From the NCBI RefSeq assembly GCF_002770725.1, contig NZ_NQVN01000001.1, forward strand, positions 434,001 through 498,000: a stretch of 64,000 nt of DNA, given 5' to 3'. The notes below the pieces were generated by a model. The model did no database searches, had not been told where the DNA came from, and saw only the letters and a list, made by a program, of their open reading frames with translations. Within the stretch, counting starts at the first letter, position 1. The number at the start of each line of letters is the position of its first letter. Made by a program: the position numbers and the translations under genes. Of the stretch, positions 1-64,000 are shown piece after piece. This stretch comes from Pleomorphomonas carboxyditropha. GTDB taxonomy: Bacteria; Pseudomonadota; Alphaproteobacteria; Rhizobiales; Pleomorphomonadaceae.

Positions 1-1
1 G

Positions 2-451
2 ACGCGCAATCTCAAGGGGCTCGAGGCGCTCGGCGTGCATATCGCCCTCGACGACTTCGGAACCGGCTACTCCAACATCGCCTATCTGTCGCAATTGAAG
101 CCCGACCGGCTGAAGATCGACCAGACCTTCATCGCCTCGCTGTCGGGCAGCCACCAGATGGAATCGCTGGTGTCGGCGATCATCGGCATCGGCAAGGCGA
201 TCAACTGCGAGGTGGTGGCCGAGGGCGTCGAGACGGCCGACCAGCTCGATCTGGTGCGGCGCCTGGGCTGCTGCCTGGTGCAGGGCTATCATTTCGCGAG
301 GCCGATGCCCGACGCGGAATTCCAGGCCTGGCGCGACGCCAATTATCCGGACGCCGCGGCGTCGGTGAAGCACCTCCGCCGGCTCGGCGACCGGCTGGCG
401 AGTGCCATTGGCGGCGACGCCGGCCGGGGGCGCGACCGCGAGACGCCGTAG
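2..451 (+). CDS. EAL-domain cyclic-di-GMP phosphodiesterase, C-terminal fragment
   Basis: The reading frame is open from the window edge, so this is only the C-terminal part of a longer protein. It shows the second half of an EAL domain: a DDFGTGYSN motif with the metal-binding Asp pair, then LKPDRLKID, EVVAEGVET with the conserved Glu residues, and QGYHFARPMP near the end. These are the catalytic-domain hallmarks of phosphodiesterases that open cyclic-di-GMP to pGpG. The EAL signature itself lies outside the window, as would any sensory or GGDEF domain. The motifs visible are intact, so activity is plausible but not proven. Confidence 0.9.
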   Translation, partial: TRNLKGLEALGVHIALDDFGTGYSNIAYLSQLKPDRLKIDQTFIASLSGSHQMESLVSAIIGIGKAINCEVVAEGVETADQLDLVRRLGCCLVQGYHFARPMPDAEFQAWRDANYPDAAASVKHLRRLGDRLASAIGGDAGRGRDRETP

Positions 452-571
452 GTCAGGGACCCCCTTTTAGGCTGCTCGGTTCACGGTCCGCCGCTGATCG
501 GGCTTGGTGGCGGCACGGACGGGCGTTATGTATGCGCCAACCCATCCGTCAACATCCGAGGGGAGCGCGCC

Positions 572-922
572 ATGGCCGTCTGGCCCACCGAAATCCGTCT
601 TTCCGCCGACAAGCGTTCGCTGGCCGTCTCCTTCGAGGACGGCCAGTCCTTCTCCATTCCGGCCGAACTGTTGAGGGTAAACTCCCCTTCGGCCGAGGTT
701 CAGGGGCATGCCCCGAGCCAGCGCATAACGGTGGCCGGCAAGCAGAATGTCAGAATCACCGCCGTCGAGCCGGTCGGGTCCTATGCCGTCCGCCTGGTGT
801 TCGACGACGGCCACGACAGCGGCCTCTACACCTGGACCATCCTCTACGAGACCGGCCGCGACCAGGAGGCGCTGTTCGCCGCCTATGTCGCCGAACTGAA
901 GGCCAAGGGCCTGTCGCGCTGA
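572..922 (+). CDS. DUF971 family protein
   Basis: A 116-residue protein made of one DUF971 domain (the fold found at the N-terminus of gamma-butyrobetaine hydroxylase). Visible hallmarks are the N-terminal PTEIRLS strand, a central segment following LRVNSPSAEV, and the C-terminal FDDGHDSGLYTW motif, which is the most conserved part of the family. Stand-alone DUF971 proteins are often linked to iron-sulfur biology (for example near Mrp/ApbC proteins), but nothing next to this gene supports a specific role. The ATG lies downstream of a GAGGGGAG-like ribosome-binding site. It is convergent with the L,D-transpeptidase gene. Confidence 0.85.
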   Translation: MAVWPTEIRLSADKRSLAVSFEDGQSFSIPAELLRVNSPSAEVQGHAPSQRITVAGKQNVRITAVEPVGSYAVRLVFDDGHDSGLYTWTILYETGRDQEALFAAYVAELKAKGLSR

Positions 923-940
923 CCCGGCGAGGCGGACGCG

Positions 941-970
941 AAAACGCCGCCGCGGCCGGCCGCGGCGGCG
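941..970 (-). terminator. Rho-independent terminator of the L,D-transpeptidase gene
   Basis: A perfect 26-base palindrome of CGCCGCCGCGGCC and its complement lies at 945-970 and is followed on the minus strand by TTTT at 944-941. It sits 16 bases after the minus-strand stop codon. No T tract follows on the plus strand, so it should act mainly on the minus strand. Confidence 0.75.
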
Positions 971-986
971 TCCTGATGTCCTAGGC

Positions 987-1586
987 TCAGTGGACGACGA
1001 CGACCTTGGTGCCGACGCCGACGCGCTCGTAGAGGTCGGCGACGTCGTCGTTGGTCATGCGGATGCAGCCCGACGACACCGCCTGGCCGATGGTCCACGG
1101 CTCGGCCGTGCCGTGGATGCGGTAGATGGTCGAGCCGATGTACATGGCGCGGGCGCCGAGCGGATTGTCGGGGCCGCCGGGCATGAAATAGGGCAGCTTG
1201 GGCTGGCGCTTGCGCATGGCCGGCGGCGGCGTCCAGCCGGGCCACTCGGCCTTGCGGGTGATGTGATGCGTGCCCTGCCAGGTGAAACCGGGGCGGCCGA
1301 CGCCGATGCCGTATTTCAGCGCCTTGCCGTCGCCGACCACGTAATAAAGGCGGCGTTCGCCGGTGTTGACGATGATCGTGCCGTTGCCGTAGGGGCCGGC
1401 ATAATCGATCATCTCCTTCTTGATCGGGCTTTCCATCGGGCGCGCAGTCCGGCGCACGATGGTCTGGAAGCTGCTGGAGGCAGGATCCCAGAAGCGAACG
1501 GTTTCCTCTTCGGCACGGGCGGTGCCCGTGTGGAGCGACGCGGCCACCGTGGCGACCGCCGCAAGGAGAAGCATCTTTCTCATCAT
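987..1586 (-). CDS. L,D-transpeptidase (YkuD domain), exported
   Basis: A 199-residue exported enzyme of the YkuD family, which makes 3-3 peptidoglycan cross-links or anchors proteins to the wall. The start chosen is the ATG giving an MMRKMLLLAAV signal peptide ending near ARA; an upstream in-frame ATG would add 36 residues without export character. The catalytic region is intact: an HGTAEP histidine segment followed by SSGCIRM with the nucleophilic Cys. The segment MPGGPDNPLGARAMYIG is typical of alphaproteobacterial family members. This is one of two L,D-transpeptidases in the window; the other is under the LdtR locus at 59870. Confidence 0.93.
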   Translation of the reverse strand: MMRKMLLLAAVATVAASLHTGTARAEEETVRFWDPASSSFQTIVRRTARPMESPIKKEMIDYAGPYGNGTIIVNTGERRLYYVVGDGKALKYGIGVGRPGFTWQGTHHITRKAEWPGWTPPPAMRKRQPKLPYFMPGGPDNPLGARAMYIGSTIYRIHGTAEPWTIGQAVSSGCIRMTNDDVADLYERVGVGTKVVVVH

Positions 1587-1822
1587 CGTGAAAGAACCGG
1601 AATCCGAAAGGTTTGAGGGGACGCGACACATCCGAAGTTCGACTCGGGGTATCGCGTCGAATGCGAAACTGACGAAGGACGATGCAGAGTGCATCGCCGA
1701 CCTTCAAGCGCTTATACGCGAAACCCCGGTATCGGTTCCACCTTCTCGCCGCTTTGTTGCCACAATGCAACGGTCGCGCTCAGGTTTTGGAAACCGCCGG
1801 ATACGCCTCGTTCGGTGCGCCG

Positions 1823-3754
1823 TCACACCGTGAGTTGCTGGCCGAGCTCGACCACCCGGTTGGAGGGCAGGCGGTAGAAATCGGTGGCGTTGGCCGCCAT
1901 GCGCGTCAGCGAGATGAACAGGCGGTTCTGCCACATCGGCATCGGCGACTGCGGGCTCGGCTTGAAGGAGCGGCGGTTGAGGAAGAAGGAGGTCGCCATG
2001 ATGTCGAACTTGATGCCTTGGCGGCGGCAGTCCGCCAGCGCGCGCGGCACGTTCGGCGTTTCCATGTAGCCGAAGGTCAATTCGACGAGGATGAAATCCT
2101 CCGACAGCGGCTCGATCTTGACGCGCTGATCGTCCGGATAGCGCGGCGTCGTCGCCACGTGCACGGTCATGATGATGTTCTTGGCGTGCAGGACGTTGTT
2201 GTGCTTGAGGTTGTGCAACAGCGCGCTCGGCGCGATGTCCGGGTCGGAGGTCAGGAACACGGCGGTGCCGCCGACCCGCACCGGGTGCGACTTGGCGAGC
2301 ATCTTCAGAAGGTCGCTGAGCGGGATGTTCTCGCGATGCGACTTCTCGAACACCAGTTCGCTGCCGCGCACCCAGGTCCACATGCAGGTGGCGACGCAGA
2401 AGGCCAGCGTCAGCGGCAGATAGCCGCCGTCGAATACCTTCAGCAGGTTGGCCGACAGGAAGATGATTTCCATGGACAGGAAGGGGGCGACGATGGCGAC
2501 GGCCACCCAGATCGGCCACTTCCACACCTTCCAGACCACGATGAAGGCCAGCATGGACGACATCACCATCTCGCCGGTGACGGAAATGCCGTAGGCGGAG
2601 GCCAGCGCGCTCGACGAGCGGAAGAAGACGACCAGCGCCAGGATGCCGACCAGCAGCATCCAGTTGATGCGCGGCAGGTAGATCTGGCCGGCCTGCGTCT
2701 CGGAGGTGTGGCGGCTCTCGATGCGGGGAATGAGGCCGAGCTGCACCGCCTGCTGGGTCAGCGAGAAGGCGCCGGTGATGACGGCCTGGCTGGCGATGAT
2801 GGTGGCGATGGTGGCCAGGAGGATGAAGGGGATCAGCACCGGCGGCGGCACCATCAGGAAGAACGGGTTCTCCAGCGCCTCGGGGCGGGAGAGCACCAGC
2901 GCGCCCTGGCCGAGATAGTTGAGCGTCAGCGCCGGGAACACCAGCACCAGCCAGGCGAGCTGGATCGGCCGCCGGCCGAAATGGCCCATGTCGGCATAGA
3001 GCGCCTCGGCGCCGGTCACCGCCAGGAACACCGAACCGATGACCACGAGGGCCAGGAAGCCGTGGTCGATGACGAAGGAGATCGCCGAGGTCGGCAGCAG
3101 GGCGTAGAGGATGGCCGGATCGTCGCTGACGTGCATCAGGCCGAGCAGGCCGAGGCAGAGGAACCAGACGGCGGTGATCGGTCCGAACCAGGCGGCGACC
3201 CGGCCGGTGCCGAAGCTCTGGATGGCGAACAGCGCTATGAGGATGACAATGGTCAGCGGCACCACATAGTGGGAGAAGCCGGGCGCCACCACCTTCAGGC
3301 CCTCGACCGCCGACAGCACTGAGATCGCCGGGGTGATGACGGCGTCGCCGAAGAACATCGAGGCGCCGAGAATGCCGATGATCAGCGCGAAGCCGCCCCG
3401 CTTGCCGAGCGCGCCGCGCACCAGCGCCACCAGCGACAGCGTGCCGCCTTCGCCCTTGTTGTCCGCATACATGACGAACAGCACGTATTTCAGCGTCACC
3501 ACCAGCGTCAGCGACCAGATGAGCAGCGACACGACGCCCGTCACCTCGGAGCGGGTGATGCCGTCGGCGGCGGTGTGATGCAACGCCTCGCGGAACGCGT
3601 AGAGCGGGCTCGTGCCGATATCGCCGTAGACGACGCCGACCGAACCGACGGCGAGGCCGAGCAGCGAGCCGGTGGCGTGCTGCTGCTCGCCGTGGCCATC
3701 TGCGGTCGGAGAAGAATCGCCCGTCGGGCGGCCTTTTGCTTTGGCGTCGTTCAT
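1823..3754 (-). CDS. kup: Potassium uptake protein Kup
   Basis: A 643-residue inner-membrane proton-coupled potassium importer of the Kup/HAK family. After a short hydrophilic N-terminus comes the first membrane segment with the family motif VYGDIGTSPLYAFREAL, then about twelve membrane helices, and a soluble C-terminal domain of roughly 150 residues ending in the usual LPSNRVVELG region. Length matches the family (about 620-650). It is transcribed towards the L,D-transpeptidase gene, with about 230 bases between its stop and that start. No clear hairpin terminator is visible after it. Confidence 0.95.
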   Translation of the reverse strand: MNDAKAKGRPTGDSSPTADGHGEQQHATGSLLGLAVGSVGVVYGDIGTSPLYAFREALHHTAADGITRSEVTGVVSLLIWSLTLVVTLKYVLFVMYADNKGEGGTLSLVALVRGALGKRGGFALIIGILGASMFFGDAVITPAISVLSAVEGLKVVAPGFSHYVVPLTIVILIALFAIQSFGTGRVAAWFGPITAVWFLCLGLLGLMHVSDDPAILYALLPTSAISFVIDHGFLALVVIGSVFLAVTGAEALYADMGHFGRRPIQLAWLVLVFPALTLNYLGQGALVLSRPEALENPFFLMVPPPVLIPFILLATIATIIASQAVITGAFSLTQQAVQLGLIPRIESRHTSETQAGQIYLPRINWMLLVGILALVVFFRSSSALASAYGISVTGEMVMSSMLAFIVVWKVWKWPIWVAVAIVAPFLSMEIIFLSANLLKVFDGGYLPLTLAFCVATCMWTWVRGSELVFEKSHRENIPLSDLLKMLAKSHPVRVGGTAVFLTSDPDIAPSALLHNLKHNNVLHAKNIIMTVHVATTPRYPDDQRVKIEPLSEDFILVELTFGYMETPNVPRALADCRRQGIKFDIMATSFFLNRRSFKPSPQSPMPMWQNRLFISLTRMAANATDFYRLPSNRVVELGQQLTV

Positions 3755-4090
3755 GTAGAACCGTCACAGGGATCGGACGTCGGTGACGTCGGCTCGATCC
3801 GGCGGCGTGGAAATAGCGGAATATACGCAAATCCGCAAGCATGGCCGCCGGAGAGCGGTGCCGGCAAATTGGGCAGGTTTGCGGGGCTTGCCGCGTCGTT
3901 CATTCGTCGATCCCCCGAGGGGCGAGGCCCCCGCCGGCCGGCCGTCGGTCCGGCCTTTGGGGCGGAACGCGGCGCGGCGAATGAGGTTCCAATTTGCCGG
4001 GCTATGCTCTAGAAAGCGCGAAACCGCCGCCGGCCGTATTTCCGCGTCGATCCGGCATCCTTCCGGTCGAGTGTCGCCCCGAGTTCCGCC
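3755..4090. other. Divergent intergenic region kup/crcB, no gene seen
   Basis: 336 bases between two divergent genes. Frames crossing it have no ribosome-binding site and no protein-like composition. I looked for a fluoride riboswitch before crcB, a common arrangement, and saw no convincing match. The first 90 bases next to kup are relatively AT-rich and probably hold its promoter. Confidence 0.5.
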
Positions 4091-4474
4091 ATGTCGCTTG
4101 TTCCCGTGCTTCTCGTCGCCATCGGCGGCGCCTTCGGCTCGGTCTGCCGCTATCTGGTCGGCGTCGGCGCCGGTCGGCTCCTGGGGCCCGACTTTCCGTT
4201 CGGCACCATGATCGTCAATATCACGGGCTCCTTCATCATGGGCCTGTTCATCGAGCTGCTGGCGCTGAAACTGGACGGCTCGGAATCGCTCCGCCTGTTC
4301 GTGGCGGTCGGCATCCTCGGCGGCTTCACGACGCTGTCGTCCTTCTCGCTCGACACCATCGTGCTGTTCGAGCGCGGCTCGGCCGCAACCGCCGCCGTCT
4401 ATGTCGCGGGGTCGATCATATTGTCGCTGGCCGCGCTGGTGGCCGGTCTCCACCTCGTGAGGGCCTTCGCATGA
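4091..4474 (+). CDS. crcB: Fluoride ion channel CrcB/FluC
   Basis: A 127-residue, four-helix membrane protein that exports fluoride as an antiparallel dimer. Family signatures are clear: GGAFGSVCRYLV at the N-terminus, GTMIVNITGSF with the conserved Asn in helix 2, and GGFTTLSSFSLDT with the Thr/Ser/Phe fluoride-path residues in helix 3. Its stop overlaps the next start (ATGA at 4471-4474), so it is probably translationally coupled to the pseudouridine synthase. The crcB-rluC pairing occurs in other rhizobia. Confidence 0.95.
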   Translation: MSLVPVLLVAIGGAFGSVCRYLVGVGAGRLLGPDFPFGTMIVNITGSFIMGLFIELLALKLDGSESLRLFVAVGILGGFTTLSSFSLDTIVLFERGSAATAAVYVAGSIILSLAALVAGLHLVRAFA

Positions 4475-5532
4475 CCCATGGAACCCCCGGCGGACCGCGC
4501 GTCGACATGATCGCCGTGGCCAAGGACGAGGCCGGCATGCGCCTCGACCGCTGGTTCAAGGAGCATTTCCCGGGCCTCGGCTTCGGCCATCTGCAGAAGC
4601 TGATCCGCTCGGGCCAGGTGCGCGTCGACGGCGGCCGCTGCAAGACCGACCAGCGGCTCGGCGCCGGCCAGACGGTGCGGGTGCCGCCGCTGCAATACGG
4701 CGACGCGGCGCAAGGCGGCGCCTCCTTCCACGACGGGGAGGGCGGCGCGCCGATGGCCCGGCCCAAGCAGGTGGCCTCGGCCAACGAGGCCGACTACCTG
4801 CGCTCGCTGCTGCTTTACGAGGACGAGCACGTCTTCGTCTTCAACAAGCCGGCCGGCCTCGCCGTGCAGGGCGGATCGGGCATGACGCGCCACATCGACG
4901 GCATGCTGGAGGCGCTGCGCGACAGGAAGGGCGTCAAGCCGCGCCTCGTCCATCGCCTCGACCGCGAGACCTCGGGCTGCCTCCTGGTCGCCCGGTCGCG
5001 CCTTGCCGCCGCGACGCTGGCCCGCACCTTCCAGACCCGCTCGGCGCGCAAGATCTACTGGGCGCTGGTGTTCGGCCAGCCCAAGCCGGCCCAGGGCAAG
5101 ATCTCTTCCTGGCTGAAGCGCGTGCCGGGGCCGGACGGCGACATGATGACGGTGGCCAAGCACGGCGAGCCGGATGCCCAGCACGCCGTCACCTATTATT
5201 CGATCGTCGAGCATTCGGCCGGCCGCCTGTCGTGGCTGACCATGAAGCCGACCACCGGCCGCACCCACCAATTGCGCGTCCATTGCCAGGCGATGGGCCA
5301 TCCGATCATCGGCGATCCCCGCTATTTCGACATCGAGAACTGGCAGTTGCCGGGCGGCGTCCAGAACCGGCTGCACCTTTTGGCCCGCCGCCTCACCATC
5401 CCGCATCCGGCCGGCGGCGAGGTGATCGACGTTACCGCGCCGCTGCCGCCGCACATGCTGCAATCCTGGAACCTGCTGGGCTTCGAAGTGTCCGACAAGG
5501 ACGAGGAGAATCCGTCGTTCCCGGAAGATTGA
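4471..5532 (+). CDS. rluC: Ribosomal large-subunit pseudouridine synthase, RluC/RluD family
   Basis: A 353-residue enzyme that isomerises uridines in 23S rRNA. The ATG overlapping the crcB stop was chosen because the S4 RNA-binding domain begins directly after it (GMRLDRWFKEHFPGLGF, about residues 17-75). The catalytic domain contains LVHRLDRETSGCLLVARS with the essential Asp in HRLD. The C-terminal region has TGRTHQLRVHCQAMGHPIIGD, typical of RluA-family enzymes. The exact target position (RluC versus RluD) cannot be decided from sequence reading; RluC is the likelier call for an enzyme beside crcB in this group. Confidence 0.88.
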   Translation: MTHGTPGGPRVDMIAVAKDEAGMRLDRWFKEHFPGLGFGHLQKLIRSGQVRVDGGRCKTDQRLGAGQTVRVPPLQYGDAAQGGASFHDGEGGAPMARPKQVASANEADYLRSLLLYEDEHVFVFNKPAGLAVQGGSGMTRHIDGMLEALRDRKGVKPRLVHRLDRETSGCLLVARSRLAAATLARTFQTRSARKIYWALVFGQPKPAQGKISSWLKRVPGPDGDMMTVAKHGEPDAQHAVTYYSIVEHSAGRLSWLTMKPTTGRTHQLRVHCQAMGHPIIGDPRYFDIENWQLPGGVQNRLHLLARRLTIPHPAGGEVIDVTAPLPPHMLQSWNLLGFEVSDKDEENPSFPED

Positions 5533-5643
5533 CACGACGGGACGTCGGTTCGACCTATGGTAGAAGCCAGGCGAGACGATTCGGAACGCCCTCGCGGAGC
5601 ACGCAGGGCGGCGTAGGGTGTTTGCGCCGCGCCGGGAGGAAGA

Positions 5644-7083
5644 ATGATCGCCAAGCTGGACCGGATGCGCATGATCCCGCTGATCGGCGCCATTCTCGCC
5701 ATCGGCTTTCTGATCACCAACATGGTCAGCTATTTCATCGCCGTCGACACCATGCGGCAATCGATTGTCGAGAGCGAGCTGCCGCTTACCGGCTCCAACA
5801 TCTATTCGGAGATCCAGACCGATCTGGTGCGGCCGATCCTGGTTTCCTCGCTGATGGCCAACGACACCTTCCTGCAGGACTGGCTGCATTCGGGCGAGCT
5901 CGATCTGGCGGCGATCACGCGCTATCTCCAGCGGATCCAGCGGCAGTACAATGCCTTCACCGCCTTCCTGGTGTCGCGCGATACCCAAGCCTACTACCAT
6001 TTCGAGGCGCCGCCGCGGCATCTCAAGCGCGACGATCCGGCCGATGGCTGGTTCTTCCGCTCGATCGACGCCACCGCCCCCTACGAGGTCAACGTCGATA
6101 TCAACAAGCAGCAGGACGACGCGCTGACGGTCTTCATCAACTACCGGGTGCTCGACCACGACGGCAAGATGATCGCGCTGACCGGCGTCGGCCTGGATTT
6201 CCGGACGGTCCGCAACATCGTGGCGCGCTATCGCGACCAGTTCAACCGCAACATCTATTTCGTCGACGGGCGCGGCGACATCGTGGTGGCGACCGACGCC
6301 GATACGCCGGTCGGCGCCTCCATCCGCGCGTCCGAGGGGCTTTCCACCATCGCCGACCGCATCCTCGGCGAGGAGCGCGGCGAATATGCCTTCGAGCGGA
6401 ACGGACGGAACATCCTGTTGTCGCACCGGCTCATTCCCGACCTCGGCTGGCGCGTCATGGTCGAGCAGGACGAGGCGGCGGCGATGCGGCCGCTGTGGCT
6501 CGGGTTTCTGTTCAATCTCGCCGTCGGCTTCCTGGTCATTGCCGTATCGCTCGTCCTCGTCTCCCTGGCGTTCGGCGTCTACAGGAAGCGGGTCGGCGAG
6601 CTGGCGTTCCGCGACGCGCTGACCGGGCTGGTCAACCGGTCCGGCTTCGAGGCGGAGTTCGAGGTGCGGATATCGGCCCGGCGCGCCCCGCCCGGGCCAT
6701 TCAGCCTGATCCTGATCGACCTCGACGGCTTCGGCGCCTTCAACGACCGGTTCGGGCGGCCGGTCGGGGACGCCGCCCTCGGCAAGGTCGGCCGGATCGT
6801 TGCCGGGGTCGCCAGCGGCGCCGGCGTCATCGCCCGCCTGGACGGCGACGATTTCGCCGTCCTCAAGGAAGGCAATTCCGACGCGGCCACGCGTTTTGCC
6901 GACAGCCTCGTCAAGGTCGTCGGCGCCGAAACTTTCGGCGACAGCGCGCTCGCCCGCCTGACGGCGAGCATCGGCGTTACCGCGCTCGCCGCCGGCGAGG
7001 AGCGCGGCGCGGCGATGGACCGGGTCGACCGGGCGCTGCGCAAGGCCAAGGCGGCCGGCGGCGACCGGGTCTGCCTCGCCTGA
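5644..7083 (+). CDS. Membrane sensor with dCache-like domain and degenerate GGDEF domain
   Basis: A 479-residue protein with membrane helices at about residues 12-31 and 281-308 flanking a periplasmic sensor of Cache type (motifs near YYHFE, DGWFFRSID, VNVDINKQ, FINYRVLDHDGK). The cytoplasmic part has a diguanylate cyclase start, FRDALTGLVNR at about residue 318. The active-site signature, however, reads R398-L-D-G-D-D-F rather than RxGGDEF, and the DxDxFKxxND motif has Gly in place of Lys. The substrate-binding Gly and the catalytic Glu are therefore changed. It may be an inactive GTP/c-di-GMP-sensing domain or a weak cyclase. A ribosome-binding site GGGAGGA precedes the start. Confidence 0.85.
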   Translation: MIAKLDRMRMIPLIGAILAIGFLITNMVSYFIAVDTMRQSIVESELPLTGSNIYSEIQTDLVRPILVSSLMANDTFLQDWLHSGELDLAAITRYLQRIQRQYNAFTAFLVSRDTQAYYHFEAPPRHLKRDDPADGWFFRSIDATAPYEVNVDINKQQDDALTVFINYRVLDHDGKMIALTGVGLDFRTVRNIVARYRDQFNRNIYFVDGRGDIVVATDADTPVGASIRASEGLSTIADRILGEERGEYAFERNGRNILLSHRLIPDLGWRVMVEQDEAAAMRPLWLGFLFNLAVGFLVIAVSLVLVSLAFGVYRKRVGELAFRDALTGLVNRSGFEAEFEVRISARRAPPGPFSLILIDLDGFGAFNDRFGRPVGDAALGKVGRIVAGVASGAGVIARLDGDDFAVLKEGNSDAATRFADSLVKVVGAETFGDSALARLTASIGVTALAAGEERGAAMDRVDRALRKAKAAGGDRVCLA

Positions 7084-7470
7084 TTGCCGAGCGGAGGGGC
7101 GGTTTCGACCGGCAGCCGCCTGGCCGCGATCGGCGGCCCGAAGCGCCCGGCTCCGCCCCATATCTTTCAGTCTCCGAATTTTTCCAACCGCTTGGGAACA
7201 ATTTCCGTTTCCGCGAGTTTAGATAAGTTATGAAATAAGCTTGGGGCAAGGAAGGCGGGTAAATATTTTCTGATTTTTTGCAGGTCCACGCGATAATCAA
7301 AAGCGCTTTCTACGGGGAATTGCGTACAATTTAAGTATGACTTAAAAAGATAAGCCAAAATATATGCCAAAGAGGAATGGCGATTAAGTCTGATATTCCT
7401 TGAACGTCTTTGCGTACGTGTTATCTTTTCGGTGCAGTGTCGCGTCGAACGTATTTTGGGAGGATGTGTC
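7084..7470. other. AT-rich intergenic region with promoter and palindrome
   Basis: 387 bases without a supported gene. From about 7190 to 7440 the composition becomes much more AT-rich than the surrounding genes. It contains a palindrome TTTAAGT-ATG-ACTTAAA at 7330-7346 that could bind a regulator, and a promoter-like pair just before the next gene. The composition suggests foreign or regulatory DNA. Confidence 0.5.
7400..7427 (+). promoter_or_regulatory. Candidate sigma-70 promoter for the GIY-YIG-like gene
   Basis: TTGAAC at 7400-7405 and TATCTT at 7422-7427 are separated by 16 bases, a reasonable -35/-10 pair. It lies about 45 bases before the ribosome-binding site of the next gene. Assignment is by pattern only. 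Confidence 0.4.
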
Positions 7471-7920
7471 ATGAACGTCACCGAAGTGTCCTTCGTCGCA
7501 GCGGCGGCTGCCGCGGTCAGCGGAAAGGCTTTGCCGGCCATTGGCCAGACGCCCGCCCGCTATGCCGGCCATGCGTTCGAGACCGGCGCCGACGCGCCCG
7601 ATCGCCCGGGCGTTTTCGTCCTGACGACCGAGCTGTCCGGCCGCGCCCATCCGGTTTATGTCGGCGAGAGCGAGTCGGTCATCGTGGCGGTTTCGGCCAT
7701 TCTGGCCGCCAACCCGATTCTGAAGCGGCTGACGGCCGGCGTGTTCTGGAAGGTGTCGCCTTTCACCCTCGACCGGAAGCATCTCGTCGAGGCCCTGGTC
7801 GAAGAATACCAGCCGCACTTCAACGTGGCCGGCGAGGCGGAGAATCACGCGTCGGAGCATGCGTCCGAGAACGGCGACGACTGGGTGCGCGATCCCCTCG
7901 AGTTGATCGCCCGCTTCTGA
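7471..7920 (+). CDS. Small protein with GIY-YIG-like fold signature
   Basis: A 149-residue protein of unknown function. The ATG is preceded by GGGAGGATG, a strong ribosome-binding site. The middle resembles the GIY-YIG nuclease fold: GVF at residues 47-49 and YVG at 63-65 (the two signature strands), then LVEALVEEYQPHFN at 105-118, matching the metal-binding Glu and terminal Asn region. The catalytic Arg expected shortly after YVG is not present (ESESVIVAVSAI), so nuclease activity is doubtful. The N-terminus is Ala-rich (residues 9-16) and the C-terminus acidic. It is flanked by an AT-rich promoter region and palindromic repeats and has no operon partner. Domain assignment is my inference from motif spacing. 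Confidence 0.7.
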   Translation: MNVTEVSFVAAAAAAVSGKALPAIGQTPARYAGHAFETGADAPDRPGVFVLTTELSGRAHPVYVGESESVIVAVSAILAANPILKRLTAGVFWKVSPFTLDRKHLVEALVEEYQPHFNVAGEAENHASEHASENGDDWVRDPLELIARF

Positions 7921-7921
7921 A

Positions 7922-7947
7922 GCGTTTTCCGCATTTACCGGAAACGC
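7922..7947 (+). terminator. Hairpin directly after the GIY-YIG-like gene
   Basis: GCGTTTTCCG pairs with CCGGAAACGC around a six-base loop, with one bulged T. It begins two bases after the stop codon but lacks a T tract, so it may be a terminator or part of the neighbouring palindromic repeat cluster. A second small palindrome CAACTCA-T-TGAGTTG follows at about 7958-7972. Confidence 0.4.
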
Positions 7948-7974
7948 CAAAATACTACAACTCATTGAGTTGAC

Positions 7975-8018
7975 GCATTTTCCTCCCGTGAGCCGGGGTC
8001 CACTTCGCTCGAAAATGC
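7975..8018. repeat. Palindromic intergenic element, copy 1
   Basis: A 44-base element with arms GCATTTT (7975-7981) and AAAATGC (8012-8018) enclosing a core with CCGG and TCCACTTC. Two further copies at 8120-8164 and 52400-52443 have different but self-complementary arms and a similar core. It resembles the mosaic palindromic repeats (RIME/ABC type) known from rhizobial intergenic regions. Confidence 0.65.
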
Positions 8019-8050
8019 TTTAGGCGGCAGTCGACTGGATAGCTGGGCAA

Positions 8051-8085
8051 CGAAAAGGCCCCGAACCGGAGACGGTTCGAGGCCC
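8051..8085 (-). terminator. Rho-independent terminator of the alpha/beta hydrolase gene
   Basis: On the minus strand GGGCCTCGAACCG pairs with CGGTTCGGGGCC around a four-base loop and is followed by TTTTCG. It lies about 80 bases after the hydrolase stop codon, between the two palindromic repeat copies. Confidence 0.75.
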
Positions 8086-8119
8086 TTGGCGTTGTTTGTG
8101 TCGCGACGATCCAGTTATC

Positions 8120-8164
8120 GCATCGGATTGTCCGCAAACCGGAGTCCACTTCTCGGTCCGATGC
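8120..8164. repeat. Palindromic intergenic element, copy 2
   Basis: Arms GCATCGGA (8120-8127) and TCCGATGC (8157-8164) enclose a core with CAAACCGGAGTCCACTTC, close to that of copy 1. It ends one base before the hydrolase stop codon on the opposite strand. Confidence 0.65.
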
Positions 8165-8165
8165 T

Positions 8166-8822
8166 TCAGCCTTCGCTCGGCTGGGCGGCGAGGCGCATGT
8201 CGAGATAGCGGCCGCAATGGTCGATCAGCTCTTCGATCTTCTGGTCGAAGAAATGGTTGGCGCCTTCGATGATCTTGTGATCGATGACGATGCCCTTCTG
8301 GGCCTTCAGCTTGTCCACCAGCGCCTGCACGTCCTTCTGCGGCACCACCTTGTCGATGTCGCCGTGAATGATCAGGCCCGACGAGGGGCAGGGGGCCAGG
8401 AAGGAAAAGTCGTTGAGGTTGGCCGGCGGCGCGATCGAGATGAATCCCTCGATCTCCGGGCGGCGCATCAACAGCTGCATGCCGATCCAGGCTCCGAAGT
8501 CGAAGCCGGCCACCCAGCAGAACCTGGCCTCCGGATGGATCGACTGCACCCAGTCGAGCGCCGAGGCGGCATCCGACAGTTCGCCCGAGCCATGGTCGAA
8601 CTGGCCCTGGCTGCGGCCGACGCCGCGGAAGTTGAAGCGCAACACGGCGAAGCCGCGCTCCTTGAACATGTAGAACAGCCGGTAGGCGACCTGATTGTTC
8701 ATGGTGCCGCCGAATTCCGGATGCGGGTGCAGGATCATGGCAATCGGCGCGTTACGCACGGCGGCCGGCTGATAGCGGCCCTCGATGCGCCCGGCAGGGC
8801 CGTTGAAGATCACTTCGGGCAT
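8166..8822 (-). CDS. Alpha/beta hydrolase (COG2945-like) with Asp at the nucleophile position
   Basis: A 218-residue cytoplasmic alpha/beta hydrolase of the small 'predicted hydrolase' group (HPHPEFGGTMNN near residue 32, FNFRGVGRSQG near 63). The nucleophile elbow reads AGFDFGAW, with Asp108 where the family motif GxSxG has Ser. The other triad members look present: the Asp in HGDIDKVVP and the His in EGANHFF. An Asp nucleophile is normal in dehalogenases and epoxide hydrolases but not expected in this group, so the activity may be altered or lost. The gene is divergent from the suf operon, sharing a 296-base region with a candidate iron-responsive site. Confidence 0.85.
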   Translation of the reverse strand: MPEVIFNGPAGRIEGRYQPAAVRNAPIAMILHPHPEFGGTMNNQVAYRLFYMFKERGFAVLRFNFRGVGRSQGQFDHGSGELSDAASALDWVQSIHPEARFCWVAGFDFGAWIGMQLLMRRPEIEGFISIAPPANLNDFSFLAPCPSSGLIIHGDIDKVVPQKDVQALVDKLKAQKGIVIDHKIIEGANHFFDQKIEELIDHCGRYLDMRLAAQPSEG

Positions 8823-8883
8823 GTTGTCCTCGATCTCGACCTTCCACCCGGGGCCGCTGCCGTCGCCGGCAGGGCGCGTCGTA

Positions 8884-8912
8884 TTGACGCGGGGAAGGTC
8901 TGGTCCTAGATT
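8884..8912 (+). promoter_or_regulatory. Probable sigma-70 promoter of the suf operon
   Basis: TTGACG at 8884-8889 and TAGATT at 8907-8912 are separated by exactly 17 bases. Transcription would start near 8918, giving a leader of about 200 bases before the cysteine desulfurase. No other comparably good pair was seen in this divergent region. Confidence 0.6.
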
Positions 8913-8927
8913 TAGAACTACTCAAAA
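8911..8927 (+). promoter_or_regulatory. Candidate Irr box (ICE motif) overlapping the suf promoter
   Basis: TTTAGAA-CTA-CTCAAAA matches the Irr-box pattern TTTAGAA-N3-TTCTAAA, with a perfect left half and 5 of 7 positions in the right half. It overlaps the -10 element and likely start site, a position suited to repression when iron is low. Irr and RirA control suf genes in rhizobia, so this is a reasonable inference. Confidence 0.5.
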
Positions 8928-9118
8928 CTGATGCGAGCGGCGCATCGTTCGGCTTGTGCGCTTGCACTGGACCGCCGGCCGGTCCGGCGTCAAGAAAAAT
9001 CGCATCTTCGAGGATCGTTGAACGGTCCGAGGCCGGTCTGGCAGGTCAAAAGCGGATGGTATAGTGAACGCACCAGTCGCCCGATCGTTCCGGACGGCTG
9101 TTGCGGATGGGGAAGGGC

Positions 9119-10294
9119 ATGGCGGAGGCACGCCTCTATTTCGACTGGAATGCCGGGGCGCCCATGAAGGCGATCGCCCGGGCGCGCCTCGTCGAGCTGC
9201 TCGACCGTCCCGGCAACGGCTCGTCCGTGCATGCCGAGGGGCGGGCGGCGCGCGCCGTCCTCGAGCAGGCCCGGCGGTCGGTGGCGCGGCTCTGCGGCGC
9301 CGAGGCGAAGGGCGTCACCTTCTCATCGGGCGGAACGGAAGCCGCCAATACCGTGCTGACGCCGGACTGGACGCTGTTCGGCAAGCCCTACCGTCTCGAC
9401 CGGCTGCTGGTTTCGGCCGTCGAGCATCCGGCGGTGGCGCGCGGCGGGCGCTTTCCGGCCGACAGCGTCGAGGTCATTCCGGTGGACGGCGACGGCATCG
9501 TCGACCTTGCCTTTATCGAACGCCGTCTTGCAGAGCTGGCAGCGGCCGGCGAGCGGGCGCTCGTCTCGGTGATGATGGCCAACAACGAGACCGGCGTCGT
9601 CGAGCCGGTGGCCGAGGTGGCGCGGCTCGGCCGGGCGCATGGCGCGCTCGTCCACTCCGACGCGGTGCAGGCGGCGGGCAAGCTGCCGATCGACATCGAA
9701 GCGCTGGGGCTCGACGTGCTGACCCTTTCCGCCCACAAGATCGGCGGCGGGCAGGGCGTCGGCGCCGTGGTGCGCGGCCGCAACGGCTTTGCCTTCTCGC
9801 CGCTCGTCACCGGCGGCGGCCAGGAATCCTGGGCGCGGGCCGGCACGGAGAATGTCGCGTCCGTCGGCGCTTTCGGTGCGGCCGCCGATGCCGCGCTCGG
9901 CGATCTCGGGCGGGTGGCGGAGGTCGCCGCGCGACGCGACCGCATCGCCGCGACGATCCGCGAGGTTGCGCCGGATGCGACGATCTTCGGCGAGCATGCA
10001 CCGCGGCTGGCGAACACGCTTTGCTTCGCCGTGCCGGGCGTTGCCGCCGAGACGGCGGTGATCGCCTTCGATCTTGCCGGCGTGGCGCTGTCGTCCGGCT
10101 CGGCCTGTTCGTCGGGCAAGGTGACGGCGAGCCCGGTGCTGATGGCGATGGGGGTCGATCCGGCGCTGGTCAAGGGCGGCCTCAGGGTATCGATCGGCCC
10201 GGAGACCAGTGACGAGGAGGTGAGCGCTTTCGGTTTGCGGGCGCGCAACGTCCTCGCCGCTATGAGGAAACAACATGGGACCGCCGCAGCCTGA
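9119..10294 (+). CDS. Cysteine desulfurase, group I (IscS/NifS type)
   Basis: A 391-residue pyridoxal-phosphate enzyme that removes sulfur from cysteine and passes it to Fe-S assembly. The cofactor Lys is in SAHKIGGGQGVGA; the catalytic Cys lies on a loop in SGSACSSGK, which marks the group I (IscS/NifS) class, unlike the SufS at 14085. The ATG after GGGGAAGGG was preferred over a TTG six codons upstream. It is the first gene of the suf operon, an arrangement with two desulfurases common in rhizobia. The C-terminus lacks the longer tail of E. coli IscS. Confidence 0.93.
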   Translation: MAEARLYFDWNAGAPMKAIARARLVELLDRPGNGSSVHAEGRAARAVLEQARRSVARLCGAEAKGVTFSSGGTEAANTVLTPDWTLFGKPYRLDRLLVSAVEHPAVARGGRFPADSVEVIPVDGDGIVDLAFIERRLAELAAAGERALVSVMMANNETGVVEPVAEVARLGRAHGALVHSDAVQAAGKLPIDIEALGLDVLTLSAHKIGGGQGVGAVVRGRNGFAFSPLVTGGGQESWARAGTENVASVGAFGAAADAALGDLGRVAEVAARRDRIAATIREVAPDATIFGEHAPRLANTLCFAVPGVAAETAVIAFDLAGVALSSGSACSSGKVTASPVLMAMGVDPALVKGGLRVSIGPETSDEEVSAFGLRARNVLAAMRKQHGTAAA

Positions 10295-10376
10295 GTGACT
10301 ACCGGCTGCGGAAAAAAGCGACTACATTGAGTTTACATTTCCCACGGTCCTTGAAACCGCGTGGAAGGAGCGAGAG

Positions 10377-11852
10377 ATGGCAGCAGTCAAGGAGACGGTC
10401 GATCAGGTTCTGTCGATCGACGTCGACAAGTATAAGTATGGCTTCGTCAGCGACATCGAGTCGGATCTGGCGCCCAAAGGCCTCAACGAAGATATCGTCC
10501 GTTTCATTTCGGCCAAGAAGGACGAGCCGGAATGGCTGACCGAATGGCGGCTCGAGGCGTTGCGCCGCTGGCAGACCATGGAGGAGCCGACCTGGGCGCG
10601 CGTCGACTATCCGCCCATCGACTTCCAGGACCTTCACTATTACGCCGCGCCGAAGAAGACGACGGGTCCGAAGAGCCTCGACGAGGTGGATCCGGCGCTG
10701 CTCGATACCTACAAGAAGCTCGGCATTCCGCTGAAGGAGCAGGAAATCCTGGCCGGCGTCGAAAAGGGCGAGCGGCCGGTGGCCGTCGACGCGGTGTTCG
10801 ACAGCGTCTCGGTGGTGACCACCTTCAAGGCCGAGCTCGCCAAGCACGGCGTCATCTTCTGCCCGATCTCGGAGGCGGTGCGGACGCATCCGGAGCTGGT
10901 GCGGAAATATCTCGGCTCGGTGGTGCCGATCACCGACAACTTCTACGCCACGCTGAACTCGGCGGTGTTCTCGGACGGCTCCTTCGTCTACGTGCCGAAG
11001 GGCGTGCGCTGCCCGATGGAGCTGTCCACCTACTTCCGCATCAACGAGAAGAAGACCGGCCAGTTCGAGCGGACGCTGATCATCGCCGACGAGGGCGCCT
11101 ACGTCTCCTATCTCGAGGGCTGTACGGCACCCTCGCGCGACGAGAACCAGCTGCACGCCGCCGTGGTCGAGCTGATCGCCCTCGACGATGCCGAGATCAA
11201 GTATTCCACCGTCCAGAACTGGTATCCGGGCGATTCGGAAGGCAAGGGCGGCGTCTTCAACTTCGTCACCAAGCGCGGCGACTGCCGGGGCAAGAACGCC
11301 AAGATCTCCTGGACGCAGGTGGAGACCGGCTCGGCCATCACCTGGAAGTATCCGTCCTGCATCCTGCGCGGCGACAATTCGCGCGGCGAGTTCTATTCGA
11401 TCGCCATCTCCAACGGTCGCCAGCAGGTCGACAGCGGCACCAAGATGATCCACCTCGGCAAGAACACCTCGTCGAAGATCATCTCCAAGGGCATCTCGGC
11501 CGGCCGGTCCAGCAACACCTATCGCGGCCTGGTGTCGGTCGGCCGCAAGGCGTCCGGCGCCCGCAACTTCACCAACTGCGACAGCCTGCTCATCGGCAAC
11601 AAGTGCGGTGCTCACACCGTGCCGTATATCGAGAGCAAGAACGCCTCGGCCATCGTCGAGCACGAAGCCACCACGTCGAAGATCTCGGACGACCAGCTCT
11701 TCTACTGCCTGCAGCGCGGCCTGCCGCAGGAGGAAGCCATCGCCCTGATCGTCAACGGCTTCGTGAAAGACGTGCTGCAACAACTGCCGATGGAATTCAT
11801 GGTGGAGACGCAGAAGCTGATCGGCATCAGCCTCGAAGGCAGCGTCGGCTAG
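10377..11852 (+). CDS. sufB: Fe-S cluster assembly protein SufB
   Basis: A 491-residue scaffold subunit of the SufBCD complex, where Fe-S clusters are built. Recognisable features include the N-terminal helical region, the long beta-helix core, and C-terminal motifs [29 protein letters not shown] and [16 protein letters not shown] with the Cys and Glu/His residues used for cluster and persulfide handling. Length is normal. It follows the desulfurase by 82 bases and starts after GGAAGGAG. Confidence 0.97.
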
Positions 11853-11951
11853 ACCTGCCGGGCGCGCCGCGACCGCGCCTCCTTCTTCAAGACCAACGAC
11901 AACGAGCCTCCGCCATGGGCGTCGAGGCCAAACGGACGACAGGACAAGACC

Positions 11952-12704
11952 ATGCTCGAGATCAAGAACCTTCATGCCCGGATCGGCGACCGCGAGATCC
12001 TGAAGGGCCTCACTTTGACCGTGAATCCCGGCGAGGTGCACGCCATCATGGGGCCGAACGGCGCCGGCAAGTCGACGCTGTCCTATATCCTGGCCGGCAA
12101 GGAGGACTACGAGGTCACCGAGGGCGAAGTGCTCTTGAACGGCGAGTCGATCCTCGACCTCGAGCCCAACGAGCGCTCGGTGGCCGGCCTGTTCCTCGCC
12201 TTCCAGTATCCGATCGAGATCCCCGGCGTCGCCACCATGACCTTCCTGAAGGCGGCGCTCAACGCCCACCGCAAGGCGAAGGGCCAGGACGAGCTGACCA
12301 CCCCTGAATTCATGAAGCTGGTGAAGGGCGTCTCCGAGAAGCTGAACATCACCTCGGAGATGCTGCGGCGGCCGGTCAACGTCGGTTTCTCCGGCGGCGA
12401 GAAGAAGCGCGCCGAGATCATGCAGATGGCGCTGCTGCAGCCGTCGATCTGCATCCTCGACGAGACCGATTCCGGCCTCGACATCGACGCGCTCAAGGTG
12501 GTGGCCGAGGGCGTCAACGCGCTGCGTTCGCCGGACCGCGCCTTCGTGGTGATCACCCACTACCAGCGCCTGCTCGATCACATCGTCCCGGACATCGTGC
12601 ACGTGCTGTCCGACGGCCGCATCGTCCGCACCGGCGGGCCGGAGCTGGCGCTCGACCTCGAGAAGAACGGCTACGCTGCCTACGTGGCGGACGCGGCCGC
12701 CTGA
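11952..12704 (+). CDS. sufC: Fe-S cluster assembly ATPase SufC
   Basis: A 250-residue ABC-type ATPase that drives conformational change in SufBCD. It has Walker A GPNGAGKST, the signature FSGGEKKRAEI, Walker B CILDETDSGLD and the H-loop His in VVITHYQRLL. It is soluble, as expected for SufC, with no membrane domain nearby. It lies 99 bases after sufB and is followed by sufD only a few bases downstream. Confidence 0.97.
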   Translation: MLEIKNLHARIGDREILKGLTLTVNPGEVHAIMGPNGAGKSTLSYILAGKEDYEVTEGEVLLNGESILDLEPNERSVAGLFLAFQYPIEIPGVATMTFLKAALNAHRKAKGQDELTTPEFMKLVKGVSEKLNITSEMLRRPVNVGFSGGEKKRAEIMQMALLQPSICILDETDSGLDIDALKVVAEGVNALRSPDRAFVVITHYQRLLDHIVPDIVHVLSDGRIVRTGGPELALDLEKNGYAAYVADAAA

Positions 12705-12715
12705 GGGGGATGATC

Positions 12716-14038
12716 ATGGTTGCCACCCCCGTCCGCACGCCGGCCGAACAGGCGCTTGCCGCCCGCTACCCGGCCGAGAGGACGTCGCTGCCCGGAACGG
12801 CCGACGTCATCGCCATCCGCGATGCCGCCTTTGGCGGCGTCGACAGAACAGGCCTGCCGCACCGCCGCGTCGAGGACTGGAAATACACCGACCTGCGCGC
12901 CCGGCTGAAGACCTTCCCGCCCGCCGCCGGCGCGGCCGACGTCGCGCGCATCCTGATCGCCGCTCCGGCGGTGGAGGGCGACAAGGCGCGCCGTCTGGTG
13001 ATCGCCAACGGCCGCTACCGGCCGGAACTGTCCGACCTCAAGGACCTCGAGCCCGGCCTGTCCGTCTTCTCGCTGGCCACGGCGCTGGAGGCCGGCGACG
13101 CCGTGGTGCTCGCGGCGCTGAAGCTCGATGACGGCATTGCCGCCAACACGGCCGTGGCGCTCAACACCGCCTTCATGACCGACGGCCTGGTGATCACGGT
13201 CGCCGAGGGCGCGGAGGTTGCCCGGCCGGTGGAGCTGGTGCACATCGCCGAGGGCGAGCCCGCCGCATCGACGGCCGTGCGTCATCTCGTCACCGTCGGC
13301 AAGGGCGCCCGGCTGACGCTGATCGAGACCATCGAATCGCTCGATACCGTGGCGCACCAGTCCAACGTCCTGACGATGATCGAGGTGGGCGAGGGGGCCA
13401 AGGTCGACCACATCCGCCTGCAGCTCGAGCCGGACGAAGCGGTCAGCCTGACCACGCTGGTGGCCAGGATCGACCGCGAGGCGAATTTCGACACCTTCAA
13501 CGCGGCGCTCGGCGCCGGCCTCGCCCGGGCGCAGATCTTCGCCGAGTTCGCCGGCCGCGACGCGGAGGCCGGTTTTCGCGGCATCACCATGCTCAGCGGC
13601 CGCCGCCACGCCGACACCACGCTGTCGCTGGTCCATGGCGCCGAGAACTGCCAGAGCCGCGAGCTCTACAAGGCGGTCATCGACGGCGAGGCCCGCTCGG
13701 TGTTCGCCGGCCGCATCGCTGTGCCGGCCCACGCCCAGAAGACCGATGCGCGGATGATGACGGCCTCGCTGCTGCTGTCCGAGGAAGCCGAGGCCGACGC
13801 CAAGCCGGAGCTGGAGATCTTTGCCGACGACGTCCAGTGCGGCCACGGCGCCACCTGCGGCGCCATCGACGACGATCTGCTGTTCTATCTCCTGTCGCGC
13901 GGCATTTCCAAGGTCGAGGCCGAGAGCATGCTGATTCTCGCCTTCCTCGGCGAGGCGATCGACGAGATCCAGAATCAGGCGGTTCACGACGCTCTCATCC
14001 ACCGGGTCGAGGGCTGGCTGAAGGCTAGAGCGGCGTGA
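12716..14038 (+). CDS. sufD: Fe-S cluster assembly protein SufD
   Basis: A 440-residue partner of SufB in the SufBC2D scaffold. The C-terminal SufBD core is clear (FAGRIAVPAHAQKTDARM, CGHGATCGAIDDDLLFYLLSRG), the second containing the conserved Cys-Gly-His segment. Two ATG codons lie two codons apart; the downstream one was chosen because it is correctly spaced from GAGGGGG. The coding region starts 11 bases after the sufC stop, so the two are probably cotranslated. Confidence 0.95.
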   Translation: MVATPVRTPAEQALAARYPAERTSLPGTADVIAIRDAAFGGVDRTGLPHRRVEDWKYTDLRARLKTFPPAAGAADVARILIAAPAVEGDKARRLVIANGRYRPELSDLKDLEPGLSVFSLATALEAGDAVVLAALKLDDGIAANTAVALNTAFMTDGLVITVAEGAEVARPVELVHIAEGEPAASTAVRHLVTVGKGARLTLIETIESLDTVAHQSNVLTMIEVGEGAKVDHIRLQLEPDEAVSLTTLVARIDREANFDTFNAALGAGLARAQIFAEFAGRDAEAGFRGITMLSGRRHADTTLSLVHGAENCQSRELYKAVIDGEARSVFAGRIAVPAHAQKTDARMMTASLLLSEEAEADAKPELEIFADDVQCGHGATCGAIDDDLLFYLLSRGISKVEAESMLILAFLGEAIDEIQNQAVHDALIHRVEGWLKARAA

Positions 14039-14084
14039 GCCGGCATGGCCGCCCGGCGTGCCGGGCGGCTCAGACAAGAGACAA

Positions 14085-15320
14085 ATGACGATGTCCGTTC
14101 CGTCCTATGACGTCGAGGCCGTGCGCAGGGATTTCCCGATCCTCGCCGAACAGGTCTATGGCAAGCCGCTGGTCTATCTCGACAACGGCGCCTCGGCGCA
14201 GAAGCCGCTGGCCGTGCTCGACCGCATGCGCCATGCCTATACCCACGAATATGCCAACGTTCACCGCGGCCTGCATTACCTGTCGAACGCGGCGACCGAG
14301 GCCTATGAGGACGCCCGCGAGGCGGTGCGCGCCTTCCTGAACGCGCCGTCGATCGAGCAGGTGGTGTTCACCCGCTCGTCGACCGAGGCGATCAACCTGG
14401 TGGCGGCGAGCTACGGCGGCCTGGTGCTGGGCGAGGGCGACGAGGTCATCCTCTCCATCCTGGAGCACCACTCCAACATCGTGCCGTGGAACTTCCACCG
14501 CGAGAAGAAGGGCGTGGTCATCAAGTGGGCGCCGGTCCACGACGACGGCGGCTTCGACCTTGAGGCGTTCGAGAGGCTGTTCACGCCGCGCACCAAGATC
14601 GTCGCCATCACCCAGATGTCCAACGTCACCGGCACCATCGTGCCGATCGCCGAGGTGACGCGCATCGCCCATGCCCATGGCGCGGTGGTGCTGGTCGACG
14701 GCAGCCAGGGCGCGGTGCACCTGCCGGTCGACGTTCAGGCGCTGGATGCCGATTTCTACGTGCTGACCGGCCACAAGGTCTACGGCCCCACCGGCATCGG
14801 CGTGCTCTACGGCAAGCGGCATCTGCTCGAGGCCATGCCGCCCTGGCAGGGCGGCGGCGAGATGATCGAGACGGTGACCACCGAGGGCGTGACCTACAAC
14901 GCGCCGCCGCATCGCTTCGAGGCGGGCACGCCGGCGATCGTGCAGGCGATCGGTCTCGGCGCCGCGCTGCGCTACATGGAAAGCCTCGGCCGCGAGGCCA
15001 TCCTCGCCCACGAGACCGATCTCCGCGACTACGCCATGCAGCGGCTCGGCGAGATGAATTCCATCCGCATCTACGGCACAACCATGGAGAAGGGCGCCAT
15101 CGTCGCCTTCTCGATGGACGGGGCGCACGCCCATGACGTCGCCACCGTCATCGACCGTTCGGGCGTCGCCGTGCGCGCCGGCACCCACTGCGCCATGCCG
15201 CTGCTCACCCGCTTCGGCGTGACCTCGACCTGCCGCGCCTCCTTTGCCCTCTACAACACGCGCGCCGAAGTGGACGCGCTGGTCACGGCCCTCAGGAAGG
15301 CCGAGGCCCTGTTCGGATGA
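14085..15320 (+). CDS. sufS: Cysteine desulfurase SufS
   Basis: A 411-residue group II cysteine desulfurase supplying sulfur to SufBCD. The pyridoxal-phosphate Lys lies in VLTGHKVYGPTGIG, and the catalytic Cys in RAGTHCAMPLL, the short-loop context typical of SufS. No sufE is present in the window, so its sulfur acceptor must be encoded elsewhere or be different. The start may be this ATG or another two codons downstream; the spacing to AAGAG favours the first. The stop overlaps the next gene by four bases. Confidence 0.95.
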   Translation: MTMSVPSYDVEAVRRDFPILAEQVYGKPLVYLDNGASAQKPLAVLDRMRHAYTHEYANVHRGLHYLSNAATEAYEDAREAVRAFLNAPSIEQVVFTRSSTEAINLVAASYGGLVLGEGDEVILSILEHHSNIVPWNFHREKKGVVIKWAPVHDDGGFDLEAFERLFTPRTKIVAITQMSNVTGTIVPIAEVTRIAHAHGAVVLVDGSQGAVHLPVDVQALDADFYVLTGHKVYGPTGIGVLYGKRHLLEAMPPWQGGGEMIETVTTEGVTYNAPPHRFEAGTPAIVQAIGLGAALRYMESLGREAILAHETDLRDYAMQRLGEMNSIRIYGTTMEKGAIVAFSMDGAHAHDVATVIDRSGVAVRAGTHCAMPLLTRFGVTSTCRASFALYNTRAEVDALVTALRKAEALFG

Positions 15321-15703
15321 CCGAGATGACCGACCAAGCCGATCCGTCCCCCAATCTGCCCGAGACCATCGCCGGCTCGGCCATCCCGCCGGCGGAGCTC
15401 GAACGCATCACCGACGACATCATCGCGGCGCTGAAGACCGTCTACGATCCGGAGATCCCGGCCGACATCTACGAGCTCGGCCTCGTCTACCGCATCGACA
15501 TCGACGACGACCGCCTGGTCACCATCGACATGACGCTGACCGCGCCGGGCTGCCCGGTGGCCGGCGAGATGCCGGGCTGGGTGGAGAACGCCGTCGGCGT
15601 GGTGCCCGGCGTCTACGGCGTCAAGGTCAACATGGTGTTCGATCCGCCCTGGACGCCCGACCGGATGAGCGAAGAGGCGCAGATCGCCACCGACTGGTAT
15701 TGA
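15317..15703 (+). CDS. sufT: SufT-like MIP18/DUF59 Fe-S assembly factor
   Basis: A 128-residue protein of the MIP18/DUF59 family, accessory to Fe-S cluster maturation. The domain starts near residue 30 with VYDPEIPADIYELGLVY, followed by TLTAPGCPVAGEM containing the conserved Cys, and ends with the PPWTPDRMSEEA motif. It overlaps sufS by ATGA, strongly suggesting translational coupling. In related genomes sufA normally follows directly; here a toxin-antitoxin pair lies between them. Confidence 0.93.
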   Translation: MTEMTDQADPSPNLPETIAGSAIPPAELERITDDIIAALKTVYDPEIPADIYELGLVYRIDIDDDRLVTIDMTLTAPGCPVAGEMPGWVENAVGVVPGVYGVKVNMVFDPPWTPDRMSEEAQIATDWY

Positions 15704-15748
15704 GGGGGGCGGTCCGGCGCCGGCAAGCGCTTCGACCCTCTCCGTTCC

Positions 15749-16057
15749 TTACGCCGCCGTCGACAGAGGCTTGGCACGTTCGACGCGGGCGCGTTCCTCC
15801 GGCGTGTTCATGATCTGCCAAAGGTCGTTGCGGCGCTGCACGTTCAGCCAGAACTCGGGGCTGTTGCCGAACACGCGGGCCAGAATGAGAGCCGTCGCCG
15901 CCGTCACGTTACGCCGGCCGTTGCACAGTTCGTTGACATGCTTGCGCTGGACGCCCATCGCCTCGGCGAGGGCGCCCTGCGTCAGTCCCATGGGCAGCAT
16001 GAACTCTTCCGTCAGAATCTCTCCAACCGTGGCCGGCTTGCGTGTCGTCGTCAGCAT
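15749..16057 (-). CDS. higA: HigA-type antitoxin
   Basis: A 102-residue antitoxin with an XRE helix-turn-helix: VGEILTEEFMLPMGLTQGALAEAMGV is followed by the recognition helix around RKHVNELCNGRR, then the typical ALILARVFGNSPEFWLNVQ region of the HigA family. It follows its toxin by only nine bases and has the toxin-first order of higBA. It should neutralise HigB and repress its own promoter. Its direction is opposite to the flanking suf genes. Confidence 0.93.
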   Translation of the reverse strand: MLTTTRKPATVGEILTEEFMLPMGLTQGALAEAMGVQRKHVNELCNGRRNVTAATALILARVFGNSPEFWLNVQRRNDLWQIMNTPEERARVERAKPLSTAA

Positions 16058-16066
16058 TCTGTCACC

Positions 16067-16363
16067 TCACCGGTAGCTGTGATCATCGAGATAAATATCC
16101 GACGCTTCGCCTCGGCTGCCGTCCCAGCGAAAAACCAAACGCCATTGCTTGTTGACGCGAACCGAATGGTAGCCATCGAGCGCACCGCGCAATTTCTCGA
16201 AATGATTGCTCGGCGGCACGCGCAAGTCCTGATCCGTCGTTGAATCGTCGATCATCTGGAGGCGACGGAACAGACGGTTTTCCAGATCGGCCGGGACGTT
16301 GCGGGAGCGCATGTCGTCTACGAAGAAGGCCCGCAACCATTCGTCCCTGAATCCGACGATCAT
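16067..16363 (-). CDS. higB: HigB-type toxin (RelE superfamily)
   Basis: A 98-residue ribosome-dependent mRNA interferase of the HigB/RelE superfamily. Landmarks are the N-terminal IVGFRDEWLRAFF, the middle LRVPPSNHFEKLRG, and the C-terminal core RVNKQWRLVFRWDG...SDIYLDDHSYR, matching the HigB signature NxQWRhxFxW and terminal D-Y/H-H. It starts after a strong GGAGGCGAGG site and is the first gene of the pair. The pair sits as a minus-strand insertion between sufT and sufA. Confidence 0.93.
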   Translation of the reverse strand: MIVGFRDEWLRAFFVDDMRSRNVPADLENRLFRRLQMIDDSTTDQDLRVPPSNHFEKLRGALDGYHSVRVNKQWRLVFRWDGSRGEASDIYLDDHSYR

Positions 16364-16564
16364 GCCTCGCCTCCGACTGATATGAGTGAGTGTACCGGAC
16401 TATAGCTCACTCAACAAGGGTCTTCTTCCCAAGCCCGCTATTCCCGCTGTCCCGCGTTCCGGCAGGGCGGCCATGCGGCAAGGCGCTTGTCGGCGGTGCG
16501 TTTGCACCCTATTTTCAATCCGATCGCTCCGGCCTTGAACCGGGGCGGGTCTGGAGACTTTGAC

Positions 16565-16930
16565 ATGGCTCTCGCCAAGTTCGCCGTCATGACGCTGACC
16601 GAATCCGCCGCGACCCGCGTGCGCGAGATCGTCGACAACGCCGAGGATGCCTTGGGCGTCCGCCTGGGAATCAAGAACGGCGGCTGCGCCGGCATGTCCT
16701 ATACGCTCGACCTTGCCCGCGAGGCGCTGCCGGGCGACGAACGCGTCGAGGCGCATGGCGCCACGGTGTTCGTCGAGGCCAAGGCGGTGCTGTTCCTGCT
16801 CGGCACCGAGATGGATTTCGAGCAGACGCCACTCCGCACCGGCTTCGTCTTCCGCAATCCCAACCAGGTCGGCGCCTGCGGTTGCGGCGAGAGCGTCAGC
16901 CTGAAGCCGGCCGAGCGGGTGGAGGCGTAA
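16565..16930 (+). CDS. sufA: A-type Fe-S carrier SufA/IscA
   Basis: A 121-residue HesB/IscA-family protein that carries assembled clusters to target apoproteins. The three conserved cysteines are visible: one in GGCAGMSY and two in the C-terminal GACGCGES. The ATG follows a long same-frame extension with no ribosome-binding site, so the shorter start was chosen. It is presumably the last gene of the ancestral suf operon, now separated from sufT by about 860 bases containing the HigBA pair, and may need its own promoter. Confidence 0.95.
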   Translation: MALAKFAVMTLTESAATRVREIVDNAEDALGVRLGIKNGGCAGMSYTLDLAREALPGDERVEAHGATVFVEAKAVLFLLGTEMDFEQTPLRTGFVFRNPNQVGACGCGESVSLKPAERVEA

Positions 16931-16962
16931 GGGCGCAAGTCGCCTTTTCGGTTTTGGCCGGA

Positions 16963-17110
16963 GATTACCCCTCTCTCCAACTCTCCCCCACAAGGGGGGA
17001 GAGGGTTCGTCGAGCCGAATGAGGCAAACTTTCAGGCCGATAGGTTCTGAAAAGAACCAAGCCGTGCCCTCTCCCCCCTTGTGGGGGAGAGTTGGAGAGA
17101 GGGGTAAATC
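16963..17110. repeat. Large inverted repeat, 43/44-base arms
   Basis: The left arm at 16963-17005 and right arm at 17067-17110 are reverse complements except for one base gap; both contain CTCTCCCCC and a GTGGGGGAGAG-type segment. About 61 unique bases lie between. Such CCCCTCTCC...GGGGGAGAG sequences are widespread as intergenic repeats in this group. It lies between two convergent genes and could stop transcription from both sides. Confidence 0.85.
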
Positions 17111-17132
17111 TTCCGCAATTGCCTGAAAACGA

Positions 17133-17164
17133 AAGGGGAGCGAGACGCTTGTCCCGCTCCCCTT
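17133..17164 (-). terminator. Terminator of the PfkB-type kinase gene
   Basis: AAGGGGAGCG (17133-17142) pairs perfectly with CGCTCCCCTT (17155-17164). On the minus strand the stem is followed by TTTCGTTTTC, and it begins 22 bases after the kinase stop. Confidence 0.8.
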
Positions 17165-17186
17165 CGCATTTGCATTTGCCCGCGAT

Positions 17187-18128
17187 TTACCAGTTGTGCT
17201 GGTAGGCGCCGATTTCCTCGAGGATGCGGTCGACGTCGGCCTTCTGGCAGAGCTGGGTGCCCGGCATCATCACCGAAGCGGTGCCGGAGGCGACGCCGAG
17301 ACGGAAGGCGTCTTCCGGAACGAGGCCGGAGGCGAGGCCGTAGACCATGCCGCCGACGAAGCTGTCGCCGGCGCCGGAAGCGCTCTTCACCTCGACGTCG
17401 GGCGCCTTCAGGAAGAGATGGTTGTCGGCGGTGACCAGCAACGCGCCGTCGCCGCCCATGGTGATGGCGATCATCTTCACCTTGCCGGAGGCGATCAGCT
17501 CCTTGGCGGCGGGAACCATGTCGTCGACGGTCGGCAGCGGCCGGCCGACCAGCTTGGCGAATTCGCTTTCGGACGGCTTGAACAGGGTGATGCCGCCGCG
17601 CTCGAGCGCCAGGTCAAGCGGCTTGCCGGAGGTGTCGAGCACCAGGTTGCTGCCACGCTCCAGCACGAGGTCGGCGAGCTGGACGTAGAAGTTCTCCGGC
17701 ATGCCGCGCGGCAGCGAGCCCGAGCCGACGCACCAATCCCACTCGATGTCCTTGAGCGCGTAGAGACAGCGCTTCCACTCGATCTCGCTGACCTCCGGAC
17801 CCTCCGGAATGAAGCGATACTCGAGGCCGGTCGACCGCTCGTAGACGAGATGGGCGACGCGGGTGCTCTGGGCGATGGGAATGCGGCGGCGCGGAATGTT
17901 GTGCGCGGCCAACAGCTCGTCGAACATCTGGCCGGTGGTGCCGCCCGACATGTAGAGGGCGATGGAGCTGCCGCCGAGTTCCTGGATCACGCGCGTGACG
18001 TTGATGCCGCCGCCGCCCGGATCGTGCTGTTCGTTGGTGATGCGAATCTTATGGGTGTGCCGGACGACCTCGGCCTCGGCCGTGTCGTCGATGGATGGAT
18101 TGAGTGTGAGCGTGACGATCGGTTTCAT
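17187..18128 (-). CDS. 1-phosphofructokinase/6-phosphofructokinase II family sugar kinase
   Basis: A 313-residue ribokinase-superfamily (PfkB) kinase. The N-terminus TLTLNPSIDDTAEAE resembles the start of 1-phosphofructokinases and tagatose-6-phosphate kinases; HDPGGGGINVTRVI is the substrate-binding glycine motif; SASGAGDSFVGG contains the catalytic Asp and anion hole. Hexose-phosphate is the likely substrate, but fructose-1-phosphate, fructose-6-phosphate and tagatose-6-phosphate cannot be distinguished here, and no PTS or sugar gene is adjacent. It has its own terminator and stands alone. Confidence 0.85.
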   Translation of the reverse strand: MKPIVTLTLNPSIDDTAEAEVVRHTHKIRITNEQHDPGGGGINVTRVIQELGGSSIALYMSGGTTGQMFDELLAAHNIPRRRIPIAQSTRVAHLVYERSTGLEYRFIPEGPEVSEIEWKRCLYALKDIEWDWCVGSGSLPRGMPENFYVQLADLVLERGSNLVLDTSGKPLDLALERGGITLFKPSESEFAKLVGRPLPTVDDMVPAAKELIASGKVKMIAITMGGDGALLVTADNHLFLKAPDVEVKSASGAGDSFVGGMVYGLASGLVPEDAFRLGVASGTASVMMPGTQLCQKADVDRILEEIGAYQHNW

Positions 18129-18568
18129 TGGTCGCTATTTCATCGCCCGTTCGTTGTTTCGTAACGGCCCAGTTCCAGACGCTTCCCGCTTTCCACCGGA
18201 CTATGCGCCGTGATCGGCGTCTTTTTCCGGTCCTGTCGGCACGGCGGGCTGGCCCACTACGCCTTTTGGACTGGTTGTCGGTTTAGCGCGCTTTCGCTAC
18301 AAAAGCCATGTCGTAGATCAACTACACTGCGGTGTAGTGTACTTATCCCTACGAACACTCTTTTGACGCAAAAATATACACAACCAGAAGTTATTTAAAC
18401 GCTGGCTGCATCTCAGCTCTGGATCTGGTCCCCGCCTATCTCGCCCTGGTTTTGCCCACCGGAGACGTCGCTCCCGAAGCATGACCAGGTCCAGCCTCAA
18501 ACTCCCAGCTCCCGGCTTTGCATGGCGCGCTGTCTTCCCCCCGCGCCCCGCGGTCGCCTTGGAAACGG

Positions 18569-18617
18569 CTTGCTGAAAACGTTCCGTTTCAAGCAAGACC
18601 TTTCATCATAGGTCTTG
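18569..18617 (+). other. Two overlapping, mutually exclusive hairpins
   Basis: Hairpin one (18569-18597) pairs CTTGC-TGAAA-ACG with CGT-TTCA-A-GCAAG. Hairpin two (18594-18617) pairs CAAGACCT with AGGTCTTG. They share CAAG at 18594-18597, so both cannot form fully at once, as in attenuators. No gene starts close enough for a clear regulatory target. Confidence 0.4.
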
Positions 18618-18841
18618 GCACAGCTAAGCCTTTTGTGCAAGCACCGCGGCACTACGAAAGGTCAATCGAACGTTAGCGGCAACGGCGTTCAGCCATTGGA
18701 ACCGTTGGACGCACCCGTCGAGGCGGATCGCCGCCGGCGAGAAACCACGGGAATCAAGGCCTTCCGTTGGCGTTGCCGGTTCCCGGCCGCCTCGGTTTGC
18801 CGGCCGGGGACTGGCGCGCTTTTCGGCATCGCTGGCTCAAG

Positions 18842-18867
18842 AAAAAGCAGGCCCGCCCCGGCGGGCC
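18842..18867 (-). terminator. Orphan minus-strand terminator
   Basis: On the minus strand GGCCCGCC and GGCGGGCC form a tight hairpin (18850-18867) followed by TGCTTTTTC. No minus-strand gene lies upstream of it (the next genes are plus-strand), so it may end an antisense or small RNA. Confidence 0.5.
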
Positions 18868-18983
18868 GCTTGCCCGGGCCGCCGGGGCCCTGATATCTCA
18901 CTTGAGGCCTATTCGAGCCATGCGGAATCGGCCCGGTTCCGCCGACAAATCCGGGACGCGAATTCATCAGCCGACGGGGCGCC

Positions 18984-19781
18984 ATGGAACAGCAGCAAGA
19001 CCCGGTCATCGTTCGCCATCGGGAGCTCGAGCGGATCGCCAACATGGCTCTTCGGGCCGGCCGGATCATGATGGAGAGCGGCGCATCGGTGTCCGTGGTC
19101 CATGCCGGCGTCGGCATGATCGCCCGCGGCTTCGGCGTCGAGGACGTCGGCATGCGCTCGGGCTACGCGTCGCTGGAGATCACCGTCCACGCCGGCGGCA
19201 ATACCATCACCCGCATGATGCAGGTCGGCCGGCTCGGGGTGAATCACCGCCTCGACCAGGCGGTCCGGCGCCTTGCGGTGCGCGTGTCGCAGGGCGGCAT
19301 GAGCGTCGACGAGGTGGACGCCGAGATCGGCCGCCTGGTCCGGGAAACGCCGCGCCATCCGGCCTGGGTGGTGGCGGTGGCCGTCGGCATCGCCTGCGCG
19401 TCGTTCGGCCGGCTGCTCGGCATCGACTGGCCGGCCTTCGCCGCGGTTCTGGTGGCGGGAACGGTGGGGCAGTACGTGCGCCACCAGTTGCTGCACCACG
19501 GCGTCAACATATTCATCGTCGCCGGTCTCATCGCCTTCCTGGCGGCGACGCTGGGCGGCATCGGCTCGATCCTCCTGAAAAGCGGTACGGTCAGCCTTGC
19601 CATGATGGCGTCGATCCTGCTGCTGGTGCCCGGCGTTCCCTCCACCAACGCCCAGACCGACATCATGGACGGCTATCCCACCATGGGCAGCGCCAGGGCC
19701 GTCTGGGTGCTGATGATCATGGTGTTCGCCTCCGTCGGCGTCTGGTTCGCGGAAGCCCTGCTCGGTTTGAGGTCGCTCTGA
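18984..19781 (+). CDS. ThrE-like threonine/serine exporter, YjjP-type subunit
   Basis: A 265-residue membrane protein of the ThrE/YjjP family (DUF1212). The soluble N-terminal region carries [18 protein letters not shown] and a [13 protein letters not shown] segment; about five membrane helices follow from residue 125, with [17 protein letters not shown], a conserved family motif, near 213. In bacteria such as Corynebacterium both halves are fused in ThrE; here, as in E. coli yjjP/yjjB, they are separate. The stop overlaps the start of the second half by one base. Confidence 0.88.
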
Positions 19782-20248
19782 TGCTGGAACTCCTGCCGCA
19801 CCTCCTGCATCAGGCGCTGTTCGGGGCGCTCGCCGCCGCCGGCTTCGGCGTGCTGTTCAACTTCGGCTTCCGGGCGCTGCCCTGGTGCGCGGCGGCCGGC
19901 GCGCTGGCGCTGGCGGTGCGCACCGTCGGCCAGGATCTCGCCTGGAGCCTCGAAGGCGCCTCGTTCGCGGCCGCCATCGTTACGAGCTGCTCGGTGTCGC
20001 TGCTCCGCAGGCAGCTCGGCCCGGCCTGCAACGCCGTGGCGCTTGCCGGCTGCATCCCGATGGTGCCGGGCGCCTTCTTCGGGCAGGCGCTCCTGGGCTT
20101 CCTGTCGGTCACCGCGCCCAACCTCGTCGACGCCGAGGCGACGCTGATTGTCGCCGTCCAGTCGTTGCTGCGGGTGATCTTTACCCTCGGGGCGATCGGC
20201 GCCGGCCTGCTCATTCCGGCGCAACTTCTCAAGAACCAGGATTTCTAG
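19781..20248 (+). CDS. ThrE-like threonine/serine exporter, YjjB-type subunit
   Basis: A 155-residue, mostly hydrophobic protein with about four to five membrane helices, matching the ThrE_2/YjjB half. The conserved [19 protein letters not shown] segment mirrors the motif of the first subunit. Its ATG overlaps the previous stop (TGATG), so synthesis is coupled. Together the two subunits probably export threonine, serine or another small solute; related YjjPB in E. coli has been linked to succinate export. thrS follows after a long structured leader. Confidence 0.85.
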
Positions 20249-20249
20249 G

Positions 20250-20391
20250 AGACCTTTCCGAAATTCTACTCCGGCGGCCGTCTGACCCGGTTTTCTCCGC
20301 TTCCGGTGCTCACGGACTTCAACGTCCGCTCCCGCTCCGGTTCTCGAAAACCGTGCCAGCCGACTCCCCGGAGCGAATTTCAGAAAGGCCT
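20250..20391. repeat. Long multi-stem palindromic element before thrS
   Basis: Nested pairings: an outer 17-base stem (20250-20266 with 20375-20391, two mismatches), CTCCGG with CCGGAG (20269-20274/20368-20373), CGGTTTTC with GAAAACCG (20288-20295/20346-20353), and an apical CGGAC/GTCCG hairpin. It could be an interspersed palindromic repeat serving as terminator of the exporter genes, or a regulatory leader of thrS. Confidence 0.6.
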
Positions 20392-20511
20392 CTGACGGTA
20401 TCTTCTGTGTTGGCGCACACTGGACAAACGGCCCTCCGAGCAGGTAAAGCCTTTCGCATTCAAGCAAGCCGCTTACCCGCGTTGTCTGCGGGAGTGAGCG
20501 AGAGAGGACCG

Positions 20512-22485
20512 ATGATGATCCACGTGACTTTCCCCGATGGTTCGCTGCGCGAATATGCTCCGGGGACCACCGGCGCCGAGATCGCCGCCCAGATTTCCAA
20601 ATCGCTATCGAAGAAGGCCGTCGCCATGGCGCTCGACGGCGTGCTCTCCGACCTCAACGATCCCATCGTCACCGACGCCCGGCTCGAGATCGTGACGCGC
20701 GACGACCCGCGCGCCCTCGAGCTGATCCGCCACGACGCGGCGCATGTGATGGCCGAGGCGGTGCAGGAGCTGTTTCCCGGCACGCAGGTGACCATCGGGC
20801 CGGTGATCGAGAACGGCTTCTACTACGACTTCTACCGTCCGGAAGGGCCGTTCACCACCGACGACCTGCCGAAGATCGAGGCGAAGATGCGGGAGATCAT
20901 CGCCCGCGACAAGCCGTTCACCAAGGAAGTGTGGAGCCGCGACGAGGCCAAGGACTGGTTCGCCAAGAAGGGCGAGGCGTTCAAGGTCGAGCTGGTCGAC
21001 GCCATTCCGGCCGACCAGAACATCAAGATGTATGCCCAGGGCGGCTGGATGGACCTCTGCCGCGGCCCGCACATGACCTCCACCGGCAAGATCGGCAACG
21101 CCTTCAAGCTGATGAAGGTGGCCGGCGCCTATTGGCGCGGCGATTCCGACCGCGAAATGCTGACCCGCATCTACGCCACCGCCTGGCACACCGAGGAAGA
21201 CCTCAAGGCCTACCTCACCATGCTGGAGGAGGCCGAAAAGCGCGACCACCGCCGCCTCGGCCGCGAAATGGACCTGTTCCACTTCCAGGAAGAGGGACCG
21301 GGCGTCATCTTCTGGCACCAGAAGGGCTGGGCGATGTTCCAGGAGCTGACCGCCTACATGCGGCGGCGGCTGAAGGGCGACTACCAGGAGGTCAACGCGC
21401 CGCAGGTGCTCGACAAGGTGCTGTGGGAGACCTCCGGCCACTGGAGCTCTTACAGGGAGAACATGTTCGCCGTGCAGTCGGCCGGCGACGAGGCCGAGGA
21501 CAAGCGCATCTTCGCGCTGAAGCCGATGAACTGCCCCGGCCACGTGCAGATCTTCAAGCACGGCCTCAAGAGCTACCGCGACCTGCCGATGCGCCTCGCC
21601 GAGTTCGGCGCCGTGCACCGCTACGAGCCGTCGGGTGCCATGCACGGGCTGATGCGGGTGCGCGGCTTCACGCAGGACGACGCGCATATCTTCTGCACCG
21701 AGGCCGACATAGCCGCCGAGTGCCACAAGATCAACGACCTGATTCTGTCGGTTTACGAGGACTTCGGCTTCAACGAGATCATGGTGAAGCTGTCGACCCG
21801 GCCGGAGAAGCGCGTCGGCTCGGACGATCTCTGGGATCACGCCGAGGAGGTGATGACCCGCGTGCTCGGCGAGATCGCCGAGCGGTCGAACGGCCGCATC
21901 AAGACCGGCATCAACCCGGGCGAGGGCGCCTTCTACGGCCCGAAGTTCGAGTACACGCTACGCGACGCCATCGGCCGCGAGTGGCAGTGCGGCACCACGC
22001 AGGTCGACTTCAACCTGCCGGACCGCTTCGGCGCCTTCTACGTCGACGCCGACGGCGGCAAGAAGACGCCGGTGATGATCCACCGCGCCATCTGCGGCTC
22101 GATGGAACGCTTCCTCGGCATCCTGATCGAGAACTTCGCCGGTCACTTCCCGCTGTGGTTCGCGCCGGCGCAGGTGATGGTCACCACCATCACCTCCGAG
22201 GCCGATGGCTACGCGCAGGAGGTCTACCAGAAGCTCTTGAAGGCCGGCGTGCGCGTCGACATCGACCTCCGCAACGAGAAGATCAACTACAAGGTCCGCG
22301 AGCATTCGCTCAGCAAGATCCCGCTGATCTTCGTCTGCGGCCGCAAGGAGGCGGAGGAGAAGTCGGTCAACGTCCGCACGCTCGGCTCGCAGCATCCGAA
22401 GTCGATGCCGCTCGACGAGGCGCTGTCCATGGTCAAGGCGGAGATCGTGCCGCCGGACGTCAAGCGGGCGCTTCTCGAGGCGTAG
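20512..22485 (+). CDS. thrS: Threonyl-tRNA synthetase
   Basis: A 657-residue class II aminoacyl-tRNA synthetase charging tRNA-Thr. Domain order is canonical: TGS (residues 1-62, [15 protein letters not shown]), the editing/SAD domain with [16 protein letters not shown] and [11 protein letters not shown], the catalytic core with [13 protein letters not shown] containing a zinc-ligand Cys, the class II motif 2 around [12 protein letters not shown], motif 3 near [11 protein letters not shown], and the anticodon-binding domain. The ATG follows AGAGAGGACC; an upstream in-frame extension has no coding character. A long leader precedes it. Confidence 0.97.
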
Positions 22486-22513
22486 GCGACATCCTGTCTT
22501 GCCGGAAATTCAG

Positions 22514-22538
22514 AAGGCCCGGAGCGATCCGGGCCTTT
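22514..22538 (+). terminator. Terminator after thrS
   Basis: GGCCCGGA (22516-22523) and TCCGGGCC (22528-22535) pair perfectly around GCGA, followed by TTTGT. Flanking AA and TT extend the stem, so it may also act on the convergent toxin-antitoxin transcript. Confidence 0.8.
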
Positions 22539-22552
22539 GTCATGTAGGCGGC

Positions 22553-22846
22553 TCAGGCGGCATCCTTTGGAGCCACTGTCAGCCGGAGGCCGAGCGCCTT
22601 CGCGACGCCCAGCAGCGTCGACAATCGCGGATCACCCTTGTCGCTGAGGGCGCGATAGAGCGCCTCGCGGGTGATGCCGGCTTCGCGGGCCACTTCAGTC
22701 ATGCCGCGTGCCCGCGCCACGACGCCGAGCGCCTCCGCCACGTAGGCGGGCTCGCCGCTGTCGAAGGCGTCGACGAGAAGCTCGATCTGCGCGGTCTCCG
22801 AGCCAAGATGGTCGGCCGCGTCGAAAGGAACGGTTTCACGTACCAT
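22553..22846 (-). CDS. Addiction-module antidote protein (HI1420 family)
   Basis: A 97-residue antitoxin of the HI1420-like family (probable addiction module antidote). The N-terminal arm FDAADHLGSETAQIELLVDAF is followed by a helix-turn-helix (RGMTEVAREAGITREALYRALS) and the family motif GDPRLSTLLGVAKALGLRL. It starts two bases after the stop of its toxin, which it should bind and neutralise while repressing the pair's own promoter. Confidence 0.9.
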   Translation of the reverse strand: MVRETVPFDAADHLGSETAQIELLVDAFDSGEPAYVAEALGVVARARGMTEVAREAGITREALYRALSDKGDPRLSTLLGVAKALGLRLTVAPKDAA

Positions 22847-22848
22847 CG

Positions 22849-23136
22849 CTATACCTCCGAAGCCATCAGTTTGGCGCGAGCGATATCCGCTGGCTGGGTT
22901 CGCTTGTCGCCACCGCAGAGCAGGATGATCAGAACGTTCCCGCGTCGCACGAAGTAAACGCGATATCCGGGGCCGTAATCGACCCGAAGCTCTCCGAGAC
23001 CCTCGAAGAATTTGGCGTCGCCGAACAATCCCGCCTGAAGACGCACAAGGCGCTGAGCGATCCGCTCCCGTGCTCGCCGGTCCCTGAGAGAGGCGAGCCA
23101 GTCACGGAACTCCAGCGTCTGGCGAACTTCGACCAT
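22849..23136 (-). CDS. RelE-type toxin (HI1419 family)
   Basis: A 95-residue putative addiction-module killer protein. Landmarks are FRDWLASLRDRRARERIAQRL, then LGELRVDYGPGYRVYFVRRG, the RelE-like beta-sheet with the conserved GPGYRVYF, and LLCGGDKRTQPADIARA, the signature of the HI1419 family. It is the first gene of a two-gene unit with its antitoxin. This is the second, unrelated toxin-antitoxin pair within 7 kb. Confidence 0.9.
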   Translation of the reverse strand: MVEVRQTLEFRDWLASLRDRRARERIAQRLVRLQAGLFGDAKFFEGLGELRVDYGPGYRVYFVRRGNVLIILLCGGDKRTQPADIARAKLMASEV

Positions 23137-23214
23137 TTGTAACTTATAAATTACATCAGGGATATCGGCAAGCCAGTCCTTCGATCAGCCCGGCACAAGC
23201 TCCACCGGCTAGGT

Positions 23215-25224
23215 TTACACCGCAACCCGCTGCAGGAAGCCGTCGATCGCCGCTTCGAGATCGCGGGTCTGGCTGAGCACCAAAGCGGCGGCCGTCTCGA
23301 CGTGGCGGGCGGTGTCGGAGGTCTTGCCGATCGCTTCGACCACATGGCCGACGCTCTCGGACACGGTGACCGTGTTGCCGGAGGCGTCGCTGACGTTGCG
23401 GCTGATCTCGTTGGTGGAGGCCTCCTGCTGCTCGACGGCCGAGGCGATGCCGAGCGTCGCGCGGTTCACCTCCTCCATGGTGGCGGCGATGGCGCGGATC
23501 GATTCCACGGCTTCCGCGGTCGAGGCCTGCATCTCGGATATCTGGCTGGCGATCTGCTCGGTGGCGCGCGAGGTCTGGTCGGAGAGGCCCTTCACCTCGG
23601 CGGCGACGACGGCAAATCCCTTGCCGGCCTCGCCGGCCCGCGCCGCCTCGATGGTGGCATTGAGCGCCAAGAGATTGGTCTGCTCGGCGATCGAGCGGAT
23701 CAGCGTCACCACCTGACCGACACGGCTGGCGGCATCGGCGAGGCCGGCCACTTGGTCGTTGGTGCGGCGGGCGCCCTCGGTGGCGCTGCCGATGACGGTG
23801 GTGGTGCGGCTGACGTGGCTCACCACCTCGCTGATCGACGACGCCAGTTCCTCGGCGGCGCCGGCGACGACGGTGACCTTTTCCGAGGCGCCCTGCGAGG
23901 CGGCCGAGGCGCTCTCGGCCTGCGTCCGGGTGCGGCCGGCCTCGTCGAGCAACTCGTCGGCGGCGCTCTGCATGCCGGCCATGGTGTCGGTGACGGCGCG
24001 GGTCAGCTCGCCGGCCACCGAGCGGAAGTCGCGCACCGCCGCCTCGAAGGTCTGCTGGCGCTGGAACCGCGCCTCGGCGTCGCTGCGCTGCTCGCTTTCC
24101 AGGCGGGCCTTCTCGGCCTGGTTGGCCTGGAAGACGGCCAGCGTGCGGGCCATGGCGCCGATCTCGTCGGCGCGGTCGGTATCGGCGACGGTCGCCGCCT
24201 CGCCGCGCGACAGGACGTCCATGGTGGCGCGGATGCGGCCGAGCGGGCTGGTGATCGAGCGGCTGATCTGCCAACTGATCAGGCCGCCGGCCAGCAGGGT
24301 CAGCGGCACGACGACGAAGATCAGGCGCAGCACGAATTCGGTGCCCTTGGTGAAGGCCTCGGCGGTCGACCGGTTGAGGTCGCCGGCGGCGCGCTTGATG
24401 GCGCTGGTCAGCGGCTCGGCCAGATCGAAGGACAGCGAGGTCTGGTCGGCCACCTTCACCCAGGACGTATAGAGCTCGACATAGGAGGTGAACGCCGTGG
24501 AATAGGCGGCGAGCCGTGCCTTGAGCGCGTCCTTGACCTCCGGAGCGAGCGGGGTCTTGTCGAGCTCGCGGGTGAAGCGGCCGGCGGCGGCATCGAAGGC
24601 GCCCGAGCTCGGCCCGTCATGGCGCAGCATGAATTCGGCGCGCGCCTGGTTGAGCTGGGCGAAAGCTTGGATGACGCGCACGGTGTCGGGGTTCTGGCCG
24701 CTCTTCGATGCCTTGTTGACGTCGGTGCGCAGCGCCTGGAAGGCGGTTTCCATGTCGCCGCGAATGCCGTCTTCGTCGGCGAAGCCGAGCTTCACCTGGC
24801 CGCCCTTCACCTCGGCGAACTGTCCGGCGATCTTGTCGAGCAGCGCCGCGAGCTGGCCGGCCTCGGCGGTCGCGGCGCCGACGGCGCCGGCCGCCGTGCC
24901 GAGCCGCCGTATGGTGTCGTGCGTCTCGTCGATCAGGCCGTCGATCTCGGCCACCCGCTCGGGCGTCGGGGCGACCATGAACAGCCGCTCCTTGGCGGCG
25001 AGCTTGTTGGCAAGGCTCTGCGTCTGCTCGGACAACAGCGACAGGCCGGTGGCGGCCGACGACGTCTCCTCCAGCGAGCGCATGGATACCACGGCATAGC
25101 CGCCGGTACCGGAGACGACGATCAGCCCGGCGAGCCAGACGAGCGATAGCGAGGCGACCTTGAGACGGATGGAAAGCCCGCCACGAGAGCGACGCGAGCC
25201 AGCCGGCCTTGAACGAAACAACAT
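23215..25224 (-). CDS. Methyl-accepting chemotaxis protein
   Basis: A 669-residue transmembrane chemoreceptor. An Arg-rich N-terminus precedes membrane helix one (about residues 25-48); a helical periplasmic sensor follows to about 280; helix two ([19 protein letters not shown]) leads to a HAMP domain beginning [14 protein letters not shown]. The cytoplasmic coiled coil carries the highly conserved tip [20 protein letters not shown] and [15 protein letters not shown]. It ends in a DGFLQRVAV tail common in alphaproteobacterial receptors, without a CheR-binding pentapeptide. The ligand is unknown. A CtrA-like site lies 45 bases upstream of the start. Confidence 0.93.
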
Positions 25225-25697
25225 GCCGAATCCCCTATTTGTTTTGGCTCCAGTAGACTTTTGGTTGATTAACGGCGGGCTAATCCGGCCGCAGAAGTCG
25301 AGAGGGAGTCGGGCTGGGGTTTAACCTTGGTTAAATGCCGAAAAATGCATATTAATCCGGCAACCGCCTGCCGTTTCTCTTGTCATTTCCTGCGGAGAGG
25401 GATTGGGGAAGTTGAATCCGGGCTGCTTTTGCCTTTATCTCGGGCATCGAATGCCAAAAATAAGGGCAAAATTAATGCGCGCAATTTGCGTGAAGATACG
25501 CGGTCCGGCCATGTAAGTATTCTTGCGTCTATTCTGTTGAGAACCGGCGGCCGTGTCGTTAGCGTCGACCTTCTGCCTAGCCTCCCATCCACCTGCGGCG
25601 AAGCCGGTCAGAGCCTGAGGAAGCGCCTCAAAAAAAGCGCGACCTCACCGGCGGCAGCCTGTAACGTGGCGGTTCGTTTTCACCGGACCGCTTCGCA
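25225..25697. other. Intergenic region, 473 bases, partly AT-rich
   Basis: Next to the chemoreceptor start is TTAA-CGGCGGG-CTAA (25269-25283), close to the CtrA consensus TTAA-N7-TTAA, and a palindrome TTTAACCTTGGTTAAA near 25320. The right part contains a frame (25327-25701) whose stop overlaps the oxidoreductase start by ATGA; its segment RTGGRVVSVDLLPSL faintly resembles a winged-helix domain. I do not annotate it as a gene because it lacks a ribosome-binding site and its codon use differs from neighbours. Confidence 0.45.
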
Positions 25698-27785
25698 ATG
25701 AACGTCACGCTCCGCCCCGGCTTTGGTCATTCCGCCTGCCCGCACGACTGCCCGTCGACCTGCGCGCTCGACGTCGAGCTGAAGCCGGACGGCAGCATCG
25801 GCCGACTGCGCGGCTCGCCGGACAACAGCTACACGGCCGGCGTCATCTGCGCCAAGGTCGGCCGCTACGCCGAGCGGCTCTATCATCCCGACCGGCTCAT
25901 GAAGCCGCTCATCAACGTCGGCGCCAAGGGGGAGGGGCGGTTCCAGGAGATTTCCTGGGAGGAGGCGCTCGACCGGGTCGCCGACGCCTTTCTCGAGGCC
26001 GAGCGGCAGTTCGGCGCCGAAAGCGTCTGGCCCTACAAGTATGCCGGCACCATGGGCCTGGTGCAGCGCGACAGTCTCGAACGGCTGAGGCACGTCAAGA
26101 AATATTCGCGCAGCCACGACACCATCTGCGTGACGCCGGCCTGGACCGGGTGGATCGCCGGCACCGGCCTTCTCGCCGGACCGGACCCGCGCGAGATGGC
26201 GATCTCCGACTGTATCGTCATCTGGGGCACCAACGCGGTGACGACGCAGGTCAACGTGATGACCCACGCCATCCGCGCCCGCAAGAGCCGCGGCGCCAAG
26301 ATCGTCGCCGTCGACGTCTACGAGACCGAGACGGTGCGGCAGGCCGACCTCGGGCTGGTGCTGAGGCCGGGCTCCGACGCGGCGCTCGCCTGCGCCGTCA
26401 TGCACATCGCCTTCCGCGACGGCTATGCCGACCGCGCCTACATGGAAAAATACGCCGATGCGCCGGCCGAGCTCGAGGCGCATCTCGCATCGCGGACGCC
26501 GGAATGGGCGGCGGCGATCACCGGCCTCTCGGTGGCCGAGATCGAGGCGTTCGGCAGGCTGGTGGGCACGACGCCGCGCAGCTATTTCCGCCTCGGCTAC
26601 GGCTTCACGCGGTCGCGCAACGGCGTCGTCTCGATGCACGCGGCGCAGTCGATCGCCACCGTGCTCGGCCTCTGGCCGCGCGAAGGGGCCGGCGCCTTCC
26701 ACAGCAACGGCGCCATCTTCCGCCTCGACAAGACGATGATCGAGGGCGAGGACGTGGAAGACCAAAGTGTCCGCCACCTCGACCATTCGCGCGTCGGGCC
26801 GGTGCTGGTGGGCGAGGCCGCGGCGCTGAAAGGCGGGCCGCCGGTCAAGGCGATGATCATCCAGAACTGCAACCCGATGACGGTGACGCCCGAGCAGGAC
26901 AAGGTGCGGCGCGGTTTCTCACGCGACGACCTGTTCGTCTGCGTGCACGAGCAGTTCATGACCGACACGGCGAAGGTGGCCGACATCGTGCTGCCGGCCA
27001 CCATGTTCCTGGAGCACGACGACATCTACAAGGCCGGCGGTCAGCAGAGCCTGCTGTTCGGGCCGAAGCTCGCCGAGCCGCCGGAAGGGCCGCGCGAGAA
27101 TATCTACGTTGTCAACGAGCTGGCGAAGCGTCTCGGCGCCGAGCATCCCGGCTTCCGGATGACGGCGCGCGAACATGTGGACTGGATGCTCAGGTACTCC
27201 GGGCTCGGCACGCTCGCCGAACTCGAGGAAAAGCGCTTCCTCGACCTGCAGCCGGATTTCGACACGGCGCATTACGTGAGCGGCTTCGCCTATCCGGACG
27301 GCAAGTTCCGCTTCAAGCCGGACTGGGCCAACGTCAAGTCGTCCAACATCGGGCCGATGGGGCCATGGCGGGACATGCCGTCGCTGCCGGACTACTGGCC
27401 GGTGGTGGAACAGGCGGACAAGACGCATCCCTTCCGCCTCGTCACCGCCCCGGCGCGCAACTTCCTCAACACGTCGTTCGGCGAGACGCCGACCTCGGCG
27501 GGGCGCGAGGGGCGGCCGACGCTGAAGGTGCGGCCCGATGACGCGGCCCGGCTGGGGATCGCCGACGGCGACGCCGTGGTGATCGGCAACCATCGCGGCC
27601 GCGTCGAGCTCAACGCCGAGCTGTTCGAGGGCTTGCAGGCCGGCGTGGTGGTCGCCGAGGGCATCTGGGCCAACCGGGCGCATGGGGGCGGGGTCGGCAT
27701 CAATATGCTGACCGGCTCGGACGAGATCGCGCCGTTCGGCGGCGCGGCCTTCCACGACACCAAGGTCTGGCTCAGGAAATTGTGA
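25698..27785 (+). CDS. Molybdopterin oxidoreductase, DMSO-reductase family
   Basis: A 695-residue molybdenum or tungsten enzyme. The N-terminus binds a [4Fe-4S] cluster: Cys14, Cys18, Cys22 (CPHDCPSTC) and Cys51 (VICAKVGRY). Then come the molybdopterin-binding regions typical of the family (IVIWGTNAVTTQ, QNCNPMTVTPEQDKV, VLPATMFLEHDD) and the C-terminal dinucleotide-binding domain (SFGETPTSAGREGRPTLK, DGDAVVIGN). No twin-arginine signal is present, so it is cytoplasmic. No partner electron-transfer subunit or cofactor gene is adjacent, and the substrate cannot be inferred. Confidence 0.92.
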   Translation: MNVTLRPGFGHSACPHDCPSTCALDVELKPDGSIGRLRGSPDNSYTAGVICAKVGRYAERLYHPDRLMKPLINVGAKGEGRFQEISWEEALDRVADAFLEAERQFGAESVWPYKYAGTMGLVQRDSLERLRHVKKYSRSHDTICVTPAWTGWIAGTGLLAGPDPREMAISDCIVIWGTNAVTTQVNVMTHAIRARKSRGAKIVAVDVYETETVRQADLGLVLRPGSDAALACAVMHIAFRDGYADRAYMEKYADAPAELEAHLASRTPEWAAAITGLSVAEIEAFGRLVGTTPRSYFRLGYGFTRSRNGVVSMHAAQSIATVLGLWPREGAGAFHSNGAIFRLDKTMIEGEDVEDQSVRHLDHSRVGPVLVGEAAALKGGPPVKAMIIQNCNPMTVTPEQDKVRRGFSRDDLFVCVHEQFMTDTAKVADIVLPATMFLEHDDIYKAGGQQSLLFGPKLAEPPEGPRENIYVVNELAKRLGAEHPGFRMTAREHVDWMLRYSGLGTLAELEEKRFLDLQPDFDTAHYVSGFAYPDGKFRFKPDWANVKSSNIGPMGPWRDMPSLPDYWPVVEQADKTHPFRLVTAPARNFLNTSFGETPTSAGREGRPTLKVRPDDAARLGIADGDAVVIGNHRGRVELNAELFEGLQAGVVVAEGIWANRAHGGGVGINMLTGSDEIAPFGGAAFHDTKVWLRKL

Positions 27786-27919
27786 CCAATGTGCAAGGGT
27801 TGGGCCGAAAAATGGCGGGCACCGGCGGATGCCGATTGCGGGAGCCGGCGGCCTTGCCCTAAGACACCGCGGTTTCGGGGCCGCGCGGCGTGGCCTGCCG
27901 ATTCTTTCAAGACGAGGCC

Positions 27920-28234
27920 ATGATGCGGGTCATTTCCGGTGTGGTTGCCGCCGTTGCGCTTGCGGCCGGCGTGGTGGGTGCATTGCCGGCGAGCGCCGAC
28001 ACGATTTCCCGCGATACGCTGTCGCGCAAATTCCTCGATTATTGCGTCAACACGCAATATCGGGTCGAGGGCATCGACCGGAATTCCATGATCGACCGCT
28101 GCCGCAAGGCCTCCCAGGTGGCGATGACGCAGTTCGAGGGCAACAGCTTCGACGCGCCGTCCCGCTCGAAGTTCACCGCCGAGCAGGACCAGGCGATCCG
28201 CGCCGCCGTCGCCGCTGCCTTCGCGCGGAAATAA
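27920..28234 (+). CDS. Small secreted protein of unknown function
   Basis: A 104-residue protein beginning with a clear signal peptide (MMRVISGVVAAVALAAGVVG, cleavage probably after ASA). The mature part of about 80 residues is helical and polar and has two cysteines (DYCVNTQ and DRCRKAS) about 21 residues apart that could form a disulfide in the periplasm. The ATG follows GACGAGG. No family is recognised. It lies between the molybdopterin enzyme and a convergent MarC gene without evident operon partners. Confidence 0.75.
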   Translation: MMRVISGVVAAVALAAGVVGALPASADTISRDTLSRKFLDYCVNTQYRVEGIDRNSMIDRCRKASQVAMTQFEGNSFDAPSRSKFTAEQDQAIRAAVAAAFARK

Positions 28235-28298
28235 TCCCGCTCCTAAATCCGCAAGATATCGCCGCCGCCGGTCTTTGCCCGGCGGTGAAGGCGTGTCC

Positions 28299-28946
28299 TT
28301 ACGCCATGATCGCCTTGACGCCGTCGGCGACGAACTGCACGGCCAGCGAGGCGAGCAGTACGCCGAGGAGCCGCGTCAGCACGTTGCGGCCGGTGTCGCC
28401 GAGATAGCGATCGATGCGGTCGGCGGCGAGGAAGATGGCGAAGGACAGCGCGATGATGGCGGCGATGATCAGCACCAGCGTCGCCATGGTCAGCGCATCG
28501 TGCGCCTGGGTGGCCAACAGGATGGTGGCCGAGATGGCGCCGGGGCCGGCAAGGAAGGGAATGGCGATCGGGAACACCGCGAGGTGGCGGATGTCCTCGC
28601 CGATCGGCTGCGGATGACCGACGGCGACGTCGGCGTGCCCGCCCTTGTCGCCGCCGCCCGACTTCGGCTTCTCGAACACCATCTCGAAGGCGATCCAGAA
28701 CAGCAGCAGGCCGCCGGCGATGCGGAAGGCCGGCATGGAAATGCCGAGGAAGGTGAGGATGCCGGCGCCGACAAAGGCGAAGGCGATCAGCACCAGAAAG
28801 GCGATGACCGAGGCGCGCACGGCCACGGCGCGGCGCATGTCGGGGCGGGCGCCCGCCGTCAATGCCAGGACGAGCGGCGCGAGCCCCACCGGGTCGATGG
28901 TGACGAAAAGTGTCGCGAAGGCATTGAGGATATAGTCGATCGGCAT
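28299..28946 (-). CDS. MarC family integral membrane protein
   Basis: A 215-residue protein with six predicted membrane helices. Family signatures are FATLFVTIDPVGLAPLVLAL at the start, FRIAGGLLLFWIAFEMVF in the middle, and FPIAIPFLAGPGAISATILL, the best conserved MarC motif. Despite its name MarC is not established as a drug-resistance transporter and its solute is unknown. A hydrophilic loop around residue 100 carries a glycine/lysine-rich stretch. It is divergent from the DfsB-like gene. Confidence 0.92.
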   Translation of the reverse strand: MPIDYILNAFATLFVTIDPVGLAPLVLALTAGARPDMRRAVAVRASVIAFLVLIAFAFVGAGILTFLGISMPAFRIAGGLLLFWIAFEMVFEKPKSGGGDKGGHADVAVGHPQPIGEDIRHLAVFPIAIPFLAGPGAISATILLATQAHDALTMATLVLIIAAIIALSFAIFLAADRIDRYLGDTGRNVLTRLLGVLLASLAVQFVADGVKAIMA

Positions 28947-29047
28947 GGCCTGTCCGCCGTTTCGGAAGTTGTCCGTTGCTCTGCCAGAAAAGCGGCGGCG
29001 CCGGAAGGGGGCGGACGGCCCGACCGCCGCGATCGAGAGGAAAAGAC

Positions 29048-29560
29048 GTGGCCATTCCCGCCAGCAAGACCGAACTCGCCAAAGCCATTCGCGTCAACTA
29101 TATGAAACTGCGTACCGATCTCGACAGCGTGCCCGAGGCGCTCTGGCGCGAGCCGACGCTCGAAGGCCATGCCAGGGATACGCGCATGAGCGTGCACGAT
29201 CTCGTCGCCTATCTCACCGGCTGGTGCGAACTGGTGCTGAAGTGGCACGCGGGCCGGAGAGCGGGCCTGCCGGTGGATTTTCCCGAGACCGGCTACAAGT
29301 GGAACGAGCTCGGCCGCCTGGCGCAGAAGTTCTACGCCGATCATGCCGGCCTCTCCCGCCAGGCGCTGCTCGACCGCCTCGACATCGCCAAGGACCGCAT
29401 CCTCGCCGTCATCGACGAGACGGAAAACGACGAGCTCTACGGCAAGCCCTGGTACGAGAGCCATACCTTCGGCCGGATGATCCAGTTCAATACCTCGTCG
29501 CCGTTCGACAACGCCCGCAAGCGTCTGCGCCGCTGGAAGAAGGAAAAGGGACTCCGCTGA
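29048..29560 (+). CDS. ClbS/DfsB family four-helix protein
   Basis: A 170-residue soluble protein of the ClbS/DfsB (DUF1706) family within the DinB-like four-helix superfamily. Typical features are the start IPASKTELAKAIRVNYMKL, the central MSVHDLVAYLTGWCELVLKWH and the C-terminal TSSPFDNARKRLRRWKKEKGL. ClbS protects against colibactin by hydrolysing its cyclopropane, but most family members have no known substrate. The start is GTG, chosen for its spacing from GAGAGGAAAAG. Confidence 0.87.
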   Translation: MAIPASKTELAKAIRVNYMKLRTDLDSVPEALWREPTLEGHARDTRMSVHDLVAYLTGWCELVLKWHAGRRAGLPVDFPETGYKWNELGRLAQKFYADHAGLSRQALLDRLDIAKDRILAVIDETENDELYGKPWYESHTFGRMIQFNTSSPFDNARKRLRRWKKEKGLR

Positions 29561-29774
29561 TCCGGCCGGCTTGGCGGAAGCCGTTTTCCGCTGGACAAAC
29601 CGGTCGTTCCGTGGTCTTTGCGCCGCCACAGCATGATCAGGACCGGCTGCCGTGCGGCGGCGCCTCTCGCATCGCTCCATCCGGAGCGTGGCGGCGTTCT
29701 GAAACGACGATTCAGCGCGGACGGGGTCCCGGAGGCTGCTCCGGTCGATCCGGCGCCTGGGAGACATTGGGACC

Positions 29775-30275
29775 ATGACCGACGACCGATCCGGCGCCAG
29801 ATCCGAGCCGCGCCCGGCCAACCAGCGCGGCGCCGCCCGCCTCGCCGCCGTGCAGGCGCTCTACCAGCTTGAGATCGGCGGCGGCGACCTCCTGGACGTG
29901 GTGCAGGAGTTCGAGGCGTTCCGGCTCGGCAAGGAGCTCGACGGTTTCGAATATCGGCAGGCCGACGCCGGCTGGTTCCGCGACATCGTCGGCGGCGTCG
30001 TCACCGACCAGCGGACCATCGATCCCATGGTGCATACGGCGCTGGCCGAGGACTGGCCGCTGAAGCGCGTCGACGCGACGCTGCGCGCCATCCTGCGCTG
30101 CGGCGCCTACGAGCTGCTGCGGCGCGGCGACGTGCCGGGCCGGGTGATCATTTCCGAATATATCGACGTCGCCCGCGCCTTCTTCGAGGACGACGAGCCG
30201 CGCCTCGTCAACGGCGTGCTCGACCGCATCGCCCACGAAACCCGGCCCGACGAGTTCCCGAAAGAGGGGGCCTGA
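29775..30275 (+). CDS. nusB: Transcription antitermination factor NusB
   Basis: A 166-residue all-helical RNA-binding protein that joins NusE (S10) on boxA for rRNA antitermination. Recognisable are the N-terminal [19 protein letters not shown], the central [20 protein letters not shown], and [27 protein letters not shown] near the C-terminus. It is followed by thiL after one base, a pairing conserved in alphaproteobacteria; the usual upstream ribH is absent from the window. Confidence 0.95.
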
Positions 30276-30276
30276 C

Positions 30277-31272
30277 ATGGCGGCGGCGGGCGGCATCGGT
30301 GAATTCGAGCTGATCGCCCGCGTGTTCGCGCCGCTGGCGGCCGACGGCGCCCTCGGGCTGACCGACGACGCCGCCTTCTATCGCCCGCGCCCCGGCCGCG
30401 ATCTCGTGCTGACCAAGGACGAGGTGGTGAGCGGCGTGCATTTCTTCGCCGACGATCCCTGGGACGCGGTGGCCAGGAAGGCGCTGCGCGTCAACCTTTC
30501 CGACCTCGCCGCCAAGGGCGCGACGCCGGTCGGCTATCTCCTGGCCCTCGGCCTGCCGAAGGACTTCAGCGTCGATCAGATCGACGCGCTGGGCGCCGGC
30601 CTGGCCGCCGATCAGGCGGCCTACGGCCTGTCGCTCTACGGCGGCGACACGGTGCGTTCGCCGGCCGGCCTGACGCTGTCGGTGACGGCGATCGGCGAGG
30701 TGAAGCAGGGCGGCATGGTGCGGCGCGGCGGCGCGCGGGCCGGCGACACCATCGTCGTCACCGGCACGATCGGCGACGCGGCGCTCGGCCTGGCGCTGCG
30801 CCTCGACCCGGCGCTTTCCGGCCGCCTCGGCCTTCCGGACGTCCATCGCGACCATCTTCTCGACCGCTACCTGCTGCCGCGGCCGCGCGGCGCGCTGGCC
30901 ACGGCGGTCGCCGACTGCGCCTCCGGCGGCATGGACATTTCCGACGGTCTCGTCGGCGACCTCGGCAAGATGGCGGCGGCCTCCGGCGTGGCCATCGACA
31001 TCGACGCCGACCGGGTGCCGCTGTCGGACGCCGCGCAGGCGGCGGTGGCGGCCGAGCCGCGTCTCCTCGCCGTGGCGCTGACCGGCGGCGACGACTACGA
31101 GCTGGCGCTGTCCATTCCGGAGGCGAAGGTCGCGGCTTTTCTCGCCGCCGCTGCGGCGGCCGGTATCGGCGCCGTGCCGATCGGCCGGGCGAGGGCGGGC
31201 GAGGGGATCGCGGTTCGCGGCAACCATCCGGCGCTCGCCGATCTCGGGTCGGGCTCCTACCGGCATTTCTGA
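30277..31272 (+). CDS. thiL: Thiamine-monophosphate kinase
   Basis: A 331-residue enzyme that phosphorylates thiamine monophosphate to the active diphosphate with ATP. It shows the PurM-like fold motifs: FELIARVFAPLA and DDAAFY at the N-terminus, LVLTKDEVVSGVHF, VNLSDLAAKGATPVGYLLAL with the metal-binding Asp, and GGDTVRSP. The C-terminal half has GMDISDGLVGDLGKM and TGGDDYELAL, both conserved. It begins one base after nusB, so it is surely cotranscribed. No TPP riboswitch is visible. Confidence 0.95.
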   Translation: MAAAGGIGEFELIARVFAPLAADGALGLTDDAAFYRPRPGRDLVLTKDEVVSGVHFFADDPWDAVARKALRVNLSDLAAKGATPVGYLLALGLPKDFSVDQIDALGAGLAADQAAYGLSLYGGDTVRSPAGLTLSVTAIGEVKQGGMVRRGGARAGDTIVVTGTIGDAALGLALRLDPALSGRLGLPDVHRDHLLDRYLLPRPRGALATAVADCASGGMDISDGLVGDLGKMAAASGVAIDIDADRVPLSDAAQAAVAAEPRLLAVALTGGDDYELALSIPEAKVAAFLAAAAAAGIGAVPIGRARAGEGIAVRGNHPALADLGSGSYRHF

Positions 31273-31439
31273 AGCTTCGGTCCGAAAAGTTTCAAAGTTT
31301 CGGAATAAGCGGATGAGAAGGCAGGAGTCTTGCTTGCGTCGCCAAAGGCGAGTCGGTAGACCTCGGCGGGCTCGCTTTTTGGGCAATCGCCGACCGTTTT
31401 TCCGAGCCGTTCTTTTCTTTTGTATTTTCCGGAGGGCCG

Positions 31440-32021
31440 ATGTTCCGCAAACTTTACGACTGGACCATGTCGCTGGCCGGCAGCCGCAAGGCCGGCACGT
31501 GGCTCGCCGCCGTTTCCTTCGCGGAAAGCTCGTTCTTCCCCATCCCGCCCGACGTGATGCTGGTGCCGATGGTGCTGGCGCGCCGCGACAAGGCCTTCAC
31601 CTATGCGCTGATCTGCACCATCGCCTCGGTGCTCGGCGGCATTCTCGGCTACGCCATCGGCCTGTTCCTGTTCGACAGCGTCGGCGCCTGGCTGATCCGC
31701 GTCTACGGCTACGGCCAGAGCTTCGACGACTTCCGCGCCGCCTATGCCCACTACGGCGCCTGGATCATCCTGATCAAGGGGCTGACGCCGATCCCCTTCA
31801 AGCTGGTCACCATCGCCTCGGGCTTTGCCGCCTACAACTTCCCGCTGTTCGTCCTGCTCTGCGTCGTCACGCGCGGCGTCCGCTTCTTCCTCGTCGCCTT
31901 CCTGCTGCGCCTGTTCGGCGAGCCGGTGCGCGAGTTCATCGAGCGGCGGCTCGACGCGGTGATGTGGGGCCTGCTGATCGTCATCGTCGGCGGCTTCGTG
32001 GCGGCGCGCTACGTCGTGTGA
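31440..32021 (+). CDS. DedA/YqaA family membrane protein
   Basis: A 193-residue inner-membrane protein of the DedA (SNARE-associated) superfamily, YqaA branch. Motifs include FAESSFFPIPPDVMLVPMVLA with the conserved Glu and Pro-Pro, GGILGYAIG, and the re-entrant signature IILIKGLTPIPFKLVTIASG. DedA proteins recycle polyprenyl and phospholipid carriers or help maintain proton motive force; the role of this branch is not settled. It follows thiL by 167 bases and may have its own promoter. Confidence 0.9.
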   Translation: MFRKLYDWTMSLAGSRKAGTWLAAVSFAESSFFPIPPDVMLVPMVLARRDKAFTYALICTIASVLGGILGYAIGLFLFDSVGAWLIRVYGYGQSFDDFRAAYAHYGAWIILIKGLTPIPFKLVTIASGFAAYNFPLFVLLCVVTRGVRFFLVAFLLRLFGEPVREFIERRLDAVMWGLLIVIVGGFVAARYVV

Positions 32022-32345
32022 CGGCGCGTCCGCGCCCGGTTTCGGCGGCGGACGAGGCGGAATGGTCGCGGTTTCGCCCCGAATGGGGACAAATCCATAA
32101 AATCGTCCGCTTCGGGCTTTCACGCCCTTGACGTTACCAAACGAGACTATATCGGTAATCCCGCCCTCGTATCTGTCCGCAGAACGGGATCGACGCCGCA
32201 TGCCGGCGCGTTCTGCAAGGCGGAAGACAAGAGGGTCGCTCCCAAGGCGAACGGGCACGGGAACCGCAAGGCTTCCAAGGGGCGTTCGCCTTCGGTTCGT
32301 GGCGCCAAGGCCGGGCCCATAAGTGCCCGGCACTGCGGAGGGATC
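32022..32345. other. Leader region of hppA with a long-range stem
   Basis: 324 bases without a gene. TTGACG at 32128-32133 may be a -35 element but no well-spaced -10 is evident. The leader contains a perfect 10-base stem, AAGGCGAACG (32244-32253) with CGTTCGCCTT (32283-32292). A weak ribosome-binding site GGAGGGATC precedes the hppA ATG. Confidence 0.5.
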
Positions 32346-34481
32346 ATGTACGTTCTTTACATCGCGATCATTTGCGGGCTGTTGTCCATCGCCTACGGCG
32401 TATGGGCGATCAAGTCCGTCATGGCATCGGACGCGGGCAGCGCCCGCATGCAGGAAATCTCAGGGGCTGTCGCCGAGGGTGCCAAGGCCTACCTCAAGCG
32501 CCAGTACACCACGATCGGCATCGTCGGCGTGGTCATCCTGGTGGTGATCGCGCTGCTGCTCGGCCTGCCGGTCGCCATCGGCTTCCTGATCGGCGCCGTT
32601 CTGTCGGGCCTCGCCGGCTTCATCGGCATGAACGTGTCGGTGCGTGCCAACGTCCGCACCGCCGCCGCCGCCATGCAGTCGCTGGCCGGCGGTCTCAACA
32701 TCGCCTTCAAGGCGGGCGCCGTCACCGGCCTCCTGGTGGCCGGCCTGGCGCTGCTCGGCGTCGCCGTCTACTTCTGGGTGCTGACCGGCCTGGCCGGCTA
32801 TGCCGTCAACGACCGCACGGTCATCGACGCCCTCGTCGCCCTCGGCTTCGGCGCCTCGCTGATCTCCATCTTCGCCCGTCTCGGCGGCGGCATCTTCACC
32901 AAGGGCGCCGACGTCGGCGCCGACCTGGTCGGCAAGGTCGAGGCCGGTATTCCGGAAGACGATCCGCGCAACCCGGCCACCATCGCCGACAACGTCGGCG
33001 ACAACGTCGGCGACTGCGCCGGCATGGCCGCCGACCTGTTCGAGACCTACGCGGTGACCGTGGTCGCCACCATGGTGCTCGCCTCGATCTTCTTTGCGAC
33101 CTCGCCGATCCTCGCGGACGCGATGTTCTATCCGCTGCTGATCTGCGGCGCCTGCATCATCACCTCGATCATCGGCACCTTCTTCGTGAAGCTGGGCGCC
33201 AACAACTCGATCATGGGCGCCCTCTACAAGGGCCTGTGGGCGACCTCGATCCTGTCGATCGTCGGCCTCGGCGGCGCCACCTCGCTGACCATCGGCTGGG
33301 GCGAGATCGGCGTCGTCGACGGTATTGCGCTGACCGGCACCAAGCTGTTCGTCTGCGGCATCCTGGGCCTGGTGGTCACCGGCCTGATCGTCTGGATCAC
33401 CGAGTACTACACCGGCACCGGCAAGCGCCCGGTCAACTCGATCGCCCAGGCGTCGGTCACCGGCCACGGCACCAACGTCATCCAGGGTCTCGCCGTGTCG
33501 CTCGAATCGACGGCTCTTCCGGCGCTGGTCATCGTCGGCGGCATCATCGCCACCTACCAGCTCGGCGGCCTGTTCGGCACGGCCATCGCGGTGACCACCA
33601 TGCTCGGCCTCGCCGGCATGATCGTGGCGCTCGACGCCTTCGGTCCGGTCACCGACAACGCCGGCGGCATCGCCGAGATGGCCGGCCTGCCCAAGGACGT
33701 CCGCCACACCACCGATGCGCTCGACGCCGTCGGCAACACCACCAAGGCCGTCACCAAGGGCTATGCCATCGGTTCGGCCGGCCTCGGCGCGCTGGTGCTG
33801 TTCGCCGCCTACACGAACGACATCAAGCATTTCGCCGAGAGCGGCGTCAGCTACTTCCAGGGTGTTGGTCCCATCGACCTGTCGCTGTCCAACCCCTACG
33901 TGGTGGCCGGCCTGCTGTTCGGCGGTCTGATCCCCTACCTGTTCGGCGGTATCGCCATGACCGCCGTCGGCCGCGCCGCCGGCGCGGTGGTCGAGGAAGT
34001 CCGTCGTCAGTTCAAGGAAAAGCCGGGCATCATGGCCGGCACCGACCGGCCGGACTACGGTCGCGCCGTCGACATGCTGACCAAGGCGGCCATCCGCGAG
34101 ATGATCATCCCGTCGCTGCTGCCGGTGCTGTCGCCGCTAGTCGTCTACTTCGGCGTGCTCGCCGCCTCGGGCTCGAAGGCCAACGCCTTCGCCGCCCTCG
34201 GCGCTTCGCTGCTCGGCGTGATCGTCAACGGCCTGTTCGTCGCCATCTCGATGACCTCGGGCGGCGGCGCCTGGGACAACGCCAAGAAGAGCTTCGAGGA
34301 CGGCTTCGTCGACAAGGACGGCGTCAAGCACTTCAAGGGTTCCGACGCCCACAAGGCCTCGGTGACCGGCGACACCGTCGGCGATCCCTACAAGGACACC
34401 GCCGGCCCGGCCGTCAACCCGGCGATCAAGATCACCAACATCGTGGCCTTGCTGCTGCTGGCGGTTCTCGCCCATAGCTGA
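32346..34481 (+). CDS. hppA: Proton-translocating pyrophosphatase, potassium-independent type
   Basis: A 711-residue membrane pump with about 16 helices that hydrolyses pyrophosphate and moves protons. The substrate site is intact: [20 protein letters not shown] and [20 protein letters not shown] with their Asp clusters, and a matching C-terminal segment [18 protein letters not shown]. The determinant of potassium dependence reads [10 protein letters not shown]; Lys here (Ala in potassium-dependent enzymes) marks the potassium-independent class, as in Rhodospirillum rubrum. It stands alone with its own leader and a following hairpin. Confidence 0.97.
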
Positions 34482-34510
34482 TAGACCACGTCAGTATTTC
34501 GACTGAACGG

Positions 34511-34538
34511 AGCGGCGGTCGGGCAACCGGCCGCCGCT
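34511..34538 (+). terminator. Hairpin after hppA
   Basis: AGCGGCGG and CCGCCGCT pair around an inner CGG/CCG and a small loop, 30 bases after the hppA stop. Only TTC and later TTTC follow, so termination may be weak. Confidence 0.55.
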
Positions 34539-34588
34539 TCGGCGTTTCGGGTGGCGCCGCTCGGCGCCGCCGACCAATATCCGGAATC

Positions 34589-35512
34589 ATGACCATGACA
34601 TCCGCTCAAGCCGAAGCGCCGGCCGGGTCCGGCCGCTATCGCGGCTTCGCCTTTGCCTTCCTGGCCTATCTTCTCTGGGGGTTCCTGCCCTTCTACATGA
34701 AGGCCGTCGCCCACATTTCGCCTTATGAGGTGGTGGCGCACCGCGTGCTGTGGTCGGTGCCGATCACAGCGGCGATTCTGGCGGCGCAGGGCGGCTTTTC
34801 GAGCTTCCTCGGCGTGTTCCGGCAGCCGCGCATGCTGGTCATGGGTTTTCTCACCGCCAGCCTGATCTCGGTGAACTGGGCGATCTACGTCTGGGCGATC
34901 GGCTCGGGCCGGGCGCTCGAATCGGCGCTCGGCTATTTCATCAATCCGCTGGTCAACGTCGCCCTCGGCACCATCTTTCTGGGAGAGCGGCTCAGCCGCG
35001 CGCAGATGTTCGCCGTGGGGCTCGCCGTGTTCGGCGTCGGCCTGATGACGGTGGAAAGCGGCGGCCTGCCGTGGGTGTCGCTGGCGCTGGCGCTGACCTT
35101 CGGCGTCTACGGCTATCTCAAGAAGACGCTGCCGATCGGACCGACGCAAGGCTTCCTTCTGGAAGTCGTGCTGATCTCGCCGCCGGCGCTCGTCTACATC
35201 GGCTGGCTGGCGGCGACCGGCGGCGGCCATTTTGCCGGCACCGGCATCGCCGCCACCGGTTCCGACACGCTGCTGCTGGCGGCGGCCGGCCTCGTCACGG
35301 CGGTGCCGCTCATCCTGTTCGTGTTCGGAGCGCGACTCCTGCGCTACTCGACCATCGGCCTGATGCAGTATATCGCGCCGACGATGATCTTCCTCACCGC
35401 CGTGTTCGTGTTCCACGAGCCGTTCTCGGCCGGCAAGCTGGTCGCCTTCCTGTTCATCTGGGCGGCGCTGGTCGTCTACACCGCGACGATGTTCTCCGGC
35501 CGCAAGGCGTGA
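34589..35512 (+). CDS. rarD: RarD, EamA-family transporter
   Basis: A 307-residue protein with ten membrane helices (two EamA repeats). It matches RarD specifically: GFAFAFLAYLLWGFLPFYMKA, the central ASLISVNWAIYVWAIGSGRALESALGYFINPL and the late RYSTIGLMQYIAPTMIFLTA. The natural substrate of RarD is unknown; the name comes from a chloramphenicol-resistance annotation. A second ATG lies two codons downstream. It is convergent with bamE, with a terminator between. Confidence 0.93.
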   Translation: MTMTSAQAEAPAGSGRYRGFAFAFLAYLLWGFLPFYMKAVAHISPYEVVAHRVLWSVPITAAILAAQGGFSSFLGVFRQPRMLVMGFLTASLISVNWAIYVWAIGSGRALESALGYFINPLVNVALGTIFLGERLSRAQMFAVGLAVFGVGLMTVESGGLPWVSLALALTFGVYGYLKKTLPIGPTQGFLLEVVLISPPALVYIGWLAATGGGHFAGTGIAATGSDTLLLAAAGLVTAVPLILFVFGARLLRYSTIGLMQYIAPTMIFLTAVFVFHEPFSAGKLVAFLFIWAALVVYTATMFSGRKA

Positions 35513-35514
35513 CG

Positions 35515-35541
35515 AAAAAGGGCGCGGCCGATGCCGCGCCC
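35515..35541 (-). terminator. Terminator of bamE
   Basis: GGGCGCGGC (35520-35528) pairs with GCCGCGCCC (35533-35541). On the minus strand the hairpin is followed by TTTTTCGTC, 24 bases after the bamE stop. Confidence 0.85.
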
Positions 35542-35564
35542 CTCGATCAATCGGTCAAGGCCGC

Positions 35565-36050
35565 TCAGTTCTGGAGATTGCCGAGCGGGTTGACGTTGCC
35601 GACACCCTTGAAGATCTGGCTGATGAGGTTGAGGTCGGCGCCGCCGGTGCGGGTCTTGCGCTCGATGAAATCGAACACCTTGCCGTCCTGCAGGCCATAG
35701 TTGGCGATCTGCTTGACCAGGCCGTCGTCGTCGAAATAGACGGCGAGCACGCGCTGGTCGGTGACCGAACGGCCCATGATCGGGTTTTCGTCGATGGTCT
35801 GGGAAATATAATAGAAGGCGGTATCGCCGGCCATCACCGAGGTGGTCGACGGCGAGCCGAGCACCAAGAGCACCTGCTCGCGCGACGAGCCGACCGGCAC
35901 CTGCGCCAGCGCTTCTTCGGAAAGCACATAGCCGTGCTGGATCGGCGGCTTGCTGCAGGCCGATAGAGAGACGACCGTCAGCAGGGCAACTGCCGCACCC
36001 TTCAGACCCAACATCATGCCCGACGGGCGTTCACTCCGGCTGAACTTCAC
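35565..36050 (-). CDS. bamE: Outer-membrane assembly lipoprotein BamE (OmlA/SmpA)
   Basis: A 161-residue lipoprotein of the BAM complex, which inserts beta-barrel proteins in the outer membrane. A signal sequence ends in a lipobox LSAC just before SKPPIQHGYV. The BamE fold follows: VPVGSSREQVLLVLGSPSTTS is the conserved core, and DQRVLAVYFDDDGLVKQI the second strand pair. The GTG start was chosen because GGGAGG sits five bases before it; an ATG eleven codons downstream is an alternative. Its divergent partner is the CBP3-like gene, across the tandem repeat. Confidence 0.92.
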   Translation of the reverse strand: MKFSRSERPSGMMLGLKGAAVALLTVVSLSACSKPPIQHGYVLSEEALAQVPVGSSREQVLLVLGSPSTTSVMAGDTAFYYISQTIDENPIMGRSVTDQRVLAVYFDDDGLVKQIANYGLQDGKVFDFIERKTRTGGADLNLISQIFKGVGNVNPLGNLQN

Positions 36051-36075
36051 ATGAGCCTCCCGGCACTTTGATCCT

Positions 36076-36340
36076 GCCTCAATCGCCGGCGGGCCACCGG
36101 CCCTCGGCTTTCGCTCCGCTAGATGCATTTCGAGGCAAACCTCGAAATGCCGCTTCGCGCGGCGCCGCCTGGCGCCGGAAGCCGCTGGTGCGGCTTCGGG
36201 TTTATTCCGCCTCGATCGCCGGCGGGCCTCCGGCCCTCGGCTTTCGCTCCGCTGGATGCATTTCGAGGCAAACCTCGAAATGCCGCTTCGCGCGGCGCCG
36301 CCTGGCGCCGGAAACCGCTGGCGCGGCTTCAGGTATTATT
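36076..36340. repeat. Tandem duplication, two copies of a 133-base unit
   Basis: Copy one (36076-36208) and copy two (36209-36340) are nearly identical. Each unit holds a perfect hairpin GCATTTCGAGG-CAAA-CCTCGAAATGC (36125-36150 and 36258-36283) and a second one of the type GAAGCCGC-TGGT-GCGGCTTC. The unit reads through in one frame, explaining misleading long frames, but there is no start. It fills most of the 422-base bamE/CBP3 intergenic region. Confidence 0.9.
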
Positions 36341-36472
36341 GCCCTGACTCCGCGCTTGGCAACTTGGTTACCTTGCGCTAGGTCACGAGGCAACGTCAAT
36401 TCGTGCGGCCGGCGCGGTTTCCTGTCGATCACCGTGCCGGGATCGGTCTTCGAGGAAGGAAACGGCAAAACT

Positions 36473-37039
36473 ATGGTGTTCGGCCTTTTTCGGCAAAAGG
36501 CATCCGCCCGCGTCGCGCCGCTCTACGAGGGGTTGATGCGAGCCTCGCGCCAGCCGGCGTTCTATGCCGGGCTCGGAGTTGCCGACAGTGTCGAGGGACG
36601 GCTCGAAATGCTGATGCTCCATGTCGGCCTCGCCGTCCACAGGCTGTCGCGGGAGGCCGCCGGGCGCGAGACGGCGCGCCATCTCAGCGAAGTGTTCATC
36701 GACGACATGGAGCGGTCGCTGCGCGAGATCGGTTATGACGACAGCGGCCTCAAGCGCCGCCTGAAGAAAGTGGTCGGCGCCTTCTACGGCCGCGCGGAGG
36801 CGACGGCGGCGGCGCTCGGCTCCGACCGGCCCGCGGCGCTCGCCGACACGCTCGCCCGCAATATATATGGCGGCGCGGCCGATCCGCGGCATGTCGCCTG
36901 CCTCGCCGATTACGTGCGCGGATTCGCGCGGCGCCTCGACGACACGTCCGTCGACGAACTCGTCGCCGGGGCCTTGCCTTCCTTGATGCCGTCTTCCATC
37001 CCAGCCGGCGAACCGGCAATTCCGGACCTTGAGCCATGA
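36473..37039 (+). CDS. Ubiquinol-cytochrome c chaperone (CBP3) family protein
   Basis: A 188-residue helical protein of the Ubiq_cyt_C_chap (CBP3) family, implicated in assembly of the cytochrome bc1 complex in mitochondria. Typical features: LYEGLMRASRQPAFYAGLGVADSVEGRLEMLMLH near the start, then FIDDMERSLREIGYDDSGL and KVVGAFYGRAEAT. The start is the ATG giving MVFGLFRQK; the frame extends upstream through the tandem repeat but without coding character. It overlaps the DUF177 gene by ATGA and begins a conserved alphaproteobacterial gene run. Confidence 0.88.
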   Translation: MVFGLFRQKASARVAPLYEGLMRASRQPAFYAGLGVADSVEGRLEMLMLHVGLAVHRLSREAAGRETARHLSEVFIDDMERSLREIGYDDSGLKRRLKKVVGAFYGRAEATAAALGSDRPAALADTLARNIYGGAADPRHVACLADYVRGFARRLDDTSVDELVAGALPSLMPSSIPAGEPAIPDLEP

Positions 37040-37578
37040 CCGCAAAAGCCGATATCCCTCTTTCCCGCCGCTTCGCCTGGGACCGCGTGCAGCCGCGCGG
37101 CACGCCGGTGGCCTTCGAGGCCAGCCCGTCCGAATGCGAGGCGATCGCCGATGCGCTCGGCATTCTGAAGGTGGCCAGCGCCTCGGCCGAGTTCACCATA
37201 TCGCCGTTTCGCAAGACCGGCTTCAAGGTGACGGGCGAGGTGCGGGCGGAGGTGGAGCAGGCCTGCGTCGTCACCCTCGAGCCGGTGCCCGAGAGCATCC
37301 GCGAGGCCGTCGACCTGCGCTTCCTGCCGGAAAGCGAAATCGAGCCGGCCGGCGAGGAAATCGAGGTCGACGTCGACGCCGAGGACCCGCCGGAGCCGAT
37401 TCTGGGCGCCAGCGTCGATCTCGGCGTGCTGACCACCGAGTTCATCGCCGTCGGCCTCGATCCTTATCCGCGCAAGCCCGGCGTCGAATTCACGCCCTTC
37501 ATCGAGGATGACGGTGGTGACGACGAAGGGGAATCGCCGTTCGCCGGTCTCGCCGCGCTGAAGGACAAGAGTCCGTGA
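37036..37578 (+). CDS. DUF177/YceD family protein
   Basis: A 180-residue protein of the YceD (DUF177) family, linked to 23S rRNA processing/accumulation in other bacteria. Conserved features are the central [26 protein letters not shown] with its Cys and the C-terminal [26 protein letters not shown] followed by an acidic tail. It overlaps the preceding gene by four bases. In many bacteria yceD precedes rpmF and plsX; here plsX follows directly after 118 bases and rpmF is absent. Confidence 0.9.
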
Positions 37579-37696
37579 CGACTGCCCCGCGCCGCTGCCC
37601 GGAGTGGCCGGCGCGCATTTTGGTATTGTTTCCTGGGGGGGAATGGTTATCTTCCCGCCCGATCAATTTCGGCGGTCGCCGCGCTTCCGAGGATTC

Positions 37697-38767
37697 ATGG
37701 CCGAACCCCTTATCATATCCATCGACGTCATGGGCGGCGACTTCGGGCCGTCCGTGACGCTCGCCGGCGCTGACCTCGAGCTGACGCGACGCCCGGATCT
37801 CCGTTATGAACTGTTCGGCGACGAGGCGGTGGTGCTGCCCGTGCTGGAGCAGTATCCGAGGGTCAAGGCGGCCTCCCGCTTTCACCACTGCGAAATCACC
37901 GTGGCGATGGACGAGAAGCCGTCGAGCGCGCTGCGCCACGGCCGCTGGAAATCGTCGATGTGGCGGGCGATCGAGGCGGTGAAGAAGGGCGAGGCGCATT
38001 TCGCCGTTTCCGCCGGCAATACCGGCGCGCTGATGGCCATGTCCAAGTTCTGCCTCAGGACCATGGCCAACATCGAGCGGCCGGCGCTGGCGGCGCTGTG
38101 GCCCAACCTGAAGTCGGAATCGATCGTGCTCGACGTCGGCGCGTCGATCGGCGCCGACGCGCAGCAACTGATCGGCTTCGCCGTGATGGGCGCCGCCATG
38201 GCCCGCGCGCTGTTTCACACGGAAATCGCCTCGGTGGGGCTGCTCAATGTCGGCGTCGAGGACGTCAAGGGCAACGAGGAAGTGCGGGCGGCCGGCCAGA
38301 TCCTCAAGGAAACGGCGCTGGCCAATCTCCAGTATGAAGGCTTCGTCGAGGGCGACGACATCGGCCGGGGCCGGGTGGACGTCATCGTCACCGAAGGCTT
38401 CGCCGGCAACATCGCCCTCAAGACGGCGGAAGGCACGGCCAAGCAGTTGACGAGCTTCCTGCGCACGGCGCTGGGCCGGACATGGATGACCCGCATCGGC
38501 TACGTCCTGGCGCGCGGCGCCTTCCAGGGCCTTCGCGAAAAGATGGATCCGCGCAAGTATAACGGCGGCGTATTCCTCGGGCTCAATGGCATCGTCATCA
38601 AGAGCCACGGCGGCACCGATGCCTTCGGCTTCGCGGCTGCGCTCGATCTCGGCTACGACATGGCGCGCAACGGCCTGATGACCAAGATCGAGACCGACCT
38701 CGCACATTATTACCGGGAGCAGGCGGCGATGAGTCTCGCCGCCGGCGAGAAAGGAAGCCGAGCGTGA
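37697..38767 (+). CDS. plsX: Phosphate acyltransferase PlsX
   Basis: A 356-residue peripheral-membrane enzyme that converts acyl-ACP to acyl-phosphate for phospholipid synthesis. The start gives [18 protein letters not shown], the invariant PlsX N-terminus; the frame extends 31 codons upstream with no support. Other motifs are [37 protein letters not shown] and [18 protein letters not shown]. Its stop overlaps the fabH start (GTGA), as in most bacteria with this pair. Confidence 0.97.
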
Positions 38768-39735
38768 TCCGAAGCGTGATTCTGGGCACGGGAAGCTACC
38801 TGCCCGCCAAGGTCCTGACCAACGAAGACCTCGCCAGACTGGTCGACACTTCGGATGACTGGATCGTTCAGCGCACGGGCATTCGGGAGCGCCACATCGC
38901 CGCCGACGGCGAGATGACCTCCGACCTCGCCACCGCCGCCGCCGCCAACGCGCTGGCCGCCGCCGGCGTCGGCGTCGACGAGATCGATCTGGTGCTGCTG
39001 GCCACGGCGACGCCGGACCGCACCTTTCCGTCGTCGGCCGTCGAGGTGCAGCGCAAGCTCGGCGTCAGCCACGGCTTCGCCTTCGACCTGCAGGCGGTTT
39101 GCTCGGGCTTCGTCTACGCGCTCACCGTCGCCGACAGCCTGATGCGCACGGGCCTTGCCCGCAAGGCGCTGGTGATCGGCGCCGACACCTTCTCGCGCAT
39201 CCTCGACTGGAACGACCGCACGACCTGCGTGCTGTTCGGCGACGGGGCCGGCGCGGTGGTGCTCGGAACGGAAGAGGGCGAGGGCACGTCTGACGATCGC
39301 GGGCTGCTCGCCGCCAGCCTCAGGGCGGATGGCCGCCACGTCGACAAGCTCTGCACCGACGGCGGCCCGTCGATGACCGGTGCGCCCGGGCATGTGCGCA
39401 TGCACGGCCAGGAGGTGTTCAAGTTCGCCGTCGGCGGGGTTGGCGACGTCATCAAGTCGGTGTTCGAGGCGACCGGCTTTGACGGTTCCAGCATCGACTG
39501 GTTCATTCCTCACCAGGCCAACCGCCGCATTATCGAGGGGTCGGCGAAGAAATTGGGCATCCCGCTTGAAAAGGTGATCATCACCGTCGAGGGACATGCC
39601 AATACTTCGGCGGCGACCATTCCGCTCGCGCTCGATTTCGCCGTGCGTTCGAGCAAGGTCAAGCGCGACGACGTGGTGTTGTTCGAGGCGGTCGGCGGCG
39701 GCCTTACCTGGGGGGCTGCCATCCTCCGTTGGTAG
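38764..39735 (+). CDS. fabH: 3-oxoacyl-ACP synthase III (FabH)
   Basis: A 323-residue condensing enzyme that starts fatty-acid synthesis from acetyl-CoA and malonyl-ACP. The catalytic triad is visible: Cys in [11 protein letters not shown], His in [10 protein letters not shown] and Asn in [11 protein letters not shown]. The N-terminal [14 protein letters not shown] is canonical. The start is GTG overlapping the plsX stop. The ihfA gene follows about 150 bases later. Confidence 0.97.
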
Positions 39736-39885
39736 CATGCCACGGTTTTTTGTTTGTTTGGAAAGACTTGCGCGAAAAACGGATTGACCGCATCCGTATC
39801 TGGCACTACGTTCGTCGCCTACATCTTTGGATCTCGACCGTCGGCCAGATCCACGGTCGACTGGAACAACGGGAGCTTGCGATCC

Positions 39886-40206
39886 ATGGGGGGCAAAACT
39901 GTAACCCGCGCCGATCTTTGCGAGGCCGTGTACCAGAAGGTCGGCCTGTCGAGGAGCGAATCGGCCGAACTCGTCGAGTCGGTGCTGCGCGAGATCGCCG
40001 ATTGCCTGGTGACGGGCGAAACCGTGAAGCTCTCCTCCTTCGGCACGTTTTCGGTCCGCTCGAAGACCGAGCGGATCGGCCGCAATCCCAAGACCGGCGA
40101 GGAAGTTCCGATTCTTCCCCGGCGCGTGCTGGTGTTCAAGCCCAGCAACGTGCTGAAGACGGAAATCAACGGCGGGGATGCCTCGTCCGTCGAAAACGAC
40201 GATTGA
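39886..40206 (+). CDS. ihfA: Integration host factor subunit alpha
   Basis: A 106-residue DNA-bending protein that pairs with IhfB. The chosen ATG gives [20 protein letters not shown], matching alphaproteobacterial IhfA; earlier in-frame starts extend into a promoter-like region. The DNA-contacting beta arms are clear: [20 protein letters not shown] and [23 protein letters not shown] with the intercalating Pro. It follows fabH and precedes a MerR regulator, a gene order common in rhizobia. Confidence 0.96.
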
Positions 40207-40383
40207 GCGACGGCCGGCGGCTTGCCGGCCCGCCCGGAATTCCATTGAAATACAACTTATTAGCCGGTGATCTTCGCGTTGATGCGAGATCGGGCTTGGC
40301 ATCTTTCGCCTGTCGCTTCTATAGTGGAGCGCTTTGCGAATCCGGTCCTTGGGACCGAGCGCGGTATCAGGTCGGGCGGCGGC

Positions 40384-41034
40384 GTGGAAAAGGCAACGGA
40401 CGCTTTCAGGACAATCAGCGAGGTTGCGGAGGATCTCGATCTTCCGCAGCATGTGCTGCGCTTCTGGGAGACCAAGTTCAGCCAGATCCGGCCGATGAAG
40501 CGTGGCGGCGGCCGCCGCTACTATCGCCCCGACGACGTCGAGCTGCTGCGGGGCATCCAGTATCTCCTTTATGGCGAAGGCTATACCATCAAGGGCGTCC
40601 AGCGCATCCTGAAGGAGCAGGGCGCCCGTTTCGTCATGGAGGTGTGGCGCCATCCCGGCGAGCCGATTCCGGCGACGTCGAATGGCGAGCTCGGCGACGA
40701 AAACGATTCCGAGACGGTGGAGGCGGCATCCGAAGCGGACGAGCCGGATGCCGAGATCGCTCCGCCGCCGTCGCGCGCCGCGCCGCGCGCCGAGCCCCGG
40801 ATGGAACCGCCGCCGGCGCATGCGGCCGAGATCGAGGACGAGCCGCTGCCGGCCGGCATCCTGCCGGAGAGCGCCAGCCGCGGCGGCTTCCGCTTCATGG
40901 AGCGCTTCCGCGCCACGCCCGAGCACGCGGCGCCGTCCGGCGCGGGCAGCCTGTCGCGCGAGGATATCCGGCGCCTGCAGTCGACGCTGTTCGAGCTCTT
41001 GGAATGCAAGCGCCTGCTGGACCAGACGCGTTGA
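40384..41034 (+). CDS. MerR-family transcriptional regulator
   Basis: A 216-residue regulator with an N-terminal MerR helix-turn-helix ([25 protein letters not shown], then [20 protein letters not shown]). Instead of a metal-binding C-terminus it has a long acidic/proline linker (about residues 90-170) and a conserved end [23 protein letters not shown]. This type always accompanies ihfA in alphaproteobacteria; its targets are unknown. The start is GTG, giving [12 protein letters not shown] as in relatives; the upstream part of the frame is unsupported. Confidence 0.9.
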
Positions 41035-41136
41035 CGCTCCCCTCTCGCGGGGAGAGGCGAAATTAGCACTTGTCCCGCCGGATCGAACCGGCTAAATCCC
41101 TCCCGTCCGGCGCTTGGCGCCCGGACGATGATGGGA

Positions 41137-41214
41137 CGGGCAGTAGCGCAGCCTGGTTAGCGCACGTGTCTGGGGGACACGGGGTCGGAGGTTCAAATCC
41201 TCTCTGCCCGACCA
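41137..41214 (+). tRNA. tRNA-Pro (anticodon GGG)
   Basis: A complete cloverleaf: acceptor CGGGCAG with CTGCCCG, D-stem GCGC with GCGC, anticodon stem CGTGT with ACACG around loop CTGGGGG (anticodon GGG), T-arm GGAGG-TTCAAAT-CCTCT, and encoded ACCA. It follows the MerR gene by about 100 bases. It reads CCC and CCU codons. Confidence 0.95.
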
Positions 41215-41348
41215 TTCTTTCCTCCAAGGTTTTTCCAAGCGATTCCCCGTTGGCGACGCATCGCACGCATGCCGCGTCCGATGTTGCCGCGCCGTCCATG
41301 GGGATGATCGTGCTTGCTCATCGCAAGCCGTAGGCGTTCGTACCGATC

Positions 41349-41409
41349 CGAAACTTTCGCTCGAAATGATACGAAAGAAAAATCGAACCAAAACGAAGAT
41401 CAATCGAAC
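41349..41409 (+). promoter_or_regulatory. Six phased CGAA repeats before the GlpA-like operon
   Basis: CGAA begins at 41349, 41362, 41372, 41384, 41394 and 41405, spaced 10-13 bases, about one helical turn. The first pair also forms TTTCG-CT-CGAAA. TTCG/CGAA half-sites are the core of GlpR/DeoR-type operators, consistent with the downstream genes. Confidence 0.45.
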
Positions 41410-41460
41410 TTCGTTTGGCGAATGAGATGGGATGCGCATCCGGTTCGCGGAGATGGGAGC

Positions 41461-42954
41461 ATGACGGGCAGTTTCGGAGCGGGGCCTCTTCCGGAAAGCG
41501 CCGACGTCGTCGTCATCGGCGGCGGCGTGGTGGGCTGCGCGATCGCGCGTCAGCTTTCGCGTTTCGAGCTGTCGGTGGTGCTGATCGAAAGCGCGCCCGA
41601 CGTCGCCACCGGCACTTCCAAGGCCAACAGCGGCATCCTGCACGCCGGTTTCGACGCCGAGCCCGGCACCTGGAAGGCACGCCTCAACGTGCGTGGCGCC
41701 CAGCTCTACGCCGAGCTTGCCGAGGGCCTCGGCATCCCGCGCAAGGCGACGGGATCGCTGGTGGTGGCCAGGGATGCCGTGCAGATGGAGACCGTGGCGG
41801 ATCTTCGCCACCGGGGCATCGACAACGGCGTGCCGGGTCTGGAAATCTGGAACCGCGATCAAGTCGTCGCCCATGAGCCGAATATCTCGCCCGATGTGGC
41901 CGGCGCGCTGTGGGCGCCGACCGGCGCCATCGTCTGTCCCTTCCTCGCCACCGTCGGCTTTGCCGAGAACGCCGTCCGCAACGGCGCCCGCATCGTCACC
42001 GAATGCGCGGTGATCGGCTTCGAGGTGGCCGACAGGCAGATCGTGGCGGTGCGCACGACGCGCGGCCGCGTCGCCGCCCGCTTCGTGGTCAACGCCGCCG
42101 GCCTGCATTCGGCCGACGTGGCGCGGCTTGCCGGCGACGACAGCTTCACCATCAGGCCGCGCCGCGGCGAATATATCCTGTTCGACCGCAGCGTCGGCCA
42201 ACTGGTCAACACGGTGCTGTTCCCGACGCCCGACAAGCTGTCGAAGGGCATCCTGGTGTCGCCCACCGTGCACGGCAACGTGTTCATCGGCCCCGATGCC
42301 GTCGACATCGACGATCCCGAGGACAGGGAAACGACGGCCGGCGGCCTTGCCGGCATCATCGCCGGCGCCCGCCGCATCGTGCCGGCGCTGCCGCTCGGCA
42401 CGGCGATCACCGAGTTCGCCGGCCTGCGCGCCGCCGCCGGCAAGGACTTCGTCATCGGCCCGTCGCCGGCCGCCCGCGGTCTCGTCCATGCCGCCGGCAT
42501 CCAGTCGCCGGGCCTCACCTCGGCGCCGGCCATCGGCGAGGCGATCGTCGAGATGCTGCAGGACGTCGGCTTGCGGCTCAGGCCGAAGGCGAGCTTCGTG
42601 CCGGTCAATCGGCAAAAGCCGCGCTTCCATGATCTCGACCGCCAGGTCCAGGCGCGGCTGATCGCCGGCGATCGGCTCTACGGCCGGGTCATCTGCCGGT
42701 GCGAGACCATCACCGAGGCGGAGATCGTCGCGGCCATCCAGTCGCCCTGCGGCGCCCGCACCGTCGACGGCGTCAAGCGGCGGGTGCGGGCCGGTGCCGG
42801 CCGCTGCCAGGGCGGCTTCTGTGGGCCGCGCGTCACGGCGATCCTCGCCCGCGAGCTCGGCATTCCCGTCACCGCCGTCCGCAAGGATTCGGCGAACTCC
42901 TGGCTGTTCCTGTCGCGCGCCGACCTCGAAGCGGGGGAGGGCGTCCATGCGTGA
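41461..42954 (+). CDS. GlpA-like FAD-dependent glycerol-3-phosphate dehydrogenase
   Basis: A 497-residue flavoprotein of the DAO family. The FAD-binding Rossmann start is VVVIGGGVVGCAIARQLSRF (residues 15-34); GTSKANSGILHAGFD is the conserved second flavin contact. The C-terminus has a BFD-like [2Fe-2S] domain with CRCET and GRCQGGFCGP cysteines, which separates GlpA-type dehydrogenases from LhgO/GlpD. The ATG follows a GGGAG site. It overlaps the next gene by eight bases. It probably oxidises sn-glycerol-3-phosphate or a similar 2-hydroxy substrate, but no glycerol kinase or transporter is adjacent. Confidence 0.85.
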   Translation: MTGSFGAGPLPESADVVVIGGGVVGCAIARQLSRFELSVVLIESAPDVATGTSKANSGILHAGFDAEPGTWKARLNVRGAQLYAELAEGLGIPRKATGSLVVARDAVQMETVADLRHRGIDNGVPGLEIWNRDQVVAHEPNISPDVAGALWAPTGAIVCPFLATVGFAENAVRNGARIVTECAVIGFEVADRQIVAVRTTRGRVAARFVVNAAGLHSADVARLAGDDSFTIRPRRGEYILFDRSVGQLVNTVLFPTPDKLSKGILVSPTVHGNVFIGPDAVDIDDPEDRETTAGGLAGIIAGARRIVPALPLGTAITEFAGLRAAAGKDFVIGPSPAARGLVHAAGIQSPGLTSAPAIGEAIVEMLQDVGLRLRPKASFVPVNRQKPRFHDLDRQVQARLIAGDRLYGRVICRCETITEAEIVAAIQSPCGARTVDGVKRRVRAGAGRCQGGFCGPRVTAILARELGIPVTAVRKDSANSWLFLSRADLEAGEGVHA

Positions 42955-44251
42955 GTTTTCCTACGACGTGGTGACCATCGGCGGCGGTCCGGCCGGCATG
43001 GCGGCGGCGCTGGCCGCCCGGGAGGCGGGCGCGGAGCGTGTGCTGATCCTCGAACGCGACCGCGAGCTCGGCGGCATCCTGCAGCAGTGCATCCACAACG
43101 GTTTCGGCCTCAGGCGCTTCGAGGAGGAGCTGACCGGGCCGGGTTACGCCCACCGCTACGTCGACATGATCGGGGCGACGGATATCGACGTCTGGCTCGA
43201 CACCACGGTGCTCGCCGCCGAGCCGGGCGGCGTCGTCACCTCGGTCAGTCCGCATGCCGGCCTTCAGGTGGTCAGGGCGAAGTCGGTGGTCTACGCCATG
43301 GGCTGTCGCGAGCGGACGCGCGGCGCCATCCGCACGCCGGGCAGCCGGCCGGCCGGGGTGTTCACCGCCGGCGCCGCCCAGCGCATGGTCAACATGGAGG
43401 GCTACCTGCCTGGCCGCGAGGTGGTGATCGTCGGCTCGGGCGACATCGGCCTGATCATGGCGCGCCGCATGACCTTCGAAGGCGCCAGGGTGAAGGCGGT
43501 GTTCGAGATCATGCCCTATTCCAACGGGCTGACGCGCAACATCGTCCAATGCCTCGAGGACTTCGGCATTCCGCTCTATCTCGGTCATTCGGTGACGGCG
43601 ATCCACGGCAAGGACCGGGTAACCGGCATTACCGTGTCGCAGGTGAACGACCGGCTGGAGGTGATCGACGGCACGGCCTTCGATGTCGCCTGCGACTGCG
43701 TGCTACTCTCCGTCGGCCTCATTCCCGAGAACGAGCTCGGCCGGGCGGCCGGCGTCGTCCTCGATCCGATCACCAGCGGCGCGCGGGTCGACCAGTTCCG
43801 CCGGACCTCGATCCCCGGCTTCTTCGCCGCCGGCAACGTGCTGCATGTCCACGATCTCGTCGACTGGGTGTCGGAGGAGGCGGCGATCGCCGGCCGCTCG
43901 GCGGCGCGGCATGCCCGCGGCGAACTCGCCGCTTCCGGTCGGGAGCGGCCGGTCACCGCCGGCGAAGGGCTGCGCACCGTCGTGCCGCAACGGCTCTCCG
44001 ACTTCGAGCCGGGCAAGATGAGCGTCCGCTTCTATTTCCGGGCGGCCAGGCCGATGGGGGCGTCGCTGCTGCAATTGTGGGCCGACGGCGCGCTCGCCTT
44101 CGAGCGCAAGCTCAGGGTGGTCAAGCCGAGCGAGATGATCGTCGCCGACATTCCCGTCCGCAAGATCGGCGATGCCGCGGCGCTGGACTTCCGCGTGGTG
44201 CCGGCACCCGACAGGATCGAGGCGGACGACGAGATCGAGGAGGAGGCATGA
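42947..44251 (+). CDS. FAD/NAD(P)-dependent oxidoreductase, partner of the GlpA-like subunit
   Basis: A 434-residue flavoprotein of the pyridine nucleotide-disulfide oxidoreductase superfamily. FAD motif: DVVTIGGGPAGMAAALAARE; second dinucleotide motif: REVVIVGSGDIGLIMARRM at about residue 155; the late GD-type motif is FAAGNVLHVHDL. A CRERTRGAIRTPGSRPAGVF segment is typical of the HcnB/GlpB-like group that forms complexes with GlpA-like subunits. The start overlaps the previous stop, and its own stop overlaps the DUF1667 start by ATGA: one translationally coupled operon. Confidence 0.85.
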   Translation: MREFSYDVVTIGGGPAGMAAALAAREAGAERVLILERDRELGGILQQCIHNGFGLRRFEEELTGPGYAHRYVDMIGATDIDVWLDTTVLAAEPGGVVTSVSPHAGLQVVRAKSVVYAMGCRERTRGAIRTPGSRPAGVFTAGAAQRMVNMEGYLPGREVVIVGSGDIGLIMARRMTFEGARVKAVFEIMPYSNGLTRNIVQCLEDFGIPLYLGHSVTAIHGKDRVTGITVSQVNDRLEVIDGTAFDVACDCVLLSVGLIPENELGRAAGVVLDPITSGARVDQFRRTSIPGFFAAGNVLHVHDLVDWVSEEAAIAGRSAARHARGELAASGRERPVTAGEGLRTVVPQRLSDFEPGKMSVRFYFRAARPMGASLLQLWADGALAFERKLRVVKPSEMIVADIPVRKIGDAAALDFRVVPAPDRIEADDEIEEEA

Positions 44252-44625
44252 TGGCGCGCGTGGTCCATGCCATCCAGTGCATCGGCTGCCCGATCGGCTG
44301 CGGCGGCGAGGTGGCCGTCGAGGACGGTGTGGTCGCCGCAATGACCGGCTTCACCTGCAACAAGGGGCTCGCCTACGCCGCCGAGGAGGTGGTGGCGCCC
44401 AAGCGCATGGTGACGACGACGGTGCGGGTGTCCGGCGGCGGCTTGCCGCTGCTGCCGGTGGTCTCGGCGACGCCGGTGCCGAAGGAGCGCATCTTCGACT
44501 GTCTGCGCCTGCTGCGCGGCGTCGCCGTCGAGGCGCCGGTGGCGGAGGGCGCGATCATCGTCGCCGACGCGCTGGGTCTCGGCGTCGACTTCCGCGCCAC
44601 CCGCGACATCTCCCTGGCTCAATAG
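44248..44625 (+). CDS. DUF1667 family Cys-rich protein
   Basis: A 125-residue protein with an N-terminal CIGCPIGCGGEV cluster and a fourth Cys in GFTCNKGLAYA, an arrangement suited to an Fe-S cluster. DUF1667 proteins follow the two dehydrogenase genes in anaerobe operons and are thought to be an electron-transfer subunit. The second conserved region is PKRMVTTTVRVSGG. Its end overlaps the convergent glycosyltransferase gene by seven bases. Confidence 0.87.
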   Translation: MMARVVHAIQCIGCPIGCGGEVAVEDGVVAAMTGFTCNKGLAYAAEEVVAPKRMVTTTVRVSGGGLPLLPVVSATPVPKERIFDCLRLLRGVAVEAPVAEGAIIVADALGLGVDFRATRDISLAQ

Positions 44626-46097
44626 GCGTTTTCCTGGTTGAGGATGCGCACCGGCGTCAGCATGAGTATGTAGAGGTCGAACAGCACCGACCAGTTCTCG
44701 ATGTAATAGAGGTCGTGCTCGACGCGCGCCTGGATCTTGTCAGGCGTGTCGACCTCGCCGCGCCAGCCGTTGATCTGCGCCCAGCCGGTGACGCCGGGCT
44801 TGACCTTGTGGCGGGCGAAATAGCCATCCACCACCTCTTCCCAGAGCTTTTGCTCGGTATGGGCGTTGACGGCGTGCGGCCGCGGGCCGACCAGCGACAG
44901 GTCGCCCTTCAGCACGTTGATGAGCTGCGGCAGCTCGTCGATCGACGTCCTGCGGATGAAGCGGCCGACCGGCGTCACGCGCGGATCGCCGCGCGTCACC
45001 ACCTTCTCCGCCCTGATGTCCGTCTGGTCGGCGTACATCGAGCGGAACTTCATCACCGAGATCACCTCGTTGTTGAAGCCGTAGCGCGGCTGGCGGAACA
45101 GGATCGGCCCCTTGGAGGTCGTCCTGACGGCGATGGCCGCGCCGAGCATCACCGGCGACAACGCCACGATGGCGAGGGCGGCGAAGACCACGTCGAAGAT
45201 CCGCTTCGACACCTGCGACCAGCCGGTGATCGGCCGGTCGAACAGGTCGAGGAACGGCACGTGGCCGATATAGGAATAGGAGCGCGGCCGCAGGCGCAAC
45301 TTGCTCGAATGGGCGGACAGGCGGATGTCGACCGGCAGCACCCAGAGCTTCTTCAATAGTTGCAGGATGCGCACCTCGGCGGTCGGCGGCAGCGCGACGA
45401 TGACCAGGTCGACGGCGGCGAGGCGGGCGAACTCCACGAGATCGGAGGTATTGCCGAGCTTGGGGAAGCCGCGCTGGTTCTCCGGGCTGCGATCGTCGTT
45501 GCGGTCGTCGAAGATGCCGAGGATGGCCAGCTCGTTGCCGCCGGTCTCCTCCAGCGCGGTGATCAGCGATTCGGCCATGGCGCCGCCGCCGAGAATGACG
45601 GCCCGCTTCTGCAGGCGGCCGGCCCGGGTGAGCCGGCGCGTCATCAGCGCCGTGGCGGCGGAGGAAAGGCCGAGCGTCATGACGCCCGCCACGTACCAGG
45701 CCGGGAACCACAGGCGGGCGACATCGGGCAGGCCGTCGCCGATGATGAGCAGCACCGAGACGAAGCCGAACACGCTCGACCAGGCGATCAGCAGCTTGGC
45801 GAAGCGCCGGGAGTGCCGGCGCAGCAGCGACAGGTCGTTGGCGCCGAGCAGTTGGGCGACCAGCAGCGTCAGGAAGGCGGCGCCGATGGGGACGGCCGCC
45901 GTCAGGCCGGCGAGCGACACCGAGAACAGCGGCAGCAGGCCGACACCGACGAGCGACAGGCAGAACCACTCGAAGGCGGCGGCGAGGCCGCTCACCAGCG
46001 AGGGGGCGATGGAGGCGTCGCCGTAGTTCCGGGCGACGGCCGCCGCCGCCGTCTTGAGGTGGGGAACAGGCCCGGAGGCCGGCTCGGTGACGCTCAT
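44619..46097 (-). CDS. Undecaprenyl-phosphate hexose-1-phosphate transferase (exopolysaccharide priming)
   Basis: A 492-residue polyprenol-phosphate hexose-1-phosphate transferase of the WcaJ/ExoY type that loads the first sugar on the lipid carrier. It has four N-terminal membrane helices, a nucleotide-binding CoA-like domain (RAVILGGGAMAESLITALEE), a fifth hydrophobic segment, and the catalytic bacterial sugar-transferase domain with KRIFDVVFAALAIVALSP, MKFRSMYAD, TRGDPRVTPVGRFIRRTSID and VGPRPHA. The C-terminus NQENAY is typical. Other export genes lie 6-8 kb away across an oxidoreductase block. Confidence 0.92.
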   Translation of the reverse strand: MSVTEPASGPVPHLKTAAAAVARNYGDASIAPSLVSGLAAAFEWFCLSLVGVGLLPLFSVSLAGLTAAVPIGAAFLTLLVAQLLGANDLSLLRRHSRRFAKLLIAWSSVFGFVSVLLIIGDGLPDVARLWFPAWYVAGVMTLGLSSAATALMTRRLTRAGRLQKRAVILGGGAMAESLITALEETGGNELAILGIFDDRNDDRSPENQRGFPKLGNTSDLVEFARLAAVDLVIVALPPTAEVRILQLLKKLWVLPVDIRLSAHSSKLRLRPRSYSYIGHVPFLDLFDRPITGWSQVSKRIFDVVFAALAIVALSPVMLGAAIAVRTTSKGPILFRQPRYGFNNEVISVMKFRSMYADQTDIRAEKVVTRGDPRVTPVGRFIRRTSIDELPQLINVLKGDLSLVGPRPHAVNAHTEQKLWEEVVDGYFARHKVKPGVTGWAQINGWRGEVDTPDKIQARVEHDLYYIENWSVLFDLYILMLTPVRILNQENAY

Positions 46098-46246
46098 GGC
46101 AATCCATCCCGAAGATCGAGGCGAAGGATGCCGCCATGATGGGCGGAAAGTCCTGAAGTGAAGTAAAATATCGGGAGGTCCGGCAGCTTATTCTTGCGCG
46201 GCCGTCGGCGCCGGGGGAGAGGAGCCTGAGCGCGAGGAGCGCAGGG

Positions 46247-47251
46247 TTACAACTGAACGGCTGTCCGGGTGGAGCGTCCGAGTTGCACGGCGCTGGTCAA
46301 ACGGAGCGCCTTCACGTCGCGCATGGGGGGAGCCCCGAACAGGCGGCGATATTCGCGATTGAACTGGGTTGCGCTTTCATAGCCGACACGCAGGGATGCA
46401 TTGCCGGCATCGAGCTCCTCGCTGAGCATGAGGCGGCGCGCTTCATGCAGGCGCAGATGCTTTTGAAACTGCAACGGGCTCATCGCCGTCAGAAGACGAA
46501 AATGATGGTGGAGCGTCGACACGCCCATCCCGGATGCTTCCGCCAATTCCTCGATGCGCAGCGGACGCGCGTAGTTGTCGCGCAGCCAGTTGATGGCGCA
46601 CGCGATGCGATTGCCCTGCGTTCCGAGGCGCACGATCTGCCGCAGGCGGGCGCCTGCCGGGCTTGTCAGCACCCGGTAGAGAAACTCGCGCTGGATGAGG
46701 TCGCCCAGAATCGGAATATCCTTGGGCGTATCGAGAAGCTCGATCAGGCGGGTCAAGGCACCGAACAAGGCGGCCGTCGCCGGTCCGGTCGCCATGCCGG
46801 TTCCTTCGGCGGCGGCATCGCGTTCCGCGAGATCCACGTCGGCGATCATCTGCTTTGCCGCGACGAGATCGAGCGTCAGCAGGATGGAGATATAGGGCTC
46901 CTCCGGGGTCGCCGCGAGGACCTGGGTGATCGTGGGCAGGTTGACCGCCGTCAGCAGGAAACGGGATTCGTCGTAGAGATAGGTCGCGTCGCCGAGGACG
47001 ACGCGCTTGCTCCCCTGGACGATCATCGAGAGGCTCGGCTCGTAGAGATACGAGCCGGGCGCGGACACGGACGTCCGGCGATTGAGGGTCAATCCGGGGA
47101 TCGATGTAACCAGATCATCGTGATCGTCGAGCAATCGGGCAATCATCCTTGCCAGCTCGCTCCGTAGAGGGGCGGTCTGAGCGCGCCGGTGGTCATCCTC
47201 TTCATTCGGCTGGAAAAGCATTTTTCGATATTTCCCGTTCGTCTTCACCAT
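46247..47251 (-). CDS. AraC-family regulator with AraC_N domain (YqhC-like)
   Basis: A 334-residue regulator. The N-terminal part has the AraC_N (PF06719) pattern: TSIPGLTLNRRTSVSAPGSYLYEPSLSMIVQGSKRV, then YDESRFLLTAVNLPTITQV. The C-terminal two helix-turn-helix units start at RPLRIEELAEASGMGVSTLHHHF and continue through VGYESATQFNREYRRLFG. YqhC of E. coli responds to aldehydes and activates reductases, and the divergent genes here are SDRs, so a similar role is plausible. An ATG ten codons in is an alternative start. Confidence 0.9.
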   Translation of the reverse strand: MVKTNGKYRKMLFQPNEEDDHRRAQTAPLRSELARMIARLLDDHDDLVTSIPGLTLNRRTSVSAPGSYLYEPSLSMIVQGSKRVVLGDATYLYDESRFLLTAVNLPTITQVLAATPEEPYISILLTLDLVAAKQMIADVDLAERDAAAEGTGMATGPATAALFGALTRLIELLDTPKDIPILGDLIQREFLYRVLTSPAGARLRQIVRLGTQGNRIACAINWLRDNYARPLRIEELAEASGMGVSTLHHHFRLLTAMSPLQFQKHLRLHEARRLMLSEELDAGNASLRVGYESATQFNREYRRLFGAPPMRDVKALRLTSAVQLGRSTRTAVQL

Positions 47252-47411
47252 ACCGAATGAACAGGTCGGGCTCTCCAGAATTCTCGCGGCCTCAGACGAT
47301 CAGGCAAAAACTCGGCAGGATCGAGCTAACGGCCGTTCTCCGCCGACGATACAAACCGAAGCATATCAGGACCGGTCGTCCATTTCGCGCCCATGCAGGA
47401 AAGAGGCCCCC

Positions 47412-48170
47412 ATGTTTGAGAAACTCGACAGGACCGTCGCGCTTGTCACAGGCGCATCCAGCGGCATCGGCCGGGCTTCGGCGCTTCGGCTTGCCAAGGC
47501 CGGCGCGTCCGTTGGGCTCGTCGCCCGTCGCGCCGGCAGGCTGGAGGCGCTTGCAACCGAAATCCGCGAAGCCGGCGGAGCCGCGCTGGCCATCGCCGCG
47601 GACATCACCTCGGCGCAGGAGGCTGCCGGTGTGGTCGCCCGCACCGTATCCGAACTCGGCGGGCTGGATACGCTGGTCAATGCGGCGGGTCTCATGCTCA
47701 ACGGCCCGTCCATCGAAAGCCCGCTCGACGAATGGGATCGCATGGTCGCCATCAACCTGTGCGGCCTGATGTATGTGACCAAGGCTGCTCTGCCGCATCT
47801 CGTCGAAGCCGCGGCCGGCAGCCCCCGCAGGGTGGCCGACGTCGTCAATATCTCGTCGGTCGCCGGCCGCTTCGCGGCATCGCAGGTCGCGATCTACAGC
47901 GCGACCAAGTTTGCCGTCACGGCGGCCACCGAAGCCTGGCGCCAGGAATTCGCCAAGCGCTCGGTGCGCTTCTCGGTGATCGAGCCGGGCGCGACCGCCA
48001 CCGAACTGTTCGAGCAGAAGGCCGGGCAATGGGAAGGCTTCACCAGCATGTTCGGCGAGGTCGAGCAGATGCATCCGGAAGACATCGCCGAAGCCGTGGC
48101 CTTCATCGTCACAAATCCCCGCCGTGTCGCCATCAACGAGATCGTCGTTCGTCCGACGGACCAGGCGTGA
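47412..48170 (+). CDS. Short-chain dehydrogenase/reductase
   Basis: A 252-residue classical SDR. The NAD(P) motif is TGASSGIGRAS (residues 13-23), with an Arg-rich ARRAGRLEAL favouring NADP; NAAGLMLNGP is a near-canonical NAG motif; the active-site Ser is in NISSVAGRF and the catalytic pair in YSATKFAVTAA. It is divergent from the YqhC-like regulator across 160 bases and followed by another SDR within 30 bases, so the two are likely cotranscribed. Substrate unknown. Confidence 0.9.
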   Translation: MFEKLDRTVALVTGASSGIGRASALRLAKAGASVGLVARRAGRLEALATEIREAGGAALAIAADITSAQEAAGVVARTVSELGGLDTLVNAAGLMLNGPSIESPLDEWDRMVAINLCGLMYVTKAALPHLVEAAAGSPRRVADVVNISSVAGRFAASQVAIYSATKFAVTAATEAWRQEFAKRSVRFSVIEPGATATELFEQKAGQWEGFTSMFGEVEQMHPEDIAEAVAFIVTNPRRVAINEIVVRPTDQA

Positions 48171-48199
48171 TGCGGTGCCGGGGATAAGACAGGGATATC

Positions 48200-48952
48200 A
48201 TGATCATGAGTATTGATGGAAAGGTCGCGCTGATCACCGGCGCATCGAGCGGCATCGGCGCCGCCACCGCTCTCAAGCTGGCCGCCGCCGGCGTGAAGGT
48301 CACCATCGCGGCGCGCCGGGCCGATCGGCTGGAGGCGCTGAAGACCGAAATCGTCGAAAAGGGCGGTGAAGCGCTGGCGCTCGAAATGGACGTGACCGAC
48401 ATGGCGTCGGTCGAGCACGGCGTGAAGAGGCTGATCGAGACTTACGGCTCGATCGACATTCTCTTCAACAATGCCGGCATCATGCCCGTTTCCGAGATCG
48501 ATCAGTTCAAGACCGGCGAATGGAATGCGATGGTCGACATCAACATCAAGGGCGTGCTGAACACGACGGCGGCCGTTCTGCCGCAGATGATCGAGCAGCA
48601 TTCGGGCCACGTCTTCAACACGTCGTCGATCGCCGGCCGCAAGGTGTTCGGTCCGGGCTTCGCCGTCTACTCCGCCACCAAATTCGCGGTTACCGCCTTC
48701 AGCGAAGGGCTGCGCATGGAGGTCGGCAGGAAACACAACATCCGCGTCACCTGCATCCAGCCCGGCGGGGTTACGACGGAACTGCCGGAGCAGACGACGG
48801 ACCCGGACAAGAGACGGCAGCTCGACGCCTACCGCAGCCAGGTCAGGTTCCTCGACTCCTCCGACATCGCCGACGCCGTCGTCTTTGCCGCGCAGGCGCC
48901 AGCCCATGTCAATGTTGCCGAACTCTTCATCCTGCCGATCGAGCAGGCGTGA
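48200..48952 (+). CDS. Short-chain dehydrogenase/reductase
   Basis: A 250-residue classical SDR, clearly paralogous to the preceding gene. Motifs: TGASSGIGAATALKLA, NNAGIMPVSEI, NTSSIAGRKVFGPGFAVYSATKFAVTAF (active-site Ser, Tyr and Lys). The LFNNAGIMP and later TDPDKRRQL segments resemble the YdfG-like NADP-dependent group. An ATG two codons downstream is possible. The tandem pair probably arose by duplication. Confidence 0.9.
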   Translation: MIMSIDGKVALITGASSGIGAATALKLAAAGVKVTIAARRADRLEALKTEIVEKGGEALALEMDVTDMASVEHGVKRLIETYGSIDILFNNAGIMPVSEIDQFKTGEWNAMVDINIKGVLNTTAAVLPQMIEQHSGHVFNTSSIAGRKVFGPGFAVYSATKFAVTAFSEGLRMEVGRKHNIRVTCIQPGGVTTELPEQTTDPDKRRQLDAYRSQVRFLDSSDIADAVVFAAQAPAHVNVAELFILPIEQA

Positions 48953-49005
48953 ACGGGACCGGAAACGGGAAAGACCACGACCGTCTGTTCACGCGGCGCC
49001 ATCAT

Positions 49006-49989
49006 CTAGGCGATGAGGCTCCCGCGTTCCGGGAGAGGTTTCTTGCGCTGCCAGCCGCAGGCTTCCCCGTCCGCAGCGGCCTTCTGGAAGCGCGATCTGT
49101 AGAGGCGCGGCGCTTCGCCGACCACGCGCTTGAAGGCATTGCTGAAGGCGCTCTCCGAGCCGTAGCCCAGCGAGTGCGCCACTTCGGCAATCGGCGTGTC
49201 CTCGTCGCGCAGGATCTTGGCGGCGAGATGCATGCGCCACTGGGCGACATAGGCCATCGGCGTCGTGCCGGAAACGGCCTTGAACGTATCGATGAACGCC
49301 GTGCGCGACATCGCGGCGGCGGTGGCCAGCGTATTGAGGTCGAACTGCCGCGACGGGTCGGCATGGACGAGGCTGAGGGCAGGGGCGAGGCGCTCGTCGG
49401 AAACCGCCCGCAGCAAGCCCGGCGGCGGCAAGGTGCTCGACAGGAGATGGGCTCGCATGATTTCGATGAACAGAAGCTGGCTCAGTTGCCCCATGGCCAG
49501 TGTCGTTCCCGGCTGGCCGGACCGACGCTCCTCCACGAGGCGGGCCAGCAACCAGCTCGATACCGACGCATGGGGAGACCCGGCGGGAACATGCACGAAC
49601 CGGGGATATATGCCGCCCATGAAGCCGGCAGCCTCCGGATCGAGCACGATGTGCCCGCCGAGGAGGGAAAACGCGCTGCCATCGCCGAGGCGGGCATGAC
49701 CATTCGATACCCCCGCGAAGGCCGCATGCGCGTCCGCCGCCTCGAGCGCCGGGTCGGAACATAGTGTGAAGGCGGTCTGGGTGATCAGGAAGACGTCGCC
49801 CTCGCCAAGGCGCAGCGGTGTCGTGTCGTCGATCAGCAGCCAGCATTCGCCCCTGGTGATGGCGAAGAACTTCAGCCGGTCCGGCGGCTGGAACCGCAAG
49901 GCCCACTCTCCACCGGCATCGATCCCACCCGAGACGATGGGACGCACGTTGGCAAAGTTCAGAACCTCGGACAGCGGATCGATGGTCAT
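49006..49989 (-). CDS. AraC-family regulator with cupin sensor (AraC_binding_2 type)
   Basis: A 327-residue regulator. The N-terminal cupin (MTIDPLSEVLNFANVRPIVSGGIDAGG, then FFAITRGECWLLIDD) is the Cupin_6 type found before oxidoreductase genes. The C-terminal helix-turn-helix pair runs from LATAAAMSRTAFIDTF to AEVAHSLGYGSESAFSNAFKR. The start gives MTIDPLSEVL, as in relatives; an upstream ATG (50034) would make a direct repeat part of the protein. The divergent gene is an aldo/keto reductase. Confidence 0.88.
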   Translation of the reverse strand: MTIDPLSEVLNFANVRPIVSGGIDAGGEWALRFQPPDRLKFFAITRGECWLLIDDTTPLRLGEGDVFLITQTAFTLCSDPALEAADAHAAFAGVSNGHARLGDGSAFSLLGGHIVLDPEAAGFMGGIYPRFVHVPAGSPHASVSSWLLARLVEERRSGQPGTTLAMGQLSQLLFIEIMRAHLLSSTLPPPGLLRAVSDERLAPALSLVHADPSRQFDLNTLATAAAMSRTAFIDTFKAVSGTTPMAYVAQWRMHLAAKILRDEDTPIAEVAHSLGYGSESAFSNAFKRVVGEAPRLYRSRFQKAAADGEACGWQRKKPLPERGSLIA

Positions 49990-49995
49990 TTTCGT

Positions 49996-50028
49996 ACTTT
50001 CACGCATGAAAAGCGCACTTTCAAGCAT
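49996..50028. promoter_or_regulatory. Direct repeat ACTTTCAxGCAT, candidate AraC-type operator
   Basis: ACTTTCACGCAT (49996-50007) and ACTTTCAAGCAT (50017-50028) differ at one base and start 21 bases apart, two helical turns, the geometry used by AraC-family dimers. They lie just upstream of the cupin-AraC gene start and in the divergent region before the aldo/keto reductase. Confidence 0.5.
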
Positions 50029-50187
50029 CAACAATCGGCGGCTTCCGAGCTAACGTCTCCTTCATGGGCTTGCGACCGCATCGGCTCGCCAGCCGGTGCC
50101 TGCCTCGCATTTTGCCTTCTTCCCCTGGTCGGCGCGTCATCATGTCCCTACCGGACCGGCCGGCGGGAACTACCCCGGGAGTTTGAT

Positions 50188-51273
50188 ATGCCACTCGATC
50201 ATTATGTGACGCTTGGCCGCTCTGGCCTGCGAGTCAGCCCGATGTGTCTCGGCGCAATGACCTTCGGGGAGGATCTGGGCTGGGGGTCCAGCGTCGAGGA
50301 GTCCCAGCGCATCATGGACCGCTTCGTCGAGCTGGGCGGCAATTTCATCGACACGGCCAATTTCTACACCAAGAGCCATTCCGAGAAGATCATCGGCGAT
50401 CATATCGGCCGCAACAAGTCCCGCCGCGACCGCCTGGTGCTGGCCACCAAATTCAGCGGCAATCTCTATCCCGGAGATCCCAACGGCGGCGGTTCGGGGC
50501 GCAAGGCGATTGTTTCCGCTTGCGACAATTCGCTGCGTCGTCTGCAGACCGACTATATCGACCTTTACTGGCTGCATAACTGGGACGTTCACACGCCGAT
50601 CGAGGAAACCATGGCCGCGCTGCAGGACCTCGTCGCCGCCGGCAAGGTTCGCTATATCGGCATATCCGACACCCCCGCCTGGAAGGTGGCGCAGGCCAAT
50701 ATGCTCGCCATGTTCCGCGGATGGTCGGCCTTCATAGGGCTGCAGATCGAATACTCGCTGATCGAGCGATCCGTCGAACAGGAACTGGTGCCGATGGCGC
50801 TCGAATTCGGGCTCGGCATCACGCCGTGGTCGCCGCTCAAGGGCGGTCTTCTGAGCGGCAAGTACACGCGGCACAACCGCGACAGCGTCAAGCCGGATCG
50901 CAGTAGCTTCGTGGAAGGCCATTTTTCCGAGAAGACCTACTCGATCATCGATGCGCTGGAAGCCATTTCAAAGGAGCATGAAACCACGCCGACCCGTGTC
51001 GCCCTGGCCTGGCTCGCCGGCAAGCCGGGCGTCTCCTCGATCATCATCGGCGCCCGCCGTATCGAGCAGCTCGAGGACAATCTCGCGGCGGCCAGCCTGA
51101 CGCTTCCCCCGGAAGCCATCGAGAAGCTCGAAACACTGACCAAGCCGGCATTCACCTTTCCCCAGAGCATGCAGCCCTGGTTCCCGGGCATCCATAATGG
51201 CGGAACCTGGGTCAACGGCCTTTTCTCCGAGCCGGCGCCGTTCGGTATCGGTCGTGGCGAGCAGCCATACTGA
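50188..51273 (+). CDS. Aldo/keto reductase
   Basis: A 361-residue NADPH-dependent reductase of the aldo/keto reductase fold. The N-terminal YVTLGRSGLRVSPMCLGAMTFGE is typical; catalytic residues are visible: Asp/Tyr in GNFIDTANFYTKSHSE, Lys in RLVLATKFSG and His in DLYWLHNWD. The C-terminus has the cofactor motif SSIIIGARRIEQLEDN. It follows GGGAG-type ribosome-binding sequence and is divergent from a cupin-AraC regulator likely to control it. A downstream SDR is probably in the same transcript. Confidence 0.93.
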   Translation: MPLDHYVTLGRSGLRVSPMCLGAMTFGEDLGWGSSVEESQRIMDRFVELGGNFIDTANFYTKSHSEKIIGDHIGRNKSRRDRLVLATKFSGNLYPGDPNGGGSGRKAIVSACDNSLRRLQTDYIDLYWLHNWDVHTPIEETMAALQDLVAAGKVRYIGISDTPAWKVAQANMLAMFRGWSAFIGLQIEYSLIERSVEQELVPMALEFGLGITPWSPLKGGLLSGKYTRHNRDSVKPDRSSFVEGHFSEKTYSIIDALEAISKEHETTPTRVALAWLAGKPGVSSIIIGARRIEQLEDNLAAASLTLPPEAIEKLETLTKPAFTFPQSMQPWFPGIHNGGTWVNGLFSEPAPFGIGRGEQPY

Positions 51274-51317
51274 ACGAAATTGCCGCCCGGGCGAGGCACG
51301 ACACGCAAGGAATACCC

Positions 51318-52310
51318 ATGCAAATCTCCCAGCACCCCGTCGGCTCGGGGTTCAATGCCGCCTCGACCACCGGGGATGTGCTCGACGGCATCGACCTGAG
51401 CGGCAGGACGGCCGTTGTGACCGGCGGATATTCCGGGCTCGGTTTGGAAACGGTGCGATCGCTCGCGGCCGCCGGAGCGCGGGTCGTCGTTCCGGCGCGG
51501 GACGTCGAACGAGCGAGACGGGCGATGGCGGCGGTGGATGCCGAGGTCTGGCCGATGGATCTCCTCAGCCCGGCAAGCATCGATGCCTTCGCCGAGCGGT
51601 TTCTCGCACGGGCTTCGTCTCTCGATCTGCTGGTCAACAATGCCGGCATCATGGCGCTGCCCGCATTGACGCTCGACGAGCGGGGCTATGAATATCAGTT
51701 CGCCACCAATCATCTCGGCCATTTCCAGCTCACCCTTGGCCTGCTGCCGGCTCTCCGGCGGGCGGGCGATGCGCGGGTGGTGTCGCTGACGTCCCTGGGG
51801 CACCGCTATTCCCCCGTCCACTTCGAGGACGTCAATTTCGCGCATCGCCAATACGGGCCCTGGCTCGCATATGGCCAATCGAAAACCGCCAATATCCTGT
51901 TCACCGTCGGTCTCGATGCCCGCGAGCGGTCCGGTGGCGTCAGCGCCTTCGCCGTCCACCCCGGATCGATCGCCGGAACCGGGCTTGAAAAGCATATTCC
52001 CACGCAGATGCTGATCGATGCCGGCGTTCTCGACAGCCAGGGCCGGCCGATCGTCGATCCATCCCGCAACCTGAAGACCGTGGCTCAGGGCGCGGCCACC
52101 ACGGTGTGGTGCGCGACCAGTCCCCGGCTTGCCGGGCTCGGCGGCGTCTACTGCGAAAACTGCGATATCGCGCCGATATCGACGTTTCAGCCGGGTTCCA
52201 CGACGATGGAGGATGCAATGCGCATAAGCGGCGTCATGCCCTATGCCGTCGATGCCGCCTCGGCCGACCGTCTATGGGCGCTGAGTGAAGAGATGATCGA
52301 GGAAAGATGA
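51318..52310 (+). CDS. Short-chain dehydrogenase/reductase (retinol dehydrogenase-like)
   Basis: A 330-residue, longer SDR similar to the retinol dehydrogenase/WW-domain oxidoreductase group. Motifs: VTGGYSGLGLETVRSLAAAG, VNNAGIMALP, and the NHLGHFQLTLGLLPALR strand; the active-site Ser is in VVSLTSLGHR and the catalytic Tyr/Lys in YGQSKTANILF. It lies 44 bases after the aldo/keto reductase. Substrate unknown; detoxification of carbonyls is a reasonable guess from neighbours only. Confidence 0.9.
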   Translation: MQISQHPVGSGFNAASTTGDVLDGIDLSGRTAVVTGGYSGLGLETVRSLAAAGARVVVPARDVERARRAMAAVDAEVWPMDLLSPASIDAFAERFLARASSLDLLVNNAGIMALPALTLDERGYEYQFATNHLGHFQLTLGLLPALRRAGDARVVSLTSLGHRYSPVHFEDVNFAHRQYGPWLAYGQSKTANILFTVGLDARERSGGVSAFAVHPGSIAGTGLEKHIPTQMLIDAGVLDSQGRPIVDPSRNLKTVAQGAATTVWCATSPRLAGLGGVYCENCDIAPISTFQPGSTTMEDAMRISGVMPYAVDAASADRLWALSEEMIEER

Positions 52311-52345
52311 TTGGGCATCAGGCCGATAAGCGAACGTCCCACCTA

Positions 52346-52382
52346 GAGTATTTCCGGCGAAACAGGTTCGCCGGAAATACTC
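52346..52382. repeat. Perfect 16-base inverted repeat
   Basis: GAGTATTTCCGGCGAA and its exact complement flank ACAGG. It begins 35 bases after the SDR stop, so it may also terminate that transcript, though no T tract follows. A palindromic element of the GCA/TGC family follows 17 bases later. Confidence 0.8.
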
Positions 52383-52399
52383 CATCTCTTTGATTAGAC

Positions 52400-52443
52400 G
52401 CAATTTCGGACGCAAAACCGGTTCCCGCTTTTGCTGAAATTGC
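52400..52443. repeat. Palindromic intergenic element, copy 3
   Basis: Arms GCAATTTC (52400-52407) and GAAATTGC (52436-52443) enclose a core with CAAAACCGGTTCCCGCTTT, related to the cores at 7975 and 8120. It ends one base before the stop codon of the Wza-like gene on the minus strand, much as copy 2 abuts the hydrolase stop. Confidence 0.65.
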
Positions 52444-52444
52444 T

Positions 52445-53014
52445 CTAAAACAACCGTTGCGCCACCTTCAATACGTCGCCCGGCCGGATCAGGGCGTTCG
52501 GCGGCAACGTGCCCTCGTAGGCTTTGCCGTTCAGCCGGCGCGATACCTCGATGCGATGCTCGTCGGCGCGCGAGGTGAAGCCGCCGGCGATGGCGACGGC
52601 CGTCTCGACGGTCATGGCGTTGACGTAGGTGTATTGGCCGGGGTTGCGCACCTCGCCCATGATGAAGAACGGGCGGTAGGTGTCGACCTCGACGGTGACG
52701 TCGGGATTGTTGAGGTAGCCCTTCTTGAGGCCACGGGTGAGGGCGCCGGCCACTTCCTGCGTGGTCAGGCCGCGCGCGGCGACGTTGCCGACGAGCGGAT
52801 AGGCGATGTAGCCCGCCTGATCGACGGAAAAGGTGCCGGACAGCGCCGCCTGCTCGAAGACGGTGACGCGCAGCTTGTCGCCGCTGTCGAGGCGGTAGGG
52901 GCCGTCGAGCTTGTCCGGCACGGGAGGGGGAGGGCCTGCCGGCTGCCGTCGGGGCAGGGTCGTGCAGGCGCCGAGGCCGAGCAGAGCCAGACCGAGAAAG
53001 GCGCGTCGCCGCAT
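52445..53014 (-). CDS. Polysaccharide export lipoprotein (Wza-like)
   Basis: A 189-residue outer-membrane-type export protein. The signal ends at a lipobox LGAC in LALLGLGACTTLP. The Poly_export domain begins YRLDSGDKLRVTVFEQAALSGTFSVDQAG, followed by a SLBB-like segment (FFIMGEVRNPGQYTYVNAMTVETAVAIAGG). It is shorter than E. coli Wza (about 380), as in rhizobial ExoF-like proteins. It is divergent from the Wzz-like gene. Confidence 0.9.
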   Translation of the reverse strand: MRRRAFLGLALLGLGACTTLPRRQPAGPPPPVPDKLDGPYRLDSGDKLRVTVFEQAALSGTFSVDQAGYIAYPLVGNVAARGLTTQEVAGALTRGLKKGYLNNPDVTVEVDTYRPFFIMGEVRNPGQYTYVNAMTVETAVAIAGGFTSRADEHRIEVSRRLNGKAYEGTLPPNALIRPGDVLKVAQRLF

Positions 53015-53218
53015 GCGAAAGTCCCCACGAAATCAGCGCGAATACGGTCAACGACCCTAGTCCGGCATGGTTAAGGAAAGGAAAACGCTGCTTAACAAGT
53101 CTTTATGAAATCTTGCCGCGGCCGGCGGAGTGTCCATGCCGGTAACAATTTCGGGATGTTTAACGGGCTGGTTACCATAGCCGCCCATGCTTTTCGCATG
53201 GAAAGGCAAGCTCGGCCC

Positions 53219-54574
53219 ATGAACGTGTTCGGCGCAGCCCCTGTCGACGAGGCGGGGGAAGGCGTGCGTTCGGCCGGTTTCCGGCTTGCCTTGCGCCGGG
53301 CGGCCCTGCTGGTCGCGCTCGCCGCCTCGGCCGCGGCGGCGACTCAGGGCGTTCTGTCGGCGCTGCCGTCCGGCGCCGAAGTGCGGGCCAGCCTTGCCAT
53401 CGACCGCAAGGGTGTTGCCGAGAGCGTGGTCGACACCGCCTTTCTCGATGCGCAGGCCAAGCTGATCGCCTCGCGCGACACGCTGCGCCGGGCGGCGACC
53501 GAGCTCGGCGTCACCGATGCCGCTGCGTTTTCCAAGCCGCCGCTGCAGGCGCGCGTGCTGGCGGCGCTGGGCCTGGGGGGCGCCAGCAAGTTGACGTCGC
53601 CGGAAGAGCGGCTGACCGATGCGCTGGCGGCGCGATTCTCGGCGGCTCCCTCGGGACGCGGCCGGGCGATCGACGTGCGCTTCTCGGCCGACAATGCCGA
53701 TTTCGCCATTCGCTTCGTCGACCGCGTCGTCGCCGACTATCTCGTGCTGCAGGGCACGGACGGCGGCGTCGGCGCGCGGCTGGTGTCGGGCGCGGCGCCG
53801 GTGGAACAGGTGGCGGGCTTCACGCCCTCGGCGGGCGCCGCGCTGGCCGGACTGTCGGTGCTTGCCCTCGGCGGGGTCGCGGCGGCCGCCGGCCGCTGGC
53901 GCCGCCGCGAGATGGCCGAGCCGCCCGAAGAGGCGCCGCTCGCCGTCGGCGCCCTCGAACCCTGCGATCCGATCCCAGCCGACGACGAGGCGCCGCCGCC
54001 GGCCGAGAGCGTCGACTGGCTGCCGGTCGCCGCTCCCGTTCCGCCCGTCGCCCTTCCCGGCGTCGACCTCGCCGGCCGCCGGCGGGTGGCGGTGGCGTGC
54101 TTCGGCGAGGGCGACGAGAACCGTCGGCTCGTCGACGAGCTCGCCCGCGACGGCGGGTTCAGCGGCGCCCGCATCGTCGTCGTCGATGCGAGCCGCCGCG
54201 CCAGCGACCAGCCGGGCCTTGCCGAGCTTCTGGCGGGAGAAGCGGATTTCGCCGACGTCATCCAGCGCAATGCCGCCTCGCGCGCCCACGAGATCGGCGC
54301 CGGCCGCCGGCCGCTGGCGGCGCTCGCCGACGATACGGAAGCGGCGGCGATGCTGCTCGAAGCGCTGGAGCAGACCTACGATCTCGTGCTGATCGACCTC
54401 GGCCGGCTGCGCGCCGATCCGGCTTTCACGCTGTTCGCCCGGCTTGCCGGGCAATTGATGCTGACCGGCGACGCCGATCCCGGCGCCGTCGACACGCTGC
54501 TCGCCGCCCTCGGGCGCAAAGGCGTCACCGGCATCGTGCGCGTGGCCACGACGGCCGGCGACATCGCGGCCTAA
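53219..54574 (+). CDS. Wzz/BY-kinase-like exopolysaccharide protein with lost Walker A
   Basis: A 451-residue protein resembling polysaccharide co-polymerases of the ExoP type. A membrane helix is at about residues 25-42, a periplasmic region follows (RASLAIDRKGVAESVVDTAFLDAQ, typical of Wzz domains), and a second helix at about 185-205. The C-terminal part aligns with BY-kinase domains (LAELLAGEADFADVIQR, YDLVLIDLGRL), but the Walker A position reads FGEGDENRR, lacking the GK[ST] lysine. It is probably not a kinase. Start uncertain: ATG seven codons upstream is also possible. It is convergent with the DUF2842 gene, overlapping by four bases. Confidence 0.8.
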   Translation: MNVFGAAPVDEAGEGVRSAGFRLALRRAALLVALAASAAAATQGVLSALPSGAEVRASLAIDRKGVAESVVDTAFLDAQAKLIASRDTLRRAATELGVTDAAAFSKPPLQARVLAALGLGGASKLTSPEERLTDALAARFSAAPSGRGRAIDVRFSADNADFAIRFVDRVVADYLVLQGTDGGVGARLVSGAAPVEQVAGFTPSAGAALAGLSVLALGGVAAAAGRWRRREMAEPPEEAPLAVGALEPCDPIPADDEAPPPAESVDWLPVAAPVPPVALPGVDLAGRRRVAVACFGEGDENRRLVDELARDGGFSGARIVVVDASRRASDQPGLAELLAGEADFADVIQRNAASRAHEIGAGRRPLAALADDTEAAAMLLEALEQTYDLVLIDLGRLRADPAFTLFARLAGQLMLTGDADPGAVDTLLAALGRKGVTGIVRVATTAGDIAA

Positions 54575-54795
54575 ATCCGATTCTCGACGCGGCGGTCCGG
54601 CTTGGCCATCCAGGCGATCAGCAGGCCGGCCGGCGGCACCCAGAGCAGCCCGGCCGCCACGTAGTAGACGAGCTGCCACCAGAAATTGACGCCGGGCAGC
54701 ACCGCCACGGCGACCACCATGGCGATGAGGGCGTAGACCGGCACGGTGATCACCAGGATGACGGTGCCGATCAGCTTCCTGAGACTTGAGGACAC
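54571..54795 (-). CDS. DUF2842 family small membrane protein
   Basis: A 74-residue protein with two hydrophobic helices (TVILVITVPVYALIAMVVAV and LVYYVAAGLLWVPPAGLLIA) and a charged C-terminus MAKPDRRVENR, the DUF2842 pattern of alphaproteobacteria. Function unknown. The start is GTG preceded by GGAGG at proper spacing. It lies 35 bases after metY on the same strand, so it is probably cotranscribed with it. Confidence 0.82.
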   Translation of the reverse strand: MSSSLRKLIGTVILVITVPVYALIAMVVAVAVLPGVNFWWQLVYYVAAGLLWVPPAGLLIAWMAKPDRRVENRI

Positions 54796-54830
54796 GCGCG
54801 CCTCCGCCGTTCCAGTGGAGCGGATTTGAC

Positions 54831-56117
54831 TCAATCGATGCGGGCGAGCGCCTGCTCGAGGTCGGCGATGATGTCGGCGACGTCCTCGATGCCGATCGAA
54901 AGCCGGACCACGTCCGGCCCGGCGCCGGCCGCCACCTTCTGGATATCGGTGAGCTGCTTGTGGGTGGTCGAGGCGGGATGGATGACCAGCGACCGGGTGT
55001 CGCCGACGTTGGCGAGATGGGAGAACAGCTCCACGCTCTTCACCAGCGTCACGCCGGCTTCGTAGCCGCCCTTCAGGCCGAAGGTGAAGACGGCGCCGGC
55101 GCCCTTGGGCGCGTATTTCTGCTGCAGGCCGTGGTAGCGGTCGCCCGGCAGGCCGGCGTAGGACACCCAGGCCACCTTGGGATGGTCGGACAGGAATTCG
55201 GCCACCGCCTTGGCGTTGTCGGTGTGGCGCTGCATGCGCAGCGGCAGCGTTTCGATGCCCGTCAGGATCTGGAAGGCGTTGAAGGGCGAGATGCAGGGGC
55301 CGAGGTCGCGCAGGCCGAGCGCCCGGCAGGCGACGGCGAAGGCGAAGTTGCCGAAGTTCCGATGGAAGACAAGCCCGTTGTATTCGGGCCGCGGCTCGCA
55401 CAGCATCGGGTAGCGGTTCTCGCGCGACCAGTCGAAGTTGCCGGCGTCGACGATGATGCCGCCGAGCGAATTGCCGTGTCCGGCCAGGAACTTGGTCAGC
55501 GAGTGGACGACGATGTCGGCGCCGTGCTCGATCGGCCGGCAGAGATAGGGGGTGGCCAGCGTGTTGTCGACGATCAGCGGCACGCCGGCCCGCTTGGCCA
55601 CGTGGGCGACGGCGGCGATGTCGGTGATGATGCCGCCGGGGTTGGCGATCGATTCGACGAAGATCGCCTTGGTGCGCGGCGTCACCGCCTTCTCGAAAGA
55701 CGAGGGATCGGCCGGATCGGCCCAGACGACGGTCCAGCCGAAGTTCTTGAAGGCGTTGGCGAACTGGTTGATCGAGCCGCCGTAGAGCTTCTTGGAGGCG
55801 ATGAACTCGTCGCCGGGCTGCAGCAGCGTGTGGAAAACGATCAGCTGCGCCGCGTGGCCGGAGGATACCGCGAGCGCCGCGACGCCGCCTTCGAGGGCGG
55901 CGACGCGCTCCTCCAGCACGCCTTGCGTCGGGTTGGTGAGGCGGCCGTAGATGTTGCCGAAGGCTTCGAGGCCGAACAGCTTGGCCGCCTGGTCGACATC
56001 CTCGAAAACGTAGGACGCGGTCTGGTAGATGGGGGTGATGCGGGCGCCGGTGGTGGGGTCCGGAGCGGCGCCGGCATGGACGGCAAGCGTCGAGAATCCG
56101 GGGGTCTGTTCGGTCAT
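54831..56117 (-). CDS. metY: O-acetylhomoserine sulfhydrylase
   Basis: A 428-residue pyridoxal-phosphate enzyme that makes homocysteine from O-acetylhomoserine and sulfide. Key motifs: FSTLAVHAGAAPDPTTGAR, YGRLTNPTQGVLEERVAALEGG, and the cofactor Lys in SLTKFLAGHGNSLGG. The start with GGGAGAG before ATG was chosen over one seven codons upstream. Family members at this length are MetY rather than the shorter cystathionine synthases. No SAM riboswitch was recognised upstream. Confidence 0.95.
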   Translation of the reverse strand: MTEQTPGFSTLAVHAGAAPDPTTGARITPIYQTASYVFEDVDQAAKLFGLEAFGNIYGRLTNPTQGVLEERVAALEGGVAALAVSSGHAAQLIVFHTLLQPGDEFIASKKLYGGSINQFANAFKNFGWTVVWADPADPSSFEKAVTPRTKAIFVESIANPGGIITDIAAVAHVAKRAGVPLIVDNTLATPYLCRPIEHGADIVVHSLTKFLAGHGNSLGGIIVDAGNFDWSRENRYPMLCEPRPEYNGLVFHRNFGNFAFAVACRALGLRDLGPCISPFNAFQILTGIETLPLRMQRHTDNAKAVAEFLSDHPKVAWVSYAGLPGDRYHGLQQKYAPKGAGAVFTFGLKGGYEAGVTLVKSVELFSHLANVGDTRSLVIHPASTTHKQLTDIQKVAAGAGPDVVRLSIGIEDVADIIADLEQALARID

Positions 56118-56240
56118 CTGTCTCTCCCTCATCGCCACCGGTGCCCTGCCCGATCACGAGCCCTTCGGATCGGCGGATGCCTTGGCCGGCGTTTGGGCCG
56201 ACACCCTAATCCTTCGACCGGCGGCGAGACAAGGGCGGCG

Positions 56241-56777
56241 TCAGCCCCTTTGTCGGCGCTCCGTCAACCGGCCGGCGGCCAGCGCCGCCGCGGCGAGGAG
56301 CGCGCAGAGGAGGGCGCCGATCAGCGAGGGATGCGGCCGGCCGATCATCGCGGCGAGGAAGGCGAGCGGCGGCACGTCGCTTCTGAGGCGCGCCTCTCCG
56401 CTCCGGACGGCGGCCGGGTCGCCCAGCCAGAAGCGTTCGAGAAAATAGAGGCGGGCTTCGCCGATCGGCTGGCCGTCAAACTCCACGCCGAGCAGATGCC
56501 GCCGGCCGTCCGGTCCGTCGCCAAAGGCGCAGCGCAGCCGGCCCGACCGGCTGCCGGCGATGTCGGTCGCCCGGTAGCCGATCTCGAACACGCCGGGCAG
56601 GCTGTCGGAACGCCTGAGGCTGCCGACGACGAGCTCGCCGCTTTCCTCGAGGGCGGGCAGGACGGTCAGGCAAGCGCGGGCATCGCGATAGCCTTCCGTC
56701 AGCCACCAGCCCTCGGCGGCCAAGATCGCGGCGATGGCCGCGGCGACCGCGATCTTGAGGAAACGGGCCGGCCGCAC
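56241..56777 (-). CDS. Hypothetical protein with two membrane helices, downstream of hemB
   Basis: A 178-residue protein beginning with an N-terminal membrane segment (FLKIAVAAAIAAILAAEGWW) and ending with another (LIGALLCALLAAAALAAG). The periplasmic middle of about 110 residues has two Cys (RACLTVL and RLRCAF) and no recognised domain. It starts one base after the hemB stop on the same strand, so it is probably coexpressed. I do not recognise a family. Confidence 0.6.
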   Translation of the reverse strand: MRPARFLKIAVAAAIAAILAAEGWWLTEGYRDARACLTVLPALEESGELVVGSLRRSDSLPGVFEIGYRATDIAGSRSGRLRCAFGDGPDGRRHLLGVEFDGQPIGEARLYFLERFWLGDPAAVRSGEARLRSDVPPLAFLAAMIGRPHPSLIGALLCALLAAAALAAGRLTERRQRG

Positions 56778-56778
56778 G

Positions 56779-57882
<1,104 letters not shown>

Positions 57883-57946
57883 TCATGATTTGATCGATAC
57901 TCCGGCGCAAATTTGAGGCAGCCGGACGGACTGAAAGGAAGATCGG

Positions 57947-58381
57947 ATGGGTGGCAACGGCGACACGCGGCAGTCCGGGGAACTCGATACCGGCCTCCGG
58001 AGCAGGTTCGACGCCCGCCTGACGCTGGTGATCTACGTGCGCTTCCTGTCGGCGGTGTTCCTCGTGGCCGGTCTTTTGCGCTGGGCGACCATTCTCGGCT
58101 TCGGGGTTCCCAGCGGCAATTTCCTCACCCTGTCGTCGCCGGTCATCGTGGCGACGCTGTTTTTCGCCGTCGCCGATCTCGTCGCGGCGGTCGGCCTCTG
58201 GCTGCTCGCCTCGTGGGGCACCGTGGTGTGGATGATCAGCGCGTTGACCGAGACGGCGCTCTACAGCGCCTACAATCCGCAGTTCGGCCGCAACTATCCG
58301 CTGATGATCTTTCACATCGGCACCGTGGCGCTCTACGCCGTGCTGTCGGCTTACTACGAGCGGACGCGCGATCGTCTGTGA
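57947..58381 (+). CDS. DUF6163-like four-helix membrane protein
   Basis: A 144-residue protein with four hydrophobic helices starting at LTLVIYVRFLSAVFLVAGLL and ending LYAVLSAYYERTR. It carries a hydrophilic N-terminus (MGGNGDTRQSGELDTG). Such proteins lie beside ldtR in Hyphomicrobiales; the DUF assignment is from memory and neighbourhood. Function unknown. It precedes ldtR by 302 bases, so separate transcription is likely. Confidence 0.75.
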   Translation: MGGNGDTRQSGELDTGLRSRFDARLTLVIYVRFLSAVFLVAGLLRWATILGFGVPSGNFLTLSSPVIVATLFFAVADLVAAVGLWLLASWGTVVWMISALTETALYSAYNPQFGRNYPLMIFHIGTVALYAVLSAYYERTRDRL

Positions 58382-58683
58382 GGGTCAACAAAGAGTTATT
58401 ACGTAAAATTTGCCAATTCGTCTCAACCGGCTTTCCCGGCCGGAGTCGGATCGATGAAAACTAGGTCGAATTTTGCGGGTTCTCGCTGAAATTCATGGGA
58501 GCGTTGGTCTTTTCGGGGCGTAAAGCCCTGCTTTACCAAAGCGAAGACTCGGGTGGGTTTGGAATCGCGTTAAACTAATATTCAGCTTGCCCCTTAAGCC
58601 GATTTTCAAAGCTCTCGGCTACTGTCGTGATCAAGGCGGACAAAGAGCCGCATCCAAAAAGTACGACAGAGAGGCTTTCCACC
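58382..58683. other. Upstream region of ldtR
   Basis: 302 AT-rich bases. It contains a palindrome GTAAAG-CCCTG-CTTTAC at 58520-58536 and a CCGGCTTTCCCGGCCGG hairpin near 58427. A GTG at 58627 is in frame with ldtR but the ATG at 58684 has the better ribosome-binding site (AGAGAGG). No other gene seen. Confidence 0.5.
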
Positions 58684-59199
58684 ATGGCCAACGCCAAGCG
58701 CGCCTATGATCTTTACGCTACCGAGCCCGAAGAAGAGCAGGGCCTTCAACCGCTCTATCTCGAGGCCCTCCGCCTCGTCGAGCGCCTGCATCGCCGCCTG
58801 CTCGACGTCATCAAGGACGAATTCGACCGTTCGGGCCGCACCGACGTCAACGCCGTTCAGGCGCTGCTGCTGTTCAACATCGGCGACAGCGAGCTGACGG
58901 CCGGCGAGCTCCGGACGCGCGGCTACTACCTGGGTTCCAATGTTTCCTACAATCTCAAGAAGCTGGTTGAGATGGGATACATTCATCACCAGCGTTCGCG
59001 CATGGACCGCCGGTCGGTGCGCGTCAAGCTGACGGACAAGGGCCAGGCGATCGCCGACATCGTCGGCAAGCTCTACAACCGGCACATCATCTCGATCGAG
59101 ACGGTCGGCGGCATCAACCGCGACGACTTCAAGGTGCTCAACAAGTCGCTGCAGCGGCTGGAGCGCTTCTGGACCGACCAGATCCTCTATCGGCTGTAA
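58684..59199 (+). CDS. ldtR: MarR-type transcriptional regulator LdtR
   Basis: A 171-residue winged-helix regulator. The DNA-binding part runs through VNAVQALLLFNIGDSELTAGEL, RGYYLGSNVSYNLKKLVEMGYI (recognition helix) and RSRMDRRSVRVKLTDKGQ (wing). The start motif MANAKRAYDLYATEPEEEQ is the conserved LdtR N-terminus. In Liberibacter asiaticus LdtR regulates the L,D-transpeptidase gene ldtP and osmotic tolerance. The same pair is here, with the transpeptidase downstream on the same strand beyond a 670-base region. Confidence 0.93.
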   Translation: MANAKRAYDLYATEPEEEQGLQPLYLEALRLVERLHRRLLDVIKDEFDRSGRTDVNAVQALLLFNIGDSELTAGELRTRGYYLGSNVSYNLKKLVEMGYIHHQRSRMDRRSVRVKLTDKGQAIADIVGKLYNRHIISIETVGGINRDDFKVLNKSLQRLERFWTDQILYRL

Positions 59200-59357
59200 G
59201 AGCGCTTCCCGAAGCGTTCGCTTATCCAGGCTGCGGCCGCCGTGCGCCAACGGCGGCCGTTCCGCTTTCGGCGGCCGGGGCTTCTCCAGAACGGGCGTCG
59301 GAGGGGAGCGACCTGAAAGATGATGCGTTCAATGTTTTGTGAATAGTCGTCAATCCA

Positions 59358-59373
59358 CTGTCAAATATGACAG
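59358..59373. promoter_or_regulatory. Palindrome CTGTCA-AATA-TGACAG, candidate LdtR operator
   Basis: A perfect 6-base inverted repeat with 4-base spacer, 160 bases after ldtR and about 130 bases before the RNA. MarR-family dimers bind such palindromes, so LdtR is a reasonable candidate, by location only. Confidence 0.4.
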
Positions 59374-59448
59374 GGACAGTTCGAAGAAGACAATATCCGT
59401 AGAAGATGCCCGTCAGGGTGAACGCCGATACATGTCTTTTCTGGTCCA

Positions 59449-59463
59449 TTAACTATTTTTTAA
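59449..59463 (+). promoter_or_regulatory. CtrA-type binding site TTAA-N7-TTAA
   Basis: TTAA-CTATTTT-TTAA matches the consensus exactly, in an AT-rich stretch just upstream of the predicted RNA 5' end (about 30 bases before). Suggests cell-cycle-linked control. Confidence 0.5.
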
Positions 59464-59490
59464 CGTTTTGATGCCAATTGTTAAGTGTAT

Positions 59491-59608
59491 CGAGCATGTC
59501 GGTTGGAATGCTTCCTCCCCTTTCCCGAGACCGGATGCCTCGAACGTCTCAACTCCTCCCGAGACGCACGACTTGGCCCTGGGCGCCCTCTGCGCTCAGG
59601 GCCTTTTC
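59491..59608 (+). ncRNA. Putative anti-Shine-Dalgarno small RNA (suhB/alpha-r14, 'cuckoo' type)
   Basis: Three hairpins in about 118 bases. Hairpin one pairs CGGTT-GGAA (59500-59508) with TTCC...GACCG and exposes CTTCCTCCCC (59511-59520). Hairpin two is a perfect CGTCTC/GAGACG stem (59545-59550 with 59561-59566) exposing AACTCCTCCC. The third is a strong terminator with T4. Two exposed CCTCC loops complementary to ribosome-binding sites are the defining feature of the alphaproteobacterial suhB/alpha-r14 and cuckoo RNA groups; I cannot verify family membership without a covariance search. The 5' end is approximate. Confidence 0.65.
59575..59607 (+). terminator. Strong terminator of the small RNA
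   Basis: GGCCCTG-G-GCGC (59575-59586) pairs with GCGC-T-CAGGGCC (59592-59603), 12 pairs with one G-T, loop of five, then TTTT. It is 376 bases beyond ldtR and before ldtP, so it most likely ends a separate short transcript. Confidence 0.85.
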
Positions 59609-59869
59609 ATGTGCTTTTGCTGCCATGCCGTTTGATCGGGTCTGGCCTGCGCGGCGGCGGAGGGCTGTAGACAGTCCTCGATTTCGCCACGAATTGCCGA
59701 TAAACGGCGAGCCATTGAAGCTGTCGTGCGAATCCGTCGCAGGCGCTTCGTTTACGCGGGAATCCGCCGGAAAGGCTCCGTTAACCAAGGCCGTTGTCCA
59801 TTAGGCCGAGGTTTCAGGCGCCCCTGGCCGTTTTCCCGGCGTCAGAACGGTTCGATCTGGAGTGCGGTC

Positions 59870-61153
59870 GTGAAGGGATCATTTTTGTCGATGGCGGCAA
59901 GCCGCCGCGGGGTGCTCAAGGCTGGCATCGCCGGAGTGACGGCGCTGGCGGCTACCGCCTCGAAGGCTCAAACGCTGCTGGCCCAGACCGAATGGACAGA
60001 AGGGTTCGACGTTTCCGCTCCCGCCGACCTGTCGGGGCAGTCGACCCGGCCGTCGCTCTCCGGCCAGTCGGGTTTCTACACCGAGCAGGCGATCTCCCAG
60101 TATTCCTCCATCGCCATGCAGGGCGGCTGGCCGCAGGTGCCGGCCGGCGGCACGCTGCGGGTCGGTATGGAGAGCCCGACCGTCGCCGCCTTGCGCCAGC
60201 GGCTGATGATCACCGGCGACCTCGACCAGAGCGCCGGCATCTCGACCGCCTATGACACGTTCGTCGACGGCGCCGTCCGCCGCTTCCAGGCCCGCCACGG
60301 CATCATCGCCACCGGCGCGGTCGACGATGCGACGCTGCGCCAGCTCAACGTGCCGGTCGAGACGCGCATCCAGCAGCTTCAGCTCAACCTGATCCGCTTG
60401 CAGACCCTGCCCAATCCGCTCGGCGGCAATAGCGACCGCTACGTGATGGTCAACGTGCCCGGCGCCGAGATCGAGACCATCGACGGCGACACCGTCCATT
60501 CGCGCCATCGCGGCGTGGTCGGCAAGATCGACCGGCAGACGCCGCTGCTCAACACCAAGATCACCGTCATCCGCTTCTTCCCCTATTGGACGGTTCCCAA
60601 GAGCATCATCCTCAAGGATCTGATCCCGCAGATGCAGAAGGACCCGGCCTATCTCGACCGGCAGAAGATCCACGTGTTCGACCCGCGCTCGGGCACCGAG
60701 GTGGCCTGGCAGTCGATCGACTGGCGGACCGACCAGGCGGTCAACTACATGTTCCGCCAGGAGCCGGGCGAACTCAATTCCATGGGCACGGTGAAGATCG
60801 ACTTCCCGTCGCCGGAAGGCGTCTACATGCACGATACGCCGAGTAAGGGCCTGTTCGGCGGCAACGACCGCTTCAATTCCTCGGGTTGCGTGCGCGTGCA
60901 GAACGTCCGCGAATACGTCTACTGGATCCTGAAGAATACGCCCGACTGGCCGAAGGACCGCATCACCGAGGCGCTGACCTCCGGCGAGCGCGTCGACGCG
61001 CCGGTGGCCGATCCGGTGCCGCTCTACTTCCAGTACATCACCGCCTGGGCGACGCCGAACAACACCGTCGAGTTCCGCGACGACATCTACCAGCGCGACG
61101 GCCTCGGTGTGCCGAGCTTGCCCGAGGCGCAGAGCCAGGCACAGGCCGGCTGA
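59870..61153 (+). CDS. L,D-transpeptidase with peptidoglycan-binding domain (LdtP-like), Tat-exported
   Basis: A 427-residue cell-wall enzyme of the YcbB type. The N-terminus has a twin-arginine signal (SRRGVLKAGIAGVTALAATA). A PG_binding_1 domain follows (VAALRQRLMITGDLDQ, AVRRFQARHGIIATGAVDDATL), then the YkuD catalytic part ending in NSSGCVRVQN with the nucleophilic Cys and upstream MHDTPSKGLF His region. A GTG start was chosen after GGAG; an ATG seven codons downstream is possible and keeps the Tat motif. It is the likely target of LdtR and the second L,D-transpeptidase of this window. Confidence 0.92.
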   Translation: MKGSFLSMAASRRGVLKAGIAGVTALAATASKAQTLLAQTEWTEGFDVSAPADLSGQSTRPSLSGQSGFYTEQAISQYSSIAMQGGWPQVPAGGTLRVGMESPTVAALRQRLMITGDLDQSAGISTAYDTFVDGAVRRFQARHGIIATGAVDDATLRQLNVPVETRIQQLQLNLIRLQTLPNPLGGNSDRYVMVNVPGAEIETIDGDTVHSRHRGVVGKIDRQTPLLNTKITVIRFFPYWTVPKSIILKDLIPQMQKDPAYLDRQKIHVFDPRSGTEVAWQSIDWRTDQAVNYMFRQEPGELNSMGTVKIDFPSPEGVYMHDTPSKGLFGGNDRFNSSGCVRVQNVREYVYWILKNTPDWPKDRITEALTSGERVDAPVADPVPLYFQYITAWATPNNTVEFRDDIYQRDGLGVPSLPEAQSQAQAG

Positions 61154-61180
61154 ATTCCGCCGCGTTTCATGCTAGCTTCG

Positions 61181-61210
61181 GCCCGTCCGGTACCACCGGG
61201 CGGGCTTTTT
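61181..61210 (+). terminator. Strong terminator after the LdtP-like gene
   Basis: An 11-pair stem (GCCCGTCCGGT with ACCGGGCGGGC, loop ACC) is followed by TTTTT. It begins 27 bases after the stop codon. Confidence 0.88.
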
Positions 61211-61225
61211 GCTTGAAGGTGCCGC

Positions 61226-61450
61226 ATGGCGGGAGAGCGTGAGGTCTATTTCGAGTTCGTCGCTCTCGGCAACGCCGTGCGCGTCTCGGCCATCTGCTCG
61301 GTCACCGGCGTCGAGGTGCAGGTGATCGGCCCGCTTGGCGCCGCCCGCCACGATCTCGAGCGGCTGGCGCTCAGGAAGCTGGAGCGACGGCTCGCCGACA
61401 CCGATGCGCCGCCGCTGCCCGCCGATGGCCGGGGAGGTTTTTCGGTCTAG
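61226..61450 (+). CDS. Small conserved protein (DUF6898-like)
   Basis: A 74-residue protein: VYFEFVALGNAVRVSAICSVTGVEVQVIGP is followed by a helix RHDLERLALRKLERRLAD. Such short proteins occur next to L,D-transpeptidase and glyA genes in Hyphomicrobiales; the DUF name is from memory and tentative. It begins soon after the terminator, and its stop directly abuts the next gene's ATG, suggesting coexpression. Function unknown. Confidence 0.72.
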   Translation: MAGEREVYFEFVALGNAVRVSAICSVTGVEVQVIGPLGAARHDLERLALRKLERRLADTDAPPLPADGRGGFSV

Positions 61451-61909
61451 ATGCGCCCCGAGCTTGCCGAAACCCTCGCCTTTCTTCACCGTCTCGCCAA
61501 ACGGGCCGGGGTCGCGCCCCTCTTGTTCGGCACGGCCGTTCTCGAGCTCCGGGGCATCGGCGACTTCCGGGCCGGCGATCTCGACGTGATCGTCGATGCG
61601 GACGAGGCAAGGCGGCTGGCGGCGGCGGCCGGCGTCGACCCGGGCGGGGAGAGCGGCAACGACACATTCCGGTCGCTGGTGCATCTTCATCTCGACGGCG
61701 CGCCGCTCGTCATCGACGTGATGGCCGGCATGAGCATTCGCACCGCCGGCGGCTGGAGGCTCTACGAGGTGGAGGAGACGGCGGAGATCGACGTGGGCGG
61801 CAGACGGTTTCGCGCGGCCTCGCTCGCCGACCTCGGGCGATTCTATCGGCTGGCCGCCCGGGCGAAGGACGACGCGAAGATCGCCGCGCTCGACGCCGTA
61901 TCCGCCTGA
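61451..61909 (+). CDS. Nucleotidyltransferase-fold protein
   Basis: A 152-residue protein with features of minimal nucleotidyltransferases: VAPLLFGTAVLELRG with a G[ST]-type start, then GDLDVIVDADEA carrying the Asp-x-Asp metal pair, a third acidic strand LVIDVMAG, and a C-terminal LADLGRFYRLAARAKDDAKIAALDA helix as in AbiEii-like proteins. It starts right after the preceding stop codon. The target is unknown and no antitoxin partner is evident; the preceding 74-residue protein could be a partner but this is speculation. Confidence 0.65.
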   Translation: MRPELAETLAFLHRLAKRAGVAPLLFGTAVLELRGIGDFRAGDLDVIVDADEARRLAAAAGVDPGGESGNDTFRSLVHLHLDGAPLVIDVMAGMSIRTAGGWRLYEVEETAEIDVGGRRFRAASLADLGRFYRLAARAKDDAKIAALDAVSA

Positions 61910-62083
61910 GCCGGCCGCATATTCGATTTAAGCAGGTCTGCCGGCCGCCGGATGGGCGGTCCTCAGGTTGATGGCAACCCCCGCCCGTGATAAGCGACCC
62001 CCGTCACGGGCGCGCGTGGCGCCGGGGCATTTCGTCCCGGTTCGTCCGGCCCAAGAACGTCCCTTGACGGAACGGAAACCCAA

Positions 62084-63379
62084 ATGTCCAACACGACCAG
62101 CGCAGAGCTTGCCAACTTCTTCCATAGCTCCCTCGCCGAGGCCGATCCCGCGATCGCCTCCGCAGTGGCGAAGGAGCTCGGTCGTCAGCAGCATGAAATC
62201 GAACTGATCGCTTCGGAGAACATCGTCTCCAAGGCGGTTCTCGAGGCGCAGGGTTCCGTTCTGACCAACAAGTATGCCGAGGGTTACCCAGGTAAACGCT
62301 ATTACGGCGGTTGCCAGTACGTCGACATCGCCGAGAACCTGGCCATCGAGCGCGCCAACGCGCTGTTCGGCAGCAAGTTCGCCAACGTGCAGCCCAATTC
62401 GGGCAGCCAGGCCAACCAGGCGGTGTTCCTGGCGCTGGCGCAGCCGGGCGACACGGTGCTCGGCCTCGACCTCGCCTCCGGCGGTCACCTGACGCACGGC
62501 GCCAAGCCGAACATGTCGGGTAAGTGGTTCCACGCGGTCACCTACGGCGTCCGCGCCCAGGACCATCGCATCGACATGGACCAGCTCGCCGCGCTGGCCA
62601 GGGAGCACAAGCCGAAGATCATCATCGCCGGCGGCTCGGCCTACAGCCGCGTCTGGGACTTCGCCGCCTTCCGCGCCATCGCCGACGAGGTGGGCGCCTA
62701 CCTGATGGTGGACATGGCCCACTTCGCGGGCCTGGTGGCGGCCGGCGAGCATCCCTCGCCGTTCCCGCATGCCCACGTCGTCACCACCACCACCCACAAG
62801 ACGCTGCGCGGACCGCGCGGCGGCATGGTGCTGACCAACGACGAGGACATCGCCAAGAAGATCAACTCGGCGGTGTTCCCCGGCCTGCAGGGTGGCCCGC
62901 TGATGCACGTCATCGCCGGCAAGGCGGTGGCGCTGCTCGAGGCGGCGCAGCCGGCCTACAAGACCTACATCAAGGCGGTGGTGGAAAACGCCCGCGTGCT
63001 GTCGGACGAATTGAAGCGCGGCGGCGTCGATATCGTCTCCGGCGGCACCGACAACCACCTGATGCTGGTCGACCTGCGCCCGAAGGGGCTCACCGGCAAG
63101 GTGGTGGAAGCGGCGCTCGGCCGCGCCGACATCACCTGCAACAAGAACGGCGTGCCGTTCGATCCGGAGAAGCCGACCATCACCTCCGGCATCCGCCTCG
63201 GCTCGCCGGCCGCCACCTCGCGCGGCTTCGGCGCCGGCGAGTTCAAGGAGATCGCCAACCTGATCCTGCAGGTGCTCGACGGCCTGAAGGTCAACGGCGA
63301 GGACAGGAACGACGGCGTCGAGGCGGCGGTGAAGCGGCGCGTCAAGGCGCTGACCGACGCCTTCCCGATCTACGGCTGA
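62084..63379 (+). CDS. glyA: Serine hydroxymethyltransferase
   Basis: A 431-residue pyridoxal-phosphate enzyme interconverting serine and glycine with tetrahydrofolate. Canonical motifs: [36 protein letters not shown], and the cofactor Lys in [14 protein letters not shown]. Length is normal. The 174-base upstream region is GC-rich and no riboswitch was recognised. In many alphaproteobacteria nrdR follows; here a penicillin-binding protein gene follows after a terminator. Confidence 0.97.
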
Positions 63380-63406
63380 TCCCGGCCGAACCTCGAATAA
63401 CAGCCG

Positions 63407-63439
63407 CCGCCGCGTGGGAACTCCCCGCGCGGCGGTTTT
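63407..63439 (+). terminator. Terminator after glyA
   Basis: CCGCCGCG (63407-63414) pairs with CGCGGCGG (63428-63435), extended inward by GGGA/TCCC, then TTTT. It starts 27 bases after the stop. Confidence 0.85.
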
Positions 63440-63500
63440 GCATCCGGCGAGGTTCGGACCTCGTTGCGCTCTGCTATAGTCGCGGCGGGAGGATCGCTTC

Positions 63501-64000
63501 GTGACGAAACGCCGGCACCTGCTGATCGCTGCATCCGCCATGGCGATCTGCGTCCTGGCGGCCGGCGCGGTCGCCGCCGTGCAGTTCCGCGCCCTCGTCG
63601 ACGCCACGCCACCGGTCGACCTGTTCGCGCCGACGTCGCAGGTGGTGACCGCCCGCAACGGCGAGATCCTGCGCGCCTACACGGTGGGCGACGGGCTCTG
63701 GCGGCTGCCGGTCGATCCGGCCCGCGTCGATCCATCCTACGTCAAGCTGCTGCTGGCGACCGAGGATCGCCGCTTCCGTGAACATGCCGGCGTCGATCCG
63801 CAGGCCCTTCTCCGCGCCGGATGGCAGCTTCTGACCCACGGCCGCATCGTCTCCGGCGGCTCGACGCTGACCATGCAGGTAGTGCGTCTTTCGGAACGCC
63901 TGCATACCCGATCGCCGAGCGGCAAGTTCGGCCAGATCGTCAAGGCGCTGGCCCTCGAACGCTTCGCCGGCAAGGACGACATTCTCGCCGCCTACCTCGG
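63501..64000 (+). CDS. pbpC: Penicillin-binding protein 1C, N-terminal part (truncated by window edge)
   Basis: A reading frame open to the end of the window (166 residues visible), starting GTG after GGGAGGA. The N-terminus has a membrane anchor (LLIAASAMAICVLAAGAVAA), then the GT51 transglycosylase domain: LLLATEDRRFREHAGVDP contains the catalytic Glu, and SGGSTLTMQVVRL the second conserved motif. The LFAPTSQVVTARNGEILRAY segment before it is typical of PbpC. The transpeptidase domain lies outside. It would polymerise glycan strands. Confidence 0.9.
   Translation, partial: MTKRRHLLIAASAMAICVLAAGAVAAVQFRALVDATPPVDLFAPTSQVVTARNGEILRAYTVGDGLWRLPVDPARVDPSYVKLLLATEDRRFREHAGVDPQALLRAGWQLLTHGRIVSGGSTLTMQVVRLSERLHTRSPSGKFGQIVKALALERFAGKDDILAAYL

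Follow-up and report, generated by a model that had tools for sequence, protein, structure and literature searches.

Within the 64 kb stretch of DNA that was analysed (the window), a MarR-family regulator gene, ldtR, and an L,D-transpeptidase gene, ldt, lie on the same strand. The region between them carries a palindrome, a CtrA-type box and a predicted small RNA (sRNA) gene. The features are as follows:

58684..59199, + strand: ldtR, MarR-family regulator (NCBIfam equivalog NF047395, 287.5 bits against a cut-off of 250)
59358..59373, no strand: 16 bp palindrome CTGTCA-N4-TGACAG, found in 13 of 13 inner-clade loci
59449..59463, + strand: CtrA-type box TTAA-N7-TTAA, exact in 13 of 16 loci, the other 3 having a single mismatch
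59460..59486, + strand: putative promoter read from the sequence, with the second TTAAC half-site as -35, a 15 bp spacer and TTAAGT as a weak -10
59490..59607, + strand: sRNA gene of about 115-118 nt (fold z-score, column invariance, matches to covariance model R1)
59490..59543, + strand: hairpin 1, with CUUCCUCCCC in its loop (predicted fold; counterpart with another stem in genomes G006, G007 and G014)
59545..59566, + strand: hairpin 2, CGUCUCAACUCCUCCCGAGACG, with an invariant stem and a nearly invariant loop (fold and alignment)
59575..59607, + strand: intrinsic terminator with 12 pairs, a 5-base loop and TTTT (fold; the terminator listing agrees)
59870..61153, + strand: L,D-transpeptidase gene (ldt, ldtP-like), GTG start, YkuD and PG_binding_1 domains

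The sole NCBIfam match of ldt was PRK10594, below its cut-off. Upstream of ldtR is a gene for a DUF6163 protein (57947-58381), which adjoins ldtR in 10 of 11 loci.

Structure and conservation of the predicted RNA

The initial annotation had described two hairpins with CCTCC loops at 59491-59608 and a 12-pair terminator with four T residues in a region free of genes, and our analysis recovered this structure. The fold of 59488-59612 had an energy of -53.2 kcal/mol (z -4.16), equalled by 0 of 200 shuffles. The predicted fold of 59490-59607 consists of hairpins 1 and 2, both exposing UCCUCCC, with CCTCC cores at 59514-59518 and 59555-59559, and then the 12-pair terminator. Folded alone, the terminator (59575-59607) reached z -5.96 and hairpin 2 z -2.04. 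On energy alone the least supported part is hairpin 1: its full extent (59488-59544) reached z -1.97, with 11 of 200 shuffles as good, and a truncated version (59498-59543) z +0.81. A further CCTCC occurs in the terminator loop of 9 of 13 inner-clade loci and is absent from that of the window. No gene is evident in the RNA region, where overlapping open reading frames (ORFs) differ in length from locus to locus, yet one forward frame is free of stops in 11 of 11 loci.

The case for the RNA had been staked on conservation of its loops and terminator in relatives, and both are conserved. Across 11 distinct loci of the genus (alignment A1), 103 of the 120 columns at 59488-59607 are invariant, as are 22 of 22 in hairpin 2. 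Loci L013 and L014, nearly identical to L003 and L012, are left out of both A1 and the conservation count. The flanks are less invariant in the same 11 loci (15 of 153 columns at 59200-59352, 18 of 74 at 59375-59448 and 116 of 262 at 59608-59869). Comparison of the ldtR-ldt intergenic region across genomes, also proposed initially, identified the RNA as its most conserved 120-base stretch; the top windows hold 105 invariant columns and start at 59475-59480.

A DNA search of 60 genomes, among them that of the window, located the region in 11, each belonging to the same genus, and an LdtR query (best 80 of 566 loci) returned L013 and L014 with the same element. Model R1 gave one match each in 13 of the 14 genus genomes (the window's own counted), scoring 144-160 bits in 11 of them, 46 bits in G006 and 33 bits in G007. 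The only genus genome with no match, G001, also had no ldtR match in its assembly. At an E-value of 0.001, 17 of 397 genomes of the order matched R1: 13 of the genus, G014 from a neighbouring genus (E 2.6e-4) and three weak cases. We rejected as members G225, G351 and G136 (28-31 bits) and a 22-bit match at G014:C6:1188001, as the stretches examined held no ldt match. Among 26 loci run, including 13 ldtR loci of other genomes, ldtR regions outside the clade scored below 15 bits. The core motif of hairpin 2 occurs once each in 13 of 14 genus genomes and in G014, and in 1 of the other 382, with none in the reversed control.

Alignment A2, which takes in 10 of the 16 loci, contains two-sided changes at 5 of the 12 terminator pairs. 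Its covariation score was reached by 0 of 500 shuffles and its five two-sided pairs by 2 of 500, while the number of further pair types was not above shuffles (467 of 500 reached it). Both helices had 96.1% of cells paired, compared to 21-62% for slid versions, a comparison tilted towards the structure since it was taken from the window itself. Hairpin 2 showed no covariation in A2; its stem is constant in the paired cells and so yields no such evidence. As this stem stays constant while the others drift, its letters appear to matter, either for target pairing or for a protein. In G006, G007 and G014 the stems of hairpin 1 and the terminator differ but the order of three hairpins is kept (z -4.5, -3.8 and -3.6, respectively; hairpin 1 alone, -3.0, -1.4 and -2.0). 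The UCCUCCC loops persist in G006 and G007 despite these changed stems. The first hairpin of G014 is compound, with UUCCUCUCCCC rather than UCCUCCC in its loop and CCUCCC in an inner bulge.

Upstream elements and linkage to ldt

The CtrA-type site noted upstream in the initial annotation is conserved in all 16 loci, the three single-mismatch cases included, at the near-fixed distance of 105, 107 or 112 bp before the hairpin-2 loop (L013 and L014 are counted here, as near-duplicates of L003 and L012). TTAA-N7-TTAA has 2 matches in the 64 kb window compared to 0.00 expected from 100 shuffles, the only other one being at 7331-7345. Ten of the 16 loci also read TTAACCAT, which together with TTAA-N7-TTAA makes up the pair of CtrA motifs that PMC11527210 uses. 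A box followed by two CCTCC sequences was found in 11 of 14 genus genomes and in 0 of 14 reversed controls. Outside the genus we take this pattern to be chance, since it occurred in 14 of 383 genomes compared to 25 of 383 in the reversed control. A CtrA-type box before a good ar14 match in G017 was likewise judged to be chance; it lies inside a CIN1-type locus with DUF1127 (the latter identified by eye).

A second CtrA half-site that overlaps the -35 element, with a weak -10 downstream, is the layout expected of a CtrA-activated promoter. The -10 element read here, TTAAGT, is poor (3 of 6 by eye), and a sigma-70 promoter scan listed no + strand site at 59460-59486. From this arrangement the RNA would be expected to start near 59490-59493. 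By its sequence motif, the locus has at its putative promoter the CtrA-type box expected of a CtrA-controlled gene.

Further upstream, TGTCA-N4-TGACA precedes the CtrA-type box by 90-91 bp, or by 101 bp in L011, in 13 of 13 inner-clade loci. It has 2 exact occurrences in the whole genome, occurs in 0 of 78 other ldtR downstream regions (one only 18 bases long) and is absent from the examined stretches of the outer loci G006, G007 and G014. This palindrome may be the operator of an additional regulator, upstream of the predicted sRNA promoter. We rejected it as an LdtR site because it is missing from those 78 regions and is unlike the Liberibacter LdtR footprint as given in PMC3999280.

The RNA was described initially as lying between ldtR and an L,D-transpeptidase gene. 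Both gene identities were confirmed, and the arrangement holds in 13 inner-clade loci, but the steady neighbour is ldt rather than ldtR: in all 16 loci examined the RNA is directly upstream of ldt on the same strand. In G014, about 736 kb separate ldtR (C6:314508) from the RNA (C6:1051121), which is directly upstream of ldt and retains its box. In G006 the two are on different contigs, with 981 bases between ldtR and its contig end and 1373 bases ahead of the RNA on the other, so that at least ~2.3 kb would separate them were the contigs adjacent, and in G007 the RNA-bearing contig opens with the tail of ldtR (by eye). Since the RNA stays with ldt in G014 while ldtR is elsewhere, and G006 is likewise split, we regard ldt as its stable partner.

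This constant position, kept even in G014, is what a cis-acting leader or attenuator of ldt would show, with transcription starting near 59490, usually stopping at the terminator and reading through into ldt upon a signal. We consider such a leader unlikely. The RNA has its own terminator, which ends 262 bases short of the GTG start of ldt and points to a separate unit; the predicted folds inspected held no competing anti-terminator; and the conserved C-rich anti-Shine-Dalgarno (anti-SD) loops are needless for a leader. Moreover, the conserved block at 59680-59699 could be ldt's own promoter. Two such blocks lie between the sRNA terminator and ldt, at 59680-59699 (16 of 20 columns invariant) and 59620-59639 (12 of 20), and are possibly a promoter of ldt or an LdtR site.

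Less probable still is an origin by processing from the ldtR transcript's 3' end, in which case the RNA would lack a promoter. The RNA is on the ldtR strand about 290 bases past that gene, and single hairpins with C-rich loops follow ldtR in two Chthonobacter-type genomes. However, ldtR has a strong hairpin of its own just 3' of the gene (59233-59260, z -2.47; 12 of 20 columns invariant at 59240-59259), which is probably its terminator, the CtrA-type box sits at a near-fixed distance just before the RNA, and in G014 the RNA exists with no ldtR upstream. Outside the clade, hairpins with CCTCC loops within 200 bases past ldtR come close to the chance level (7 of 77 loci compared to 194 of 3850 mononucleotide shuffles, or 5%), and an ancestral anti-SD hairpin at the ldtR 3' end was on these counts not convincing. 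In these two genomes, which belong to a neighbouring genus, L165 (1160-1250) and L166 (1440-1503) carry a C-rich-loop hairpin and a terminator directly after ldtR, with no CtrA-type box seen.

Relation to known small RNA families

The RNA had been assigned initially to the anti-SD sRNAs of the suhB, alpha-r14 and cuckoo kind. The anti-SD type and the RNA's own terminator are upheld, but membership in suhB, ar14 or CcsR1 is not. The Rfam search that had been recommended, with RF00519 (suhB) foremost, gave no match at 57000-62000 up to E = 1, and the only RF00519 match of the genome is on contig C18. The ar14 model (RF02344) scored 29.0 bits in the window against a gathering threshold of 58.8, and 30.2-33.8 bits, also below threshold, in 12 of 12 inner-clade relatives; G006, G007 and G014 had no ar14 match up to E 0.1. 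CcsR1 (RF02791) scored 22.1 bits in the window against a threshold of 65.3. Up to E 0.1 it matched 5 of 12 relatives at 24.6-29.7 bits, and it scored 28.5 bits in G006, all below that threshold. Matches to sX13 (RF02232) in three relatives, at 31-35 bits against 50, were taken as C-rich hairpin similarity. With scores below the cut-offs, the RNA would work like alpha-r14, cuckoo or CcsR RNAs but have no formal membership.

The closest likeness is to alpha-r14 and its member NfeR1, which share with the window RNA a length of ~120 nt, C-rich anti-SD hairpin loops and candidate ABC-transporter targets (as described in PMC10746234), as well as a C-rich terminator loop, seen in 9 of 13 inner-clade loci. 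According to the same source, the hallmark of ar14 is three hairpins, each with CCUCCUCCC unpaired. In the window, loops 1 and 2 match 8 of its 9 positions and the terminator loop has no CCTCC. The window RNA thus differs in having no exact CCUCCUCCC, in carrying a CtrA-type box instead of the NfeR1 promoter motif, and in its invariant hairpin-2 stem, whereas the stems of alpha-r14 vary. The NfeR1 sigma-70 motif, CTTAGAC-N17-CTATAT, was not found near the RNA with up to 3 mismatches; 4 matches lay elsewhere in the window, with 1.61 expected.

The cuckoo locus, with CcsR1-4 or CIN1 and the DUF1127 protein CcaF1, also has anti-SD hairpins. Directly upstream of the window RNA there is no DUF1127 gene such as defines CIN1, its neighbours being ldtR and the L,D-transpeptidase gene, and it apparently has its own promoter. 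Elsewhere, the RNA's own genome has a CIN1-type array at G000:C2 ~62700-63230 (L125 2199-2730), where a 52-aa DUF1127 protein (PF06568) is followed by nine CCTCC clusters and then trmFO (by eye). Eight of these clusters contain CCTCCTCCC, which is CCUCCUCCC in full, and the array exceeds the four-RNA CcsR cluster of Rhodobacter in its number of hairpins. The ar14 matches of 12 of 14 genus genomes coincide with dense CCTCC arrays (15-20 per 800 bases). The window RNA appears to add a separately wired member to the genome's anti-SD repertoire.

Other sRNAs resemble it in part. CcnA of Caulobacter crescentus also combines a CtrA box with a C-rich loop, but is described as a 182 nt RNA at the replication origin with CCCC in loop A and with ctrA and gcrA as targets (PMC8959179); we claim no homology. 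SuhB, alpha-r8 (SisA-D, MmgR) and AbcR share the anti-SD logic but have other reported architectures (PMC7143759, PMC12559287), alpha-r8 and AbcR being compared by description. PmaR of Agrobacterium likewise has a C-rich loop and targets cell-wall genes and ampC, but reportedly acts for the most part away from ribosome sites and is flanked by two hypothetical ORFs (PMC6234868). Among the literature matches listed, with subscription papers mostly outside their scope, no title or abstract described an sRNA at the ldtR-ldt locus. The RNA resembles a known small-RNA group but looks like its own branch of it.

C-rich loops could also serve as a sponge that titrates a G-rich regulatory RNA rather than mRNAs. 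Such stretches can meet RNA partners, since the G/A-rich CrfA of Caulobacter is reported to pair with the UUUCCUCCCU stretch of SisA-D (PMC12559287), but the alpha-r14 RNA NfeR1, which has loops of this kind, acts on mRNAs according to PMC7143759. We give the sponge as slim a chance as the processed ldtR 3' end. Hardly credible is a small coding gene or chance C-rich DNA: one forward core frame is open in 11 of 11 loci, but its ORF, counted from a GTG or TTG immediately ahead of the core, has 50 to 99 aa in 9 of the 11 and is cut off by the end of the extracted sequence in the other 2, indels of 1-2 bases occur in the terminator loop, and two-sided changes keep the terminator paired.

Candidate targets and proposed mechanism

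Whole-RNA duplex energies ignored self-folding and were uninformative. The earlier suggestion that ldtP is a target was not supported, as the energy of the loop-only duplex with the ldt start region was no better than for shuffled leaders, and the same was true of the start regions of ldtR, glyA and hemB. In the RNA's own genome, 4 ATG starts carry a 9-base complement to loop 1, compared to 0 in the reversed control, and 11 carry one to loop 2, compared to 4, so that the predicted target set is not separable from background. Twelve of these 15 starts open ORFs of at least 66 aa: eight ABC-transporter parts (one, L208, looks internal to its gene), two FGGY kinases, an L-rhamnose mutarotase and DegP. 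A canonical Shine-Dalgarno control gave 4 distinct ORFs of at least 66 aa, 1 of them ABC (three of the four were scanned), a set too small for ABC enrichment to be judged. A bias toward ABC-transporter targets is reported for NfeR1 (PMC10746234), and the likeness to it is suggestive only.

The locus combines a predicted structure, conservation across the clade, a covarying terminator, a box at near-fixed distance and linkage to ldt. There is good support for the RNA being gene-like, and an anti-SD mechanism and CtrA control are likely; we infer transcription, CtrA binding, target blocking and the biological role. On balance, the RNA is probably a trans-acting anti-SD sRNA, timed by CtrA, that represses mRNAs with G-rich ribosome sites. 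The locus would then encode an sRNA of ~115 nt that is started by a promoter of its own and ended by the intrinsic terminator. CtrA would most likely activate it at the 59449-59463 box, where the second half-site overlaps the -35. Activation there would tie production of the RNA to the part of the cell cycle in which CtrA is active. The C-rich loops UUCCUCCCC and ACUCCUCCC, joined by a third in the terminator loop of many relatives, would base-pair with ribosome-binding sites rich in G and keep a set of mRNAs from being translated, by analogy with alpha-r14/NfeR1 in Sinorhizobium. Likely targets would be genes with GGGAGGA-type sites, among them several ABC-transporter parts and sugar kinases as well as DegP, but not ldt.

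A broader reading is tentative, and we think it rather doubtful as a whole. It holds that a clade-specific, CtrA-driven anti-SD RNA family accompanies a single L,D-transpeptidase gene and lowers the translation of genes for nutrient uptake and the envelope along with the cell cycle, coordinating wall growth and uptake at one locus, and that hairpin 2, with its invariant stem and loop, is a dedicated module for recognising an mRNA or a protein, not a generic loop. For related anti-SD RNAs, the roles described are in stress or nitrogen regulation. The peptidoglycan of Hyphomicrobiales is reported to be unusually rich in LD-crosslinks (PMC11527210). If true, a CtrA-timed anti-SD RNA tied to a wall-crosslinking enzyme would, in Hyphomicrobiales, link wall growth and the control of translation to the cell cycle.
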